A stretch of DNA of 62,531 nt from Pelagibacteraceae bacterium AG-447-N18 (GTDB lineage: Bacteria; Pseudomonadota; Alphaproteobacteria; Pelagibacterales; Pelagibacteraceae). The notes under the pieces are model-generated. The model was given only the letters and a program-made list of their open reading frames with translations, had not been told where the DNA came from and searched no databases. Below, piece after piece: positions 1-62,531 of the stretch (the stretch's first letter is position 1; each line of letters starts with the position of its first letter). The stretch lies in contig QCQE01000006.1 of assembly GCA_003212275.1 (NCBI GenBank), positions 1-62,531 on the forward strand, given 5' to 3'. The translations under genes and the position numbers were made by a program.

Positions 1-549
1 TTGAATTCAAGTTTTTATAAGAATTTAGCTGGTGACGATTATATAAATATTATCCGATCTAAATTTTATATAGAAAATTCTTATTTTGAGGAAACTCTAT
101 CTGATTCGATCGATATAGATTTTAGTGATGGTTCCATCGTAAATTCAAAATTTTTTATGAGTAAAAATGATGCGATAGATTTTTCTGGAAGTAATGTGAA
201 ATTAGAAAAGATCTATATTCATGGTTCAGGTGATAAAGGAATAAGTGTTGGTGAAGGAAGTACTCTTAATGGTCAAGATATAATTATAGAAAATTCGAAG
301 ATTGGAATAGCTAGTAAAGATGCAAGTGATGTATATTTGAATAATGTTAAAATTAATAATGTGGATATTGGTCTTGCTGCTTATATTAAAAAAATAGAGT
401 ATGGTTCTCCTCAAATAAAAGCATCTAATATTCAACTAGAAAATTATAAACATGATTATATCTCAGATCTTAGATCTCAAATAATAATAGATGATAAAAA
501 GATTAAAAATACTGATTGCAAAGAGAATATGGAGATATGTTCATTCTAA
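1..549 (+). CDS. C-terminal part of a right-handed beta-helix repeat protein (5' end outside window)
   Basis: The frame is open from the first base, and the TTG at position 1 need not be the start, so this is most likely the 3' part of a longer gene. The translation has regularly spaced turns of the kind seen in parallel beta-helix proteins: short hydrophobic beta strands alternating with Asn, Asp, Gly and Ser turns, for example 'IYIHGSGDKGISVGEGS' and 'DIIIENSKIGIASKDAS'. Such folds bind or cleave polysaccharide, or act as surface scaffolds, and no catalytic residues can be assigned here. It ends one base before the convergent phosphorylase gene. The fold is inferred from the repeat pattern and the function is unknown. 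Confidence 0.6.
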   Translation: MNSSFYKNLAGDDYINIIRSKFYIENSYFEETLSDSIDIDFSDGSIVNSKFFMSKNDAIDFSGSNVKLEKIYIHGSGDKGISVGEGSTLNGQDIIIENSKIGIASKDASDVYLNNVKINNVDIGLAAYIKKIEYGSPQIKASNIQLENYKHDYISDLRSQIIIDDKKIKNTDCKENMEICSF

Positions 550-550
550 C

Positions 551-2275
551 TTATCTGCTTGATAACCAAATTGTTTCAAAAGGTTTTAATTTTAAAAATT
601 TTTTGTTTTTAATATAAATATTTGAATTTAATAAATTTCTAATTTTTTTACCTTTTATATTTATTTTGGTATTTTGAGGCTTTGAACTTAAATTTGTAAT
701 ACATATTATTGTTTGTTTATTATCTTTACTTATCCTTTTAAATCCATAAATTTTTGGACCGAAATCTAAATTGACTCTTTGAGCATTAGGGTGAAAGGCT
801 TTTTGTTTTCTTCTGATGTTTAATAACCTACATAGTTTATTATAGAATATACTTTGCTTAGTATTATTAACTTTTAATTTATTGGAAATATTCTTTAGAT
901 TCCATCTATATCTATTTACATCTCTATTATTGCCAGTGATAATAAATTTAGCCTCATCATTAGAAGTACCAAACATAGAGTTAAAGTATATAGCTGGAAT
1001 TCCCTCAAAAGAGATCATTATAGCATGTGCTGAGACATATCTTTCTAAATAAAATTCACCTAGTGGATCATAATCGGATTTTTTCAAAGCATCAAAAACT
1101 GTAATATTTGCTTCATATACTTTTTTAACTTTATTTTGAACTTTTCTATAAGAAAATTTTGAACCATTTTTTTTCAGTCTCTTTAAAAAATTATTTAATG
1201 TTTTTTCATCTAATAATCCTTCTGTAGGTCTTATTCCTATTCCATCATGTGAGGCAATAAAGTTTAAATAACAATTTTCATTTTTTGTATTTGGAAGATT
1301 TTTACTCCATTTATTTAAGAATGAACTATTTTCGAATAAAAAAGCATGAATTAATAATGGGGGCAAAGAAAAATTGTAAATCCAATTAGCCTCGTCATTT
1401 TTTCCAAAATAACTTAAATTTTCTTTTTCAGGTAAATTTGTCTCTGTAATAATAGTGGTTTGTACATTAAGTAGATCAATAATATTTCTCAAAAGTTTAA
1501 TAATTTCGTGTGTTTGTTTTAAATTAATACACTTCGTTCTATTTTCTTTCCAGAGATATGCAATAGCATCTAATCTAAAAATGGTTACACCATTGTTAAT
1601 GAGATGGATCATTATATTGATAAATTCAATTAATACAGATGGATTTTTGAAATTTAAATCAATTTGATCTGGGCTAAATGTACGCCAAAGATAATCGGAT
1701 TTTTTAAAAATGTTTATTTTTTTTAGTAATTTATGATCTCTTGGTCTAACCACTTTAGAAGTATTAAATTTAGAGTCGACTGTTAAAAAATAATCTTTTC
1801 CAGGTTCCTTTTTTTTTAGAAAATTTTTAAACCAAAAGCCTCTTGCTGATGAATGATTGATAACCATATCAGCCATAACATTATTCGATTTTGAAACATT
1901 CTTTATATCAAACCAATTTCCAAGTTTATTTTCAACTTTGTAATGATCTTTAACAGCAAATCCACTATCACTACTTGAAGGATAGAATGGTAAAAAATGA
2001 ATAGTATCAAAATAATTTTTTAATTTCTTTTGAAAAAAGCTTTGAAATATTTTAATTGATTTCTTTTTTTCTGAATACACGCTATCACCATAACAAATGA
2101 CTAAAGAAGTTTTCTCAGAGATACTTTTTTTCTTTTTAAGATTTTTTTTGTTAAAATTTTTTATTATTTGAACAATTTCATTTTCAAAATAATCAATATC
2201 TCTTTTCGATAAGAATATTTTGTAAATATTGTTTAGTTTAGACCTTATAGTTTTCTGATCTTTTTGAGTTAACAT
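551..2275 (-). CDS. GH13 sucrose/glucosylglycerate-type phosphorylase
   Basis: 574 residues, alpha-amylase superfamily, resembling subfamily GH13_18 (sucrose phosphorylase, glucosylglycerate phosphorylase). Visible motifs: 'HFLPFYPSSSDSGFAV' at about 93-108, 'TFSPDQIDLNFKNP' at about 199-212, the nucleophile region 'FRLDA' with Asp236, the acid/base region 'ITETN' with Glu278, and 'SHDG' with Asp344. These enzymes phosphorolyse an alpha-glucoside to glucose 1-phosphate. The start overlaps the stop of the upstream glycosyltransferase gene by one base (TAATG), so they are translationally coupled. Context with a glucosyl-3-phosphoglycerate synthase and phosphatase favours glucosylglycerate as substrate over sucrose; that is inference. 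The first ~55 residues are Lys-rich. Confidence 0.85.
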   Translation of the reverse strand: MLTQKDQKTIRSKLNNIYKIFLSKRDIDYFENEIVQIIKNFNKKNLKKKKSISEKTSLVICYGDSVYSEKKKSIKIFQSFFQKKLKNYFDTIHFLPFYPSSSDSGFAVKDHYKVENKLGNWFDIKNVSKSNNVMADMVINHSSARGFWFKNFLKKKEPGKDYFLTVDSKFNTSKVVRPRDHKLLKKINIFKKSDYLWRTFSPDQIDLNFKNPSVLIEFINIMIHLINNGVTIFRLDAIAYLWKENRTKCINLKQTHEIIKLLRNIIDLLNVQTTIITETNLPEKENLSYFGKNDEANWIYNFSLPPLLIHAFLFENSSFLNKWSKNLPNTKNENCYLNFIASHDGIGIRPTEGLLDEKTLNNFLKRLKKNGSKFSYRKVQNKVKKVYEANITVFDALKKSDYDPLGEFYLERYVSAHAIMISFEGIPAIYFNSMFGTSNDEAKFIITGNNRDVNRYRWNLKNISNKLKVNNTKQSIFYNKLCRLLNIRRKQKAFHPNAQRVNLDFGPKIYGFKRISKDNKQTIICITNLSSKPQNTKINIKGKKIRNLLNSNIYIKNKKFLKLKPFETIWLSSR

Positions 2276-3495
2276 TAATAATATTTTTTATTATCATCAT
2301 TAACTACTTTTTCAAGTCTTCCAAGGAAATCTGGAATAGCGCTTTTTACTCTACTCCATGTGGGTATAAAAGGGGTATCCATTGGATTTAGAATAAAAGC
2401 CTCTCCCGCTTTCATTATGTTTATTGCAAATAATTCGACTGCTTTTTCTTCTGTATGAGAATCAAATTTTAGACCATTCATTACAGCATCATTTCTATAT
2501 ATATCAATTAAATCTAAGGCAGATCTATAGTAAGTTGCTTTTAATGATCTAAACTTTTCCCTGCTAAAAGTATTACCTTGAGTTGCAAGTTTTTTGATAA
2601 ATGTTTTAATGATATCAATAGACATTCTTGATAGTCCTTTTGTTTCATCATCAATTGATAGCACTTGGTGTTTATGATCATAAGTATCCGCTAAATCCAC
2701 TTGGCATATATTTTGAGGAGAAAAACTTCTTTGCATTTCAGATAAAATTCCAACTTCTATTCCCCAGTCTGAGGAAATTCTTAATTCAGGTAAAACATTT
2801 CGCCTAAATGAAAACTCACCGGCCAAAGGATATTTAAATGACTTCATAAAGTCTAAATAATCACTTTTTCCAATAGTTTTTTCTAATGCTGTCAGTAACG
2901 GAAAAACTAATAATCTTGCAACTCTTCCATTCATCTTTTCATTTGCTACTCTTGGATAATAACCTTTGCAAAATTCAAAGTTGAAAAGGGGATTTACTAC
3001 TGGATAAAATAACTTTGCAAGCATTCTTCTATCATAAGTTTTAATATCACAATCATGTAAAGCAACTGATCGCGCACTATCTCTTGCGATACACATACCT
3101 ATACAATACCAAACATTCCTACCTTTGCCGAGTTCACTTGGTGCAAGATTGTTTTTTTTTAATTCTTGATCTAATTTTTTTAAACCTGGACCATCATTCC
3201 AGAGAATTGAAAAAGGTGATTTTAATTTCTTAAAAAATTTCCAAGCTTTTTTTGCTTGTGCTTCATTTGCTTTATCTAATCCGATAATTATGTGATCTAA
3301 ATATTTTGTTTTACTTATTTCCTCTACTATTTTTGGTAAAGCTGTTCCCTCTAATTCAGAATAAAGACATGGTAAAATTAATTCCATTTTTCTTTGTTTT
3401 GAAAATTTTGATAGCTCACTTTCAATGACCGATGTGGACTTTGTTTTAAAGTCGTGCAAAGTTGAGACTACCCCATTTTGAGAAAAATCACTCAT
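2275..3495 (-). CDS. gpgS: Glucosyl-3-phosphoglycerate synthase (GT81-type glycosyltransferase)
   Basis: 406 residues with a GT-A fold pattern. There is an N-terminal nucleotide-binding region with 'LPCLYSELEG' at about 41-50, a 'LGKGRNVW' stretch at about 122-129, and a metal-binding 'HDCD' with the DxD residues at 148-150. The family transfers glucose from UDP- or GDP-glucose (or mannose) to 3-phosphoglycerate, giving the phosphorylated osmolyte precursor. It lies directly downstream of the HAD phosphatase that would remove the phosphate and is coupled to the GH13 phosphorylase. Glucosyl is preferred over mannosyl specificity because of the glucoside phosphorylase neighbour. The exact sugar cannot be read from sequence. 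Confidence 0.8.
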   Translation of the reverse strand: MSDFSQNGVVSTLHDFKTKSTSVIESELSKFSKQRKMELILPCLYSELEGTALPKIVEEISKTKYLDHIIIGLDKANEAQAKKAWKFFKKLKSPFSILWNDGPGLKKLDQELKKNNLAPSELGKGRNVWYCIGMCIARDSARSVALHDCDIKTYDRRMLAKLFYPVVNPLFNFEFCKGYYPRVANEKMNGRVARLLVFPLLTALEKTIGKSDYLDFMKSFKYPLAGEFSFRRNVLPELRISSDWGIEVGILSEMQRSFSPQNICQVDLADTYDHKHQVLSIDDETKGLSRMSIDIIKTFIKKLATQGNTFSREKFRSLKATYYRSALDLIDIYRNDAVMNGLKFDSHTEEKAVELFAINIMKAGEAFILNPMDTPFIPTWSRVKSAIPDFLGRLEKVVNDDNKKYY

Positions 3496-3510
3496 GCCAG
3501 GTTTTTAATC

Positions 3511-4311
3511 TTAATAGTCTAGTTTAACTAGTGCCGTTTTAATCACATCAGCCCAGCCCTCAGGTGATGGCTTGTTTGAAACTATTAAATTATCTATTTT
3601 TATTTGATCTTGTTTAAATTGATCATTAAAGACTAAACATGGAATATCACAATTTCTCAACATATCTAAATCATTGAAATTATCTCCCACAGCTATGACT
3701 TTTATTTTACTTTCTACTTTTTTATATATTTTAAGAACTTGATTCATTGATTTAACTTTATCTGTATTATCTCCTAAGTTTAAAACACGACCTCCTTCTT
3801 GCATAGTTAATGAAGAAGATCTTAAAATTTTTAATAATCTATTTTTTTCTGTTTTGTCACCCTCAAATAAAAAGGGAATTGTATATTTACGATTTAAAGC
3901 ATTTTTTAAATTATTTTCTTCAAGACCAAAAATATTGGTTTGTTCTTTTGAATTCATTTTTGAAATGAATTTACATTTAGCTTTTAGATTTTCAGGAACT
4001 TTAGAATTAAAAATTTCGATTAGTTCTTGTTTATCTCTGCTAAGAACTATTTTATTTGGAAAATTACTATTAATTAAATTCAACCCATGAATTGAAGATC
4101 CATTTTCAGATATATAAGGAAGATCTGAACCAAGTTCGGTTATAAATCCATCTATCTCTTTTTCAGTTTTACTAGTATTAGGAATAATAATAATCTCTTT
4201 ATCAATAAGACTTTTTATATAATCTTTTATCACATCAAATTTAAAATTATCTCTATGTAACAATGAACCATCTAAATCAGTAAATATGATTAATGAAAAT
4301 TTTTTACTCAA
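3511..4311 (-). CDS. HAD-IIB phosphatase, mannosyl/glucosyl-3-phosphoglycerate phosphatase
   Basis: 266 residues. HAD motif I is 'TDLDGSLL' with Asp12 as nucleophile and Asp14, and motif IV is 'AVGDNFNDLDML' in the C-terminal third. The Cof-like (IIB) cap lies between them. The family removes the phosphate from mannosyl- or glucosyl-3-phosphoglycerate to give the free glycosylglycerate, a compatible solute. It sits between the ABC ATPase gene (6 bases upstream) and gpgS, consistent with one minus-strand operon. General Cof-family sugar phosphatases are the alternative, but the gpgS neighbour makes glycosyl-3-phosphoglycerate the likely substrate. Confidence 0.82.
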   Translation of the reverse strand: MSKKFSLIIFTDLDGSLLHRDNFKFDVIKDYIKSLIDKEIIIIPNTSKTEKEIDGFITELGSDLPYISENGSSIHGLNLINSNFPNKIVLSRDKQELIEIFNSKVPENLKAKCKFISKMNSKEQTNIFGLEENNLKNALNRKYTIPFLFEGDKTEKNRLLKILRSSSLTMQEGGRVLNLGDNTDKVKSMNQVLKIYKKVESKIKVIAVGDNFNDLDMLRNCDIPCLVFNDQFKQDQIKIDNLIVSNKPSPEGWADVIKTALVKLDY

Positions 4312-4317
4312 AGAAAT

Positions 4318-5370
4318 CTATCTTATTCTATTTTTATTTCTGTCAAAAAATAAAACCTTGTCTTTCGAAAATGATATTTTAAGTGGCTGATTGCTTATAT
4401 CTTCTGACGATTTGATAATAATTTGGGTATCTGATAATTTGGCGTAAATAATTTTTTCGAAACCTAAATTTTCAATAAGGTCTACTTTAACTTCTAACTT
4501 AATTTCACGATCATTTTTTATACTTATATCTTCAGGTCTAATACCTAAATAAATCTCATCTTTAAAATCAAAATTTTCAAAAGTTATTTTATTTTTAAAC
4601 AATTCTATGGTGTTTGAATTAACAATTTGTTCTTTATTAATCTTAATAATATTCATTTTTGGAGAACCAATAAATTCTGCAACAAAAATGTTATTTGGAT
4701 CAGTGTAAATTTCATTTGGGGTTCCAAATTGTTCGATTATTCCCTTATTTAGAACTACAATTCTATCAGCTAGTGTCATCGCCTCTATTTGATCGTGTGT
4801 TACATAAATAATATTTGTTTTCAATTTTTTATGTAATTTAGAAATTTCTACTCGCATTTCAGATCTTAAAGCTGCATCTAGATTGGATAATGGTTCATCA
4901 AATAAGAACACTTTAGGATTTCTTGTAATCGCTCTACCAATTGCAACTCTTTGTCTTTGTCCGCCTGAAAGTTGTTTGGGTTTTCTATCTAGTAAATCTT
5001 CTATTTGGAGTGTTGCAGCTGCATGATTGACTTTTTCATTAATTTCATTTTTTGAAATTTTTTCCATTTTTAACCCAAATGACATATTTTCAAAAACATT
5101 CATGTGTGGATATAAAGCGTAAGATTGAAAGACCATTGCAATTTCACGTTTAAAAGGAATTAAGTTATTAATTAACTTTGTATCTAAAAATATTTCTCCA
5201 TGATCGATACTCTCTAATCCTGAGACCATTCTTAATAAAGTTGATTTTCCACAACCTGAAGGACCCACTAAAACTATGAACTCCCCATCCTTTATGTCTA
5301 TGTTAAAATTGTTGATAACTTTATTTTCGCCAAAAGATTTTTCGAGATTTTTAATAACAATTTTTGACAT
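4318..5370 (-). CDS. Sugar ABC transporter ATP-binding protein (MalK/UgpC type)
   Basis: 350 residues. Walker A 'GPSGCGKST' (36-44), Q-loop in '[11 protein letters not shown]', signature '[14 protein letters not shown]' (134-147), Walker B 'VFLFDEP' (154-160) and a switch His in '[15 protein letters not shown]'. A C-terminal TOBE/MalK-like domain contains '[10 protein letters not shown]'. It is the energising subunit of a CUT1-type sugar importer, whose binding protein and two permeases are encoded divergently from 5511. First gene of the minus-strand operon that continues with the phosphatase, gpgS and phosphorylase, tying uptake to glycosylglycerate metabolism. Confidence 0.95.
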
Positions 5371-5388
5371 TTATTTGATTTAAAGGGA

Positions 5389-5417
5389 TTTTAACAAACC
5401 ATTAAATGTTGTTAAAA
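5389..5417. promoter_or_regulatory. Perfect 8-bp inverted repeat, candidate operator between divergent operons
   Basis: TTTTAACA (5389-5396) and TGTTAAAA (5410-5417) are exact reverse complements separated by 13 bases, 21 bases centre to centre (about two helical turns). They lie in the 140-base gap between the divergent ABC ATPase and binding-protein genes. The right half overlaps the candidate -35 box of the plus-strand promoter. The spacing suits a dimeric repressor, but the region is very AT-rich and chance symmetry is possible. Confidence 0.4.
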
Positions 5418-5437
5418 ATTTATTACACTGGTAGATT
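5409..5437 (+). promoter_or_regulatory. Candidate sigma-70 promoter for the solute-binding protein operon
   Basis: TTGTTA at 5409-5414, a 17-base spacer, and TAGATT at 5432-5437. Transcription would start near 5445, leaving a leader of about 65 bases that ends in a strong purine-rich ribosome site (GAGGGGG, just upstream of the ATG at 5511). Such a strong site is rare in this window and fits an abundant periplasmic protein. Confidence 0.4.
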
Positions 5438-5510
5438 TATCGCAATGAAAAAATCGCGTAGATTAGAGAAAACTAAATACCAGAGAGGAACAATATAAGA
5501 GGGGGAATAT

Positions 5511-6839
5511 ATGATTAGAAAAATCATAATTAATATATTTGCTCTAGTATTTCTAATTACTAATACTAGTTTTGCGGATATTAAATTTTGGACGACAGAG
5601 GTCCAACCAGCAAGAATGGCAAAACAAGAGGAGATGGCTAAAGCGTTTGAAGCTAAAACTGGCATCAAAGTTGAAGTCATACCTATTGAAGAAAAAGATC
5701 TTGGTACAAGAGCTACTGCAGCAGCAGCAGCGGGAGATCTTCCAGATGTGATTTATCACACTCTTCAATATGTTTTACCATGGGCTGAGGCAGGCATATT
5801 AGATGTTGATGCAAATAACGCTGTAGTTAAGTCGTTAGGTAAGAAAACATTTGCACCGGGCGCATTAAATATGGCTAAGAAGGGTGGAAAAATTGCAGCT
5901 GTTCCAGTTGATGGCTGGACGCAAATGGTTGTTTATAGAAAGGATCTATTTGCAGCAGCTGGTTTAGAGCCACCAACTTCATATGCAAACATCGTTAAAG
6001 CAGTGAATGCATTATCAAGCAATGACATGTTCGGCTTTGTAGCAGCTACTAAAACAGATGAAAACTTTATGAGCCAAGTACTTGAGCATGTACTTTTAGC
6101 TAATGGAGTTAATTTTGTTAAAAAAGGTGGAACTAAAAAGCAAGGGAAAGCTTTAAAGAATTCTTTAGAATTTTATAAAGTAATTGCAAAAGCAAGCCCT
6201 CCAGGAGAATTATTCTGGAAACAATCAAGAGCTTTATACTTTGCTGGAAAAACACCAATGATTATTTGGTCGCCATTTATTATGGATGAGTTAGCAGGTT
6301 TAAGAGACTCTGCTCCGCCAACAATTAATAGTGATCCAACATCACCGGAGTTAGCTTCTAAAACTGGTTTCATTACTAATTTTAGTGGACCGAATAATAA
6401 AAAAGGTGCTGCTTGGGCTGATGTGAGATACTTTGGTATTACTGCTGATGCAGATACTGATGAAGCTAAAAAGTTCATAGAGTATTCTATGAGTGAAGGT
6501 TATACAGCTACATTAGGAATTGCTCCAGAAGGAAAGTTTCCAGTAAGAAGAGGAAACAAGAGTGATCCTAGTGCTTACACTAAAGCTTGGAGTAAATTAC
6601 CAGTAGGTGTTGATAGAAAAGCTCCTTTAACAGATCTTTATTCTGCAGATGTTATTGATAACATCGTTGCAGGTTTAGATACTGCAAACAGATGGGGTGT
6701 TAAAGAGGGTGAACTATCTCGAGCATCAAAAATCATTAATTCTCAATTCTTAAATAGAATCACTAGAGAATATATTGATGATCAAATCTCAGTTGATGAA
6801 GCAGTTAAGAAAATTAACGCTGAATTAGCTAAGTTTTAA
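5511..6839 (+). CDS. Extracellular sugar-binding protein of an ABC importer (SBP family 1)
   Basis: 442 residues with an N-terminal signal peptide (basic start, hydrophobic core, probable cleavage after 'TSFA' near residue 23). The mature part begins 'DIKFWTTE', typical of family 1 carbohydrate-binding proteins, followed by 'AFEAKTGIKVEVIP' and 'GDLPDVI'. It captures a sugar or glycoside in the periplasm and delivers it to the two permeases encoded downstream. A purine-rich site GAGGGGG precedes the ATG. Codons in this gene are less AT-extreme than in the neighbours, as is common for highly expressed SAR11 binding proteins. The ligand cannot be read from sequence; glucosylglycerate or another glucoside is suggested by the neighbours. 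Confidence 0.93.
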   Translation: MIRKIIINIFALVFLITNTSFADIKFWTTEVQPARMAKQEEMAKAFEAKTGIKVEVIPIEEKDLGTRATAAAAAGDLPDVIYHTLQYVLPWAEAGILDVDANNAVVKSLGKKTFAPGALNMAKKGGKIAAVPVDGWTQMVVYRKDLFAAAGLEPPTSYANIVKAVNALSSNDMFGFVAATKTDENFMSQVLEHVLLANGVNFVKKGGTKKQGKALKNSLEFYKVIAKASPPGELFWKQSRALYFAGKTPMIIWSPFIMDELAGLRDSAPPTINSDPTSPELASKTGFITNFSGPNNKKGAAWADVRYFGITADADTDEAKKFIEYSMSEGYTATLGIAPEGKFPVRRGNKSDPSAYTKAWSKLPVGVDRKAPLTDLYSADVIDNIVAGLDTANRWGVKEGELSRASKIINSQFLNRITREYIDDQISVDEAVKKINAELAKF

Positions 6840-6850
6840 ATAATAAATTT

Positions 6851-6887
6851 ATAAAGAGCGGATAATATTTTATTATCCGCTTTTTAT
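6851..6887 (+). terminator. Intercistronic hairpin between binding protein and permease genes
   Basis: AGCGGATAAT (6857-6866) pairs perfectly with ATTATCCGCT (6872-6881) across a 5-base loop. The stem extends by further A-T pairs into the run TTTTTAT at 6881-6887. It resembles an intrinsic terminator or mRNA-stabilising hairpin that would raise the yield of binding protein over permeases. The next start codon is at 6889, so the hairpin fills the space where a ribosome-binding site would be. Confidence 0.7.
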
Positions 6888-6888
6888 T

Positions 6889-8148
6889 ATGAGTGATTCA
6901 TTATCAAAATTAGAAAAAAGAACTGCTTACACTTTAGTTTTACCTGCAGTCTTATTAGTTTTTGCTATTGTATTATTTCCTATATTTGCCAATGTTTGGA
7001 TCAGTTTCAAAGATATTGAATTAAAAGATATTAGAATTCCTGAACCAAGAGCAAAAAAAATTGTTAAATCAATTTCAGACAATCAATCAGAATTTAAAAT
7101 TATTTATAAATTAAGAAATAGTTCTTTAATTCAAGAAATAAGAAATGTTCAGTTTCAAGATAAATTTCCAACAAATGTTTCACCAGTCAATCTTGATCCA
7201 AGATGTAATTTTCAATCTAAAAAGGTTGTTTGTAATTTTGGAAATTGGCAGGCAAAATATAGGGAAAATTTTGAAATCATTATACAAAATAATAATGGTG
7301 AAATAATTGATAAAAAAATAATTAAATCTCAAAAACCAATTTTAAGTGGGAAAGCAGATAACCCACTACTCACTACAAATTTTACTTTAGAAAATTTTAA
7401 AAAAGTTTTTTATGAAAATAATTTTGTTGAATTACTTTTAACTACATTTTACTTCACTTTTTTTGGTACAGTTGGTGCTATTATCTTTGGAATTCTAGCA
7501 GCACAATTAGTCAATCAAAATATTCAAGGTCGAACATATATGCGAGGTATTTTACTTTTCCCTTATGTGGGACCTGTAGTTGCTTTAGCTTATACTTGGA
7601 CTTTATTACTAGATCCAAATAGTGGAACTTTAAACGCATTATTGGTTAATTTTAATATCATAGAGCAACCAATAAATTTATTAGGTCAAAAATACATAAC
7701 CATGAGTATTTTAGGTTTTGAATTTAAATTAAGGTTAGCTTTAACCACAGTTATCTTTTTTGAAATTTGGCGCTATTTTCCACTCGCTTTTCTTTTTATT
7801 CTAGCGAGATTGCAGGCAATACCACAAAGTTTGTATGAAGCAGCGGAGGTGGATGGAGCAAGCCCAATTCAAAAATTTATCCATATTACACTGCCTCAAA
7901 TTACAGCGATCATCTCAATTTTATTTATGATTAGGTTTATTTGGAACTTTAATAAATTTGAAGATATCTTTTTATTAACGGGTGGTGCATCAGGCACAAG
8001 AACTTTACCTATTAATGTTTATCAGCAAGGGTTTGCAGTATCAGATATTGGGATGGGCTCAGCGGTTTCAATAGTCATTGTGATGTTACTTCTTAGTTTT
8101 ATGGTTGTTTATTTTAGATTAATTGGAAAGAAGGCTAATGAAGTTTAA
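6889..8148 (+). CDS. Sugar ABC transporter permease, MalF type, with extracytoplasmic insert
   Basis: 419 residues. TM1 spans about 14-37. An unusually large soluble segment of about 135 residues follows (38-175), then five further membrane helices. The permease EAA loop is 'YEAAEVDGAS' at about 316-325, followed by 'FIHITLPQI'. The insert at about 55-145 has a beta-sandwich look, with 'FQDKFPTNVSPV' and two cysteines (106 and 115) in 'DPRCNFQSKKVVCNFGNW', which resembles the DUF11 repeat domain. It forms the membrane channel with the gene at 8138, whose start overlaps it by 11 bases. The start codon lies directly after a hairpin and lacks a Shine-Dalgarno sequence. Confidence 0.9.
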   Translation: MSDSLSKLEKRTAYTLVLPAVLLVFAIVLFPIFANVWISFKDIELKDIRIPEPRAKKIVKSISDNQSEFKIIYKLRNSSLIQEIRNVQFQDKFPTNVSPVNLDPRCNFQSKKVVCNFGNWQAKYRENFEIIIQNNNGEIIDKKIIKSQKPILSGKADNPLLTTNFTLENFKKVFYENNFVELLLTTFYFTFFGTVGAIIFGILAAQLVNQNIQGRTYMRGILLFPYVGPVVALAYTWTLLLDPNSGTLNALLVNFNIIEQPINLLGQKYITMSILGFEFKLRLALTTVIFFEIWRYFPLAFLFILARLQAIPQSLYEAAEVDGASPIQKFIHITLPQITAIISILFMIRFIWNFNKFEDIFLLTGGASGTRTLPINVYQQGFAVSDIGMGSAVSIVIVMLLLSFMVVYFRLIGKKANEV

Positions 8149-9331
8149 GTCTCTTATAATATTTTTGATTATTTCATCTTTTTTTCTGACATGTATTTTG
8201 TCAATTTGGAAGATCATGGCTACTCTGCAAGGTTTAAGCTTTACTAATTTAAACGTCACACCTGTTTTCTTAATTGGTATCTTGTTATCTTTAGCATTTG
8301 TCTTAATCGGTAATAAAATTAATCACTTAATAAAGATTTTTTCATTATCGATTATATTTTCAATTTTATATTTTTACTTAAATGAGACATCTCCATATTG
8401 GTATATCCTTGGGGTTTTCTTAATCAATTTATTTTTTACGAACAAACTTAAGAAATATAGCATGCAATCTTTAAAGGAAGATTTTATATCTGAAAAAATT
8501 ATTTTCGATTTTATCACCTTATTTGGCATTGTTTTCTTTGCATTTGTAATTTTATTTCCATTTTACATTATGCTGGTTACCAGTTTTAAAACACAGATCG
8601 CTTTATTAGTTAATCCTTTAGATTTTAGTTTAGATTTTACAAAAAGCCTAACTGATTTATTTAAATCTTATTTTGTAATCTTTGAAACTTATAATTTTGG
8701 CAGATATATTTTAATAAGTTCAGCTGTATCAATTGGAACTGTTATTGTCACATTATTATTTGCAATCCCTGCAGCTTATGCTGTTGCTAGATTAAACTTC
8801 TTTGGCAAAAACTTTTTATCAACCTCGATTTTAATTATCTATATGTTTCCAGCTATAGTGTTGGTTATCCCTTTATATACTGTATTTAGTCAACTTGGAT
8901 TAAGAAACTCAATTTTTGGTTTATTGATTGTTTATACAGCCACAACTTTGCCGGTTGCTATTTATATGTTGCAAGGTTATTTTAAAAGTATTCCAAAAGA
9001 AATTGAAGATGCTGGCATCATGGATGGTCAGAATTGGTTTGGCATAATTTTAAAGATTATTATTCCATTAAGTTTGCCAGCTATTGCATCTGTTGCACTC
9101 TATGTCTTTATGATTGCTTGGAATGAATTTCTTTTTTCATTGATGTTTTTAGATAGTCCTAAATCTTTTACTTTATCAAGAGCTATTCAATATTTAAGCG
9201 GAGATGCAGAAACACCACGTCAATATTTGATGGCAGGCTCTGTAATTGTAACTTTACCTGTACTTTTTATTTTCATATATTTTGAGAAATATTTGGTCAG
9301 CGGTCTTACTGCTGGTAGTGTAAAAGAATAA
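8138..9331 (+). CDS. Sugar ABC transporter permease, MalG type, with N-terminal membrane extension
   Basis: 397 residues from the ATG at 8138, chosen because a purine-rich site (GGAAAGAAGG) precedes it; the TTG at 8123 is also in frame. The C-terminal ~270 residues are a MalG-like permease with an EAA loop 'EIEDAGIMDGQNWFG' followed by 'IIIPLSLPA'. The N-terminal ~125 residues are extra for the family and contain about four hydrophobic segments before the usual first helix ('FAFVILFPFYIMLVTSFKT'). It pairs with the MalF-type subunit, which it overlaps by 11 bases, and ends the operon. Confidence 0.9.
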   Translation: MKFKSLIIFLIISSFFLTCILSIWKIMATLQGLSFTNLNVTPVFLIGILLSLAFVLIGNKINHLIKIFSLSIIFSILYFYLNETSPYWYILGVFLINLFFTNKLKKYSMQSLKEDFISEKIIFDFITLFGIVFFAFVILFPFYIMLVTSFKTQIALLVNPLDFSLDFTKSLTDLFKSYFVIFETYNFGRYILISSAVSIGTVIVTLLFAIPAAYAVARLNFFGKNFLSTSILIIYMFPAIVLVIPLYTVFSQLGLRNSIFGLLIVYTATTLPVAIYMLQGYFKSIPKEIEDAGIMDGQNWFGIILKIIIPLSLPAIASVALYVFMIAWNEFLFSLMFLDSPKSFTLSRAIQYLSGDAETPRQYLMAGSVIVTLPVLFIFIYFEKYLVSGLTAGSVKE

Positions 9332-9340
9332 TTATTTTTT

Positions 9341-9553
9341 TTATTTTTTGTCTTTGAATCTATCTAAAGCAGGGTCATCATCATCATTACTTGGACTTGA
9401 GTTTAATATCAATAAGCCTAATCCCCCAAAAACATATGGTGTAAAAGTAGATAATGGGCCTAAAAAGTAAGTTAAATTTATATTACCAAAATTTCCTAAT
9501 GCGAAATCTGCAATCCCTATAATAATTAGTATTGCCCCAATTACTTTATTCAT
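9341..9553 (-). CDS. Small two-helix membrane protein, unknown function
   Basis: 70 residues. Hydrophobic helices lie at about 3-20 and 28-51, followed by an acidic tail containing DDDD and then a basic end. No family recognised. It converges on the permease gene (9 bases apart) and diverges from the secreted protein at 9576 with only 22 bases between start codons. The composition is membrane-protein-like and it is plausibly expressed, but its role is unknown. Confidence 0.6.
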   Translation of the reverse strand: MNKVIGAILIIIGIADFALGNFGNINLTYFLGPLSTFTPYVFGGLGLLILNSSPSNDDDDPALDRFKDKK

Positions 9554-9575
9554 AATTTTATGTTACGATAATTAA

Positions 9576-10760
9576 ATGTTTAAAGCAAAACTTATTTTAT
9601 TAACAATTTTCCTTATTAATTTCACCACAATTTTAAAATCAGAAATTTTAGAGGGATTTTGTTTAGTTAAAAGATCTGATCTTGAAATGGCAAAAATAGC
9701 ACCTGAAGACTATTCAAGATTTTTAGGTAAAGAAATAAAGATTCTTGTCAGTTTGAATGAAGAATTGTTAGCAGATATTTCAGATGATGTTGATCTTTCT
9801 TTAATTACAGGAATGTATGGTGGCACTTTAGAATTCAAAAAAAATGGGTCAATTATAAATTATGAAAATAAGATAGAGGTTGGTGAAAAACCGAAACAAG
9901 TTACTTATAGTTATAAGAATAGATTATCATTAATAGATAACAAAATAACAAGCATTTACGCTTATGTAGATCAAACTGGCTTTTCAATGAATAGTTGGAA
10001 ATTTCAAATAGATTGTAGAGATTATCCTTATTCTGAGGATGAAATACTTGCAACAAAAAAAACAAAAACTCCTGGCAAATACGGAAAACCAGAATGGTTT
10101 GATGAATTAGTAAAAAAAATTGAAAAGGGTGATATACAGAAAAGAGAAAATCCATACACTACTGAAATTACAGGAGAGAGAAGGGAAATTGGGTCTAAAG
10201 AAGTTGACTCATGGAAAAAATCTGAAGATAACTCAAAATATTCATTACTTATTGAGGAAGATTTTAATACAGCGCTTTTTTTAAGACCTGGAAGTGTCAC
10301 CATAATTTCATTTGGAGGTTATGAATTTTTTAAAGGTGTTTATAATCGTTCTGACAATCAAGCTAATACACATGTCCAACCAGCAGATATGTCTAAAGAT
10401 GGAAAAATGGAAAGTTATATGCGAGATGGATCTCAGGTAGAATTTGATTGGGAATTCAAAGAGAGAGATAATGATCAAATTGTTATTTCTAGTACAAGTA
10501 AATTTATTCAAGTTTTGAATTCTTATGTAGCTTCAGATAGTTCATTTTCAATTTCTTCGATAACAGATGAATTTTGGTATGCTGGAACATTTGATTTAGT
10601 TAAAAATCAAGATGATCTTTTAAGAATTTATCAAAAGAATAAAGCAACTTATTGTAGTATAATTAAAGAGAAACCAGTTTTATATGGCTCAAGTCTTGAA
10701 TTACAATATAAGCATAGTGATTTTATTGAATTTAATAAAAGAAACAATATTAGTTGCTAA
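9576..10760 (+). CDS. Secreted or lipid-independent periplasmic protein, unknown function
   Basis: 394 residues. A signal peptide is apparent (basic 'MFKAK', hydrophobic 6-20, probable cleavage near residue 21). The mature part is soluble, mixed alpha/beta, with cysteines at about 28, 147, 370 and 394 and no recognisable catalytic motif. It is followed after 6 bases by a PrsW-type membrane protease gene, so the two may be co-transcribed. A GATAAT -10-like box at 9567-9572 sits only three bases before the ATG, suggesting a leaderless or nearly leaderless transcript. Function unknown. Confidence 0.75.
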   Translation: MFKAKLILLTIFLINFTTILKSEILEGFCLVKRSDLEMAKIAPEDYSRFLGKEIKILVSLNEELLADISDDVDLSLITGMYGGTLEFKKNGSIINYENKIEVGEKPKQVTYSYKNRLSLIDNKITSIYAYVDQTGFSMNSWKFQIDCRDYPYSEDEILATKKTKTPGKYGKPEWFDELVKKIEKGDIQKRENPYTTEITGERREIGSKEVDSWKKSEDNSKYSLLIEEDFNTALFLRPGSVTIISFGGYEFFKGVYNRSDNQANTHVQPADMSKDGKMESYMRDGSQVEFDWEFKERDNDQIVISSTSKFIQVLNSYVASDSSFSISSITDEFWYAGTFDLVKNQDDLLRIYQKNKATYCSIIKEKPVLYGSSLELQYKHSDFIEFNKRNNISC

Positions 10761-10766
10761 AATATT

Positions 10767-11447
10767 ATGACAACACTTCTTATAACTATTGTTCCGTCAC
10801 TAATCATATTAGCTTTTTTTTTCTTTTCAGATAAATTTAAAGAACCAAAACAAACTGTTGCTTTAGTTTTTTTTCTTGGGATATTAATTTGTTTACCAGC
10901 TGGAATAATAAATGATTTTATGTATGAAACATTTAATGATGGTTCAGACTTTTCCAACAGACTATCTTCAAGTTTTTTGAGCGCTGCTTGGTCTGAGGAA
11001 CTTTTGAAGTTTGTGATTTTATATTTTATAGTTTTACAAAGAAATGAATTTAATGAACCTATGGATGGGATTGTTTATGGTGTTGCTGTTTCATTAGGTT
11101 TTGCAACCTATGAAAACTATGATTATGTATTTAGACTATCAGGGGAATTTGGAGTTGATCCTTATCAAATGGCTGTGTGGAGATCATACTCGGCAATACC
11201 TATGCACGGACTAATGGGGTGTGTAATGGGATTTTATTTTGGGTTGTATGCATTTACTGCTAAAAAAAAATATATAGTCTTATGTCTTTTAATTCCTTTT
11301 ATGATACATGGTTTATATAATTTCTTACCACATCCTGCTCATTTTATGGTTTTAGGGGTTGTTATTGTCTACTCTATTGCTCTCCATTCTCAATTTAAAA
11401 AGATGCAAATAAATAAAAAAAGTGAAAATCAACAAAAAAAAATATAA
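10767..11447 (+). CDS. PrsW-family intramembrane protease
   Basis: 226 residues, about seven to eight hydrophobic helices. Family motifs are visible: 'WSEELLKF' with Glu77, Glu78 and Lys81, 'GFATYENYDYVF' with Glu116-Asn117, 'IPMHGLMGCVMG' with His147, and a later 'IHGLYNF'. PrsW relatives are predicted metal-dependent proteases of the CPBP/Abi superfamily; PrsW of Bacillus cleaves the anti-sigma factor RsiW. No anti-sigma factor gene lies nearby. It follows a secreted protein by 6 bases. Substrate unknown. Confidence 0.82.
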   Translation: MTTLLITIVPSLIILAFFFFSDKFKEPKQTVALVFFLGILICLPAGIINDFMYETFNDGSDFSNRLSSSFLSAAWSEELLKFVILYFIVLQRNEFNEPMDGIVYGVAVSLGFATYENYDYVFRLSGEFGVDPYQMAVWRSYSAIPMHGLMGCVMGFYFGLYAFTAKKKYIVLCLLIPFMIHGLYNFLPHPAHFMVLGVVIVYSIALHSQFKKMQINKKSENQQKKI

Positions 11448-11480
11448 AATTAGACAATCTATAATAATCAGATAATACAA

Positions 11481-11510
11481 TTGACTCTCTTTTGGAGACA
11501 ATGCTAACAT
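11481..11510 (+). promoter_or_regulatory. Candidate promoter for the DUF805 gene (near-leaderless)
   Basis: TTGACT at 11481-11486, 18-base spacer, TAACAT at 11505-11510. The ATG is at 11519, so transcription starting the usual 6-8 bases after the -10 box would begin at or next to the start codon. Confidence 0.4.
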
Positions 11511-11518
11511 AATTTCAT

Positions 11519-11893
11519 ATGACATTTGGTGAATCAGTCTCAACTTGCGTAAAAAAATATTTTGTCTTTAAGGGAAGAGCTTCTAAATCCGAATTTTGGT
11601 GGTTTCAACTAATCTGGGTTATTAGCTATATAGTAATGATAATTTCAAATAATGAAGCAATAGTTTTTATTTGTTTAGGTATAATAATATTTATTGCTAT
11701 TCCACTCATATCTGTTGGAGTTCGAAGATTACATGACACAAATAAATCAGGATTTTATTATTTGTTGTCTCTTATACCTTTTATCGGAGGCTTAATTCTT
11801 TTATTCATGATGATAGCTGATGGAACAAAAGGCAAAAATCAATATGGTCCAGATCCGTTAAAAAAAGTAGTAAAAAAAAGGAAAAAAAAATAA
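11519..11893 (+). CDS. DUF805 family inner-membrane protein
   Basis: 124 residues with the DUF805 hallmarks: 'FKGRASKSEFWWF' near the start, two or three hydrophobic helices, 'VGVRRLHDTNKSGFYY' in the middle and 'DGTKGKNQYGPDP' near the end, then a Lys-rich tail. The family is widespread (YhaH-like) and has no established function. It stands alone, ending 8 bases before a convergent small gene. Confidence 0.88.
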   Translation: MTFGESVSTCVKKYFVFKGRASKSEFWWFQLIWVISYIVMIISNNEAIVFICLGIIIFIAIPLISVGVRRLHDTNKSGFYYLLSLIPFIGGLILLFMMIADGTKGKNQYGPDPLKKVVKKRKKK

Positions 11894-11901
11894 ACCTTTC
11901 A

Positions 11902-12102
11902 TTAAAGCTTTTTACAAAAGTAATTAGAGGAATTAATATTTTTTTCTGCAACAGGAACATCATCACCACGTTTACCTAGAAATTTGAAAATTTGCTCAAA
12001 AAGTTCGATAAAAGGCCTTACAGTAGCATGAGAGTTACTTGGTGTTAATAATGCAAATAAAATAATTACTAGACACAGAATTGAATTATATGATTTAATC
12101 AC
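11902..12102 (-). CDS. Small exported protein, unknown function
   Basis: 66 residues from a GTG start at 12102, preceded closely by AGGAGA. A hydrophobic N-terminal segment (about 7-20) ending 'SNSHA' looks like a signal peptide, leaving a mature peptide of about 40 residues with one cysteine near the end. No family recognised. It is divergent from the GrpE-like gene with 18 bases between them. The start is uncertain because the purine-rich site is very close to the GTG. Confidence 0.45.
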   Translation of the reverse strand: MIKSYNSILCLVIILFALLTPSNSHATVRPFIELFEQIFKFLGKRGDDVPVAEKNINSSNYFCKKL

Positions 12103-12120
12103 TCTCCTAGGATAATTTGT

Positions 12121-12831
12121 ATGAACTATATGTCCTTATCAATATACGCTCTTCTGATAATATTGTTGATATTATCTTTAATTTTGTTCTTCAAACTTTA
12201 TTCAAAAATAAAAAGTTCTGATAAAAATAATTTAAATTTAATTGAGTTTCCTAAAGAAACAAATGCAAAAATAGAAAATTTAATTGATGAAATTAGAAAA
12301 TACAACAAAGAGCTTAACGATAATATAAATAATCAATATAAAGATGCTAAGTTAATTTTAAAAGAGGTGGATGATAAGATCTCTCCATTTGAAAAAGTAG
12401 CGAGAGAAAAAAATGATGAGCTAAAAGAATATAAAAAAGGATATGATTATTCAAAAAATAAATCAATTATAAATGGAGTAATAGAGACAATTGATTTTAT
12501 TGAAAACGCAGAAAAAAAAATTGAAATCAAAGATGAAATTTTAAGGTCTTATTTTTCAACCACTAAAGATAAATTAATTATAATTTTAAGTAATTCAGGA
12601 ATTGAACCTTTTAAACCAAAATTAAATTCTCAAAGTTTAGATGATCATGGTTGTGAGGTTGATGTTAATACAGAAAAAACAGATGATGAAAAAAAAAATA
12701 ACCTAATTTATGAAGTTTTAAAAGATGGGTATAAAATACAACTCACAGATAGTAATACTAAAGTAATTAGAAAAGCTTTAGTAAAAGTATATGAGTTTAA
12801 AAAAAATAATGATAACATAAAAGATACATGA
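12121..12831 (+). CDS. Membrane-anchored GrpE-like nucleotide-exchange factor
   Basis: 236 residues. A single hydrophobic helix at about 6-26 would anchor it in the inner membrane. A long charged coiled-coil segment follows (about 40-110), then a helical part ('SIINGVIETIDFIENAEKK'). The C-terminal region resembles the GrpE beta-wing: 'GIEPFKPKLNSQSLDDHG' and 'VLKDGYKIQ' followed by 'IRKALVKVYEF'. Classical GrpE exchanges nucleotide on DnaK and has no membrane helix. The gene overlaps the Hsp70 gene by 4 bases, supporting a functional pair. Assignment is by motif pattern; overall similarity to housekeeping GrpE appears low. Confidence 0.75.
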   Translation: MNYMSLSIYALLIILLILSLILFFKLYSKIKSSDKNNLNLIEFPKETNAKIENLIDEIRKYNKELNDNINNQYKDAKLILKEVDDKISPFEKVAREKNDELKEYKKGYDYSKNKSIINGVIETIDFIENAEKKIEIKDEILRSYFSTTKDKLIIILSNSGIEPFKPKLNSQSLDDHGCEVDVNTEKTDDEKKNNLIYEVLKDGYKIQLTDSNTKVIRKALVKVYEFKKNNDNIKDT

Positions 12832-14357
12832 GTAAAATAATCGGTATTGATTTAGGCACAACATTTTCAGCAATAGCTGAACTTGATGATCTTGGTAATC
12901 CGGAGGTTCTTTCAGATCCAGAAAGCGGGAATAGAATTACTAGATCAGTTGTATATTTTGGCAAAGATAAAGTTATTGTTGGTGAAAAAGCAAAAGATGC
13001 AGCTGTTACTAAAAGAGATAAAGTAGTTTTTGAAGTTAAAAGCCAAATGGAAAATGATGTTATTTATTCATTAAAAGATGGAAAGTTTATTGATGATAAT
13101 GGTAAATCAAAAGGTTATACACCATCTCAAATTTCTTCATTAATTTTATCTAAGCTTTCAGACTATACCTCAAAAGTAAAAAAAGCTGTAATTACAATAC
13201 CAGCTCAATTTGCTGATAGAGCTAGAGGTGCAACTTTAGAGGCAGCAAAATTATCAAAATTAGATGTTGAATTAATTAATGAACCTACTGCAGCGATCTT
13301 ACATTACGCAAATATGCCCAATGTTTCTTTAAATGGAAGAGTAATGGTTTTTGATCTAGGAGGTGGGACATTTGATATTTCAATAGCAAAAGTTGTTGGT
13401 AAAAAAGTGGATATAATGACTTCAGTTGGTGATAAACATTTAGGAGGTCAAGACTTTGATCGTGAAATAATTAAGTTATTAGATAAAAAATATAAAAAAT
13501 CAAAAGGCAAAGGTTTGGATGAAAAAGATCCAGTTATACTTGATATTGCTGAGAGAATTAAAAAATTATTGTCAACAAAAGAAAAAGTGTCAGATATAAT
13601 AGAGGGTCCAAAAGGACCTTTAAAAATAGATATTTCAAGAAAAGAGTTTGAAAATTCAATTGATACATTTTTAGAAAAAATAAAAATGTCTATGGAGGAT
13701 GCACTTGAAAAAGCAAAAATTAAAGCAAGTAATATTAGTCAGATATTATTGGTTGGTGGCAGTACTCGAATACCAATTATTAACGAAATAATTAAAAAAG
13801 TAATGAAAAAAAATCCTACCAAAGGAGTTAATGTTGATGAAGCAGTAGCTTGTGGTGCTGCTATTTTTGCAGGTCTTCAAAATAAAGAGGGGCTTAACTC
13901 GGCACAAAAAAAAGCTATTTCAAAAGTGGAAATGAGGGATATTTGTAACCATAATTTAGGAACAATAATTGCAGCGGTAGATCCTGAAAGAAATCAGGCA
14001 ATGAAAATTAATAGTATAATAATTCCAAGAGATACAAAATTACCAGCCTCAATTACAAAAGAATATGCCGTTTTATACGATGGGCAAGAGTCTATTAAAT
14101 GCACTGTCACTCAAAGTGAGGAACCTGAGGAGGATATTGAGTTCGTCATTACTATTGGAGAAGAAGACCTTGCTCTAGCAAAAAATGCTAAACAGGGAGA
14201 AAAAATTGAAGTTACATATTCTTATGATCTAAGTGGAAAAGTTCATTGTATATTTAAAGAGACAAAATCTGGAAAAAAGACAGAACTATCATTGAAACCT
14301 GAAGGTTCAAAAACTTTTAAAGATTTAAAAGATAATCTAGATTTTGATATAGAGTAG
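12828..14357 (+). CDS. Lidless Hsp70 (DnaK-like) chaperone
   Basis: 509 residues. A complete actin-like ATPase domain is visible: 'GIDLGTTFSA' (6-15), 'INEPTAAILHY' (150-160), 'VFDLGGGTFDISIA' (174-187), 'GDKHLGGQDFD' (201-211) and 'LLVGGSTRIP' (307-316). The usual DVLLLDVTP interdomain linker is replaced by 'VEMRDICNH' (367-375). A beta substrate-binding domain follows to about 480, but the helical lid (about 100 residues in DnaK) is missing. It is coupled to a GrpE-like gene upstream and followed by TerB and M48 genes, so it is a dedicated chaperone and not the housekeeping DnaK. Nearest described shape is the HscC/short Hsp70 type. Confidence 0.9.
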   Translation: MSKIIGIDLGTTFSAIAELDDLGNPEVLSDPESGNRITRSVVYFGKDKVIVGEKAKDAAVTKRDKVVFEVKSQMENDVIYSLKDGKFIDDNGKSKGYTPSQISSLILSKLSDYTSKVKKAVITIPAQFADRARGATLEAAKLSKLDVELINEPTAAILHYANMPNVSLNGRVMVFDLGGGTFDISIAKVVGKKVDIMTSVGDKHLGGQDFDREIIKLLDKKYKKSKGKGLDEKDPVILDIAERIKKLLSTKEKVSDIIEGPKGPLKIDISRKEFENSIDTFLEKIKMSMEDALEKAKIKASNISQILLVGGSTRIPIINEIIKKVMKKNPTKGVNVDEAVACGAAIFAGLQNKEGLNSAQKKAISKVEMRDICNHNLGTIIAAVDPERNQAMKINSIIIPRDTKLPASITKEYAVLYDGQESIKCTVTQSEEPEEDIEFVITIGEEDLALAKNAKQGEKIEVTYSYDLSGKVHCIFKETKSGKKTELSLKPEGSKTFKDLKDNLDFDIE

Positions 14358-14360
14358 ACA

Positions 14361-15590
14361 ATGGAAGGTATTTTAATTTGGTTAGTTGTAGTTGTCATTT
14401 GGGCAGTTATTAAAGGTGCCTTTTCTTCAGGTGGTTCTGGTAAATATCAAGATGAAGCGGGAGATGACATTGATGCTTTCGCAATTTCAGTAAAACATCA
14501 AATTCCAGACAAAGCTTTACAAAAAGAGAGAAATTTAAATATTAATTTTAAATGCTTTATAATTAATGCATCGGGTTTAATTGGGACAGCATATCATAAT
14601 AAAATTAAAATAATTTTAAGTTGTTATGACAATACTGATAAAAATGATGATGAAATTGGTACAACTGTTGTGACTGCACACGAGGCTTACGCAGAAAATA
14701 GTCAATATAAAAGAGTTTTTGGTAAAGAATTTGTTATGGATGTATCTCAATCAACTTATTATCCCAAAAATACAGCATTATTTTTTGTACCTTCTGAATT
14801 TATAGTACCCCCTCATAGTGGTAAAAGACGATTAAAATTTGTTGTCAATATATGTGATGCTGACACACAGGTAACTTTTGGTGGCTATGATGATACAAGT
14901 AAAATAATTTACCATGCAAGTGATTTAGTAGATTTTTCTTATAAAGATGTTGGTTATTTGGACGCTGTAATCAATAAAGACAAAGTTGAGGATTTAACGA
15001 TTAAATTAGCGATGTGCATGGCTGCATCTGATGGTCATTTAGATCAAAAAGAACTTAATGTAATTAAAGATTGGGCAAAAAATTTAACTAATTTATTAGA
15101 AGAGGACAAACAAGCAGAAAGAAAGAAACATTTTTCAAAATTTATTAAAGAAACGTACACATCTGCAAAAGCAAAAAGAATTTCAATTTCAGATTTAGTT
15201 AAAGAGTTTAATAAAATTGCATCCAAAACACAAAAATATGAGGCAATTGAATTATTATTAAATATATCTAGCGCAGATGGAAAACTAAGCAAAGAAGAAG
15301 AGGTATTTATTAATAAGATCGCAAAAACAACAAATATAGATCTGAAAACTTTTAGAGATATGAAAAACAAAGTTGTTGCTAATGTTGAAAAAATTGAAAC
15401 TTTAGAAAAACCATCCGAAACAACATTTGGCCTTTCTGATGATATGACAGATAAAGAAAAATGTAGATCTTTAACAAAACAATATTCAAAATGGAAAGGT
15501 CAGACCACACACAAAGATCCAAAAAGAAAAAAAAGAGCTAAAGAAATGATAAAAGCCATTGCTGATTTGAGAAAACAATATAATTGTTAA
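14361..15590 (+). CDS. Membrane-anchored TerB-domain protein with degenerate J-like C-terminus
   Basis: 409 residues. An N-terminal membrane helix (4-18) is followed by a Gly/Ser linker, a beta-rich domain of unknown type (about 40-195), and a TerB-like helical domain (about 210-335) with two acidic repeats, 'AASDGHLDQKEL' and 'SSADGKLSKEEE'. The last ~50 residues resemble helix II - loop - helix III of a J domain ('LTKQYSKWKG', then HKD at 384-386, then 'AKEMIKAIADLRKQY'), but the catalytic HPD is HKD. In DjlA, TerB precedes a real J domain, so this may be a Hsp70 partner with altered control. It lies 3 bases after the Hsp70 gene and overlaps the peptidase gene by one base. Confidence 0.78.
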   Translation: MEGILIWLVVVVIWAVIKGAFSSGGSGKYQDEAGDDIDAFAISVKHQIPDKALQKERNLNINFKCFIINASGLIGTAYHNKIKIILSCYDNTDKNDDEIGTTVVTAHEAYAENSQYKRVFGKEFVMDVSQSTYYPKNTALFFVPSEFIVPPHSGKRRLKFVVNICDADTQVTFGGYDDTSKIIYHASDLVDFSYKDVGYLDAVINKDKVEDLTIKLAMCMAASDGHLDQKELNVIKDWAKNLTNLLEEDKQAERKKHFSKFIKETYTSAKAKRISISDLVKEFNKIASKTQKYEAIELLLNISSADGKLSKEEEVFINKIAKTTNIDLKTFRDMKNKVVANVEKIETLEKPSETTFGLSDDMTDKEKCRSLTKQYSKWKGQTTHKDPKRKKRAKEMIKAIADLRKQYNC

Positions 15591-16723
15591 TGGATTTTTT
15601 TGATAAATATAAGTTCTCCAGCGATAACCCTGACGAATTTGGAATTAATATTAATGAATTTAAAAAATCTGATGTTTTAGACGAAAGTCATTTATCAAAT
15701 TTACTGTCAACTTCAATTAGAATTACCGAAGATATTATTCCACAAGTTTATAAATCTATAAAATCAGTTTTTAGAAAATTGAAAGTCGAAAACCAATTTG
15801 ATTTTTTTGTAACATCTGACACTTATCAAGCTAATGCATCCTGCAATCTAATGTCTGTATCGTCTAAACCATATATTATTTTAACCTCAAAGCTTATTGA
15901 GTTATTAAATGATAAAGAATTAGAGTTTGTAATAGGTCATGAAGTTGCTCATTATATATATCAACATGCCTTATATCCAAATCCTCAAACTACTGAAAAT
16001 AGAAGTTTAAAATTAAATATTTTAAATCTAGGTCGAGCTGCAGAAATCAGTGCCGATAGAATTGGATTTCTTGCATGTGGTGATCTTGAGTCATCTTTAA
16101 GAACAAATTTGAAACTCGCATCAGGTTTAAATGATAAACATTTAAATTTTAAGTTTTCAGCATATTTAGATCAATTGAGAGAACTTGAAACTTTGGGAAA
16201 AAGTGAAACTCAACTATTTAGTACTCATCCAAGTTTTTTAATTAGAATGCAAGCTTTAATTTGGTTTTCGATGACAAAAGAATATCATGAATTTTTTGAA
16301 ACCAAAAAAAAAGGATCATATAGTATTTCTGATATTGATAAAAAAATTGAAAATTCAATAAAGAAAGTTATTGGTAATGAGATTGAAGTATCAAATAAAG
16401 AGATAATTGATAGAGCATTACTTTGGGGATCTTTAAATTTATATCTTATTGACAAAAAATTTACTAAATCCGAGCAGGGTAAATTTATAAAACAGTTTGG
16501 AGAAAAAAAAGCTTTAAAAGCTATTTCATTTCTTAAAATTTCTAATAAAGATATGTTAAGAAAAAAAGTAAACGACTCATTTACTGAAGCTTCACACTTG
16601 TTAAAAAGTGATAAAAATTTGCTTTTTGACGATTTAAAAAAGATTTGTCAGACAATTGATGGTAATCAATCCAAAAAAAATGCGACACTAAATGAATTAT
16701 CAAAAGTTTTAGGGATAAAATAA
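15590..16723 (+). CDS. Soluble M48-family zinc metallopeptidase with helical C-terminal domain
   Basis: 377 residues from the ATG in the TAATG overlap with the TerB gene. The zinc site is complete: 'HEVAH' at 117-121 (His117, Glu118, His121) and the third ligand region 'AEISADR' with Glu152 and Asp156. 'STHPS' at 211-215 is also a family motif. Unlike HtpX there is no obvious membrane helix, so it is probably cytosolic. The C-terminal ~110 residues are helical and may be a second TerB-like module. Gene order with Hsp70, GrpE-like and TerB proteins suggests a chaperone-peptidase quality-control unit. Confidence 0.85.
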   Translation: MDFFDKYKFSSDNPDEFGININEFKKSDVLDESHLSNLLSTSIRITEDIIPQVYKSIKSVFRKLKVENQFDFFVTSDTYQANASCNLMSVSSKPYIILTSKLIELLNDKELEFVIGHEVAHYIYQHALYPNPQTTENRSLKLNILNLGRAAEISADRIGFLACGDLESSLRTNLKLASGLNDKHLNFKFSAYLDQLRELETLGKSETQLFSTHPSFLIRMQALIWFSMTKEYHEFFETKKKGSYSISDIDKKIENSIKKVIGNEIEVSNKEIIDRALLWGSLNLYLIDKKFTKSEQGKFIKQFGEKKALKAISFLKISNKDMLRKKVNDSFTEASHLLKSDKNLLFDDLKKICQTIDGNQSKKNATLNELSKVLGIK

Positions 16724-16790
16724 AAAAATTTACTTGTTCATCTTGTTGAATTATAAATATTGCCATAACACTCATGAAAATAACTTATGC
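16722..16790 (+). repeat. Direct repeat, copy 1 (promoter-like, upstream of small gene at 16787)
   Basis: About 69 bases matching 18457-18526 with seven mismatches and one gap (about 89% identical by eye). It contains TTACTT at 16730-16735, a 16-base spacer and TATAAA at 16752-16757, all conserved in the second copy. The match runs through the start codon of the gene at 16787 and stops just after it, where copy 2 enters tRNA-Leu. Confidence 0.8.
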
Positions 16791-17062
16791 TTGATAAAAT
16801 TAAAAATACAGCAAATTCAACTTTAGAAAAATCAAAAGAAGCTACCGAAGCATCAATTAAGTATGGTAAAAAACTTATACGTAAGAAAGCAATAGAGAGT
16901 ATTAAAGAAAAATTAGAATTTGCTCAAAAAAAAGAAAGTGATTTTACAAAAGAAGAAATGAGAAAAATGATTGCTAGAGAAGAAAAGAAAATTATTAAAA
17001 ATCTTGGTTTAAAGGGAGGATTGACTACAATTTTAGCAATGTTTGGAATAGCAAATTTTTAA
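16787..17062 (+). CDS. Small amphipathic helical protein, unknown function
   Basis: 91 residues. The first ~70 are charged and helical with many Lys and Glu ('TLEKSKEATEASIKYGKKL'); the end is hydrophobic and glycine-containing ('GLKGGLTTILAMFGIANF') and may dip into the membrane. No family recognised. Its promoter region is one of the two ~70-bp direct repeats, and the next gene begins immediately after its stop codon. The pattern of a charged helix plus short hydrophobic tail resembles membrane-associated stress peptides, but this is only an impression. Confidence 0.6.
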   Translation: MLDKIKNTANSTLEKSKEATEASIKYGKKLIRKKAIESIKEKLEFAQKKESDFTKEEMRKMIAREEKKIIKNLGLKGGLTTILAMFGIANF

Positions 17063-17425
17063 ATGCTTAAATTTTTAACAAAACAATTTTTGTATGGACG
17101 TTTATATCTTTGGTTAAGGGAAAGAATAGGTGGAATTCTCTTATTAGCCATAGCCATATTTTTGATTTTTTACTTTCATAATGAATATCTAAATTATGTT
17201 GAATATAAAACTAAATTTGAGGAAAGCTATATTGGATTATCATTTATTATTAAGAATGCTTTAATCCTTTCAATTGCAGGCGGATATTTTTATTTTTATT
17301 TTTTTTTAAACAAAGCAAACAAGTTGATTAAAGAGGAGGAAATATCAAAAAAAGCAACAAATGAAACTAAAGAGGAGATGGTAAATACATTAGAGGAGTT
17401 TCTTGAAGATGAAGAATTAAAATGA
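17063..17425 (+). CDS. Two-helix membrane protein, unknown function
   Basis: 120 residues. Hydrophobic helices lie at about 23-42 and 65-85, then a strongly acidic cytosolic tail ('EEMVNTLEEFLEDEELK'). The ATG follows the preceding stop codon with no gap, so it is probably co-translated with the helical protein at 16787. No family recognised. Confidence 0.62.
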   Translation: MLKFLTKQFLYGRLYLWLRERIGGILLLAIAIFLIFYFHNEYLNYVEYKTKFEESYIGLSFIIKNALILSIAGGYFYFYFFLNKANKLIKEEEISKKATNETKEEMVNTLEEFLEDEELK

Positions 17426-17484
17426 TCGAGGCACTAATAATAATAGAAGTATCTGCTTTGATCTTGTATCTTTCAAATAAATAA
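17422..17484 (+). CDS. Possible 20-residue membrane micropeptide
   Basis: ATG overlaps the stop codon of the preceding gene (ATGA) and the frame closes at 17484 after 20 residues: 'MIEALIIIEVSALILYLSNK'. The peptide is almost wholly hydrophobic, like a single short membrane helix. The overlap is the arrangement used for coupled genes throughout this window. A random open frame of this size is also plausible. Confidence 0.3.
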   Translation: MIEALIIIEVSALILYLSNK

Positions 17485-17491
17485 ATAGAAT
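17464..17491 (+). promoter_or_regulatory. Candidate promoter for the YqhA-family gene (near-leaderless)
   Basis: TTGTAT at 17464-17469, 16-base spacer, TAGAAT at 17486-17491, seven bases before the ATG at 17499. No Shine-Dalgarno sequence lies between the box and the start. Confidence 0.35.
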
Positions 17492-17498
17492 TAATCTT

Positions 17499-18035
17499 AT
17501 GAAAGAAAAAAATACATTAAAAGACTACATTGAAAATTCTTTAGAAAAATCAATGTTTGCCAGCAGATGGTTTATGGCGCCAGTGTATATTGTTCTTTCA
17601 ATATCATTAGCGGTTATCACGTTAAAAGTTGTTCAGGAATTTTTACATTATATTCCTTTATTTATAGGTCTTAGCATAAAAGATCTTTTACTTTTTGTTC
17701 TCCATATACTTGATTTAGCATTAATTGGAAATTTAGTTTTAATGATACTTTTTGCTGGTTATGAAAATTTTGTATCTAAAATTGGAGCAGCAAGAGATAG
17801 TGAAGATAAACCATCATGGATGGGAAAAGTAGATTTTAGCGGACTTAAATTAAAATTGGTTGGTTCCATAGTTGCAATATCAGGAATTAATTTATTAGAA
17901 GCTTTTATGAATATTGAAAATTTAGATGACAGAAATATTAAATGGCAAATAGCAATCCACTTAGTTTTTGTTTTATCTGGAGTTTTGTTAGCCTTAATGG
18001 ATTATATAGCCTCAAAAACTAAAAATAAGTATTAA
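17499..18035 (+). CDS. YqhA/UPF0114-family membrane protein
   Basis: 178 residues with about four membrane helices. Family-like features are the N-terminal 'SRWFMAPVYIVLSI', 'ILDLALIGNLVLMILFAGYENFVSKI' and the cytosolic 'PSWMGKVDFSGLKLKL'. The family is conserved in Proteobacteria but has no assigned function. It has its own candidate promoter and is followed after 15 bases by the ATPase inhibitor gene. Confidence 0.85.
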   Translation: MKEKNTLKDYIENSLEKSMFASRWFMAPVYIVLSISLAVITLKVVQEFLHYIPLFIGLSIKDLLLFVLHILDLALIGNLVLMILFAGYENFVSKIGAARDSEDKPSWMGKVDFSGLKLKLVGSIVAISGINLLEAFMNIENLDDRNIKWQIAIHLVFVLSGVLLALMDYIASKTKNKY

Positions 18036-18039
18036 CTAA

Positions 18040-18045
18040 TATAAT
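18040..18045 (+). promoter_or_regulatory. Consensus -10 box five bases before the zeta-inhibitor ATG
   Basis: A perfect TATAAT at 18040-18045 is followed by five bases and the ATG at 18051. If used, the transcript would begin at the start codon. No good -35 box is seen 16-18 bases upstream. Confidence 0.35.
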
Positions 18046-18050
18046 TATAT

Positions 18051-18377
18051 ATGAGCTCATTTGATGATAGGAAAAAAGGTTTTGAAAGTAAATTTGCCCA
18101 TGATGAGGAAACTTTATTTAAGATTAATGCTAAAAGAAACAAGCTTTTAGGTGAGTGGGTTGCAGATAAGCTTAACAAAACTGATAAAGATAAAGAAAAT
18201 TATATTTTAGAAGTAATAAAATCTGATTTGGCAGAACCAGGTGATGAAGATGTTTTTAAAAAAGTTAAAAATGATTTGTCTCTCGGAGGTTTTAACGATA
18301 TCGACCAAGAAATTAGGGAAAAAATGAGTGAATTTATGGAAACAGCAAAAAAAAATATTTCTAAAAACTCTGCCTAA
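18051..18377 (+). CDS. F1-ATPase inhibitor subunit zeta (DUF1476)
   Basis: 108 residues that match the alphaproteobacterial DUF1476/zeta pattern along the whole length: 'FDDRKKGFESKFAHDEE' at the N-terminus, 'AKRNKLLGEWVADKL' in the middle and 'AEPGDEDVFKKVKNDL' towards the end. In Paracoccus the zeta protein binds F1 and blocks ATP hydrolysis. Its presence supports an alphaproteobacterial origin. It is the last gene before the tRNA-Leu upstream repeat. Confidence 0.9.
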   Translation: MSSFDDRKKGFESKFAHDEETLFKINAKRNKLLGEWVADKLNKTDKDKENYILEVIKSDLAEPGDEDVFKKVKNDLSLGGFNDIDQEIREKMSEFMETAKKNISKNSA

Positions 18378-18456
18378 GATCTGATTAGATAAAATATTAT
18401 ACTTAAATTTAATTTCAAAGATGAGAAACTTTTAAAGTAAGTTGAATTTCATAACA

Positions 18457-18526
18457 AAAAAAATTTACTTATTCACCTTGTTCAATTATAAATATTATCA
18501 TAAATACTCATGAAAATAACTCATGC
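18457..18526 (+). repeat. Direct repeat, copy 2 (tRNA-Leu upstream region)
   Basis: About 70 bases matching 16722-16790. TTACTT at 18465-18470, 16-base spacer and TATAAA at 18487-18492 form a candidate promoter for tRNA-Leu. The match ends one or two bases into the tRNA. Because a tRNA needs a promoter here, this copy is probably the original and copy 1 the derived one. Confidence 0.8.
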
Positions 18527-18610
18527 CCTCGTGGTGAAATTGGTAGACACAAAGGACTTAAAATCCTTGCCGCTTGCGGAGTGCCAGTTCGAGTCTGGCC
18601 GAGGGCACCA
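18525..18610 (+). tRNA. tRNA-Leu (anticodon TAA)
   Basis: 86 bases including the encoded CCA. The acceptor pairs GCCCTCG with CGAGGGC, the anticodon loop is CT-TAA-AA, a long variable arm of the class II type is present, and the T loop reads GTTCGAGTC. It ends four bases before the nadK start codon. Confidence 0.96.
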
Positions 18611-18614
18611 CTAG

Positions 18615-19385
18615 ATGAATAATGTTCAAATCATATCTGATAAAAATCAAAAATCTTTAAAAATAAAATCATTAATCCAAAAAAAAATTAAACAAAATAA
18701 TATTAAACGATCCAACATTACAATTGTTATTGGTGGTGATGGTTTCATGCTGCTAACACTAAAAAAGAACAGAAAATCAAAAAAGTTTTTTTATGGTGTA
18801 AATTCTGGGAGTTATGGTTTTTTAATGAATAAATTTTCATCAAAAAATATCATAAGCAATTTACATAAAGCAAGAATGATAACCATCTCTCCGCTAGAAA
18901 TGGTTGTTAGAAATAACAAAAATCAAACTAAAAAACATATAGCTATAAATGAAGTTTCAATTCTAAGACAAAGTAGGCAAGCAGCTTCTTTATCTATTTA
19001 TCATGGTTCTAAACAAGTCATAAAAAAACTTGTCTCTGATGGTGTACTGGTTTCCACACCTGCCGGAAGTACTGCTTATAATTTATCAGTTCACGGACCT
19101 ATATTAAGTTTGAATTCAAAAAGATTATCTATATCTCCAATAAGTCCATTTAGACCAAGAAGATGGAAGGGTAAAGTTGTAAGTGATAAATCGAAAATAA
19201 ATATCAGAAACTTAAATTCAAAAAAAAGACCAATTTCTGCTGTTGCTGACAATATTGAGGTTAGAAATGCAAAAAATATTATAGTGAAAACTAATCAAAA
19301 AATTAAATTTAATCTTCTTTATGATAGAAACAGAAGTTTGCAAAAGAAAATTAAAATAGAGCAATTGAGAAAAGAAACTTCTTAA
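18615..19385 (+). CDS. nadK: NAD kinase
   Basis: 256 residues. The NAD kinase motif GGDG is at 40-43 in 'VIGGDGFML', followed by 'YGVNSGSYGFLMN', 'NEVSILRQ' and the conserved 'DGVLVSTPAGSTAYNLS'. It makes NADP from NAD and ATP in the cytosol. The ATG is only 4 bases after the 3' end of tRNA-Leu, so a ribosome-binding site outside the tRNA is impossible; processing of the tRNA would leave a nearly leaderless mRNA. It ends directly against the convergent tRNA-Thr. Confidence 0.93.
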   Translation: MNNVQIISDKNQKSLKIKSLIQKKIKQNNIKRSNITIVIGGDGFMLLTLKKNRKSKKFFYGVNSGSYGFLMNKFSSKNIISNLHKARMITISPLEMVVRNNKNQTKKHIAINEVSILRQSRQAASLSIYHGSKQVIKKLVSDGVLVSTPAGSTAYNLSVHGPILSLNSKRLSISPISPFRPRRWKGKVVSDKSKINIRNLNSKKRPISAVADNIEVRNAKNIIVKTNQKIKFNLLYDRNRSLQKKIKIEQLRKETS

Positions 19386-19461
19386 TGGTGCCCCCGCACG
19401 GATTCGAACCGCGGACCTATTGATTACAAATCAATTGCTCTACCAGCTGAGCTACAAGGGC
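19386..19461 (-). tRNA. tRNA-Thr (anticodon TGT)
   Basis: 76 bases including an encoded CCA. The acceptor pairs GCCCTTG with CGGGGGC (two G-T wobbles), the D arm is GCTCAGCTGGTAGAGC, the anticodon loop TT-TGT-AA and the T arm GGTTCGAATCC. It lies downstream of rlmB on the same strand and abuts the nadK stop codon. Confidence 0.96.
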
Positions 19462-19494
19462 ATGCGCAATAGTTATTAATTATTTATTAATTAA

Positions 19495-20238
19495 TCAACT
19501 CTTTTTTTTTAGATAACTTAAATGATGAAATACAATTGCGGCACTATTTGATATATTTAGGCTTTCAATTTTTTTATTTATCTTAATCTTAACTAAAAAA
19601 TCTGCATATTTGGATGTGTGTTTATGCATCCCTGATCCCTCAGATCCAAATAATAATATAATATTTCCTTTCCACTCAATATCAGTGAAGTCTTCTTTTC
19701 CATTACCATCAAAGCCATACACCCAAAAATTTTTTTCTTTTAGATTTTTCAGTGTTGAATTGATATTAGAAACTTCAAAAATATTGATATACTCAATTGC
19801 CCCACTTGCTGCTTTATACATAAGTTTACTTTCACTAGGAAAGTTTCTTTCTTTAATAATTACCCCATTGATATCAAAAGAGACAGCACTTCTTATTAAA
19901 GATCCTATGTTTCTTGGATCAGTTACACCATCAAGACAAATAAATGTAACATTATTCTTTTCTTTGATATACTCTTTAAGAATTGGTTTTTGAATATGTT
20001 CAATTTCTGCAACATATCCTTGGTGTTGTAGATTTTCTCTAGTGCTATACTTATCAAGCTCTTTTTTTGTTTTAAAATATACTTTGACATTATTTAACAA
20101 GTTTTTATTAGGACTTTTTTTATGAATATTTTTCTTACTTTCTTCTGTTAAGAATACTCTTAAAACCTTTCTCTTAGGATTACGCAGTGCCTCAATTACA
20201 GCATGTTGACCAATGATAAAAAAAGATGATTTATTCAT
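19495..20238 (-). CDS. rlmB: 23S rRNA 2'-O-ribose methyltransferase, TrmH/RlmB family
   Basis: 247 residues of the SPOUT class. The N-terminal substrate-binding domain begins 'FFIIGQHAVIEALRNPKRKV'. The knotted catalytic domain has 'FICLDGVTDPRNIGSLIRSA' (motif 1), 'ILLFGSEGSGMHKHTSKYAD' (motif 2) and 'SLNISNSAAIVFHHL' (motif 3). RlmB methylates G2251 in the peptidyl-transferase centre. Other TrmH members use the same motifs, so the target base is the likely one and not certain. tRNA-Thr follows it. Confidence 0.88.
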   Translation of the reverse strand: MNKSSFFIIGQHAVIEALRNPKRKVLRVFLTEESKKNIHKKSPNKNLLNNVKVYFKTKKELDKYSTRENLQHQGYVAEIEHIQKPILKEYIKEKNNVTFICLDGVTDPRNIGSLIRSAVSFDINGVIIKERNFPSESKLMYKAASGAIEYINIFEVSNINSTLKNLKEKNFWVYGFDGNGKEDFTDIEWKGNIILLFGSEGSGMHKHTSKYADFLVKIKINKKIESLNISNSAAIVFHHLSYLKKKS

Positions 20239-20292
20239 AAAATTACCTTTGTTTTACACGTTTTTTTAAATATTTTCCCACTAAATCACGTA

Positions 20293-20320
20293 TTGCATTT
20301 GGACAAATAAAATATATAAA
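20293..20320 (+). promoter_or_regulatory. Candidate promoter of the tRNA-Tyr/tRNA-Gly/tuf operon
   Basis: TTGCAT at 20293-20298, 16-base spacer, TATAAA at 20315-20320 followed by ACGC, a possible discriminator. Transcription would start near 20328, about 40 bases before tRNA-Tyr. Confidence 0.5.
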
Positions 20321-20350
20321 ACGCTTGTTGTTTGAAGCTTTATTGAACAA

Positions 20351-20375
20351 GGGGACACTTCCCCTAAGGGAGGGG
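20351..20375 (+). promoter_or_regulatory. Mutually exclusive short hairpins in the tRNA-Tyr leader
   Basis: GGGG (20351-20354) can pair with CCCC (20361-20364). The same C tract plus the next T, CCCCT (20361-20365), is also an exact complement of AGGGG (20371-20375), which is part of the 5' acceptor strand of tRNA-Tyr. The two pairings exclude each other. Confidence 0.4.
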
Positions 20376-20454
20376 TTCCAGAGCGGTCAAATGGGGCGGG
20401 CTGTAAACCCGTTGACTTCGGTCTTCGAAAGTTCGAATCTTTCCCCCTCCACCA
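20369..20454 (+). tRNA. tRNA-Tyr (anticodon GTA)
   Basis: 86 bases with encoded CCA. The acceptor pairs GGAGGGG with CCCCTCC, the anticodon loop is CT-GTA-AA, a long class II variable arm is present and the T arm contains GTTCGAATC. First gene of the tRNA-tuf operon, matching the tyr-gly-tuf-trp-type order known from Proteobacteria. Confidence 0.96.
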
Positions 20455-20498
20455 TTCAATAATCTTTAATAACACTGGAGTGTTACTCTTGGGGTTGT

Positions 20499-20572
20499 GC
20501 GGGTGTAGTTCAATGGTAGAACGCTAGCCTTCCAAGCTGGATGTAAGGGTTCGATTCCCTTTACCCGCTCCA
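20499..20572 (+). tRNA. tRNA-Gly (anticodon TCC)
   Basis: 74 bases with encoded CCA. The acceptor pairs GCGGGTG with TACCCGC (one G-T wobble), anticodon loop CT-TCC-AA and T arm GGGTTCGATTCCC. 39 bases before the tuf start codon. Confidence 0.96.
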
Positions 20573-20611
20573 AGAAAAATAAAGTTTAAAAAAAAGTGAG
20601 GAATATAAGTA

Positions 20612-21802
20612 ATGTCAAAAGAAAAATTTGTAAGAAATAAACCGCATTGTAACATTGGAACAATCGGTCATGTCGATCATGGTAAAACAACTTTAACTGC
20701 TGCTATCACTAAAGTTTTATCAGAAACTGGTGGTGCACAGGCTGTTGCATATGATCAAATTGATAAAGCTCCGGAGGAAAAAGAGAGAGGAATAACAATT
20801 TCAACAGCACACGTTGAGTATGAAACTGAAAAAAGACATTATGCACACGTAGATTGCCCAGGACATGCTGACTATGTAAAGAATATGATTACAGGTGCAG
20901 CTCAAATGGACGGAGCAATTTTAGTTGTTAATGCTGCTGATGGTCCTATGCCTCAAACAAGAGAGCATATTCTTTTAGCCAGACAAGTTGGGGTTCCTGC
21001 TATATGTGTTTACTTAAATAAAGTAGATCAAGTTGATGATAAAGAAATGATTGATCTAGTCGAAGAAGAGATCAAAGAATTATTAACTTCTTATAAATTC
21101 CCAGGTGATAAAACTCCTATTGCTAAAGGTTCTGCACTTGCAGCTGTTGAAGGAAGAGATGATGAAATTGGAAAAAATTCAATTTTAGAATTGATGAAGA
21201 ACGTCGATGAATTTATTCCACAACCAGATAGACCAAAAGACAAAGATTTTTTGATGCCTGTTGAAGATGTTTTTTCAATTTCAGGAAGAGGTACTGTTGC
21301 AACCGGAAGAGTTGAGTCAGGTGTACTTAAAACTGGTGATGAGCTTGAAATAGTTGGTATTAGGGAAACTAAAAAATCAGTTTGTACTGGTGTTGAAATG
21401 TTTAGAAAACTTTTAGACTCTGGTGAGGCAGGAGATAATGTTGGAGTACTTTTAAGAGGTGTAGAAAGAACTGATATTGAAAGAGGACAAGTTCTTTGTA
21501 AACCAGGTTCTGTTACACCACATACTAAATTTGAGGCTCAAGCGTATGTACTTAAAAAAGAAGAAGGTGGAAGACATACACCTTTTTTCACAAAGTATAG
21601 ACCACAATTCTATTTTAGAACTACAGATGTAACTGGTGAGGTAGAATTGCCAGCTGGTACTGAAATGGTGATGCCTGGAGATGACGCTAAATTTACGGTT
21701 AAGCTAATTACACCAATTGCGATGTCAGAGAAATTGAACTTTGCTATTCGTGAAGGTGGAAGAACTGTTGGAGCTGGAGTAGTAACTAAGATTATAGAGT
21801 AA
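20612..21802 (+). CDS. tuf: Translation elongation factor Tu
   Basis: 396 residues, full length. GTPase motifs are 'GHVDHGKTT' near residue 19, 'DCPGHADY' (G3) and 'NKVD' (G4), followed by two beta-barrel domains ending '[10 protein letters not shown]'. It carries aminoacyl-tRNA to the ribosome. GAGG about 10 bases before the ATG serves as ribosome-binding site. This is the only tuf in the window; the position between fusA and rpsJ, where many Proteobacteria carry a tuf copy, is empty. Confidence 0.98.
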
Positions 21803-21811
21803 ACTCTATAT

Positions 21812-21887
21812 AGGAGTGTAGCTCAATTGGTAGAGCGCCGGTCTCCAAAACCGGAGGCTGAGGGTTCGAGTCCCTCTGCTCCTGCCA
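21812..21887 (+). tRNA. tRNA-Trp (anticodon CCA)
   Basis: 76 bases with encoded CCA. Acceptor AGGAGTG pairs with TGCTCCT allowing one wobble, anticodon loop CT-CCA-AA and T arm GGGTTCGAGTCCC. It sits between tuf and secE, the classic alphaproteobacterial arrangement. Confidence 0.96.
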
Positions 21888-21904
21888 ATATAAAATTAAT
21901 AATT

Positions 21905-22096
21905 ATGAAGAACCCGATTAAATTTATACAAGAAGTAAAACAAGAGGCATTCAAAGTTTCTTGGCCCACAGGAAAAGAGACACTTCAGGGTGCATTGATG
22001 GTTTTTGCGATGGCAGTAGTTATGTCTTTGTTTTTTCTATTGTTAGATCAGGTTTTAAAATTTTTCTTAGAATTGTTACTTAAGGTGAGTATTTAA
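21905..22096 (+). CDS. secE: Preprotein translocase subunit SecE
   Basis: 63 residues from the ATG at 21905. The frame is open further upstream but that part lies inside tRNA-Trp. SecE pattern: amphipathic 'FIQEVKQEAFKVSWPTGKE' followed by one membrane helix (about 29-55). It joins SecY in the inner-membrane translocon. The stop overlaps the nusG start by one base. Confidence 0.95.
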   Translation: MKNPIKFIQEVKQEAFKVSWPTGKETLQGALMVFAMAVVMSLFFLLLDQVLKFFLELLLKVSI

Positions 22097-22626
22097 TGAA
22101 AAATTGGTACATAGTTCAATCTCACTCTAGTTTTGAAAATAAAGTTGCAGGACTTATCAAAGAAGAAGCAGATAAAGCTAAGATTTCTGAAAAATTTGAA
22201 GAAATTATTGTTCCAACTCATGATGTAACTGAAGTTAAAAGAGGTAAAAGAATTCAAAGAAAAAAAAAATATTTCCCAGGCTACGTTTTAATTAAGAGTG
22301 AAATGGATAATGATATTTATCACATGATAAAAAACATAAAACGTGTTAGTGGTTTTTTGGGCACGAAAGGTATGCCCGTCCCTGTATCTGATAAAGAAAT
22401 TGATAAAATTTTAGGTCAAATTAAAGATGGGGTTGCCCAACCAAAATCAGCTATTGAATATGCGGTTGGTGAAAAAGTTCAAGTTATAGATGGTCCGTTT
22501 GCCTCATTTAGTGGTATGGTTGAGGAAATTGATGAAGAAAAGTCTAGACTTAAGGTGTCAGTTTCTATATTTGGAAGGCCAACACCAGTTGATTTAGAAT
22601 ATAATCAAGTGGAGAAAGTAAGCTAA
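22096..22626 (+). CDS. nusG: Transcription termination/antitermination factor NusG
   Basis: 176 residues. The NGN domain begins '[16 protein letters not shown]' and contains '[14 protein letters not shown]'; the KOW domain has '[22 protein letters not shown]' near 128-149. Binds RNA polymerase and links it to Rho or the ribosome. Same operon as secE and rplK. Confidence 0.96.
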
Positions 22627-22630
22627 ATTT

Positions 22631-23062
22631 ATGGCAGCTAAAAAAGAAATTAGTGGTTTTATAAAATTACAAATTAAAGGTGGTCAAGCAAATCCGGCTC
22701 CACCAGTTGGACCTGCATTAGGTCAACGCGGTGTAAACATAATGGAGTTTTGCAAAGCCTTCAACGATAAAACTAAAAAGTTAGCTGGTAAACCTGTACC
22801 AGTTGAAATTACAGTTTATAAAGATAAAAAATTTGACTTTAAAATAAAATCTCCGCCAGCGTCTTTCTTTATCAGAGAAGCTGCAAAATTAAAGAGCGGT
22901 TCCCAGGAACCTGGCCGAAATATTGTTGCATCAATAACAAAGAAACAAGCTGAAGAAATTGCTAAACAAAAAATGGAAGATTTAAATGCCCTTGATTTAG
23001 ATCAAGCGGTCAAAATAATTGCTGGTTCTGCAAGATCGATGGGTATTGAGGTAAAAGATTAA
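22631..23062 (+). CDS. rplK: 50S ribosomal protein L11
   Basis: 143 residues, full length. Typical N-terminus '[20 protein letters not shown]' followed by '[15 protein letters not shown]', and C-terminal rRNA-binding '[20 protein letters not shown]'. Part of the GTPase-associated centre of the ribosome. 4 bases after nusG. Confidence 0.98.
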
Positions 23063-23064
23063 TT

Positions 23065-23754
23065 ATGACTTCAAAAAGATTCAAAAAACTTCCTGAAAAA
23101 ACTACAGAACTTCCTTCTGAAGTAATTGAAAAATTACTTCCAATAATCAAAAAAAATTGCACAACTAAATTTGATGAGTCAGTTGATTTAAGTTTTCAAA
23201 TTAACAACAAACAAAAAAAAAATGAGATTAATATTAGAACTGTAGTAAACCTTCCTGGTGGATCTGGTAAAAAAATAAAAGTTGCAGTCGTATGTGAGGA
23301 TGCAAAATCTGATGAAGCAAAAAGTGCAGGTGCAGATATTGTAGGTAGTGATGAATTTATAGAAAAAATTAAAAATGGGGAAATGAATTTTGAAAAATTA
23401 ATTTGTACTCCTTCTATGATGATTAAATTGTCGAAATTAGGAAAGGTATTAGGACCAAAAGGTTTGATGCCCAACCCTAAACTTGGAACTGTGACTGAAA
23501 ATTTAAAAACAGCAATTTCAGATGCAAAATCTGGTCAAGCAGAAATTAGAAATGATAAAGATGGAAACATTGGTGTAAGTATAGGAAAAAAATCTTTTAG
23601 TGATGAGAAGTTAATCAAAAATTTTAATGCAGTGATAGATACACTCGAGAAAGAAAAATCAAACAATACAATAAAAGGAGATCTAATAAGAACAGCATTT
23701 TTAACATCAACAATGGGTGTTTCGTATAAATTAAAATTAGGGAAAAATATTTAA
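23065..23754 (+). CDS. rplA: 50S ribosomal protein L1
   Basis: 229 residues. Recognised by 'VVNLPGGSGKKIKVAVVCE' and the signature region 'LGKVLGPKGLMPNPKLGTV'. Forms the L1 stalk that moves deacylated tRNA from the E site. 2 bases after rplK. Confidence 0.98.
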   Translation: MTSKRFKKLPEKTTELPSEVIEKLLPIIKKNCTTKFDESVDLSFQINNKQKKNEINIRTVVNLPGGSGKKIKVAVVCEDAKSDEAKSAGADIVGSDEFIEKIKNGEMNFEKLICTPSMMIKLSKLGKVLGPKGLMPNPKLGTVTENLKTAISDAKSGQAEIRNDKDGNIGVSIGKKSFSDEKLIKNFNAVIDTLEKEKSNNTIKGDLIRTAFLTSTMGVSYKLKLGKNI

Positions 23755-23757
23755 GTT

Positions 23758-24279
23758 ATGATGAATAAAGAGCAAAAGAAAAACTATATTGCTGAAATGT
23801 CAACGCAATTTGAAAACAGTAAAGCAGTTATGGTAACTCATTATCAAGGGCTGACAATGACTCAATTAGATGAATTAAGATCAAAAATGAGAGAACATGG
23901 AATAATTTTCAAAATTACAAAAAATAGAATTACAAAATTAGCATTAGAAAAAACTAAGTGTAAAGATTTATCAAATTTATTTACCGGTCCAACAGCTGTT
24001 GCATTTGGAGAAGATGCAATTATGTCAGCTCGAATTTTATCTAAGTTTGCAAAAGATAATGAGAATCTTAAATTGATTGGTGGAATGATGGAAAATGAAA
24101 TTCTTGACCAAGCTGGAGTAATGAATGTCGCGAATTTGCCTACTTTAGACGAAGCAAGGGCTAATATTGTGGGTATTTTGAATGCATCTGCATCAAAATT
24201 AGTAAGTATTTTGCTTGCACGATCAGAAAAAATGAGTAGTTTACCCCCAGAAAATTCTGAAACACAACCTAAAGAGTAA
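23758..24279 (+). CDS. rplJ: 50S ribosomal protein L10
   Basis: 173 residues from the first of two adjacent ATGs; the second at 23761 gives the usual N-terminus 'MNKEQKKNYIAEM' and may be the true start. Typical 'VMVTHYQGLTMTQLDELR' and 'ITKNRITKLALEKT' segments. Anchors L7/L12 on the ribosome. Confidence 0.97.
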   Translation: MMNKEQKKNYIAEMSTQFENSKAVMVTHYQGLTMTQLDELRSKMREHGIIFKITKNRITKLALEKTKCKDLSNLFTGPTAVAFGEDAIMSARILSKFAKDNENLKLIGGMMENEILDQAGVMNVANLPTLDEARANIVGILNASASKLVSILLARSEKMSSLPPENSETQPKE

Positions 24280-24282
24280 ATT

Positions 24283-24648
24283 ATGCCAGATCTAAATAAA
24301 ATTATCGAAGACTTATCAAATTTGACTGTTGCTGAAGCAGCAGATCTTTCAAAACAATTGGAGGAAAAATGGGGTGTTACCCCTATGGCTCCAGCAGCTC
24401 CAGCAGCAGCAGGTGCAACAGCAGCGGCAGAAGATAAAGATGACTTTTCAATTATGCTTGTTTCTGCAGGTGATAAAAAGATTAATGTAATTAAAGAAGT
24501 AAGAGCAGCAACTTCTCTTGGTCTTAAAGAAGCCAAAGACTTAGTTGAAGGCGCACCTAAAGAAGTAAAAGCAGGTGTACCAAAAAAAGAAGCAGAAGAA
24601 ATCAAAGCTAAGTTAGAAGCTGCAGGGGCAAAAGTAGAACTTAAATAA
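24283..24648 (+). CDS. rplL: 50S ribosomal protein L7/L12
   Basis: 121 residues: N-terminal dimerisation helix pair, an Ala/Pro-rich hinge at about 36-50, and the C-terminal factor-binding domain with '[20 protein letters not shown]' and '[10 protein letters not shown]'. Recruits translational GTPases. Separated from rpoB by 57 bases holding a hairpin. Confidence 0.98.
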
Positions 24649-24668
24649 ATTAACAGGAAATTTTTAAG

Positions 24669-24694
24669 TACTGATTAATTAAACTTAATCAGTA
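24669..24694 (+). promoter_or_regulatory. Hairpin in the rplL-rpoB gap
   Basis: TACTGATTAA (24669-24678) pairs perfectly with TTAATCAGTA (24685-24694) across a 6-base loop. No T run follows (TCAAGACA), so it is not a classical terminator. A partial attenuator or RNase processing site, as in the same gap of E. coli, would fit the need to make more L7/L12 than polymerase. Confidence 0.6.
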
Positions 24695-24705
24695 TCAAGA
24701 CATAG

Positions 24706-27700
24706 ATGCAAATATCTTTTACCGAAAAGAAAAATATTAGAAAGAGTTTCGGAAAACTTAAAGAAAGTTTATCCATTCCTAATTTAATAGAAGTTCAAAA
24801 AAATTCCTACGATGAATTAACATTCTTCAACCCTGAAGCAGGTGATTTAACTAAAGGATTTGACAGAGTATTTAAAAGTATTTTTCCTATTGAAGATCTT
24901 AACGACAAAGCAACTTTAGAGTATGTATCATACAGACTTGAAAAACCGAAATTTGATGTTGAGGAATGTATTGCTCGTGGTTTAACATATTCCTCAGCTT
25001 TAAAATGCACATTACGACTTGTTGTTTATGAAATAAATCAAGAAACAAACACAAAAGATATTTTATCAGCAAAAGAACAAGAAGTTTATATGGGAGAAGT
25101 TCCCATGATGACTAATAGTGGAACATTCATAACTAATGGTGTTCAAAGAGTTGTCGTGAACCAAATGCATAGAAGCCCAGGGGTATTTTTTGATCATGAT
25201 AAAGGCAAAACACACGCTAGTGGAAAACTTTTGTTTAACTGTAGAGTAATTCCAAATAGAGGATCATGGTTAGACTTTGAATATGATGTGAAGGATTTTT
25301 TATATTTTAAAATTGATAGAAAAAAGAAAATCCTAGCCTCAACTTTATTATTAGCTCTTGGTTATTCAAAAAGTGAAATAGTAAATGAATTCTACGAGTC
25401 AGAAAAATTTACTTTAGATGTAAAATCAGAAAAGTGGAAAACAAAATTTAATCCCGAAAATTATAAAGCTAAAAACTTCTCTGAAGAAGTTGTTGATGCT
25501 AAATCAGGAAAAGTTGTAATTAAATTAGGAGAAAAAATAAATTATTTAAACGCAAAAAAATTATCTAATGATGGATTGAAAGATATATTAGTTGCAAAAG
25601 AGTCTTTATTTGGAAAGTTTTTGCATAAAGATATTAAATTAAATGATCAAGAGGATGGATTATTAAAGATTGGTACTGAGTTAAATGAAACAATTATTCA
25701 GCAAATTTTAGATGCAAATATTACAAGTTTAGATATTTCCGTAACAAATTCTATCAACAAAGGTCCTTATTTACTCACTACAATCTTGAATGACAAAAAT
25801 AATTCTAAAGATGAAGCAATTACTGAAATTTATAAGATGTTAAGACCTGGTGAACCTCCAACAATTGAAATAGCAACTCAAATTTTCAATAATTTATTCT
25901 TTAGCTCGGACCGATATGACTTGTCTGACGTTGGAAGAGTCAAAATGAATTCTAGATTAGATTTAGAATGCTCAGATAAAATAACAATATTAAGAAATGA
26001 TGATATTTTAGCAATTATACGTAAAATGTTGGACTTAAGAGATGGTAAAGATGATGTTGATGACATTGACCATCTTGGAAATAGAAGAGTTAGATCTGTA
26101 GGTGAATTAGTTGAAAATCAAGCTCGTATTGGTGTTTATAGAATGGAAAGAGCTATTAAAGAAAAAATGACCACTTTAGATATCGAGTCTGCTATGCCAC
26201 AAGATTTGATAAATGCAAAACCACTCACAATTTCACTAAAAGATTTTTTTGCAAGTTCTCAACTTTCTCAATTTATGGATCAAACAAACCCACTTTCAGA
26301 AATTACTCATAAAAGAAGAGTTTCTGCTTTAGGTCCTGGTGGACTTACAAGGGAGCGAGCTGGGTTTGAGGTTAGGGACGTGCATCCAACCCATTATGGA
26401 AGAATTTGCCCAATCGAGACTCCAGAAGGTCCAAATATTGGTTTGATCAATAGTTTATCTACATATGCAAAAATTAATAAATATGGTTTTATTGAAAGTC
26501 CTTACAAGAGAGTAAAAGAAGGTGTTGTCCAAGATAAAGTAGAATATTTATCTGCAATGGAGGAAACAAAATTTACTATAGCTCAAGCAAATACTAAAAT
26601 TGATAAAAATGGTAAAATAGTTGAGGAATTAGTTTCTTGTCGACAAAACTTAAACTTCCTTTTATCAAAACCTGAAACAATAGATTATATTGATGTTTCT
26701 CCTAAACAATTGGTTTCTGTTGCTGCTTCTTTAATACCCTTTTTAGAAAATGATGATGCAAACAGAGCATTAATGGGTTCTAACATGATGAGACAAGCAG
26801 TCCCGTTATTAAAACCTGAAGCACCTTTAGTTGGAACTGGAATAGAAAGCGATGTTGCATTAGACTCAGGAGTCACAATCGTTGCTAAAAGAGATGGGGT
26901 AGTTGATAAAATTGATGGTAAGAGAATTGTAATTAAAGTCACAGAGGAAACTGATTTCTCAAAATCTGGAGTTGATATTTACAATTTACAAAAATTTAAA
27001 AGATCTAACCAAAACACATGTATCAATCAAAGACCTTTAGTTAGAGTTGGGGATAAAGTAAAAACAGGTGATATAATTGCAGACGGTCCCTCTACTAAAT
27101 TAGGTGAATTAGCTTTAGGAAAAAATGTTACTGTAGCATTTATGCCGTGGCAAGGATACAATTTTGAGGACTCTATTTTAATTTCAGAAAGATGTGTGAC
27201 TGATGATGTATTTACCTCAGTACATATTGTTGAATATGAGATTATGGCAAGAGATACAAAACTTGGTGAAGAAGAAATAACAAGAGATATACCTAATGTT
27301 AATGAGGAAGCTTTAAAAAATTTAGATGAGTCGGGAATAGTATATATTGGTGCAGAGGTAAATGCTGGTGATATATTGGTGGGAAAAGTTACACCTAAGG
27401 GAGACTCCGCATCAGGCCCTGAAGAAAAATTATTAAGATCAATTTTTGGTGAAAAAGCTATAGATGTTACAGATACATCACTTAGAATGTCTAGAGGAAG
27501 TAGTGGTACTGTAGTTGATGTAAGAGTTTTCAACAGACATGGTATAGAGAAAGATGAAAGATCCATCACAATTGAGCGTGCAGAAATTGATCAAGTACAA
27601 CAAGACAAAATTGTTGAGGAAGAAATTTTAGAGAGAAGTATTAAACAAAGAGCCGCTCAAATTTTATCAGGGGAAACTCTTTCTAAGAAAATAAAAGATG

Positions 27701-28794
27701 TTGAGGCTGGTTCTAAATTAGATTTTGAAACTATTAATAAAATATCAATTAATGATCTTTTTAAATTAACTATTTCAAATCAAAAAAATGAAAATGCATT
27801 TTTACAATTAAAAGATCAGTATAATAAAGCTAAACAAGATATAACTGAAAGATTTGAAGATAAAGTTTTAAAAATAAGAAGTGGTGATGATTTATTACCT
27901 AGTGTGATGAAAATGGTAAAAGTTTTTGTCGCAATCAAAAGAAGATTGAGACCTGGTGATAAAATGTCAGGTCGACATGGTAATAAAGGTGTAGTTAGTA
28001 AGATTGTGCCGGTTGAGGACATGCCTTATAGAGAAGATGGTAGACCTGTAGATATAGTATTAAATCCTTTAGGTGTGCCAAGTCGTATGAATGTGGGGCA
28101 AATTCTTGAAACTCATTTGGGATGGGCTTGCAAAGAATTTGGAGAACAAATTAAAAATTTAGTTAATGAGAATAATAAAAAGATTGAGAGAAATGCAAAA
28201 ATAGAAAGTTTTTTAAAATCTGTTTATGGCGAAGAAATATTTGATCAAAAAGTTGATAAACTAAGTAAAACAGAATTTAAGGATTTATGTGAAAATTTAC
28301 AAAATGGTATAGCTATTTCCACTCCAGTTTTTGATGGGGCTAAAGAAAAAAATGTAACAGAAATGTTAGAGTTAGCAAATTTACCTAAATCAGGACAAAC
28401 TTATTTATGGGATGGAAGAACTGGTGAAAAATTTGACAGACCAGTTACAGTTGGAATAATTTACATGCTTAAACTTCATCATCTGGTTGAGGATAAAATT
28501 CACGCTAGATCTACAGGTCCTTATAGTTTGGTAACCCAACAGCCATTGGGTGGAAAAGCTCAATTAGGTGGACAAAGATTTGGTGAAATGGAGGTATGGG
28601 CACTTGAGGCATATGGTGCATCATACACACTTCAAGAAATACTTACTGTAAAATCTGATGATGTTGCAGGAAGAGTAAAAGTTTATGAGACTATTGTTAA
28701 GGGTGAGGAGAACTTTGAGTCTGGAATACCAGAATCATTTAACGTACTTGTTAAAGAAATTAAATCTTTAGCTTTAAATGTGGAATTAAATTAA
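24706..28794 (+). CDS. rpoB: RNA polymerase beta subunit
   Basis: 1362 residues, full length. Fork and rifampicin region '[20 protein letters not shown]' followed by [17 protein letters not shown]; '[16 protein letters not shown]'; '[12 protein letters not shown]' in the C-terminal half; and the C-terminal '[18 protein letters not shown]'. The Asp-516-type and His-526-type positions of the rifampicin pocket look wild type. No Shine-Dalgarno sequence is visible before the ATG. Confidence 0.99.
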
Positions 28795-28796
28795 TT

Positions 28797-31700
28797 ATGA
28801 AAAAAGAACTAACAGACCTATTTAAAAATTCAGAAATATCTGAAGCTCAAAACTTTAATAGTATAAAGATCTCACTAGCTAGCCCAGAGAAAATAAAATC
28901 TTGGACCTATGGTGAAATTAAAAAACCAGAAACTATTAATTATAGAACTTTTAGACCAGAGAAAGATGGTCTTTTCTGTGCAAGAATATTTGGTCCAATT
29001 AAAGATTACGAGTGTTTGTGTGGAAAATATAAAAGAATGAAATTTAGAGGCATCATCTGTGAAAAATGTGGTGTTGAGGTAACAAAATCAAATGTTCGAA
29101 GAGAACGAATGGGTCACATTAATTTAGCGACACCTGTTGCACATATATGGTTTTTAAAATCACTACCCAGTAGAATAGCACTTGCTGTTGATATGAAGCT
29201 TAAAGAAGTCGAAAGGGTTTTATATTTTGAAAATTTTATAGTTATTGAGCCAGGTTTAACAGGTCTACAAAAAAATCAGCTTTTAAATGAGGAAGAACTA
29301 GCAAAATATCAAGATGAATATGGTGAAGAGGCTTTTACAGCTGGAATTGGAGCTGAAGCAGTTCTGGAAATGCTTAAAAATCTTGATTTGGACTTAGAGA
29401 GAAAAAATCTTGTTGATTACATCAAAGAGACGAAATCAAAAGTGAATGAAGAAAGAGCTATTAAGAGATTAAAATTGATTGAGTCTTTTATCGAAACTGG
29501 ACAAAAACCTGAGTGGATGATTATGACAGTTGTTCCTGTTATTCCACCAGAATTAAGACCTTTAGTCCCTCTAGATGGTGGAAGATTTGCAACATCAGAT
29601 TTAAATGATCTTTATAGAAGGGTTATTAACAGAAATAATCGTTTAAAGAGACTAATGGATCTAAAGGCACCAGATATTATCATTAGAAATGAAAAAAGGA
29701 TGTTACAAGAGTCTGTTGATGCACTCTTTGATAACGGAAGAAGAGGAAGAGTAATTACCGGAACAGGTAAAAGACCATTAAAATCTTTAGCTGAGATGTT
29801 AAAAGGAAAACAAGGAAGATTTAGACAAAATCTTCTTGGTAAAAGAGTTGATTATTCAGGTCGTTCAGTCATCGTAGTAGGTCCAGACTTAAAATTACAT
29901 GAATGTGGATTGCCAAAGAAAATGGCCTTAGAGTTATTTAAACCATTTTTATATGCAAGACTTAATAAACTAGGTTTAGCCTCTACGATTAAGCAAGCAA
30001 AAAAATTAGTTGAGAAAGAAACTAACGCTGTTTGGGATGCACTTGAATTAATTGTTAGAGAACATCCAGTTTTATTAAATAGGGCTCCAACACTTCATAG
30101 GTTGGGAGTTCAAGCTTTTGAACCAAAATTAATTGAGGGAGATGCAATTGAATTACATCCTTTAACATGTGCTGCATTTAATGCAGATTTTGATGGTGAT
30201 CAAATGGCTGTGCACGTACCTTTAAGTTTAGAGGCACAACTTGAGGCTAGAATATTAATGCTATCAACCAATAATATTCTTTCTCCATCTAACGGAAAAC
30301 CAATAATTGTGCCAAGTCAGGATATGATTTTAGGAATTTATTATTTATCTCAAGAACCAGTCACTGATAAGCCAGCTGGATATTTTTTAAATGCAGATCA
30401 AATTGAATTTGCTTTATCCTCTGGTCAAATTAAAGTTCATAGTACAATTATCTCTAGATTTGAAACTGTTGATGAAAAAGGTAATCAAAAATTTGAAAAG
30501 TATACATCTACTGCAGGAAGATTTCTTTTGGCTAACTTATTACCAAAAAATAATAATATTAAATTTTCTTTAATTGATAGAATTTTACCGAAAAAAACAG
30601 TCTCAGAAATAATTGATATTGTCTTTAGATTTTGCGGTCAAAAAACAACAGTAATTTTCTGTGATAAATTAAAAGATCTCGGATTTAAGCATGCATTTAA
30701 AGCTGGAATTTCTTTTGGTAAAGATGATTTAGTTATCCCTGAAAATAAAACACAATTAATTGATGATACAAAGAAATTAATTGCTGATTATGAGACACAA
30801 TATGCAGAAGGTTTAATCACTAGAGGTGAAAAATATAATAAAGTCGTCGATGCTTGGTCCAAATGTACCGATAAAGTTGCTGGTGAGATGATGAAGGGAA
30901 TTTCTGCAACAGAGAAAACTTCAGAGGGATTAAAGATAAATTCAGTATTTATGATGGCGGATAGTGGAGCAAGAGGATCGGCTGCACAAATGAAACAATT
31001 AGCCGGTATGAGGGGACTAATTGCAAAACCATCAGGGGAGATTATTGAAAGCCCAATAACCTCAAATTTTAAAGAGGGTTTAACTGCATTAGAATATTTT
31101 AATTCTACTCATGGTGCAAGAAAAGGCCTAGCGGATACAGCTCTTAAAACTGCTAGTTCGGGTTATCTAACTAGAAGACTTTGTGACGTTGCTCAAGATT
31201 TAACAGTTACAAAGAAAAATTGTGACAATCCTGGTTTCATAGAATTATCAGAAATATTAGAAGGTGGTAATGTTGTTGTAAGTTTATCTGAAAGAGCTTT
31301 AGGTAGAGTCGTTGCTACTGATGTTAAACATCCTATAACCGGTGAAGTAATAATCAAGAAATCATCAATGATAGATGAAGCTGGTTGTGATAAGATTGAT
31401 TCTGCTGGCATAAAATCTTTAAAAGTCTTTTCAGTTATGACCTGTAGTTCTAAAGAAGGTGTTTGTGCAACTTGTTATGGAAGAGATTTATCTAGAGGTC
31501 AAATGGTGCACGTTGGTGAGGCTATTGGAATGATTTCTGCACAATCAATCGGAGAACCTGGAACACAATTAACAATGAGAACTTTTCATGTAGGTGGTAC
31601 TGCTTCAGTCAAACAAGACTCACAAATAGTTACTAAAAATGAGGGGACTTTAAAGATTATAAATTCAAATATTCTGGAAGATTCTAAAAAGAATTTGATT

Positions 31701-32960
31701 GTAATGGGTAGAAATACACAATTATCTATCGAAGATGATAATGGAGTACAAATCGCTGTTTATAAAGTAGCTTATGGTTCAAAATTGTTTTTTAAGAACG
31801 ATGATAAAGTAAAAGCTAACACAAAAATTTGTGAATGGGATCCTTATACCACGCCAGTAATTGCTGAAAAAAGTGGTATTGCAAGTTTTGTTGATTTAAT
31901 TGATGGTGTATCAATTCAAGAAACAACAGATGATGCAACAGGTATCTCCTCAAAATCAGTAGTAGATTGGAGATCTCAATCAAAAAGTACAGATTTAAAA
32001 CCAAGAATTACTTTAAGAGATGAAAAAGGAAACGTTATTAAAAAGGCAGATGATAATGAGGCTAGATATTATCTAGTTCCTGACTCAATCTTATCAGTGA
32101 AAGATGGTCAAAAAGTTTCTGCTGGTGACGTTATTGCAAGATTACCTAAAGAAACTACTAAAACTAAAGACATTACTGGAGGCCTTCCAAGAGTTGCTGA
32201 ATTGTTTGAGGCTAGAAAAGCTAAAGATAGTGCAATCATTGCTGAAAATGATGGCCAAGTTATATTTGGAAAAGAAGTAAGAGGAAAACAAAGAATATCA
32301 ATTGTGCCTGAAGATGGATCAGAACCATCTAACTATTTAATACCTAAAGGAAAACATATTAATTTTAATCAGGGTGAAAAAATTAAAAAAGGGGAATATT
32401 TATTAGATGGACAGCCATTACCACACGATATTCTTAGAATTATGGGTATAAAAGATTTAACTGAATACTTTGTTAATCAGGTTCAAGAGGTCTACAGATT
32501 ACAGGGTGTAATTATTAACGATAAACACATAGAAACTATTTTAAGACAAATGTTGAAAAAAGTTGAGGTAAAAACTACTGGTGATTCCTCTTATTTACCT
32601 GGTGAAATCATTGATAGAATTAAATTTGATAATGTTAATGAAAAATTAAAATCTGAGGGTAAAAAGCCAGCTACTGGAGAAAGAGTTTTAATGGGGATTA
32701 CTAAAGCTTCACTGCAGACCGAATCTTTTATTTCTGCTGCGTCATTCCAGGAAACTACGAGAGTTCTTACAGATGCTGCTATCAAGGGTAAAGTTGATCC
32801 ACTTAATGGCTTAAAAGAGAATGTAATAGTTGGACGATTAGTACCTGCTGGAACTGGTAATATAAAAAATAAATGGAACAAAAAAGCTCTTCAAGATGAC
32901 AATAAATTTCTTTCTGAGCAAGAACAGATTGAACAGCCAGAAACCCCTGTAAATCAATAA
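28797..32960 (+). CDS. rpoC: RNA polymerase beta' subunit
   Basis: 1387 residues, full length. N-terminal zinc site with Cys pairs in '[20 protein letters not shown]' and the following CGVEV; catalytic Mg-binding '[10 protein letters not shown]'; second zinc site around '[16 protein letters not shown]'; bridge-helix region and trigger loop '[12 protein letters not shown]'. Starts 2 bases after rpoB. Confidence 0.99.
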
Positions 32961-32989
32961 AAATAACATCTTTGTTAACTAGTTTTAGT

Positions 32990-33017
32990 TTGACAAAATT
33001 AAATTAATAAGTATTTT
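32990..33017 (+). promoter_or_regulatory. Candidate promoter of the str-S10-spc cluster
   Basis: A consensus TTGACA at 32990-32995, 16-base spacer and TATTTT at 33012-33017, in the 166-base gap between rpoC and rpsL, the largest non-coding gap of the window. Transcription would start near 33025 and leave a leader of about 100 bases. Confidence 0.6.
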
Positions 33018-33040
33018 GGCGATATTTTTTGGTTGGAATG

Positions 33041-33092
33041 TAGTGTTAACTTTAGACACTAAACGCTGCCACAAATAACCTGTCAGTTATTT
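33041..33092 (+). promoter_or_regulatory. rpsL leader with two stem-loops
   Basis: TAGTGT (33041-33046) pairs with ACACTA (33056-33061) across nine bases. AAATAAC (33073-33079) pairs with GTTATTT (33086-33092) across CTGTCA. The leader is GC-richer than other gaps (CGCTGCC, ACCTGTCAG). It may be a ribosomal-protein binding site for autoregulation. Confidence 0.4.
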
Positions 33093-33126
33093 CATTCAAA
33101 AATAAATAATTTTAAAATTTACGGAT

Positions 33127-33498
33127 ATGCCAACTATTAACCAGTTGTTAAGAAAAAAAAGAACTAAACCAATTGCTAGGAACAAAGTTCCAGCATTACA
33201 AAAACAACCTCTAAAGCGAGGTGTTTGTGTAAAAGTTTATACGACAACTCCAAAAAAACCTAATTCAGCTTTAAGAAAAGTTGCTAGAGTGAGATTATCA
33301 AATGGTTTTGAAGTAACTGCTTATATACCTGGAGAAGGTCATAATCTTCAAGAACACTCTGTCGTATTAATTAGAGGTGGGAGGGTAAAAGATTTACCAG
33401 GTGTTCGTTATCATATTTTAAGAGGTAATCTAGATACTCAAGGTGTTGCAAATAGAAAGAAAAGAAGATCCTTGTATGGAACAAAAAAAGGTAAATAG
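33127..33498 (+). CDS. rpsL: 30S ribosomal protein S12
   Basis: 123 residues. Typical '[12 protein letters not shown]', '[18 protein letters not shown]' and '[13 protein letters not shown]'. The Lys residues of the streptomycin site ('PKKPNS' and 'RVKDLPG') appear wild type. First gene of the str operon. Confidence 0.98.
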
Positions 33499-33500
33499 AT

Positions 33501-33971
33501 ATGTCTAGAAAAAAAACACAACCTAAAAAAAATATTGTTCCTGACCCAAAGTTTAATTCCACAATTATCCCAAAATTAATTAATAATATCATGTACGATG
33601 GAAAAAGAGGTGTGGCCACTAAAATAGTTTATGATGCAATTGAAAAGATTAAAACAAAATCAAAAGATGAACCTATTAATATTTTTAACGAAGCAATAAA
33701 TAATATTAAACCAACTGTTGAAGTGAGATCACGAAGAGTGGGTGGAGCTACCTATCAAGTTCCAGTTGAAGTAAAAAGTAAAAGAGCACAAGCTTTGGCT
33801 ATCAGATGGCTTATAGACTCAGCAAGAAAAAGAAAAGATAAACATATGTCTGATAAAATTTTTAATGAACTTTATGATGCGTACGAAAAAAAAGGTGCAG
33901 CTGTGAAGAAAAAAGAGGATGTGCATAAGATGGCAGAGTCTAATAAGGCTTTTGCACACTTTAGGTGGTAA
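33501..33971 (+). CDS. rpsG: 30S ribosomal protein S7
   Basis: 156 residues, full length, with 'INNIMYDGKRGVATKIVYDA', 'VEVRSRRVGGATYQVPVEV' and 'RWLIDSARKRKDKHMSDKI'. Nucleates assembly of the 30S head. 2 bases after rpsL. Confidence 0.98.
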   Translation: MSRKKTQPKKNIVPDPKFNSTIIPKLINNIMYDGKRGVATKIVYDAIEKIKTKSKDEPINIFNEAINNIKPTVEVRSRRVGGATYQVPVEVKSKRAQALAIRWLIDSARKRKDKHMSDKIFNELYDAYEKKGAAVKKKEDVHKMAESNKAFAHFRW

Positions 33972-33977
33972 AATATT

Positions 33978-36056
33978 ATGGCCAGAACTCATACATTAGA
34001 TAAATATAGAAACATTGGGATCATGGCTCACATTGATGCTGGTAAAACAACTACAACTGAAAGAATTTTATATTACACAGGAAAAAGCCATAAGATTGGT
34101 GAAGTTCATGATGGTGCAGCTACCATGGATTGGATGGAACAAGAACAAGAAAGAGGCATTACAATTACATCAGCAGCAACAACCTGTTTTTGGCAAGAAC
34201 ATAGAATTAATATTATCGATACACCAGGACACGTAGATTTTACCATTGAAGTAGAAAGATCACTTAAAGTACTTGATGGTGCAGTTGCAGTGTTTGATGG
34301 TGTAGCAGGTGTAGAACCTCAATCAGAAACAGTATGGCGTCAAGCTGACAAATATAAAGTACCGAGAATTTGTTTTGTAAATAAGTTAGATAGAACTGGT
34401 GCAGACTTTTTCAGGTGCGTAGATATGATTAAAGATAGATTGGGAGCAAAACCATTGGTCATACAAGTACCAATCGGTATTGAAGCCTCTCTAACTGGTG
34501 TTGTTGACCTTGTTAAAATGAAAGCACAAGTTTGGAAAAATGAGGCTTTAGGTGCTGAATGGGAATATAAAGATATCCCAGAGAATCTCAAAGAAATCTC
34601 TCAAAAATACCGAACAGAATTAGTCGAGATGGCTGTAGAGCAAGACGAAAAACTGATGGAGTCATATTTAAACGGTGAAGAAATTAAAGAAGAAGATTTA
34701 GTTAAATGTATAAGAAAAGGAACATTAAACTTTGATTTTGTTCCTGTATTAACTGGTTCAGCTTTTAAAAATAAGGGTGTTCAGCCACTACTTGATGCAG
34801 TGATTAATTATCTTCCTAGCCCTATAGATATTGGATCGATTAAAGGAACTAAATTGGGATCAGAGGATGAAATTGAAATGAAATTTGATGATAACGCACC
34901 ATTTTCTGCGCTAGCATTTAAGGTAGCAAATGACCCATTTGTAGGATCTTTAACATTTATTAGAATTTATTCAGGCACAATAAAAACAGGAACAGCTGTA
35001 TACAATTCATCAAAAGAAAAAGAAGAAAGAGTCGGCAGGATGTTGTTAATGCATGCTAACTCTCGAGAGGATATTAAAGAAGCTAATGCGGGTGATATCG
35101 TATCATTAGCTGGTTTGAAAAATACCATTACTGGTCATACATTATGCAATAAAGACAATCCAGTTCTTCTAGAACCAATGGAATTTCCTGATCCAGTAAT
35201 TGAAATTGCTGTTGAACCAAAAACAAAAGCCGACCAAGAGAAAATGGGAGAAGCTTTAGGCAGATTAGCTAAAGAAGATCCTTCATTTAGAGTTTCATCT
35301 GATGAAGAGTCTGGACAAACAATTATTAAAGGAATGGGTGAATTACACTTAGATATTATTGTTGATAGAATGAAAAGAGAATTTAAAGTTGAGGCAAATG
35401 TTGGAGCTCCACAAGTAGCATACAGAGAAACAATAGAAAACTCATCAGAAGTAGAATACACACATAAAAAACAAAGTGGTGGCGCAGGACAATTTGCAAA
35501 AGTCAAATTATTAGTAGAACCGCAAGAACCTGGTAAAGGTAGAGCTGTTGAAAGTAAAATTAAAGGTGGAGCAATTCCAAAAGAATTCATTCCAGGTGTG
35601 GAAAAAGGTATCGAAACAGTATCAGATGGTGGAATTTTAGCAGGATTTCCAATGATTGATTATAAAGTTACAATTTTAGATGGTTTACATCACGATGTTG
35701 ACTCTAGCGTATTAGCTTTTGAACTCGCAAGTAGAGCATGTTTTAAAGATGCTTGTACAAAAGGTGGTTTAAAATTACTAGAGCCAGTGATGAGAGTTGA
35801 AGTAGTAACGCCTGAGGATTATATGGGTGATGTTATTGGAGACTTAAATAGTCGAAGAGGACAAATAAGTACTCAAGAACAAAGAGGTAATGCAACTGTA
35901 ATAACTGCAATGGTGCCTTTAGCAAATATGTTTGGATACATTAATAGTTTAAGATCAATGTCACAAGGGCGAGCACAATATTCAATGTTTTTTGATCACT
36001 ATGCAAAAGTACCACAAAATGTTCAAGACGAAGTAACAAAAAAAATAGCAGGCTAA
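33978..36056 (+). CDS. fusA: Translation elongation factor G
   Basis: 692 residues. GTPase motifs '[15 protein letters not shown]', 'DTPGHVDF' and 'NKLDRTG'; domain IV contains '[17 protein letters not shown]'. Catalyses translocation. Followed after one base by rpsJ, with no tuf between. Confidence 0.98.
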
Positions 36057-36057
36057 A

Positions 36058-36366
36058 ATGGAAAAACAGAATATTAGAATTAAACTTAGAGCTTACGACA
36101 ATAAGATTTTAGATGCTTCAACTGAAGAGATTGTTAATACAGTCAAAAGAACTGGAGCTACAATAAAAGGTCCAATTCCATTACCAACTAGAATTGAAAG
36201 ATATACAGTTTTAAGATCTCCTCATATAGATAAAAAAAGCAGAGAACAATTTGAGTCACGAACCCATAAAAGATTAATTGATATAATTGAGCCAACACCA
36301 CAGACTGTCGAGGCTTTAATGAAGTTAGATTTGGCATCAGGAGTCGATGTGGAGATTAAGATATAA
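36058..36366 (+). CDS. rpsJ: 30S ribosomal protein S10
   Basis: 102 residues: '[16 protein letters not shown]', '[19 protein letters not shown]' and '[12 protein letters not shown]'. Also the NusE partner of NusB/NusG. Begins the S10 operon, here fused directly to fusA. Confidence 0.98.
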
Positions 36367-36368
36367 TT

Positions 36369-37079
36369 ATGAGCGAGATTGCTTTATTAGGAAAAAAAAT
36401 TGGAATGACTAGAGAATTTTATAAATCTGGTCAGTTGGTTCCAGTTACTGTATTAAAAATAGAAAAAGCAAGAGTAATCCAAGTAATAGATAAAGAAAAA
36501 AGAGGTTACACCGCAGTTCAACTTGGATACGGGAAAATCAAAAACTCAAAACTAACAAAGGCTATGAAGGGTTATTTTTCAAAAAGAAATACTGAAGCTA
36601 AAAGGAAACTTAAAGAATATAGAGTTCAAAACATCGAAAATTACAAAGAGGGAAATGAATTTGGATTAGAGATTTTTAAAGATGTTAAATTTGTAGATAC
36701 TAGATCAAAAACGATTGGAAAAGGTTTTGCAGGAGCTATGAAAAGACACAACTTTGGTGGTTTGAGAGCTACACATGGTGTTTCAATTTCACATAGATCA
36801 CATGGTTCAACGGGTCAAAGACAAGATCCTGGTAAAGTATTTAAGGGAAAAAAAATGGCTGGACATATGGGAGATAAATTAAGAACTATGCAAAATATTG
36901 AAATTATCAAAACGGATCTAGAAAATGAGCTTCTATATTTAAAAGGTTCTATCCCAGGAGCAAAAAACTCTGAAATTCTAGTAAAAGGTTCAGTTAAAAA
37001 TATAAAAAAAATGACGATCAGTGAAAAACACAAAGCTGCTGAATTAGCTAAGAAAACACCGGAGAAAAAGAAAAAATAA
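36369..37079 (+). CDS. rplC: 50S ribosomal protein L3
   Basis: 236 residues, '[12 protein letters not shown]' at the N-terminus and the glutamine-loop region '[20 protein letters not shown]'. A Lys-rich C-terminal tail of about 20 residues exceeds the usual length. Its stop overlaps the rplD start (TAATG). Confidence 0.98.
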
Positions 37080-37702
37080 TGAAAGTCGAAAAAATTAATT
37101 TAGATGGTAAAAAAAGTTCTATTGAAGTCTTAGATAAGATTTTTGCAGCTAAGATAAATAAGAAATTAGTGAATACAGTTTTATATAAGACTAATGCTAA
37201 CTATAAAGGTAGGCACGCAAAAACTAAACAGCAAAACGAAGTTTCAGGTCCAACATCAAAAATTTATGCACAAAAAGGAACAGGTAATGCTAGACACGCA
37301 AGTAGAAAAGCTCCAATCTTTGTTGGTGGTGGTATAGCTCATGGTCCTAAAGGAGAGCTATCATATAAAAAAAGAAAATTAAATAAGAGTGAAAAAAAAC
37401 AAAGTATAGCATCTTTAATCAGTGACAAGATAAAGAATAATAATCTTTTAATTTTTAGCGATTTTAGCTCTAAGATAAAAAAGACTAAAGAGATGAACTT
37501 AATTTTAAAGAAGTTTCAAATATCAAATTCAATAATAATCCTAGACAAAAACTCAAAAGATAATGTTGAAAAATCAATTAGAAATATTCCAAATATTAAA
37601 GTAACAGACATTAATCATTTTAGTGCATTTGATATCGTCAAGTTTGAAAAGCTTGTGTTTACTGAAACATCCGTAAAAGAATTAGAAAAGAGGTATGCTT
37701 AA
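37079..37702 (+). CDS. rplD: 50S ribosomal protein L4
   Basis: 207 residues with 'RGHAK'-type loop region 'NYKGRHAKTKQQNEVSG', then 'KGTGNARHASRKAPIFVGGG' and 'KKRKLNKSEKKQSIASL'. In E. coli L4 also represses the S10 operon; no leader for that is visible here because rpsJ follows fusA directly. Confidence 0.97.
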   Translation: MKVEKINLDGKKSSIEVLDKIFAAKINKKLVNTVLYKTNANYKGRHAKTKQQNEVSGPTSKIYAQKGTGNARHASRKAPIFVGGGIAHGPKGELSYKKRKLNKSEKKQSIASLISDKIKNNNLLIFSDFSSKIKKTKEMNLILKKFQISNSIIILDKNSKDNVEKSIRNIPNIKVTDINHFSAFDIVKFEKLVFTETSVKELEKRYA

Positions 37703-37703
37703 G

Positions 37704-37997
37704 ATGGAAAAGATACATTTATATGACAAAATTTTATCTCCATTAGTAACTGAAAAGTCAACAAATTTATCAGAACAAAATAAGATTGTATTTAAGGTGC
37801 CATCAAAAGCAAATAAGAAAAATATAAAAAGTAATATTGAAAAAATCTTTAAAGTAAATGTTACAAAGGTAAATATTATAAATAAACAAAGTAGAACTAA
37901 ATTAACCAGAGGAAGAAAAGTTAAAGTCTCTGGTTTTAAAAAAGCAATTATAACACTTAAAAAAGGTCAAAGTATTGATTTAACAACTGGAATTTGA
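37704..37997 (+). CDS. rplW: 50S ribosomal protein L23
   Basis: 97 residues from the ATG at 37704, chosen because it gives the usual N-terminus 'MEKIHLYDKILSPLVTEKST'. An in-frame ATG at 37695 overlaps the end of rplD and is an alternative. Located at the peptide exit tunnel; docks trigger factor. Confidence 0.96.
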   Translation: MEKIHLYDKILSPLVTEKSTNLSEQNKIVFKVPSKANKKNIKSNIEKIFKVNVTKVNIINKQSRTKLTRGRKVKVSGFKKAIITLKKGQSIDLTTGI

Positions 37998-37998
37998 A

Positions 37999-38838
37999 AT
38001 GGCACTAAAAACATTTAAACCATATACAAAATCTACTAGAGGAACAATTCTTGTTGATAGAACTGGTCTTTGGAAAGGTAAACCGTTTAAATCTTTAGTT
38101 TCACCAAAAAATGCAATGAAGGGGAGAAACAACAATGGTCATATCACATCTATCAATAGAGCTGGTGGACATAAAAAAATGTATCGACATGTCGACTTCT
38201 ATAGAAAAAAATTTGATATGCCTGCAACAGTGGAAAGAATTGAATATGATCCAAACAGATCTTGTTACATTATGTTAGTAAAATTTGATGATAATTCACA
38301 TGCATATTATCTTGCACCACAAAAAATAAAAGTAGGTGATAAAGTTGAAAATGGATCAAAAAAAGAAATAAAAGTTGGAAATTGCATGCCGTTACAGGAC
38401 ATCCCAGTTGGTATAGATATTCACAATGTTGAAATACAACCAGGTGGTGGAGGTAAAATTGCTAGATCTGCTGGAACTTCTGTTACGATTAGTGGATTAG
38501 ATGGGAATTATAGTTTGATTAAATTAGCATCAGGTGAAGTTAGAAAAATCGATTCAAGATCATTGGCAACTATTGGTGTATTAAGTAACCCTGATCAAAA
38601 AAATATCAAAATTGGTAAAGCAGGACGATCAAGATGGTTAGGAAGAAGACCTCACACTAGAGGTGTTGTTAAAAATCCAGTAGATCACCCACATGGTGGT
38701 GGAGAAGGTAAATCAGCAGGTGGAAGACATCCAGTTTCTCCTAAAGGACAATCAGCAAAAGGATTGAAAACAAGAGACAATAAGAGAACTGATAAATACA
38801 TTGTTAAGAGAAGAAACAAAAGGAAGGATACAAAATAA
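37999..38838 (+). CDS. rplB: 50S ribosomal protein L2
   Basis: 279 residues: '[20 protein letters not shown]', '[20 protein letters not shown]' and the peptidyl-transferase region '[20 protein letters not shown]'. Stop overlaps the rpsS start. Confidence 0.98.
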
Positions 38839-39137
38839 TGGCTAGAGCAGTATGGAAAGGACCTTTTGTTGAAGAAAGTTTAATCAAAAAAGTTGATAAA
38901 TATAAGACTGATCCAAAAAAAATTCCTATCAAGACTTGGTCAAGAAAATCAACAATAATTCCAGATTTTGTTGGAGTTAGTTTTTTGATTTATAACGGAA
39001 AAAAATTTATACCGATTACCATATCTGAAGACATGGTTGGTCATAAGTTAGGTGAATTTGCGCCAACAAGAACTTTTTTTGGTCATACACCTGCAGATAA
39101 AAAAGCAAAACCTGCTGAGGCAGAGGCTAAGAAATAA
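38838..39137 (+). CDS. rpsS: 30S ribosomal protein S19
   Basis: 99 residues: '[14 protein letters not shown]', '[14 protein letters not shown]' and '[16 protein letters not shown]'. An Ala/Lys-rich C-terminal tail extends it slightly beyond the usual length. Confidence 0.98.
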
Positions 39138-39139
39138 TT

Positions 39140-39538
39140 ATGAGTAAAAAAAAGAAATTAGTTAAAAAAAAAGAAAAAATAGTGAAATCTATTAATAATA
39201 ATATTAGATCAAGTGTAAGAAAACTTAATCCTATTTTAAAAGGTATAGTTGGGAAGAAAGTAGAGTTAGCCATTAGAGACCTTCAGTTTTCAGAAAAAAG
39301 AATTACTCGTGATATCAGAAAGACTATTTCATCTGCTGTTGCAAACGCAGAAAATAATTTTCAGTATGATATTGATAAACTTGTAGTTAAAGAAGCTTAT
39401 TGTGGAAAAAAAATTACTATGAAGAGGTTTAGACCAAGAGCAAAAGGAAGAGCTGCACCAATTTTAAAACCTTATTCAAGTGTTACAATTATTTTATCAG
39501 AGGCAAAAAAAATGGAGAGTCATGGGACAAAAAGTTAA
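39140..39538 (+). CDS. rplV: 50S ribosomal protein L22
   Basis: 132 residues. N-terminal Lys-rich extension, then '[19 protein letters not shown]' in place of the usual RxxP-like start, and the C-terminal hairpin '[20 protein letters not shown]'. Overlaps the start of rpsC by 17 bases. Confidence 0.96.
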
Positions 39539-40202
39539 TCCAGTAGGTTTTAGATTAGGTGTTAACAGAGGTTGGGACTCTGTTTGGTACGCTAAAAAGA
39601 AAGATTTTGGTAATTATCTCATAGAAGATTTTAAAATAAGAGAATATATCAAAAAAAATGTAATTAATTCTGGAGTTTCAAAAGTGATGATCGAAAGAAC
39701 AGCAAACAAATGTTATGTTACAATTTACACTTCTAGACCAGGTTTTGTTATTGGAAAAAAAGGTAGTGATATTGATAAGATAAAAAATAATTTATCCAAA
39801 TTTACTTCAAATGAGGTTACTTTAAACATTAAAGAAGTTAAAAAACCTGAAACAAACGCCTATCTAGTTGCTGAAAATATTGCTCAACAATTAGTTAAAA
39901 GAATTTCTTATAGAAGAGCAATGAAAAGAGCAATGCAGTCTTGTTTAAGATTAGGTGCTAAAGGAATTAAAGTTTCAGTGAGCGGAAGATTGGGTGGAAA
40001 TGAGATTGCTAGAACTGAATGGTTAAGAGATGGTAGCATACCATCGCACACATTAAGAGCAGATATTGATTATTCGGAGGCAGAAGCACTTACGACTTAT
40101 GGAATAATTGGAATAAAAGTTTGGATTTATAAAGGTGAAGTCTTTGCTAAAGAATTTAGTCAAGAAACAAATAAAGTAACACCTAAAGAGGGAAAACAAT
40201 AA
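39522..40202 (+). CDS. rpsC: 30S ribosomal protein S3
   Basis: 226 residues from the ATG at 39522, giving the conserved N-terminus '[20 protein letters not shown]'; the frame is open upstream but lies within rplV. KH domain with '[16 protein letters not shown]'. Part of the mRNA entry channel. Confidence 0.97.
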
Positions 40203-40613
40203 ATGCTACAGCCAGTTAGAACAAAATGGAGAAAAGCTCACAAAGGTAGAATTCATGGAACTGCTTCAAGAGCAAATTTCATAAACTATGGTGCATACGC
40301 TTTAAAAGCATTATCTCCTGACAGGGTTACTGGTAAACAAATAGAGGCTGCTAGAGTTGCTCTAACTAGGCACATGAAAAGACAAGGACGAGTTTGGACA
40401 AGAATTTTTCCAAATATTCCAGTTTCAAAAAAACCCATTGAAGTACGTATGGGTAAAGGAAAAGGTTCTCCAGAATTCTATGCATGTCGTGTAAAACCTG
40501 GAAGAATTTTATTTGAGGTAGATGGTGTTTCAGAACAGATAGCTAAAGAAGCTTTATATAAAGCATCTGCAAAATTACCAATTAAAACAAAAACCATAAA
40601 GAGATTTGCTTAA
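40203..40613 (+). CDS. rplP: 50S ribosomal protein L16
   Basis: 136 residues: '[20 protein letters not shown]', '[20 protein letters not shown]' and '[20 protein letters not shown]'. Arg in the 'GRVWTR' loop (target of ribosomal oxygenase in E. coli) is present. Confidence 0.98.
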
Positions 40614-40614
40614 T

Positions 40615-40806
40615 ATGAAAAAACAAGAAATTAAAAAACTATCAAAAGATCAAATTGTAAAGAACATTGATAAATTTAAAAAAGATTTATTTAATTTTAG
40701 ATTTCAAAAAATGAATTCACAAATTACCAATCCTGCAAAAATTAGTGAAACAAAAAAATCAATTGCTAGATTAAAAACAATATTAAAAGGAAAATCAAAT
40801 GCCTAA
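40615..40806 (+). CDS. rpmC: 50S ribosomal protein L29
   Basis: 63 residues from the ATG at 40615, one base after the rplP stop. '[20 protein letters not shown]' and '[19 protein letters not shown]' fit L29. Overlaps rpsQ by 8 bases. Confidence 0.95.
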
Positions 40807-41035
40807 GAAAATATTAACAGGTGTGGTTGTAAGTGATAAACCCAACAAAACAATAACTGTTTTAGTTGAAAGAAAATATTCTCATCCATTATTAAAAAAA
40901 GTTATTAAAGTGAGAAAAAAATATAATGCCCATGATGAAAATAATAAATTTAAAACTGGTGATAAAGTATCAATCATTGAGAGTAAACCTTTCTCAAAAA
41001 ATAAGAAATTTCAAGTAATGGAGAATACGAAATAA
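40799..41035 (+). CDS. rpsQ: 30S ribosomal protein S17
   Basis: 78 residues: '[20 protein letters not shown]', '[17 protein letters not shown]' and '[15 protein letters not shown]'. Overlaps both neighbours. Confidence 0.97.
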
Positions 41036-41403
41036 TGATACAGGTCCAAACAGAACTAAATGTAGCAGATAACACTGGGGCAAAGAAAATTGAATGTATT
41101 AAAGTCTTAGGTGGATCTAAAAGAAGATATGCAAGTATAGGAGACACCATAGTGATTGCTGTCAAAGAGGCAATTCCTAAGGGAAAAGTAAAAAAAGGAT
41201 CAGTTCATAAAGCTGTGGTGGTAAGAGTAAAAAAAGGAATTCATAGAGATGACGGTTCAAAAGTAAAATTTGATAATAACGCTGCTGTTCTGGTTGATGA
41301 CAAAGGTGAACCAGTCGGAACTAGAATTTTTGGTCCAGTGACTAGAGAATTAAGGAATAAAGGGCAAATGAAAATAATCTCATTAGCCCCAGAGGTTTTG
41401 TAA
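41035..41403 (+). CDS. rplN: 50S ribosomal protein L14
   Basis: 122 residues: '[20 protein letters not shown]', '[20 protein letters not shown]' and '[20 protein letters not shown]'. Full length. Confidence 0.98.
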
Positions 41404-41651
41404 TGATTAAAAAAGGTTTAAAAGTTCGAGTTTTATCAGGCAGAGATAAAAAAAAAGAAGGTGAAGTAATTGAAATTGATAGACCAAACAATAGAGCAAA
41501 AGTTAAAGATATTAATATGGTAAAGAGACACGTAAAAACAACTAAGGAAAAAAAAGGTGGAATTTTTTCAAAGGAAAGTTTTATTCATTTATCAAATTTA
41601 AAACTAATTGACGAAAAAACAAAAACAAAAAAGACTGAGGCTAAAAAATAA
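41403..41651 (+). CDS. rplX: 50S ribosomal protein L24
   Basis: 82 residues; KOW motif in '[20 protein letters not shown]', then '[17 protein letters not shown]'. Shorter than the usual ~100 residues at the C-terminus. Overlaps both neighbours by one base. Confidence 0.96.
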
Positions 41652-42205
41652 TGACTCCGAGATTTAAAGAACTTTATTACAAAGAAATACAACCTGCATT
41701 AAAATCTCAATTTGGTTTTAAAAATTTGTACATGGGTCCAAAAATTGAGAAAATTGTTTTAAATATGGGCTTAGGTTTAGATGGTAATGATTCAAAAATA
41801 TTAAAGTCTTGCGAAGAGGATTTAGCAAAAATAACAGGTCAAAAACCTGTGATTACCAAATTTAAAAAATCAGTTGCGAATTTTAAAACAAGAAAAGGGT
41901 CAAATGCTGGTCTAAAGGTAACACTTAGAAAAGATAAAATGTATGAATTTTTAGATAGACTTGTGAATATAGCTTTACCAAGAATTAAAGATTTTAGAGG
42001 CCTGTCTGCAAATGGTTTTGATAAATTTGGAAATTACACATTTGGTGTTAAAGAACATATCATATTTCCTGAGGTAAGTTTTGATCGTGCTGATAAGGTT
42101 CGTGGTATTGATATTGTGATTGTAATATCAGCTAAAAGTAAAGAGCATAGTTTTGCTCTTTTAGAAAAGTTAAATTTTCCATTTATTAAAAAAGGAGATA
42201 ACTAA
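41651..42205 (+). CDS. rplE: 50S ribosomal protein L5
   Basis: 184 residues: '[20 protein letters not shown]', '[19 protein letters not shown]' and '[20 protein letters not shown]'. Binds 5S rRNA. Confidence 0.98.
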
Positions 42206-42206
42206 A

Positions 42207-42512
42207 ATGGCTAAATTAAGCTCAATAAATAAAAACAATAAACGAATAAAATTATCGGACAGGCTATTTAAAAAAAGGCAAAAATTAAAAAAGATTGTTA
42301 TGAATAAAAAACTTCCTTTAGAGGAAAGATTTAAAGCACAACAAAAATTATCAAAATTACCTAGAAACTCTGCGAAAGTAAGAGTGATGAATAGATGTCA
42401 GATTACCGGAAGACCTCACGGAGTTTATAGAAAATTGAAAATATCTAGAATTGCATTAAGACAATTAGGTCTGCAAGGAAAGATACCAGGTTTAGTTAAA
42501 TCAAGTTGGTAG
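42207..42512 (+). CDS. rpsN: 30S ribosomal protein S14
   Basis: 101 residues, the long zinc-free form: no CxxC pair, with '[20 protein letters not shown]' followed by [11 protein letters not shown]. One base after rplE. Confidence 0.97.
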
Positions 42513-42522
42513 AAAGGAAAAT

Positions 42523-42918
42523 ATGAGTTTAAGTGATCCAATTGGAGATATGATAGCAAGAATAAAAAATGCTCAAGATAGAAGCCATAAGAAAGTTGAA
42601 TTACCATCTTCAAATTTTAAAACTAAGATTGCTGACATCTTAAAGAATGAAGGATTTATAAAAGACTTCAAAGTTAACAAAGAAAATAATAAATCTTTAT
42701 TATCTTTAGAGCTTAAATATCATTCAGGAAATCCAGTTATAAGTACTTTTGAAAGAGTTTCAAAACCAGGGAGAAGAATATTTTCTAGTGCAGAAAGTTT
42801 ACCAAAAATAAATAATGGTTTAGGTATAGCAATTGTATCAACCCCCAAAGGTGTCATGACCGATATTGATGCGAGAAAGCAAAGAGTGGGTGGAGAAATA
42901 ATTTGTAAGGTATTTTAA
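42523..42918 (+). CDS. rpsH: 30S ribosomal protein S8
   Basis: 131 residues: 'SDPIGDMIARIKNAQDRSHK', 'RVSKPGRRIFSS' and the C-terminal 'GLGIAIVSTPKGVMTDIDAR'. Preceded by a GAAAGGAAA ribosome-binding site. In E. coli S8 represses the spc operon. Confidence 0.98.
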   Translation: MSLSDPIGDMIARIKNAQDRSHKKVELPSSNFKTKIADILKNEGFIKDFKVNKENNKSLLSLELKYHSGNPVISTFERVSKPGRRIFSSAESLPKINNGLGIAIVSTPKGVMTDIDARKQRVGGEIICKVF

Positions 42919-43457
42919 TGTCTAAAATTGGTAAAATTAATATTTCAATCCCTGAAAAAGTCAAAGTTGCTTTGGCTGGAAATATTTTAAACATAGAAGG
43001 GCCATCTGGAAAAAAGTCAATCAATATTGATTTAGATGTTTTTAATCTTGATATAAAAGATGGAAAAGAAATATCAATCAAACCGAAAAAAATTGATCAA
43101 GAAACCAAACGATTGTGGGGAATGAATAGAAGTTTGATTAATAATGCAGTTATTGGTTCAAATACAGGATACGAGAAGACACTAGAATTGGTAGGTGTTG
43201 GATATCGAGCTGCTTTAAAAGGCAATCAATTAAATCTACAATTAGGTTACAGCCATGATATTAATTTTGACATTCCAGAGGGGATAAAAATCAATGTTGA
43301 AAAGCAAACAACTTTAAAAATAAGTGGTGCTGATAAACAACAAGTGGGTGCAATTGCATCAAAACTAAAAACTCTCAGAAAAATTGAACCATATAAAGGT
43401 AAAGGTGTGAGAGAAAAGGGTCAACATATTTTGAAAAAAGAAGGAAAGAAGAAATAA
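42918..43457 (+). CDS. rplF: 50S ribosomal protein L6
   Basis: 179 residues: '[20 protein letters not shown]', '[20 protein letters not shown]' and '[19 protein letters not shown]'. Overlaps rpsH by one base. Confidence 0.98.
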
Positions 43458-43813
43458 TGAAATTAGATACTAGTAAAAGAAAAAGATTTAGAGTGAGTAA
43501 TAAGGTTAAAAATGTTGCTTCAAACGACAGATATAGACTAAGTATTTCTAGATCATCAAAGAATATTTCGGCGCAAATAATTGATGATATGAAAAATGTA
43601 ACTTTATTATCAGCTTCATCAATTGAAAAAGATATTAAGTCTGGTCAAAAGGTAAATAAAACTGAATTATCTAAGATTGTAGCTGAAAAGTTAGCAAAAA
43701 AAGCACAAGAGAAAAAAATTACAAAGATTTACTTTGATAGAGGCATTTATAAATATCACGGAAGAGTGAAGGTTTTTGCTGAAACTTTACGTAAAAATGG
43801 AATGGAATTTTAA
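43457..43813 (+). CDS. rplR: 50S ribosomal protein L18
   Basis: 118 residues: '[18 protein letters not shown]' and '[20 protein letters not shown]' followed by AETLRKNGM. 5S rRNA-binding. One base before rpsE. Confidence 0.97.
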
Positions 43814-43814
43814 T

Positions 43815-44330
43815 ATGGATAATAATAAAGATAAAAAAACTGACGATATTTTAGAAAAATTAGTTCACATTAATCGTATAACAAAAGTAGTAAAAGGTGG
43901 ACGTAGATTTGGTTTTTCAGCACTTGTTGTTGTTGGAAACCAGTCTGGTAAAATTGGAATAGCTCACGCCAAAGCAAAACAAGTACCTGACGCTATAAAA
44001 AAAGCAAATGAAATGGCACGAAGAAAACTTATTCATATACCTCTTCGCGAAGGAAGAACAATTCATCATGATGTTAAAGCTAAAGATGGATCTGGCAGGA
44101 TTGTATTAAGAGCAGCCTCTAAAGGAACGGGTATTATAGCTGGTGGTCCTGTTAGAGCTGTGTGTGAGGTTTTAGGAGTAAAAGATATTGTTGCAAAATC
44201 AATGGGTACATCAAATGCCCACAATGTTATTAGAGCTACAATGAAAGCACTATTGAAACAAAATTCGCCAAAACAAATATCTTCAATTAGAAATAAAAAG
44301 ATTTCTGAGATTATAGAAAAAAGAGGATAA
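43815..44330 (+). CDS. rpsE: 30S ribosomal protein S5
   Basis: 171 residues from the ATG at 43815 (the frame continues upstream inside rplR). 'HINRITKVVKGGRRFGFSAL', 'GRIVLRAASKGTGIIAGGPV' and 'AKSMGTSNAHNVIRATMKAL'. Its stop overlaps the rplO start, leaving no room for rpmD (L30), which normally lies between. Confidence 0.97.
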   Translation: MDNNKDKKTDDILEKLVHINRITKVVKGGRRFGFSALVVVGNQSGKIGIAHAKAKQVPDAIKKANEMARRKLIHIPLREGRTIHHDVKAKDGSGRIVLRAASKGTGIIAGGPVRAVCEVLGVKDIVAKSMGTSNAHNVIRATMKALLKQNSPKQISSIRNKKISEIIEKRG

Positions 44331-44782
44331 TGATTAAATTAAATAATAGAAATAAGATTAATAAAAGTAAACTTAGAGTTGGTAGAGGTATCGGTTCTGG
44401 AAAGGGCAAAACCTCTGGAAGAGGTGTAAAAGGTCAAAAATCCAGATCTGGTGTAGCGATTAAAAGTTTTGAAGGTGGACAAATGCCACTATACAGAAGA
44501 CTTCCAAAAAGAGGTTTCAATCCTATTAATAAAAAAACAATTGCTATATTAAATCTAGATAAAATCCAATCTTATATTGATAAAAAAAGTATTAAAACTA
44601 CAGACACGCTTAATTCAAATTTACTAAAAAAACTAAAATTAATAGATCAAAATTCAATTAAATTAAAAATTTTAGGTTCCGGAGCCATTAAAGATAAAAT
44701 CAATATTGAGGCAGATCTTGCATCAAAGTCTGCTGTTGAAAAACTTGAAAAAATTGGTGGTTCAATACAATTAAAAAAATAG
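44330..44782 (+). CDS. rplO: 50S ribosomal protein L15
   Basis: 150 residues: 'RVGRGIGSGKGKTSGRGVKG', 'GFEGGQMP'-type 'SFEGGQMPLYRRLPKRGF' and the C-terminal 'VEKLEKIGGSI'. Directly joined to rpsE. Confidence 0.97.
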   Translation: MIKLNNRNKINKSKLRVGRGIGSGKGKTSGRGVKGQKSRSGVAIKSFEGGQMPLYRRLPKRGFNPINKKTIAILNLDKIQSYIDKKSIKTTDTLNSNLLKKLKLIDQNSIKLKILGSGAIKDKINIEADLASKSAVEKLEKIGGSIQLKK

Positions 44783-44791
44783 TTTAATTTA

Positions 44792-46072
44792 ATGAGTGCA
44801 TCATCATCAAATACTGATTTAAGAAATAGAATAATATTTACCCTTGCTATTTTAGTAGTCTATAGATTTGGAACGTTTGTCCCTTTACCAGGGATAGATC
44901 CTGAACAACTCAAAATTATGATGGAAGGAAATCAGAAGGGTTTATTAGGAATGTTTAATGTTTTTGCTGGTGGTGCAGTAAGTAGAATGGCTATTTTTGC
45001 ATTAGGAATTATGCCATATATCTCCTCATCAATTATTGTTCAATTATTAACAGGTGTTTCTGATTATTTCAAAAATTTAAAATCACAAGGAGAAACTGGT
45101 AGAGCAAAAATTACTCAGATAACTCGTTATGGAACTGTTTTACTTGCGACAGTCCAAGGTTATGGATTAGCAGTAGGACTAGAGTCCTCAGCCGGGCTAG
45201 TAATTAATCCTGGTGTTTTTTTTAAAATTTCAACTGTCACCACAATTGTTTCTGGAACTATTTTTTTAATGTGGCTAGGAGAACAGATTACTCAAAGAGG
45301 AATTGGTAATGGTATATCTCTTATTATTTTCGCTGGTATCGTTGCAGAAATTCCAAGAGCTTTAGTTACCACTTTCGAACTTGGTAGAACAGGAGCGGTC
45401 TCTACATTAATGATCTTAGCTTTATTTGTTTTGTTAATCTTAACAATTTTATTTATTGTTTTTATGGAAAGAGCTTTAAGAAAAATACTAATAAATTACC
45501 CTAAAAGACAAGTTGGTAATAAAATGTATGGAGGAGAGTCATCTCATTTGCCACTCAAGATTAATCAAGCTGGAGTAATTCCTGCAATCTTTGCTTCGGC
45601 ATTATTATTATTACCAGTAACTTTTTCAAATTTTAATTTTTCTGATAATGAAACTTTTTTAAATATAAGTTCATATTTTACTCAAGGACAACCTTTGTAT
45701 ATGTTGCTTTATGCATCAGGAATAATATTTTTTACTTTTTTTTACACCTCAATAACTTTTAATCCGACAGAAACAGCTGACAATCTGAGAAAATATGGTG
45801 GTTTTGTACCCGGGATAAGACCTGGAGAGAGTACAGCAATTTATATTGATAATATATTAACAAAGTTAACAACAATTGGGGCTTTATATTTAACCTTAGT
45901 TTGTTTAATGCCAGAGTTTTTAATTGCTAATTATCCAATACCATTCTACCTGGGTGGTACATCAATTTTAATTGTAGTTGTTGTTGCAATAGATACTGTT
46001 ACGCAAATACAAACAAGATTAATGAGTTCCCAATATGAACAATTGATTAAAAAAACAAAATTCGGAAGATAA
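44792..46072 (+). CDS. secY: Preprotein translocase subunit SecY
   Basis: 426 residues, ten membrane helices. Recognised by 'LVVYRFGTFVPLPGID', the plug and 'LGIMPYISSSIIVQLL', 'GNGISLIIFAGIVAEIP', and 'ADNLRKYGGFVPGIRPGEST'. Forms the protein-conducting channel with SecE encoded at 21905. Confidence 0.98.
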   Translation: MSASSSNTDLRNRIIFTLAILVVYRFGTFVPLPGIDPEQLKIMMEGNQKGLLGMFNVFAGGAVSRMAIFALGIMPYISSSIIVQLLTGVSDYFKNLKSQGETGRAKITQITRYGTVLLATVQGYGLAVGLESSAGLVINPGVFFKISTVTTIVSGTIFLMWLGEQITQRGIGNGISLIIFAGIVAEIPRALVTTFELGRTGAVSTLMILALFVLLILTILFIVFMERALRKILINYPKRQVGNKMYGGESSHLPLKINQAGVIPAIFASALLLLPVTFSNFNFSDNETFLNISSYFTQGQPLYMLLYASGIIFFTFFYTSITFNPTETADNLRKYGGFVPGIRPGESTAIYIDNILTKLTTIGALYLTLVCLMPEFLIANYPIPFYLGGTSILIVVVVAIDTVTQIQTRLMSSQYEQLIKKTKFGR

Positions 46073-46075
46073 TTC

Positions 46076-46639
46076 GTGAATATAATCCTATTTGGACCTC
46101 CTGGTGCTGGAAAAGGAACTCAAGCAAAATATTTAATTAAAAAGATTAATGGTTTTCAAGTTTCAACAGGCGATATGCTAAGGGATGAAATCAAGAAAAA
46201 TTCTGAAATAGGAAAAAAAATAATCAATGACATGAATGATGGTAAATTTGTAAGTGATGAAATTGTTAATGAATTGATTAAAAAAGTTATTTTTGATGAA
46301 AAATATAAAAACAAACTTATTTTTGATGGGTATCCTAGATCATTGGAACAAGCTAAAAATTTAGAAACTATTTTAGAAAGTTCAAATCAAAAGATTGATT
46401 ATATTTTTTTTCTTAATGTCGAAAAAGAAGTAATAATTAAACGAGTTGAAAAAAGAAAAACTTTAGAAAAAAGATCCGATGATGATTCAAATATTATTCT
46501 TAAAAGATACGATACTTATATGGATATGACACGCCCCGTTTTAGATTTCTATTCCAAAAATTCAAACTTTTATGAAATAGATGGTGCGCTTAAAATCGAA
46601 CAAATAACCGCTAAAATAGATGCTTTTCTTAATGTTTAA
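46076..46639 (+). CDS. adk: Adenylate kinase
   Basis: 187 residues from a GTG start. P-loop 'LFGPPGAGKGTQAKYL', 'STGDMLRDEI' and 'IFDGYPRSLEQAKNLE'. The LID is the short form: 'EKRKTLEKRSDDDSNIILKR' without the ~30-residue insert. Interconverts AMP, ADP and ATP. Alphaproteobacterial position after secY. Confidence 0.97.
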   Translation: MNIILFGPPGAGKGTQAKYLIKKINGFQVSTGDMLRDEIKKNSEIGKKIINDMNDGKFVSDEIVNELIKKVIFDEKYKNKLIFDGYPRSLEQAKNLETILESSNQKIDYIFFLNVEKEVIIKRVEKRKTLEKRSDDDSNIILKRYDTYMDMTRPVLDFYSKNSNFYEIDGALKIEQITAKIDAFLNV

Positions 46640-46643
46640 GACA

Positions 46644-46671
46644 TTGACTTTGAAAGAACTTCTTATATAAA
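46644..46671 (+). promoter_or_regulatory. Candidate promoter of the rpsM-rpsK-rpoA-rplQ operon
   Basis: TTGACT at 46644-46649, 16-base spacer and TATAAA at 46666-46671, in the 55-base adk-rpsM gap. Transcription would begin near 46679, giving the alpha operon its own supply. Confidence 0.6.
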
Positions 46672-46694
46672 AGGCTAAATTTATCTCAAAATTT

Positions 46695-47078
46695 ATGGCT
46701 CGTATTGCAGGAATAAATATCCCCCAGAATAAATTAGTTCAAGTAGGGCTAACTTATATTTATGGTATTGGTGATAAATTTTCAAAGCAAATTTGTACAT
46801 CATTAGCAATTCCTAAAGAAAAAAGAGTAAACCAACTTACTGATGATGAAATTTTAAAAATAAGAGAATACATTGATCAAAATTTTAAAGTTGAGGGAGA
46901 TCTAAGAAGAGATTATTCACTGAGCATAAAAAGATTAATAGATTTAGCTTGTTATAGGGGTTCGAGACATAGAAAAAAATTACCTGTAAGAGGTCAAAGA
47001 ACTAGATGTAATGCTCGAACGAGAAAAGGAAAAGCTATTGCAATAGCTGGAAAAAAATTAACACCACTTAAGAAGTAA
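46695..47078 (+). CDS. rpsM: 30S ribosomal protein S13
   Basis: 127 residues: '[20 protein letters not shown]' followed by IYGIG, and '[20 protein letters not shown]'. Head protein contacting P-site tRNA. rpmJ (L36), often found just before it, is not present here. Confidence 0.98.
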
Positions 47079-47080
47079 GC

Positions 47081-47530
47081 ATGGCAAAACCAGAAAAAAA
47101 AGATAATAAAGAACTGAGTCAAGATAAGTCGCCAAAAAAAGCTGTAAAAAGTTCTTATTCAAAAAAAAAGAAAACTAAAAAAAATATCTTAAATGGAATT
47201 GCATATGTTCAATCAACTTTTAATAATACAATTATTTCAATTGCTGACACTAATGGAAACGTAATTTCATGGGCATCAGCTGGACAAAAAGGTTTTAAGG
47301 GTTCTAGAAAATCTACTCCATATGCGGCGCAAATAGCTGCTGATGCTGCTGCATCTAAAGCCTTAGAGTTTGGCATGAAAACTTTATCTGTGGAAGTTAA
47401 GGGTCCTGGTTCAGGCAGAGAAACAGCATTAAGAGCGTTACAAGCGAGAGGATTTAGAATTTTATCAATTAAAGATACAACACCGATGCCACATAATGGT
47501 ACTAGGCCACCAAAAAAAAGGAGAGTTTAA
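47081..47530 (+). CDS. rpsK: 30S ribosomal protein S11
   Basis: 149 residues. A Lys/Ser-rich N-terminal extension of about 30 residues precedes '[20 protein letters not shown]'; '[20 protein letters not shown]' and '[15 protein letters not shown]' complete the family pattern. Confidence 0.97.
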
Positions 47531-48558
47531 TGGATGTAGAAAATGTAAATGTGAAAAATTGGAAATCATTAATCAAACCTGCGAAACTTGATGTTAAAAT
47601 AAGTGATGATTTAACTCACGCTACAATTATCGCTGAACCATTAGAAAAAGGTTATGGTTTAACACTTGGTAATTCACTTAGAAGAATTTTATTGTCTTCA
47701 ATCAGAGGAGCAGCAGTAACTTCAATTCAAATTGATGGTGTACTTCATGAATTTACATCTATTAAAGGTGTAAGAGAAGATGTTACTGATATTGTATTAA
47801 ACGTTAAATCTCTGGCATTAAAATGTGCTGCTGAGGGAACAAAAAAACTAGTGTTAGATGCCAAAGGACCCGGTGAAATAAAAGCATCTGACATCGCATC
47901 AGTTCCTGATGTTGAAATTTTGAATCCTGACTTAGTTATTTGTAATTTGGATGAAAATACTCACTTCCATATGGAAATGAATGTTAATACTGGAAAAGGT
48001 TATGTTCCAGCTGATTTAAATAAACCTGAAGAACCACCTTTAGGTTTAATTGCAATTGACTCATTATATAGTCCCGTTAAAAAAGTTTCTTACTCAGTAA
48101 GTACCGCAAGAGAAGGTAAGGCCTTAGATTACGATAAATTAACGATGGAAGTTGAGACAAACGGATCGATTTCTGCTGAAGATGCAGTCGCTTATTCTGC
48201 TAGAATTTTTCAAGATCAGTTAAAAATGTTTATTAATTTTGATGAACCTGTGGAAGCTCCGGTTAAAGAAGTTTCAACAGAGCCTGAATTTAATAAAAAT
48301 TTATTAAGAAAAGTAGACGAGCTTGAATTATCTGTAAGATCAATGAATTGTCTTAAAAATGATAATATAATTTATATTGGAGATTTAGTTCAAAAATCTG
48401 AGGGTGAGATGTTAAGAACACCAAATTTTGGAAGAAAATCATTAAATGAAATTAAAGAAGTTTTAACTGGTATGTCTCTTTATTTAGGTATGGAAATTCC
48501 AAATTGGCCACCAGATAATATCGCAGAAATGTCTAAAAAATTAGAGGAAAGTATCTAA
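47530..48558 (+). CDS. rpoA: RNA polymerase alpha subunit
   Basis: 342 residues. NTD with '[20 protein letters not shown]' and '[13 protein letters not shown]'; CTD with '[16 protein letters not shown]' and '[17 protein letters not shown]'. Overlaps both neighbours by one base. Confidence 0.98.
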
Positions 48559-49001
48559 TGAGACATGGAATGGCAAATAAGAAGTTAAACAGAACTTCTG
48601 AGCACCGAAAAGCGCTACTTAAAAATATGCTTAATTCCTTAATAAAGTATGAGCAAATTAAAACAACTTTACCAAAAGCAAAATTTTTAAAGCCACAGGC
48701 TGATAAAATAATCACATTAGGTAAAAAAGATAGTTTGCATAATACTAAAATTTTGATTTCTCAATTGCAGGATATTAAGTCAGCGAATAAAGTAAAAAAA
48801 ACTTTATCTAAAAGATACGAAAAAAGAGCTGGTGGTTATACAAGAATTATTAAAGCAGGTTTTAGATACGGAGATAATGCGCCTATGGCTATAATTGAAT
48901 TTGTTGATAGAGACGTTCAAGCCAAAAAAGTTGATAAAAAAAAGAAAGATCCAGCAAAAGAAGTTGAAAAAAAAGAAGATAAGAAAGCTGCCACAGCATA
49001 A
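48558..49001 (+). CDS. rplQ: 50S ribosomal protein L17
   Basis: 147 residues: '[20 protein letters not shown]' and '[20 protein letters not shown]'. A Lys/Glu-rich C-terminal tail of about 28 residues is added, as in other alphaproteobacteria. Ends the ribosomal cluster. Confidence 0.97.
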
Positions 49002-49020
49002 ATAAAAGCCTTAAATATTC

Positions 49021-49932
49021 ATGATTAGAAGTTTTATCGTTGAGTCAACGTATAATAACATGCGTATTGATAGATGGTTAAGAAATAAATTAGGAAAAGT
49101 ACCACAAAGTCTTATTGAAAAAAGTTTAAGATTGGGAAAAATTAAAATAAACAAAAAAAAAATAAAAAGCTCTTTTAAGATTAAAACAAATGATAAAATA
49201 GAACTCTTCAATTTTGATTTTAAAGAAAAAATTAAACATGAAAAAAAACAATTTAATCCATCCATTGAGGTAATAAAATCTAACGAAGATCTGATCATAG
49301 ACAACAATGAAGATTTTATTGTTTTAAATAAAAGTGCAGGAATATCAGTTCAAGGTGGAACAAAGTCAAAAAAAAATCTAGTAGATATTTTTGCAAAAAG
49401 TGAAATATTTCAAGGAACAAAACCATTCTCTGTTCATAGATTAGACAAAGATACCTCAGGTGTTTTTATAATTGCGAAAAATAGAGAAACAGCTCAACTA
49501 TTGACCTCTCTATTTAGATTAAGAAAAGTACACAAAACTTATTTGGCAATATGTAACGGAGAAATTGATAAAGACTCAGGTGAATGGAATGATAATTTGA
49601 TAAGATACGACAATGGAAAAAAAATTATTGAAAAAGCTAAAACAATTTTTAAAGTAATAGATAAAAATACCAATGCTAGTTTAGTAGAAATGAAACCAAT
49701 CACAGGAAGAAAACATCAATTGCGAAAACAATTATTTAACATTGGACATTCAATTTTTGGTGATAAAAAATATAATTCATCTGTTTCATCGAAAGGTATA
49801 AATAAAGATTTAATGCTTCATTCCTATCAAATAAAATTTATGATTAATGAAAAAAAATATACTTACAAAGCATTATTACCAGATTATTTCAATAAGATGT
49901 TGAAGACTAAAAGATTAAATTTTTCAAATTAG
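49021..49932 (+). CDS. RluC/RluD-family 23S rRNA pseudouridine synthase
   Basis: 303 residues. N-terminal S4 RNA-binding domain ('[20 protein letters not shown]') and catalytic domain with '[14 protein letters not shown]' and the active-site motif '[18 protein letters not shown]' (catalytic Asp). Closest in type to RluC (large-subunit positions 955/2504/2580). Its last 26 bases overlap the convergent lipB. Confidence 0.9.
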
Positions 49933-50536
49933 TTTTAAATATTTCTATTAACTTATTTTCTAAATCATCATAATTTTGATTTTTAATTTGTTTGAGATTA
50001 GTAATACCTTTATCTTTAATCCCACAAGGAATAATCGCGTCATATTTTTTTAAATCGTTATTAATATTGATAGAAAAACCATGATAAGCTATCCATTTAC
50101 TTACCCTGACTCCAATTGCAGCAACTTTTTTTATGGTTGAATTATCATTGTACCAAATACCAATATTTTCTTTATCAGCAAATGTTTCTATGTCATAGAG
50201 GTTCAGGGTTTCAATAATTGATTTTTCAATTACAGATATGAATTTTCTAATATCTTTCTTACCTTTCTTTAAATCAATTACAAAATAACAAATGAGTTGT
50301 CCTGGTCCATGATAAGTTATTTTACCACCTCTATTAGTTTTTATAATATTTATAGATTTATCTATTATCTCATTTTCATTATAGCTTGTTCCCGATGTAT
50401 AGATATGATCGTGTTCTAAAACCCAAATCAAATCATCTACTTTTTTAAGATCGATATCTTTAAGTCGATCTTCCATAAATGATATTGCATCTTCATATTT
50501 TACTAGATTTTGGGACTTTTTAATTTCTATAGGCAT
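49907..50536 (-). CDS. lipB: Octanoyl-[acyl-carrier-protein]:protein N-octanoyltransferase LipB
   Basis: 209 residues. Contains '[11 protein letters not shown]', the family motif '[19 protein letters not shown]', '[20 protein letters not shown]' and the catalytic Cys in '[14 protein letters not shown]'. Transfers octanoate to lipoyl domains as first step of lipoate synthesis. 3' end overlaps the pseudouridine synthase gene. Confidence 0.95.
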
Positions 50537-50596
50537 TTAAAAATTGTATTCTTTTCATTTTGTATTAAAAGATCCGTCTAAATAATAGGTGTATTT

Positions 50597-51970
50597 ATGA
50601 CTTTAATAAAAAAAATTAAAGATAAAAAAGTCAATTTTGAATTTAATAAGGAATATATAAAAGTTGTAACAGACAAAATTACCTCAAATGATGCATCTTT
50701 TATAACTAGATCTTTTGAGGAAATGCATCCCGCTGATGCCGCTGATATTATTGAGCATTTAAGTGAAAATGATAGAGAAAGTTTAATAAAACTAAATAAT
50801 TTTAAGATTGATCCAGAAGTATTTGTTGAATTAAACGAGTCTGTTCAATCAGAAATCATTAAATATCTTTCCTCAGATGCAATTGTTAGGATTTTAAAAA
50901 ATTTAGAGTCTGATGACGCCATAGCTATTTTAGAAAATGTTGAAGAAAAAGATAAAAATTCAATATTAAGTTTATTACCCCCAAAAGATCGATTTGCTTT
51001 ATTAGAAGGTCTTAGTTATCCAGAGGATAGTGCTGCTAGGATAATGCAAAGAGAATTTACAGCAATCCCAAGTAACTGGTCGGTAGGACAAACTATTGAT
51101 TATTTAAGAGAGAATAAAGATTTACCAGAAGAATTTTTAGAAATTTACATTGTTGATGAAAATTTTAAACCTATTGGTGCTGTACCATCCTCTAAAGTAT
51201 TAAGAACACCTAGAGAAACAAAAATGTCCTCAATTATGGATGATTCAATTTTTTTAGTTCCAGTGGATATGGATAGAGAAGAAGTTGGTAATTCATTTGA
51301 AAATTACAATTTAAACTCAGCTTGTGTTGTAGATAAGAATAATAAACTTGTAGGAATGATAACTTCCGATGATGTATTAACAGTTTTAAAAGAAGAGGCT
51401 GAGGAAGATGCTTTAAGATTAGCTGGTGTTGGTGACGAAGAAATTACAGATGGTGTTATCACGAAAACTAAAAGACGATTTAACTGGTTACTATTAAACT
51501 TATTCACAGCATTTCTGGCTACTTATTGTATAAGTTTGTTTGGTGCAACAATTGAACAAATGGTTGTATTGGCATTTTTAATGCCAATAGTTGCATCGAT
51601 GGGTGGTAATGCAGGTATGCAAACTTTAGCAGTTACTGTTAGAACTTTAGCAACAAATGATTTAACAAAAAATAACTTTAATCAAAATATTGTTAAGGAA
51701 TTTAATATTGGTATTCTCAATGGAATAATTTTTGCTGTGATAAGTTCTTTTATTGTCCAAGTCTGGTTTCAAGATTATCAATTATCATTAATAATATCGA
51801 TCTCAATGATTTTGACAATGGTAGTGGCAGGTTTATTTGGAATACTTGTTCCAGTCACGTTAAAAAAAATGAAAATTGATCCAGCAATTGCCTCTAGTGT
51901 TTTCGTAACAACAATAACTGATGTAATAGGTTTTGTTTCTTTTTTAGGTGTTGGGGCTTATTTTTTATAG
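50597..51970 (+). CDS. mgtE: Magnesium transporter MgtE
   Basis: 457 residues. The N-terminal MgtE_N superhelical domain contains 'MHPADAADIIEHLSENDRES'. Two CBS domains lie at about 140-260, and a linker containing 'EEAEEDALRLAGVGDEE' leads to five membrane helices with 'FLMPIVASMGGNAGMQTLAV', the pore region. The CBS/N domains act as a Mg sensor in the family. 60-base gap to divergent lipB; no riboswitch-sized leader. Confidence 0.95.
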   Translation: MTLIKKIKDKKVNFEFNKEYIKVVTDKITSNDASFITRSFEEMHPADAADIIEHLSENDRESLIKLNNFKIDPEVFVELNESVQSEIIKYLSSDAIVRILKNLESDDAIAILENVEEKDKNSILSLLPPKDRFALLEGLSYPEDSAARIMQREFTAIPSNWSVGQTIDYLRENKDLPEEFLEIYIVDENFKPIGAVPSSKVLRTPRETKMSSIMDDSIFLVPVDMDREEVGNSFENYNLNSACVVDKNNKLVGMITSDDVLTVLKEEAEEDALRLAGVGDEEITDGVITKTKRRFNWLLLNLFTAFLATYCISLFGATIEQMVVLAFLMPIVASMGGNAGMQTLAVTVRTLATNDLTKNNFNQNIVKEFNIGILNGIIFAVISSFIVQVWFQDYQLSLIISISMILTMVVAGLFGILVPVTLKKMKIDPAIASSVFVTTITDVIGFVSFLGVGAYFL

Positions 51971-51974
51971 AATT

Positions 51975-52784
51975 TTAAAAATTATCAATCAACCTTACAT
52001 TATTAATAAAAAAAGATACGAAAATTTTTGAATTTTTTAATTTATTAGAAATTTTAAGATTTTTAATATTTCTTAATTCGAGATATTCAATCTTAACATT
52101 TTGTATTTTATTTATTTCATTTCCATTTTTATTAAGTTCTTTTTTAATATTTGACACCTTATTTAACTTTCCTTTAAGTTTCATAATATTGGTAATTAAT
52201 TTTGCAGCCAAATTTTTTTCACGTTTTTGTAATAATGAATTTCTGGAAGATAATGCTAATTTGTTTCTTTCTCTAATTGTTCTACATTTTATTATTTTTG
52301 AAGAGTGTTTTCTTAAATATTTTTTTAAAAGATATAATTGTTGAAAATCTTTCTCTCCCATAAAAATTTTTTGAGGTTTGATGTTTTCAATTAGCCGTTC
52401 CATTACATCAATTACACCCTCGAAATGTCCTTTTCTGTACTTAGCACATAATATCTTGTCTTTTTTTGAAATTATAATCTTAGAGGATCTCTTTACTCTA
52501 TAAATTTCTTCAACAGTTGGTAAATATACATAATTAACTTTAAGTCTTTTTAAAATTGATAAGTCCTTCTTTCTATTTCTTGGATATTTCTTAAAATCAT
52601 TTTTATTATTAAATTGTTTTGGATTTACAAATATACTTACAATAGTTTTATTACATTTTTTTTTGGATTGTTTAATTAACGATATATGGCCTTTGTGAAG
52701 ACTTCCCATGGTAGGTACAAAACCTAGTTTAGACACATTCTCTAATGCCTCATTTAAATCATTATTATTTAATAAAATTTTCAT
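51975..52784 (-). CDS. panC: Pantothenate synthetase
   Basis: 269 residues from the ATG at 52784; the frame is open further upstream but would run into galU. Motifs: 'FVPTMGSLHKGHISLIKQSK' (HxGH nucleotide-binding), 'VSIFVNPKQFN', 'FMGEKDFQQL' and 'NKLALSSRNSLL'. Joins pantoate and beta-alanine using ATP. Very Lys- and Ile-rich, reflecting base composition. No panB or panD neighbour. Confidence 0.94.
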   Translation of the reverse strand: MKILLNNNDLNEALENVSKLGFVPTMGSLHKGHISLIKQSKKKCNKTIVSIFVNPKQFNNKNDFKKYPRNRKKDLSILKRLKVNYVYLPTVEEIYRVKRSSKIIISKKDKILCAKYRKGHFEGVIDVMERLIENIKPQKIFMGEKDFQQLYLLKKYLRKHSSKIIKCRTIRERNKLALSSRNSLLQKREKNLAAKLITNIMKLKGKLNKVSNIKKELNKNGNEINKIQNVKIEYLELRNIKNLKISNKLKNSKIFVSFFINNVRLIDNF

Positions 52785-52818
52785 TTGTATAAAACTTTTT
52801 AATAAGTAAAACATTTGA

Positions 52819-53634
52819 ATGATTAAACAAGCAATTATTCCTTTAGCTGGTTTGGGCACACGTTTACTTCCATTAACCAGTGTATTTCCAAAAGAACTTT
52901 TACCTATTAATGGTAAACCAGGAATTGAATACATTCTAGATGAATGCATTGATGCAGGTATTAAAGAGGTTATTTTTATAATTTCAAATAAGAAGAAAAT
53001 GATAAAGACTTATTTTTATAATGATAATTTTTATAAAAAAATTATTAAAAAAAAGAAAGATAAAAGGATTAAGGAAGAATACAAAAAAATTTTAAAATAT
53101 AAAAAAATGATAAAATTTGTTTATCAAAACAAACCACTTGGCACTGGAGATGCCGTTTTAAAAACAAAAAAATTCATAAAACATAATTTTTTTTTAATGT
53201 TGTTACCAGATGATCTTATTATTAAAAGAAATTGTTCTAAATCAATGATAAAGATTCATAAAAAATATAACGCATCTGTCATGGCTAGTATGAATGTTAA
53301 AAAAAATAATGTTTCGAGATGGGGAATTTATAAATTAAAAACTAAAATAGATAAGAATAATTATTTAATCTCAGATGTTATTGAAAAACCTTCTGTGAAA
53401 AAAGCACCATCTAATAAAGCAGTGATTGGAAGATATATTTTACCTAGAGAAATTTTTTCAAAATTACTTAAACAAAAACCAGGTAAAGGAGGAGAAATAC
53501 ATATTACAGATGCTATCCAAACATTAATTCAAAATGATAAAAAATTCATTGCTCATAATTTTTCTGGAAAATATCTTGATTGTGGAAGCATGAGTGGTTA
53601 CATCAAATCAACTTTAGAGATTGCTAAATCATGA
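52819..53634 (+). CDS. galU: UTP-glucose-1-phosphate uridylyltransferase
   Basis: 271 residues. Signature 'PLAGLGTRLLPLTSVFPKEL' followed by LPINGKP, then 'LPDDLI' and 'VIEKPSVKKAPSNKAVIGRY'. Makes UDP-glucose from glucose 1-phosphate and UTP. Overlaps ugd by 4 bases (ATGA). A TATAAA box at 52788-52793 could drive it. Its product is the donor for the glycosyltransferase encoded at 2275-3495. Confidence 0.95.
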   Translation: MIKQAIIPLAGLGTRLLPLTSVFPKELLPINGKPGIEYILDECIDAGIKEVIFIISNKKKMIKTYFYNDNFYKKIIKKKKDKRIKEEYKKILKYKKMIKFVYQNKPLGTGDAVLKTKKFIKHNFFLMLLPDDLIIKRNCSKSMIKIHKKYNASVMASMNVKKNNVSRWGIYKLKTKIDKNNYLISDVIEKPSVKKAPSNKAVIGRYILPREIFSKLLKQKPGKGGEIHITDAIQTLIQNDKKFIAHNFSGKYLDCGSMSGYIKSTLEIAKS

Positions 53635-54929
53635 AATTGTGTATGATTGGTACTGGTTATGTAGGTTTAGTAAGCGGAGTATGTTTTGCTGATTTAGGAA
53701 ATGATGTAATTTGTGTAGATAATAATATTGACAAAATAAATTTACTAAAAAAAGGCAAGATTCCAATTTATGAACCTGGTTTATCAGAATTAGTAACAAA
53801 AAATTTTAAGAATAAAAAATTAAATTTTTCTACAAATTTAAAAAAATCAATTAAAGACTCAGACATAATTTTTATTTGTGTTGGTACACCAACAAAAAAA
53901 GGCGGTAGTTCAGCAGATTTAAGTCAAATTTACAAAGTCTCCAAAGAAATAAGTTCTTCAATTAATAAATTTAAAATTATCATAACAAAATCAACAGTCC
54001 CCGTGACGACAGGAGATGAAATTGAAAAAATATTATCTAAAAAAAATAATAAAAAAAAATTTTCTGTTGTTTCAAATCCTGAATTTCTAAGAGAAGGAGA
54101 AGCAATAAGAGATTTTGTTTATCCTGATCGTGTCGTTATCGGAACTAATGATAAAAAAGCAGGTAGAATTTTAAAAAATCTTTATAGCCCACTTATTTCT
54201 AAGGGTGCTTCTTATTTACAAACTTCTAGAAGAGCCGCAGAATTGATTAAATATGCCTCTAATGCTTTTTTAGCGACAAAAATTACTTTTATAAATGAAA
54301 TAGCTAATTTATGTGAAAAAACCAATATTAATATTGAAGATATATCAATTGGTATGGGATTGGATAAAAGAATAGGCAGTCGATTTCTTAGAGCAGGACC
54401 TGCTTATGGTGGATCTTGTTTTCCTAAAGATACAAAAGCCATTATTACAACAGCAGATAAATTTAAAACAAATTTATCAGTAATAAAATCAGTAATTAAA
54501 TCAAATGAAAATAGATCTAAAATTTTATTAGATAGAATCAATAGAATTCTAAATAGAAAAATTAAAAATAAAATAATTACTTTTTTAGGAGTTACATTTA
54601 AACCTAATACTGATGATATGAGAGATTCATCAAGTTTAAAAATGATACCTTGGTTATTAAAAAAAGGAGCAATAATAAAATATTTTGATCCAACTGGTTA
54701 TAAAACTGAATTTAAGAAGTTTAAAAATGTAATTAATAAGACTTCAATAAAAGATGCTGTTCATGGGGCTGATCTTGTTATTATTCATACTGAATGGAAT
54801 GATTTTAAATCAATTAATTTTAAAAGTTTAGTTAAAGGTAAGAAGTTTATGATTTTTGATATGAGAAATATATATTCTTCATCAAAGATTAAAGACCAAG
54901 GGTTAAAATATTTTAGTGTTGGAAAGTAA
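53631..54929 (+). CDS. ugd: UDP-glucose 6-dehydrogenase
   Basis: 432 residues. Rossmann motif 'MIGTGYVGLVSGVCFADLG', 'VGTPTKKGGSSADLSQI', and the catalytic cysteine in 'GPAYGGSCFPKDTKA'; C-terminal 'FLGVTFKPNTDDMRDSSSL'. Oxidises UDP-glucose to UDP-glucuronate for surface polysaccharide or lipid sugars. Operon with galU. Confidence 0.96.
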   Translation: MKLCMIGTGYVGLVSGVCFADLGNDVICVDNNIDKINLLKKGKIPIYEPGLSELVTKNFKNKKLNFSTNLKKSIKDSDIIFICVGTPTKKGGSSADLSQIYKVSKEISSSINKFKIIITKSTVPVTTGDEIEKILSKKNNKKKFSVVSNPEFLREGEAIRDFVYPDRVVIGTNDKKAGRILKNLYSPLISKGASYLQTSRRAAELIKYASNAFLATKITFINEIANLCEKTNINIEDISIGMGLDKRIGSRFLRAGPAYGGSCFPKDTKAIITTADKFKTNLSVIKSVIKSNENRSKILLDRINRILNRKIKNKIITFLGVTFKPNTDDMRDSSSLKMIPWLLKKGAIIKYFDPTGYKTEFKKFKNVINKTSIKDAVHGADLVIIHTEWNDFKSINFKSLVKGKKFMIFDMRNIYSSSKIKDQGLKYFSVGK

Positions 54930-54933
54930 AAAT

Positions 54934-55395
54934 TTAATTTAACTCAAATATTGCATCTACCTCAACCGAAACGCCTAATGGTAAACTATTTGTGCTCACA
55001 GCAGCCCTAGTATGCATACCTGCGTCTCCAAAAATTGAAGCAATCAAATCAGATGCGCCATTTATTACTTTAGGTTGATCAATAAAGTCATCTGTTGAGT
55101 TTACAAATCCTGTTAATTTTACACATGATTTTATTTTTGATAAATCATTGTCACAGGCTCTTTTAACTTGGGCAATAATACTTAACGCGCATCTCTTAGC
55201 AGCATTGTAACCAGCCGTGACATCCAATTCTTTACCAACTTTTCCTTTAATTAATTCACCATTATCATCAATAGAAATTTGTCCTGATATAAATAACATT
55301 TTTCCTATAATTTTTGTTGCAACATAATTACCAACTGGTGCTTTCGCTTCAGGAAGCTTTATATTGAGTTCTTTTATTTTATCTTCAAAGTTCAT
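54934..55395 (-). CDS. RidA/YjgF family protein
   Basis: 153 residues from the ATG at 55395; a TTG at 55401 is in frame but overlaps the upstream stop. 'GNYVATKIIGKMLFISGQIS' and 'TRAAVSTNSLPLGVSVEVDA' fit the RidA family; the Arg of the substrate pocket is in 'HTRAAV'. RidA enzymes hydrolyse reactive enamine/imine intermediates. The protein is longer than classic RidA (~130), as in the YjgF/LpsA-like group. Last gene of the minus-strand operon. Confidence 0.88.
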   Translation of the reverse strand: MNFEDKIKELNIKLPEAKAPVGNYVATKIIGKMLFISGQISIDDNGELIKGKVGKELDVTAGYNAAKRCALSIIAQVKRACDNDLSKIKSCVKLTGFVNSTDDFIDQPKVINGASDLIASIFGDAGMHTRAAVSTNSLPLGVSVEVDAIFELN

Positions 55396-55397
55396 AA

Positions 55398-55652
55398 TCA
55401 ATTATTTTTTTTGATTTTAGTTTTAACTTTATTAAATATTTTCTTTGTACCTTCTTTAATTTGATTTGTTTTTTTTATAGACCCTTCTTTAACTTGATCT
55501 TTCTTTTTGACAGCACCTTCTTTAATATTTTTGGCTGTACATGCTAAATATTCTTTCGAAAGTTTTTTCATCCCAGAACATTTATGTTCATCAGCAATTA
55601 GAATATTTGTTGAAAATAAATAAATTATTGAAATTAAAAATATTTTTTTCAT
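55398..55652 (-). CDS. Small exported Lys-rich repeat protein, unknown function
   Basis: 84 residues. Signal peptide at 1-20 ('MKKIFLISIIYLFSTNILIA'), then two cysteines (Cys25 and Cys38) and a run of short imperfect repeats of the form KEGxxKKxxQ ('NIKEGAVKKKDQVKEG', 'SIKKTNQIKEG'), ending in polylysine-like sequence. Overlaps topA by 4 bases. Positively charged periplasmic peptide; function unknown. Confidence 0.65.
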   Translation of the reverse strand: MKKIFLISIIYLFSTNILIADEHKCSGMKKLSKEYLACTAKNIKEGAVKKKDQVKEGSIKKTNQIKEGTKKIFNKVKTKIKKNN

Positions 55653-58234
55653 TTTTTTTTCTTACCTTTTGATTTTTTATTCTTATCGTATTCTTTTCTT
55701 TTCTCAATCAATATTAAAGCTTCTTCCATCGTTAATTCAGTGGGGTCTTTTTCTTCAGGAATAGTTGCATTAAGTGATTTATATTTTATATAAGGTCCAT
55801 ACTGACCCTTCATGACTCTAACAGGTTTTTTATCCTCGGGATGTTCTCCCAAATCTTTTATCATAGAAGAGGACATTCGACCAGGTTTAGCCTCAGCTAT
55901 TAATGTTATCGCTCTATTTAAACCTATGGAAAATATTTCCTCTACATTTTCTATTCTTGCTGATTTATTTTCACATTTTAAGTAGGGACCAAATCTGCCG
56001 ACATTTAGTGTAATCTCTTTTTGATTATCTGGATTTATTCCTAAAGATTTAGGTAGCGAACATAAAAATTGAGCTTTTTCCAAATTAATACTCTCTAATT
56101 CTAATCCTTTTGGTATTGAAACATTTTTTAAAAGTTCATTTACATCTGACTTTAATTTTTTAGTTTTTTTCTTTTTCTTACTAATTTTTTCAACTTCTAT
56201 ATCAGAAGGGATTTTCTCGTATTGAAGGTAGGGGCCAAATCTACCATTTTTTAAATATATATCATTTCCATTTTCATGTTTTCCTATAAATTTTGGTTCA
56301 GCTAATTGTGCTTGAGCAGCAGCTTTTGCTTTAGATAAGGGCCGTGTAAATTTACATTCAGGATAATTTGAACACCCTATAAAAGCGCCACCTCTGAAAC
56401 TATTCTTTAAACTAAGTGTTCCAGAACTACATAATTGACATTTTCTTACTACATTACCCTCATTATCCTTATCAAAAATTAATTCACCTAGACTATCATT
56501 GAGTAAATCCAACACCTCTCTAGTTCTTTTTTCTTTCACTTCCGAAACATTATTATTGAAGTCTTTCCAAAAAAGCTCCAAAACTTTAATCCAACTTTCT
56601 TTGCCAGTAGTGATCTCATCAAGTTGATCTTCTAATCCTGCTGTAAAGTTGTAATCTACATATTTTGAGAATAATTTTTCTAAAAAGGCTGAAATTAATT
56701 TACCTCTATCTGTAGGAAAAAATCTTTTATTCAATATCTCTGCATAACCTCGATTGGCAATAGTAGAAATAATACTTGCGTACGTAGAAGGCCTTCCGAT
56801 ACCAAGCTCTTCAAGCTTTTTAACCAAACTAGCTTCGGAATATCTTGGTGGTGGTTGTGTATAATGCTGTTCATCTATTAGCGCCTCAATATTAATAGGT
56901 CCTTTAGACACAGCAGGTAAAATAGTTTCATCATCATCTTTGCTTTGATTATTATAAATCTTTAAGAAACCATCAAATTTTAAAATTGATCCACTGGCTT
57001 TACAAATTGTATCATTATTATCTGACGTTATGGTGATAGTATTTCTATCAAATTTGGCTGACTCCATCTGAGAAGATAAAGCTCTACTCCAGATAAGATC
57101 ATAAAGTTTATTTTGATCTGTACTTAAATATTTTTTAACACTTTGAGGAGTTCTAATAATATCAGTAGGTCTGATTGCTTCGTGAGCTTCTTGTGCATTT
57201 TTAGCTTTTTTGCCTGAATAATTCAAAACATCTTTAGGCAAGTATTCATTACCAATTTCTTTTTGGATATAGTTTCTGAAACTTGTAACAGCATCTTTAG
57301 ATAAATTGGTTCCATCAGTTCTCATATAAGTAATTAAGCCAATTGTTTCACCCTCTATCTCTATACCTTGATAAAGTTTTTGGGCAATTTGCATTGTTCT
57401 CGATGCACCAAAACCTAGTCGACTCGATGCGGTTTGTTGAAGAGTTGAAGTCGTAAATGGTCCAGAGGGATTACGATTTACTATTTTGCTAGAAATATCA
57501 GTTATACTAAATTTCTTTTTATTAATAATTGATATGGCTTTATTTATCTCTTCTTTATTTCTAAATGAAAATTTTTCAATTTTATTGTTGTCAAGTTGAC
57601 TAATACTAGCAGTGAAATTTTGATTTGCAGTATCAGCAAATTTAATACTTAAAGTCCAAAATTCCTCAGGTTTAAATGACTCAATTGCATGTTCTCTCTC
57701 AGTAATTAATTTTAAAGCAACAGATTGAACTCTTCCTGCAGATTTTGAACCTGGAAGTTTCGTCCAGAGGATCGGGGATATATTAAAACCAACCAAGTAG
57801 TCCAAGGCTCTTCTAGCCATATACGCATCGACTAGTAATGGTTCAATTTGCCTAGGATTTTCAATTCCTTGAATAACAGCTTTTTTGGTTATTTCATTAA
57901 ATACAACTCGTTCAATTTCTTTATCTTTTAAAAGTTTTTTTTCATTCAAATATTCTTTGACATGCCAAGCAATTGCCTCACCTTCACGATCAGGGTCGGT
58001 TGCTAATATAATTTTAGATGAGTCTTTAGCTGCATCAGTTATTTCTTTTAAATATTTTTTTGAAAAACTATCAACTTCCCATTCCATTTTAAAATCTTGA
58101 TCTGGATTGACAGAACCATTTTTTGACGGCAAATCTCTTATATGACCATAACTTGCTAAAACTTTATAATTATCACCTAGGTATTTATTAATAGTTTTTG
58201 CTTTAGCAGGACTTTCTACAATGACCAAATTCAT
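55649..58234 (-). CDS. topA: DNA topoisomerase I
   Basis: 861 residues. TOPRIM domain 'LVIVESPAKAKTINKYLG' and 'ILATDPDREGEAIAWHVKEY'; active-site tyrosine in 'GLITYMRTDGTNLS'; a zinc-ribbon of the CxxC type in 'CQLCSSGTLS' and 'GCSNYPECKFTRP'; then three GRFGPYL/GQYGPYI-type C-terminal repeats typical of alphaproteobacterial TopA. Relaxes negative supercoils. Follows plsY by 36 bases. Confidence 0.97.
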   Translation of the reverse strand: MNLVIVESPAKAKTINKYLGDNYKVLASYGHIRDLPSKNGSVNPDQDFKMEWEVDSFSKKYLKEITDAAKDSSKIILATDPDREGEAIAWHVKEYLNEKKLLKDKEIERVVFNEITKKAVIQGIENPRQIEPLLVDAYMARRALDYLVGFNISPILWTKLPGSKSAGRVQSVALKLITEREHAIESFKPEEFWTLSIKFADTANQNFTASISQLDNNKIEKFSFRNKEEINKAISIINKKKFSITDISSKIVNRNPSGPFTTSTLQQTASSRLGFGASRTMQIAQKLYQGIEIEGETIGLITYMRTDGTNLSKDAVTSFRNYIQKEIGNEYLPKDVLNYSGKKAKNAQEAHEAIRPTDIIRTPQSVKKYLSTDQNKLYDLIWSRALSSQMESAKFDRNTITITSDNNDTICKASGSILKFDGFLKIYNNQSKDDDETILPAVSKGPINIEALIDEQHYTQPPPRYSEASLVKKLEELGIGRPSTYASIISTIANRGYAEILNKRFFPTDRGKLISAFLEKLFSKYVDYNFTAGLEDQLDEITTGKESWIKVLELFWKDFNNNVSEVKEKRTREVLDLLNDSLGELIFDKDNEGNVVRKCQLCSSGTLSLKNSFRGGAFIGCSNYPECKFTRPLSKAKAAAQAQLAEPKFIGKHENGNDIYLKNGRFGPYLQYEKIPSDIEVEKISKKKKKTKKLKSDVNELLKNVSIPKGLELESINLEKAQFLCSLPKSLGINPDNQKEITLNVGRFGPYLKCENKSARIENVEEIFSIGLNRAITLIAEAKPGRMSSSMIKDLGEHPEDKKPVRVMKGQYGPYIKYKSLNATIPEEKDPTELTMEEALILIEKRKEYDKNKKSKGKKKK

Positions 58235-58270
58235 AAACTACAAACTACCCAAAAGCTTTAGATAGTCAAT

Positions 58271-58849
58271 TTAATAAATTTTTGTCTTAGTTTCCTCTTT
58301 ATTTATCAATCTTTTAATATTTTCTCTGTGAGTAAAAAAAATCAAGATAAACATGATCGTAAAAAAAATAGCTTGATTAAGCTGAGTGGAAATTAATAGG
58401 TAGATTGGAATAGATATTGAAGCTACTAAAGATGATAGAGATGAAAATTTAGAAATAAAAAAAGTTACAAACCAACATAAAGAAAATATAATTCCAAAAT
58501 ATAAATTTATAGCAAATAAAATACCAACATAGGTAGCAACACCTTTGCCACCTTTAAACTTAAGCCAAATTGGAAATACATGACCTAAAAAGGCACATAA
58601 AGATGCAATATATAAAAAATCTTGGTAGAAAATTTTTACATAAACAACTGGAATAATTGCTTTTAAAATATCTAATGCTAACGTGAAATAACCAATACTT
58701 TTGTTACCAGTTCTTAAAGCGTTAGTAGCTCCAATATTACCAGATCCAATTTCTCTTATGTCTTTTTTTAAAAATATCTTTGTAAGTATATATCCAAAAG
58801 GTATCGAGCCCATGAGGTAAGAAATGATACCTATTAAAAAAATATCCAT
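58271..58849 (-). CDS. plsY: Glycerol-3-phosphate acyltransferase PlsY
   Basis: 192 residues, five membrane helices. Three family motifs: 'MGSIPFGYI' (motif 1), 'REIGSGNIGATNALRTG' and 'FKGGKGVATYVG' (motif 2, phosphate-binding), and 'FTHRENIKRL' (motif 3). Acylates glycerol 3-phosphate with acyl-phosphate. One base from pyrC. Confidence 0.96.
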   Translation of the reverse strand: MDIFLIGIISYLMGSIPFGYILTKIFLKKDIREIGSGNIGATNALRTGNKSIGYFTLALDILKAIIPVVYVKIFYQDFLYIASLCAFLGHVFPIWLKFKGGKGVATYVGILFAINLYFGIIFSLCWFVTFFISKFSSLSSLVASISIPIYLLISTQLNQAIFFTIMFILIFFTHRENIKRLINKEETKTKIY

Positions 58850-58850
58850 A

Positions 58851-60137
58851 CTAAAGCTTAAATAATTCTTTTCCTTTTACAAATGTATTCGTGACCTTAC
58901 CTTGGAGTTTTTTGTCTTCAATTGAGGTATTTTTTGATTTTGAAAACAATTTTTCTTTTTTTACAATCCATGGTTTACTTATATCTACAATACAAAAATC
59001 TGCATCATTACCAATGGAGAGGTTGCCTTTATCTATTTTGAGAATTTTTGCAGGATTTGATGTAAGCGCTTTAATTAATGTTTCTAATTTTAAAGACCCA
59101 TTATGATATAACTCTAAACTTAATGATAATAGAGTTTCTATACCTGATGCGCCTGTCGCAGCTTGAGAAAATGTTAATCTCTTTGACTCTTCATCTTCAG
59201 GTTTGTGATCTGAAACAATCACATCTATTAATCCATCCTTTAATCCTTCCACTAGAGCAATTCTATCTTCCTCACGCCTCAAAGGTGGAGATAGTTTTAA
59301 AAAAGTTCTAAAATCACCTATATCATTTTCATTTAAAGATAGATTATTTATCGAAACACCCGATGTGAATTTTACAATTTCTTTCCTATGTTTGATTACT
59401 TCAATAGACTTTTGTGATGATAATTGAGAAATATGATATCTGCATTTTACTTTTTCAAGTAAAGTAAGATCTCTTTCAATCAAAATCCTTTCTGCGATCT
59501 CAGGAATACCTGATAATCCTAATTTAGATGCGATAATGCCTGAATTTATCATCCCATTTTTTGCAAGTTCATAATCTTCTGCATGTTGCATTATCAAACA
59601 GCCAATATCTTTTGCAGAATTCATTATCCGAGACATTAATCTGGGATTTTGAATAGTTTTAATGCCATCAGTAAATGCTATTATACCTTTACTTTGGAGA
59701 AGACCAAATTCTGTCATATTGTTTCCTTCAATATTTTTTGTAAGTGATGCACACGGAAAAATGTTTATTCGAGATTTATCTCTTCCTCTCCTTTTTAAAA
59801 AATCAACTATAGATACGTTGTCTATTATCGGATCAGTATTTGGCATTGTTACCACAGAGGTTACACCACCAGCTAAAGCAGCATTACTTAAGGTTCTAAA
59901 ATTTTCTTTATATTCATAGCCTGGTTCACCTACAAATACTCTCATGTCAACTAAACCTGGAAATATATATTTTCCCTTTAAGTCAATTGGTTTTTCTCTT
60001 GAAGGAAGATTATTTGTATTTACCTTTTTTCCTACCGCTTCTATTTTTCCTTCTTCAGAGATTATAAGACCACCTGTTTCATTAATTGAATTATGTGGGT
60101 CAATTATATTAGCGTTTATAAAATATTGTTTTTTCAT
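58851..60137 (-). CDS. pyrC: Dihydroorotase-like protein (PyrC type) lacking HxH metal ligands
   Basis: 428 residues, amidohydrolase fold. The normal metal motif DxHxHLREPG appears as 'DMRVFVGEPG' (64-73), with Arg66 and Phe68 where the two His should be. Of the remaining ligands, His in 'MQHAED' and 'YHISQLS' and the catalytic-type 'SDHKPED' Asp are still present, while the usual HH in the substrate loop is replaced ('SGVSINNLSL'). It follows pyrB with no gap. In Pseudomonas an inactive PyrC' of this type is needed only to assemble PyrB; the same is likely here. Confidence 0.88.
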   Translation of the reverse strand: MKKQYFINANIIDPHNSINETGGLIISEEGKIEAVGKKVNTNNLPSREKPIDLKGKYIFPGLVDMRVFVGEPGYEYKENFRTLSNAALAGGVTSVVTMPNTDPIIDNVSIVDFLKRRGRDKSRINIFPCASLTKNIEGNNMTEFGLLQSKGIIAFTDGIKTIQNPRLMSRIMNSAKDIGCLIMQHAEDYELAKNGMINSGIIASKLGLSGIPEIAERILIERDLTLLEKVKCRYHISQLSSQKSIEVIKHRKEIVKFTSGVSINNLSLNENDIGDFRTFLKLSPPLRREEDRIALVEGLKDGLIDVIVSDHKPEDEESKRLTFSQAATGASGIETLLSLSLELYHNGSLKLETLIKALTSNPAKILKIDKGNLSIGNDADFCIVDISKPWIVKKEKLFSKSKNTSIEDKKLQGKVTNTFVKGKELFKL

Positions 60138-61079
60138 TTAAGTACAAAAAATCTTTAAACAGGCCATTCTTACTGCAACTCCTAGTTCTACTTGTTCTTT
60201 AATTACGCTTTTATTGATATCATCAGCTAAATTAGTATCTATCTCAATACCTCTATTCATTGGACCTGGGTGCATGATTAATGCATCCGCTTTTGCATGT
60301 TCTAATTTATCTGGTGTAAGGCCATAATATTCATAATACTCTCTGTTAGATGAGAGATAAGAACTTGTCATTCTTTCATTTTGTAATCTTAACATCATTA
60401 CAATATCACAATCTTTTAATCCTTTTTTCATATCGGTGAATGTATTAACACCAAATTTTTCTATTTCCTTTGGCATCAAATTTGTGGGAGCAATTATATT
60501 TACTTCTGCTCCTAACATATTCAGTAAATAAATATTAGATCTTGCAACTCTTGAATGTAGGATATCTCCACAGATTGCAATTCTTAAACCTTCAATTTTT
60601 TTTTTTCGATTTATAATTGTCAGAGCATCCAATAAAGCTTGAGTAGGGTGTTCTCTTCTTCCATCTCCGGCATTTAAAACAGCACAATTAACTTTTTGAG
60701 AAAGTAGATTACATGCTCCAGAGTCCTGGTGTCTTATTACAATAATGTCAGGATGCATAGCATTTAGTGTCATTGCTGTATCAATAAGAGTTTCACCTTT
60801 CTTAATTGCAGAATTATTTATATTCATTGACATCACGTCAGCTCCAAGTCTTTTTCCCGCTAATTCAAATGAACTTTGTGTTCTTGTTGAGGGCTCAAAA
60901 AATAAATTGATCTGTGTTTTTCCTCTTAGTGCATCAATTTTTTTATTTTTACTTTGATTTACTTTTATAAAATTGTGAGCTTCATCAAGTATTATATTAA
61001 CATCATTTATAGATAAATCTTGGATACCTAACAGATGTTTTTGGGAAATTTTAATAGCTTTATTTGTTTTAATTGCCAT
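60138..61079 (-). CDS. pyrB: Aspartate carbamoyltransferase catalytic subunit
   Basis: 313 residues from the ATG at 61079; an upstream in-frame ATG would include the promoter. '[20 protein letters not shown]' (carbamoyl-phosphate site), '[13 protein letters not shown]', '[18 protein letters not shown]' and '[12 protein letters not shown]'. Commits carbamoyl phosphate and aspartate to pyrimidine synthesis. First of the pyrB-pyrC-plsY-topA series; no pyrI partner. Confidence 0.96.
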
Positions 61080-61105
61080 TAAAACCAACTCTATAGCTAT
61101 AAAGT

Positions 61106-61133
61106 TGTATAATAGCAAGTATTAATTGTTCAA
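61106..61133 (-). promoter_or_regulatory. Candidate promoter of the pyrB operon
   Basis: On the minus strand TTGAAC (61133-61128), 16-base spacer and TATACA (61111-61106). The -35 box lies inside the last codons of ruvX. Transcription would start near 61098, about 20 bases before pyrB. Confidence 0.45.
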
Positions 61134-61577
61134 AAAATCTATTGCTCCTTGCAATATAAAAGCAGCAGCATTTTCATCAATTTTTTTTTCTCTTTTACTC
61201 ACATTAACATCTAATTGACTGGAAAGATTAAATGCACCAACAGTCGATAGTCTCTCATCCCATAAACAAACTGGAATATCAATGTTATTTTCAATATACG
61301 TAGAAACATCTTTTGCTGATTGAGAAGATTTGCCAGAAGAGCCATCCATATTTAAGGGGTTTCCTATTATGATTCCTTTTATGTTATTTTCGATGATTAT
61401 TGATTTAAGTTGATCTATGAGGTTTTGAGAGGATTTTTTTTCTATAGTTATAAATGGTGTGGCAATTAATTGTTTTTCGTCACAAATTGAAACTCCTATT
61501 CGTTTTGAACCAAGGTCTAAGCCTATCAATCTGCACTTATCTAAGTGATTTTTTTTAAATTCCTCTAACGTGATCAT
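61122..61577 (-). CDS. ruvX: Holliday junction resolvase-like protein RuvX/YqgF
   Basis: 151 residues. RNase H-like fold: 'LIGLDLGSKRIGVSICDEKQ' with the first Asp, 'GIIIGNPLNMDGSSGKSS' and 'VCLWDERLSTVGAFNL', 'DENAAAFILQGAIDFL' with the last Asp. Also implicated in 16S rRNA 5'-end processing in E. coli. Divergent from gatC by 50 bases. Confidence 0.94.
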   Translation of the reverse strand: MITLEEFKKNHLDKCRLIGLDLGSKRIGVSICDEKQLIATPFITIEKKSSQNLIDQLKSIIIENNIKGIIIGNPLNMDGSSGKSSQSAKDVSTYIENNIDIPVCLWDERLSTVGAFNLSSQLDVNVSKREKKIDENAAAFILQGAIDFLNN

Positions 61578-61627
61578 ATTGTATATTTTTAACTTAAATG
61601 ATAGTTTGCGTCATACCTAAATAGCAT

Positions 61628-61915
61628 ATGAGTATAGATCTTAAAACAATAAAACACATATCTAAATTATCAAGAATTTCTGTTGATGAAAAAAGGGCAG
61701 AAAAATTAGCTGATGATTTGAATTCAATTTTTGAATTTATTGAAAAGCTCAATGAATTAAAAACAGATGATGTAAAGCCATTAACATCAATAGCCGAAAC
61801 AACTTTAAAATTCAGATCTGATGAGATCAAAAGTAAAAATATTAGAGAACAAATAATCAAAAATTCTCCTGAAGATAACGAGGATTATTTTGTTGTACCA
61901 AAGGTAATTGAATAA
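61628..61915 (+). CDS. gatC: Asp/Glu-tRNA amidotransferase subunit C
   Basis: 95 residues: '[20 protein letters not shown]' and '[20 protein letters not shown]' followed by PLTS, ending '[10 protein letters not shown]'. Small structural subunit of GatCAB, which converts misacylated Glu-tRNA(Gln) to Gln-tRNA. Stop overlaps the gatA start. Confidence 0.96.
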
Positions 61916-62531
61916 TGTCAGAAATCACAAAACAATCCTTAACAGAATTAGTAGAGAATATTAAAAATAAGAAACTTTCTTCAACAGATGTGACCAAAGC
62001 ATTTATTCAAAGGTCTGAAAATTCTAGTGAGTTAAATGCTTATATCACAGATGATTTTAAATCGGCTTTAGATAAAGCAAAAAAGTTTGATCAGAACCCA
62101 AATTTAGATTTAAAATTACCTGGTATACCTATGGCAGTTAAAGATTTGTTCTGCACAAAAAATGTTAAAACAACTGCTGGTAGTAAAATTTTGAATAATT
62201 TTGTTCCAACTTATGAGTCTACTGTAACTGAAAATATTTGGAATGAAGGTGCAATACTTCTGGGTAAATTAAATTGTGATGAGTTTGCAATGGGTTCATC
62301 TAATGAGACAAGTCATTTTGGAAACGTACAAAATCCTATTGATAAGAATTTAGTCCCCGGTGGTTCATCGGGTGGTTCAGCATCAGCAGTTGCTGGACAA
62401 TTAACTCCAATTACAATTGGTACTGATACTGGAGGATCGATTAGACAACCAGCTTCATTTACTGGAATTGTAGGTTTAAAACCAACATACGGAAGTTGCT
62501 CACGATATGGGATAGTTGCTTTTGCCTCCTC
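61915..62531 (+). CDS. gatA: Asp/Glu-tRNA amidotransferase subunit A (3' end outside window)
   Basis: The reading frame from ATG at 61915 (TAATG overlap with gatC) stays open to the window edge, about 205 codons. The translation begins '[20 protein letters not shown]' and contains the amidase signature: catalytic Lys in 'IPMAVKDLF', '[15 protein letters not shown]' and '[20 protein letters not shown]', with the cis-Ser and nucleophile Ser in place. Generates ammonia from glutamine for the transamidation step. Cut by the edge, not broken. Confidence 0.96.

Follow-up and report, generated by a model that had tools for sequence, protein, structure and literature searches.

The window, that is the whole stretch of 62,531 nucleotides analysed here, carries four tightly spaced genes encoding a GrpE-like protein, an Hsp70, a TerB/J-like membrane protein and an M48 peptidase. 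All four genes were confirmed, and together they make up a conserved unit with the following features:

12121..12831, forward strand: GrpE-like gene (ORF; Pfam GrpE; C-terminal head aligned with E. coli GrpE by eye)
12136..12192, forward strand: predicted membrane segment of the GrpE-like protein, residues 6-24 (hydropathy 3.02)
12828..14357, forward strand: lidless Hsp70 gene, 509 aa (Pfam HSP70; alignments; tree)
13269..13271, forward strand: E148 codon, in the position that R167 occupies in DnaK (alignment column)
14361..15590, forward strand: TerB/J-like membrane protein gene (Pfam TerB; structure model)
14367..14423, forward strand: predicted membrane segment of the TerB/J-like protein, residues 3-21 (hydropathy 2.45; helix 2-21 in the model)
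14481..14936, forward strand: predicted beta-sandwich, residues about 41-192 (strands in the model)
14976..15404, forward strand: TerB helical domain, residues about 206-348 (Pfam TerB; model helices, low confidence)
15411..15587, forward strand: HPD-less J-like tail, residues 351-409 (modelled as two long helices with pLDDT 75-89; J-domain profile match)
15590..16723, forward strand: M48 peptidase gene (Pfam Peptidase_M48; invariant zinc-site columns)
15938..15952, forward strand: HExxH zinc site of M48 (invariant columns H117, E118 and H121)

In the ORF list, the GrpE-like and Hsp70 genes overlap by 4 bases and a gap of 3 bases precedes the TerB/J-like gene. The M48 gene, whose stop ends at 16723, can start at TTG 15584 or at ATG 15590; the latter is the counterpart of the ATG at which the L008 copy starts, and it produces a 1-base overlap with the TerB/J-like gene, so that the spacing read in an earlier note on this DNA (overlaps of 4 and 1, gap of 3) was recovered. 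Small ORFs at 16787-17425 were considered as further members and rejected, since they have no counterpart after the M48 gene in L008 or L009.

The window Hsp70 matched Pfam HSP70 (PF00012) at 1.7e-84, with 284.6 bits against a cut-off of 20.6, and showed no membrane segment by hydropathy. Its description as lidless was borne out, with 6 of 91 lid columns filled. Across nine unit Hsp70s this count ranged from 0 to 7, against 68 to 91 in 22 of 23 control Hsp70s; the one exception among the controls, L127 with 8 columns, is truncated at the 3' end. The ATP-site residues D8, K70, E171, D194, T199 and D201 are retained in the eight aligned members wherever these are covered. The arginine corresponding to DnaK R167, described in part of PMC7289447 as the one acted on by the HPD aspartate, is missing from 9/9 unit Hsp70s, a count excluding L009, which nearly duplicates L008, and L056 (Hsp70 half only), and present in 23/23 others, comprising 20 of the 57 listed Hsp70 places, E. 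coli DnaK, E. coli HscC and the genome's own DnaK piece. The column holding E148 has a one-residue gap alongside it in the window and L008 proteins and none in L010.

Phylogenetic analysis placed the unit Hsp70s in a single clade (8 rows, support 100/100), separate from DnaK, HscC and the other Hsp70s compared, with E. coli HscC outside on a long branch and with deviating composition in several rows. This tree was computed without the cut sequence par_L127 and without G886, and the L054 Hsp70 was entered as its unbroken 369-aa part only. With its own Hsp70 clade, devoid of R167 and lid, the unit is indeed distinct from the housekeeping DnaK, as the earlier note had held.

The TerB/J-like protein matched Pfam TerB at 3.6e-12 and has a DjlA-like architecture (membrane segment, TerB, J-like end) supplemented by a predicted beta-sandwich; its proposed membrane anchor agrees with the hydropathy segment at residues 3-21. 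The structure model has a mean pLDDT of 54. Fold searches returned the beta-sandwich part, with a middling best Z of 8.4 over residues 29-193 and no J-domain among the best 50 matches of each search, and sequence searches of the PDB gave nothing useful. The tail has no Pfam J match, yet profile-profile comparison (hhalign) with 20 divergent J-domains, hand-picked from the listed set and excised by their HPD, gave a score of 27.0 (P 5e-5) over 32 columns covering helices I-II only, above all 200 column shuffles (best 18.2). Restricted to DnaJ-type rows, the comparison gave a P of 0.0025, with helix III uncovered. These profiles were built without G886. The tail was thus rightly called degenerate and J-like. 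The HPD motif occurs in none of 11 tails (L009 left aside). The window and L008 tails carry an H-K-D in or beside the helix II-III loop, about five residues past the HPD place, for which a weak HPD-like role may be considered. Since R167 is gone from the unit Hsp70s and HPD from the tails, the J-Hsp70 contact is altered on either side, as judged from the sequences.

Among the marks of DjlA, the TerB/J-like protein therefore shows the membrane segment and TerB, while a J-domain with HPD is absent. The DjlA-like order, together with a DjlA match that is weak (4e-5) and falls well short of the cut-off, could indicate a DjlA variant serving the housekeeping DnaK, the unit Hsp70 being a side component. 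We consider this unlikely, given that HPD is missing from 11/11 tails and that the gene adjoins and co-occurs with an Hsp70 gene of its own.

The window GrpE-like protein matched Pfam GrpE at 1.4e-8 (35.1 bits against a cut-off of 25.8) and shares 60% identity with its L008 homologue. These two reach the PF01025 cut-off among eight members, the six others lying below it, and comparison of the family with the single E. coli GrpE sequence by hhalign gave a P of 0.099. The G313 member showed no blastp match to the window protein, and its profile match exists by construction, since this member was in the profile. The single hydropathy segment at residues 6-24 agrees with the membrane anchor predicted in the earlier note; GrpE-like proteins outside SAR11-type genomes have at least two predicted membrane segments. 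PF01025 matches no other GrpE in the assembly, as would be expected if this protein replaced the housekeeping GrpE of the organism. Such a replacement is very improbable: with an assembly completeness of 94.8% and contig C1 starting at dnaK, a housekeeping grpE could sit in a gap, and 98 of the 101 relatives yielded no unit.

The fourth protein matched Pfam Peptidase_M48 at 6.1e-18. The zinc-site columns (HExxH and a downstream glutamate) are invariant in 10/10 rows, with E152 presumably the third zinc ligand, so the assignment as a zinc peptidase is upheld. Hydropathy revealed no membrane segment in nine of ten members, including the window protein, consistent with the soluble enzyme proposed earlier, and one marginal segment (1.66) in L011. 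The C-terminal part of the protein aligned with TerB with a score of 32.8, against 17.6 for the best of 100 shuffles; the structure model (pLDDT 43) was too poor for a fold search.

The order GrpE-like, Hsp70, TerB/J-like, M48, tightly spaced, is not confined to the window: other SAR11-type genomes show it, as do six additional genomes of the class (five families) and a single genome from a different class. The flanking genes vary between carriers. This synteny check, run across genomes, revealed no scattering of unit homologues into unrelated contexts, and the idea that unrelated genes had come together by chance was dismissed, given that distant genomes repeat the order. The TerB/J-like and M48 genes are adjacent in 12/12 loci, Hsp70 lies directly upstream of TerB/J in 11/11 loci whose contig continues, and a GrpE-like gene precedes Hsp70 in 9/10 loci, one of the nine being a remnant in G230; the G015 assembly, in which no GrpE-like gene was seen, is 58% complete. 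Among 41 class genomes, Hsp70 matches of 276-282 bits spanning the profile start to about position 510 occurred only in G000, G101 and G134, the same genomes that encode a full-length TerB/J-like protein. Pairwise distances of the four proteins (computed without G886) are correlated, with r of 0.81-0.97, which plain vertical descent would equally explain.

The unit is nonetheless rare, being found in 3/101 relatives and 7/385 class genomes (its own genome counted in both) and in 1/321 genomes of another class; a handful of marine SAR11-type bacteria carry it, along with scattered relatives. A phylum sample of 398 genomes contained, besides the window's own, partial TerB matches only, and a single-sequence scan of genome contigs recovered two loci only. 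No relative was detected in two scans of viral contigs, in plasmids (tblastn with three TerB/J-like proteins) or in phages (tblastn with one). We found no description of the operon in the literature searched, which left out most subscription papers. Because the window copy is located in a variable spot before tRNA-Leu/nadK, the unit is accessory and not part of a streamlined core. The earlier argument that a streamlined genome keeping four such genes implies benefit is consequently not borne out for a unit present in 3 of 101 relatives, own genome included.

The G230 copy is partly deleted, its TerB/J-like protein having no membrane segment, and the Hsp70 gene of G159 is broken at its 5' end, as if the unit were a decaying, functionless remnant. 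This is the least probable of the readings considered, in view of the retained ATP-site and zinc-site residues and of codon change that is mostly synonymous: between the close copies L008 and L009, synonymous and nonsynonymous changes number 14 and 2 in the Hsp70 part, 44 and 12 in TerB/J and 14 and 2 in M48.

A patchy, accessory unit in a variable spot also raises the main rival interpretation, a biological-conflict (anti-phage or anti-plasmid) system in which the Hsp70, GrpE and J-like part would restrain an effector or sense invader proteins at the membrane, M48 being the effector or the trigger. The G313 copy is preceded by a resolvase and an integrase; a C5 methylase comes after it and, further downstream, a match to PDC-S57, a candidate defence family; an IS200-like transposase gene follows the G101 copy, and DUF2130 and DUF2779 genes lie near that of G015. 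Conflict systems with HSP70, GrpE and FNIII-DnaJ fusions have been published for other bacteria, some with a second HSP70 devoid of a peptide-binding domain (PMC7159879, in part). However, PADLOC returned only two weak fragments for the four unit proteins (AbiEi 0.02, capP 0.0045), no GTPase or STAND protein was present among the six flanking window proteins scanned, and the G134, G159 and G332 copies seemingly lie amid housekeeping genes, of which only IspA (next to the G134 copy) and CobT (close to that of G332) were scanned and the others judged by eye. A defence role is therefore possible but rather doubtful.

The best reading of these sequences, and on balance a probable one, is a dedicated Hsp70 switch that operates at the inner membrane and is coupled to a peptidase. 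The machine would be placed on the cytosolic side of this membrane, where the TerB/J-like protein would anchor and recruit the lidless Hsp70 through its J-like tail, without use of HPD and R167. The membrane-bound GrpE-like protein may reset the nucleotide state of this Hsp70 and, in carriers whose protein has two membrane segments, the intervening part could sense the periplasm. M48 would cut what Hsp70 holds or exposes, perhaps joined via its TerB-like end, and the whole might have a role in stress. More tentatively still than a defence role, a new contact between J-like tail and lidless Hsp70 may have replaced the HPD-R167 trigger, with a membrane-spanning exchange factor bearing a periplasmic sensor, instead of the J-domain, setting the cycle and controlling the peptidase.

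Prokaryotic Hsp70s are divided into three types, DnaK, HscA and HscC, in a review of bacterial Hsp70s (PMC8215388, in part). If our reading is true, the unit would add a further type, in which the J-domain contact is lost on both sides and the ATP site and the operon are retained. It would offer a natural test of whether an Hsp70 can do without J-domain triggering, and a case of how an Hsp70 could be driven from the membrane and linked to a peptidase.

Several known systems resemble parts of this unit. Like HtpX, to which it shows weak matches, the window M48 protein is an HExxH peptidase of that family, but it has no membrane segment and ends in a TerB-like part. The DnaK-DnaJ-GrpE system has its three roles matched by family, whereas the unit is altered in lid, R167, HPD and hydrophobic linker, and its exchange factor is predicted to lie in the membrane. 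E. coli HscC, with DjlB and DjlC, is likewise a specialised Hsp70 with membrane-anchored J partners (PMC8215388, in part); however, it retains R167 and 68 of 91 lid columns, the unit Hsp70s belong to a separate clade, and the E. coli hscC stretch examined has no peptidase gene. The HSP70/GrpE/FNIII-DnaJ modules of GAP1-N2 conflict systems, mainly from Actinobacteria and Firmicutes, also bring Hsp70, GrpE and a beta-sandwich J protein into one neighbourhood (PMC7159879, in part), but the unit contains TerB and M48, and no GTPase among the window flanks scanned. Finally, E. coli DjlA, which is membrane-anchored and whose induction of Rcs requires DnaK and GrpE (PMC11709261, in part), shares with the TerB/J-like protein an N-terminal membrane segment followed by TerB and a C-terminal J or J-like domain in the same order; the unit protein differs from it in lacking HPD, in its predicted extra beta-sandwich and in being encoded beside its own Hsp70 and GrpE-like genes.

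Four genes running in the same direction, identified by open reading frame analysis, encode proteins that match the GrpE, HSP70, TerB and peptidase M48 families in Pfam. The overlaps and gaps that the earlier note had given between these genes hold, provided that the ATG at 15590 is taken as the start codon of M48. The features of this region, in window coordinates, are as follows.

10767-11893 and 17499-18035: genes flanking the unit, for a PrsW-like protease and DUF805 and UPF0114 membrane proteins
12121-16723: the four-gene unit, in the order GrpE-like, Hsp70, TerB/J-like, M48
16787-17425: two small open reading frames directly after M48, without a convincing family
18525-19385: tRNA-Leu(UAA) directly before nadK, a variable-gene spot common to related genomes

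Counterparts of the two small open reading frames were not found in L008 or L009, two other loci with the unit; a PrsW-like gene also lies upstream of the unit in L008.

L008 carries all four genes in the same order, with identities of 60, 71, 54 and 62% for the GrpE-like, Hsp70, TerB/J and M48 proteins, while the L009 contig stops within Hsp70 and holds the last three genes. Hsp70, TerB/J and M48 are also present in genome G015 (52, 31 and 49% identity), where a GrpE-like gene was looked for and not found; a divergently oriented gene for a 970-residue protein with no Pfam match occupies the expected place (L010, 3664-6576). In genome G090, TerB/J and M48 lie at the end of a contig. A five-row profile retrieved nearly full-length TerB/J proteins from six further class genomes, which represent five families, and a ten-row profile matched them over their full length. 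All six carry the unit: the four genes are present in G101, G313, G134, G332 and G159, the last with a broken 5′ end of Hsp70, and G230 keeps a remnant in which GrpE-like and Hsp70 are incomplete. All four genes also stand in order in G886, a genome that belongs to a different class of the phylum. The GrpE-like gene of G134, absent from the search profile, was found at its expected place (1.8e-37); that of G313, included in the profile, gave no blastp match to the window protein and did not reach the Pfam GrpE cut-off.

TerB/J adjoins M48 in 12 of 12 loci, Hsp70 lies directly upstream of TerB/J in all 11 loci where the contig continues, and GrpE-like precedes Hsp70 in 9 of 10. Junctions overlap or are spaced within about 30 bases, as read from open reading frame lists with uncertain start codons. 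The exceptions are G886, where one spacing measures 217 bases, and G159 and G230 where these copies are broken. The conserved synteny that the earlier note had proposed to look for is found: the four genes form one conserved unit, with flanking genes that vary from place to place.

This unit is accessory. Searches that count the window's own genome recovered TerB/J from 3 of the 101 relatives and from 7 of the 385 genomes of its class; another class yielded one carrier among 321 genomes, and a phylum sample of 398 genomes gave, besides the own genome, partial TerB matches only. The window, L008 and L009 share one location for the unit, upstream of tRNA-Leu(UAA) and nadK; five further genomes of the genus have other genes, or almost none, ahead of this tRNA, with a content that varies among the five and no copy of the unit there. 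Several copies have mobile surroundings: a resolvase and an integrase upstream in G313, with genes for a C5 methylase and for the candidate defence family PDC-S57 further downstream, and an IS200-like transposase gene downstream in G101. DUF2130 and DUF2779 genes lie near the unit in G015. The strongest rival reading, that the unit is a conflict system, draws on these surroundings and on a possible analogy: passages of PMC7159879 describe modules of Hsp70, GrpE and FNIII-DnaJ within GTPase conflict systems, which are known chiefly from Actinobacteria and Firmicutes; in some of these modules there is an additional HSP70 devoid of a peptide-binding domain. However, other copies seemingly have no mobile surroundings, and a PADLOC search returned nothing convincing for the unit's parts.

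The window's assembly (1.12 Mb, 36 contigs, 94.8% complete) has two uncultured Pelagibacteraceae contigs as its nearest named matches and, on that basis, is probably of SAR11 type. Its housekeeping dnaK opens contig C1 in two pieces (places L001 and L003), the first with an in-frame TGA; this may reflect an end effect of the assembly. The dnaJ gene lies just downstream. The unit's GrpE-like gene is the sole PF01025 match in this assembly, and a housekeeping grpE could sit in an assembly gap, since C1 starts at dnaK.

In alignments, the unit Hsp70 extends no further than the beta portion of the substrate domain and retains the ATP-site residues checked. Eight unit Hsp70s form one branch (support 100/100), separate from DnaK, E. 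coli HscC and other class paralogues, in a tree that includes long-branched control rows and several rows of deviating composition, the window's being one of these. The unit proteins differ at the place of DnaK R167, the arginine whose contacts, according to passages of PMC7289447, are disturbed by the HPD aspartate upon J-domain action: none of nine has arginine (E, E, E, Y, Y, Y, N, Y, Q), whereas all 23 DnaK, paralogue and HscC rows do. The place of linker aspartate D393 holds D or E, in a less hydrophobic linker.

The predicted TerB/J structure, built from a three-row alignment (mean pLDDT 54), comprises an N-terminal helix, a beta-rich part resembling Ig-like sandwiches (best Z 8.4, middling), helices, and a better predicted tail of two long helices (pLDDT 75-89). 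Profile-profile comparison of the tail with DnaJ-type J-domains was weak (P 0.0025); against 20 divergent J-domains, of which several resemble DjlA in appearance, it scored 27.0 (P 5e-5; best of 200 shuffles, 18.2), the match spanning helices I-II only. HPD is present in none of 11 tails. At its place, in a register taken from the J-domain profile match and transferred across the tail alignment, the window has K-G-Q, L008 N-G-Q, G015 N-R-Q, and six further tails N-x-R or S-N-R. About five residues further on, the window and L008 have H-K-D, which the window model places at the loop joining the two helices.

Hydropathy gave the GrpE-like protein one membrane segment in the window and L008, and two in G886 and the five complete class members, except that G134, one of these five, has three, with a doubtful start. 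The stretch between the first two segments, probably periplasmic, ranges in length from 11 residues to about 145, with the maximum in G886. Among eight proteins tested, only those of the window and L008 reach the Pfam GrpE cut-off. By eye, an apparent partial copy of the N-terminal part lies just upstream of the G886 gene (L162, 3688-4455). In M48, the zinc-site columns are kept in 10 of 10 sequences, nine of which have no membrane segment by hydropathy; its C-terminal part scored 32.8 against TerB (best of 100 shuffles, 17.6).

In the working that we propose from the unit's anatomy, the lidless Hsp70 would be kept at the membrane through the two anchored proteins, and its recruitment by the J-like tail would rely on a changed contact. 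Resetting of Hsp70 would fall to the GrpE-like protein, possibly in response to the periplasm, with clients, bound or released, as the targets of the peptidase. A word search of the open-licence literature, to which its coverage was confined, found no description of such a unit. We class it as a variant of the Hsp70 machine, kept apart from the DnaK, HscC and DjlA systems, the last having a TerB-J order by Pfam in E. coli, because a defining feature of each was tested and the unit departs from all three.
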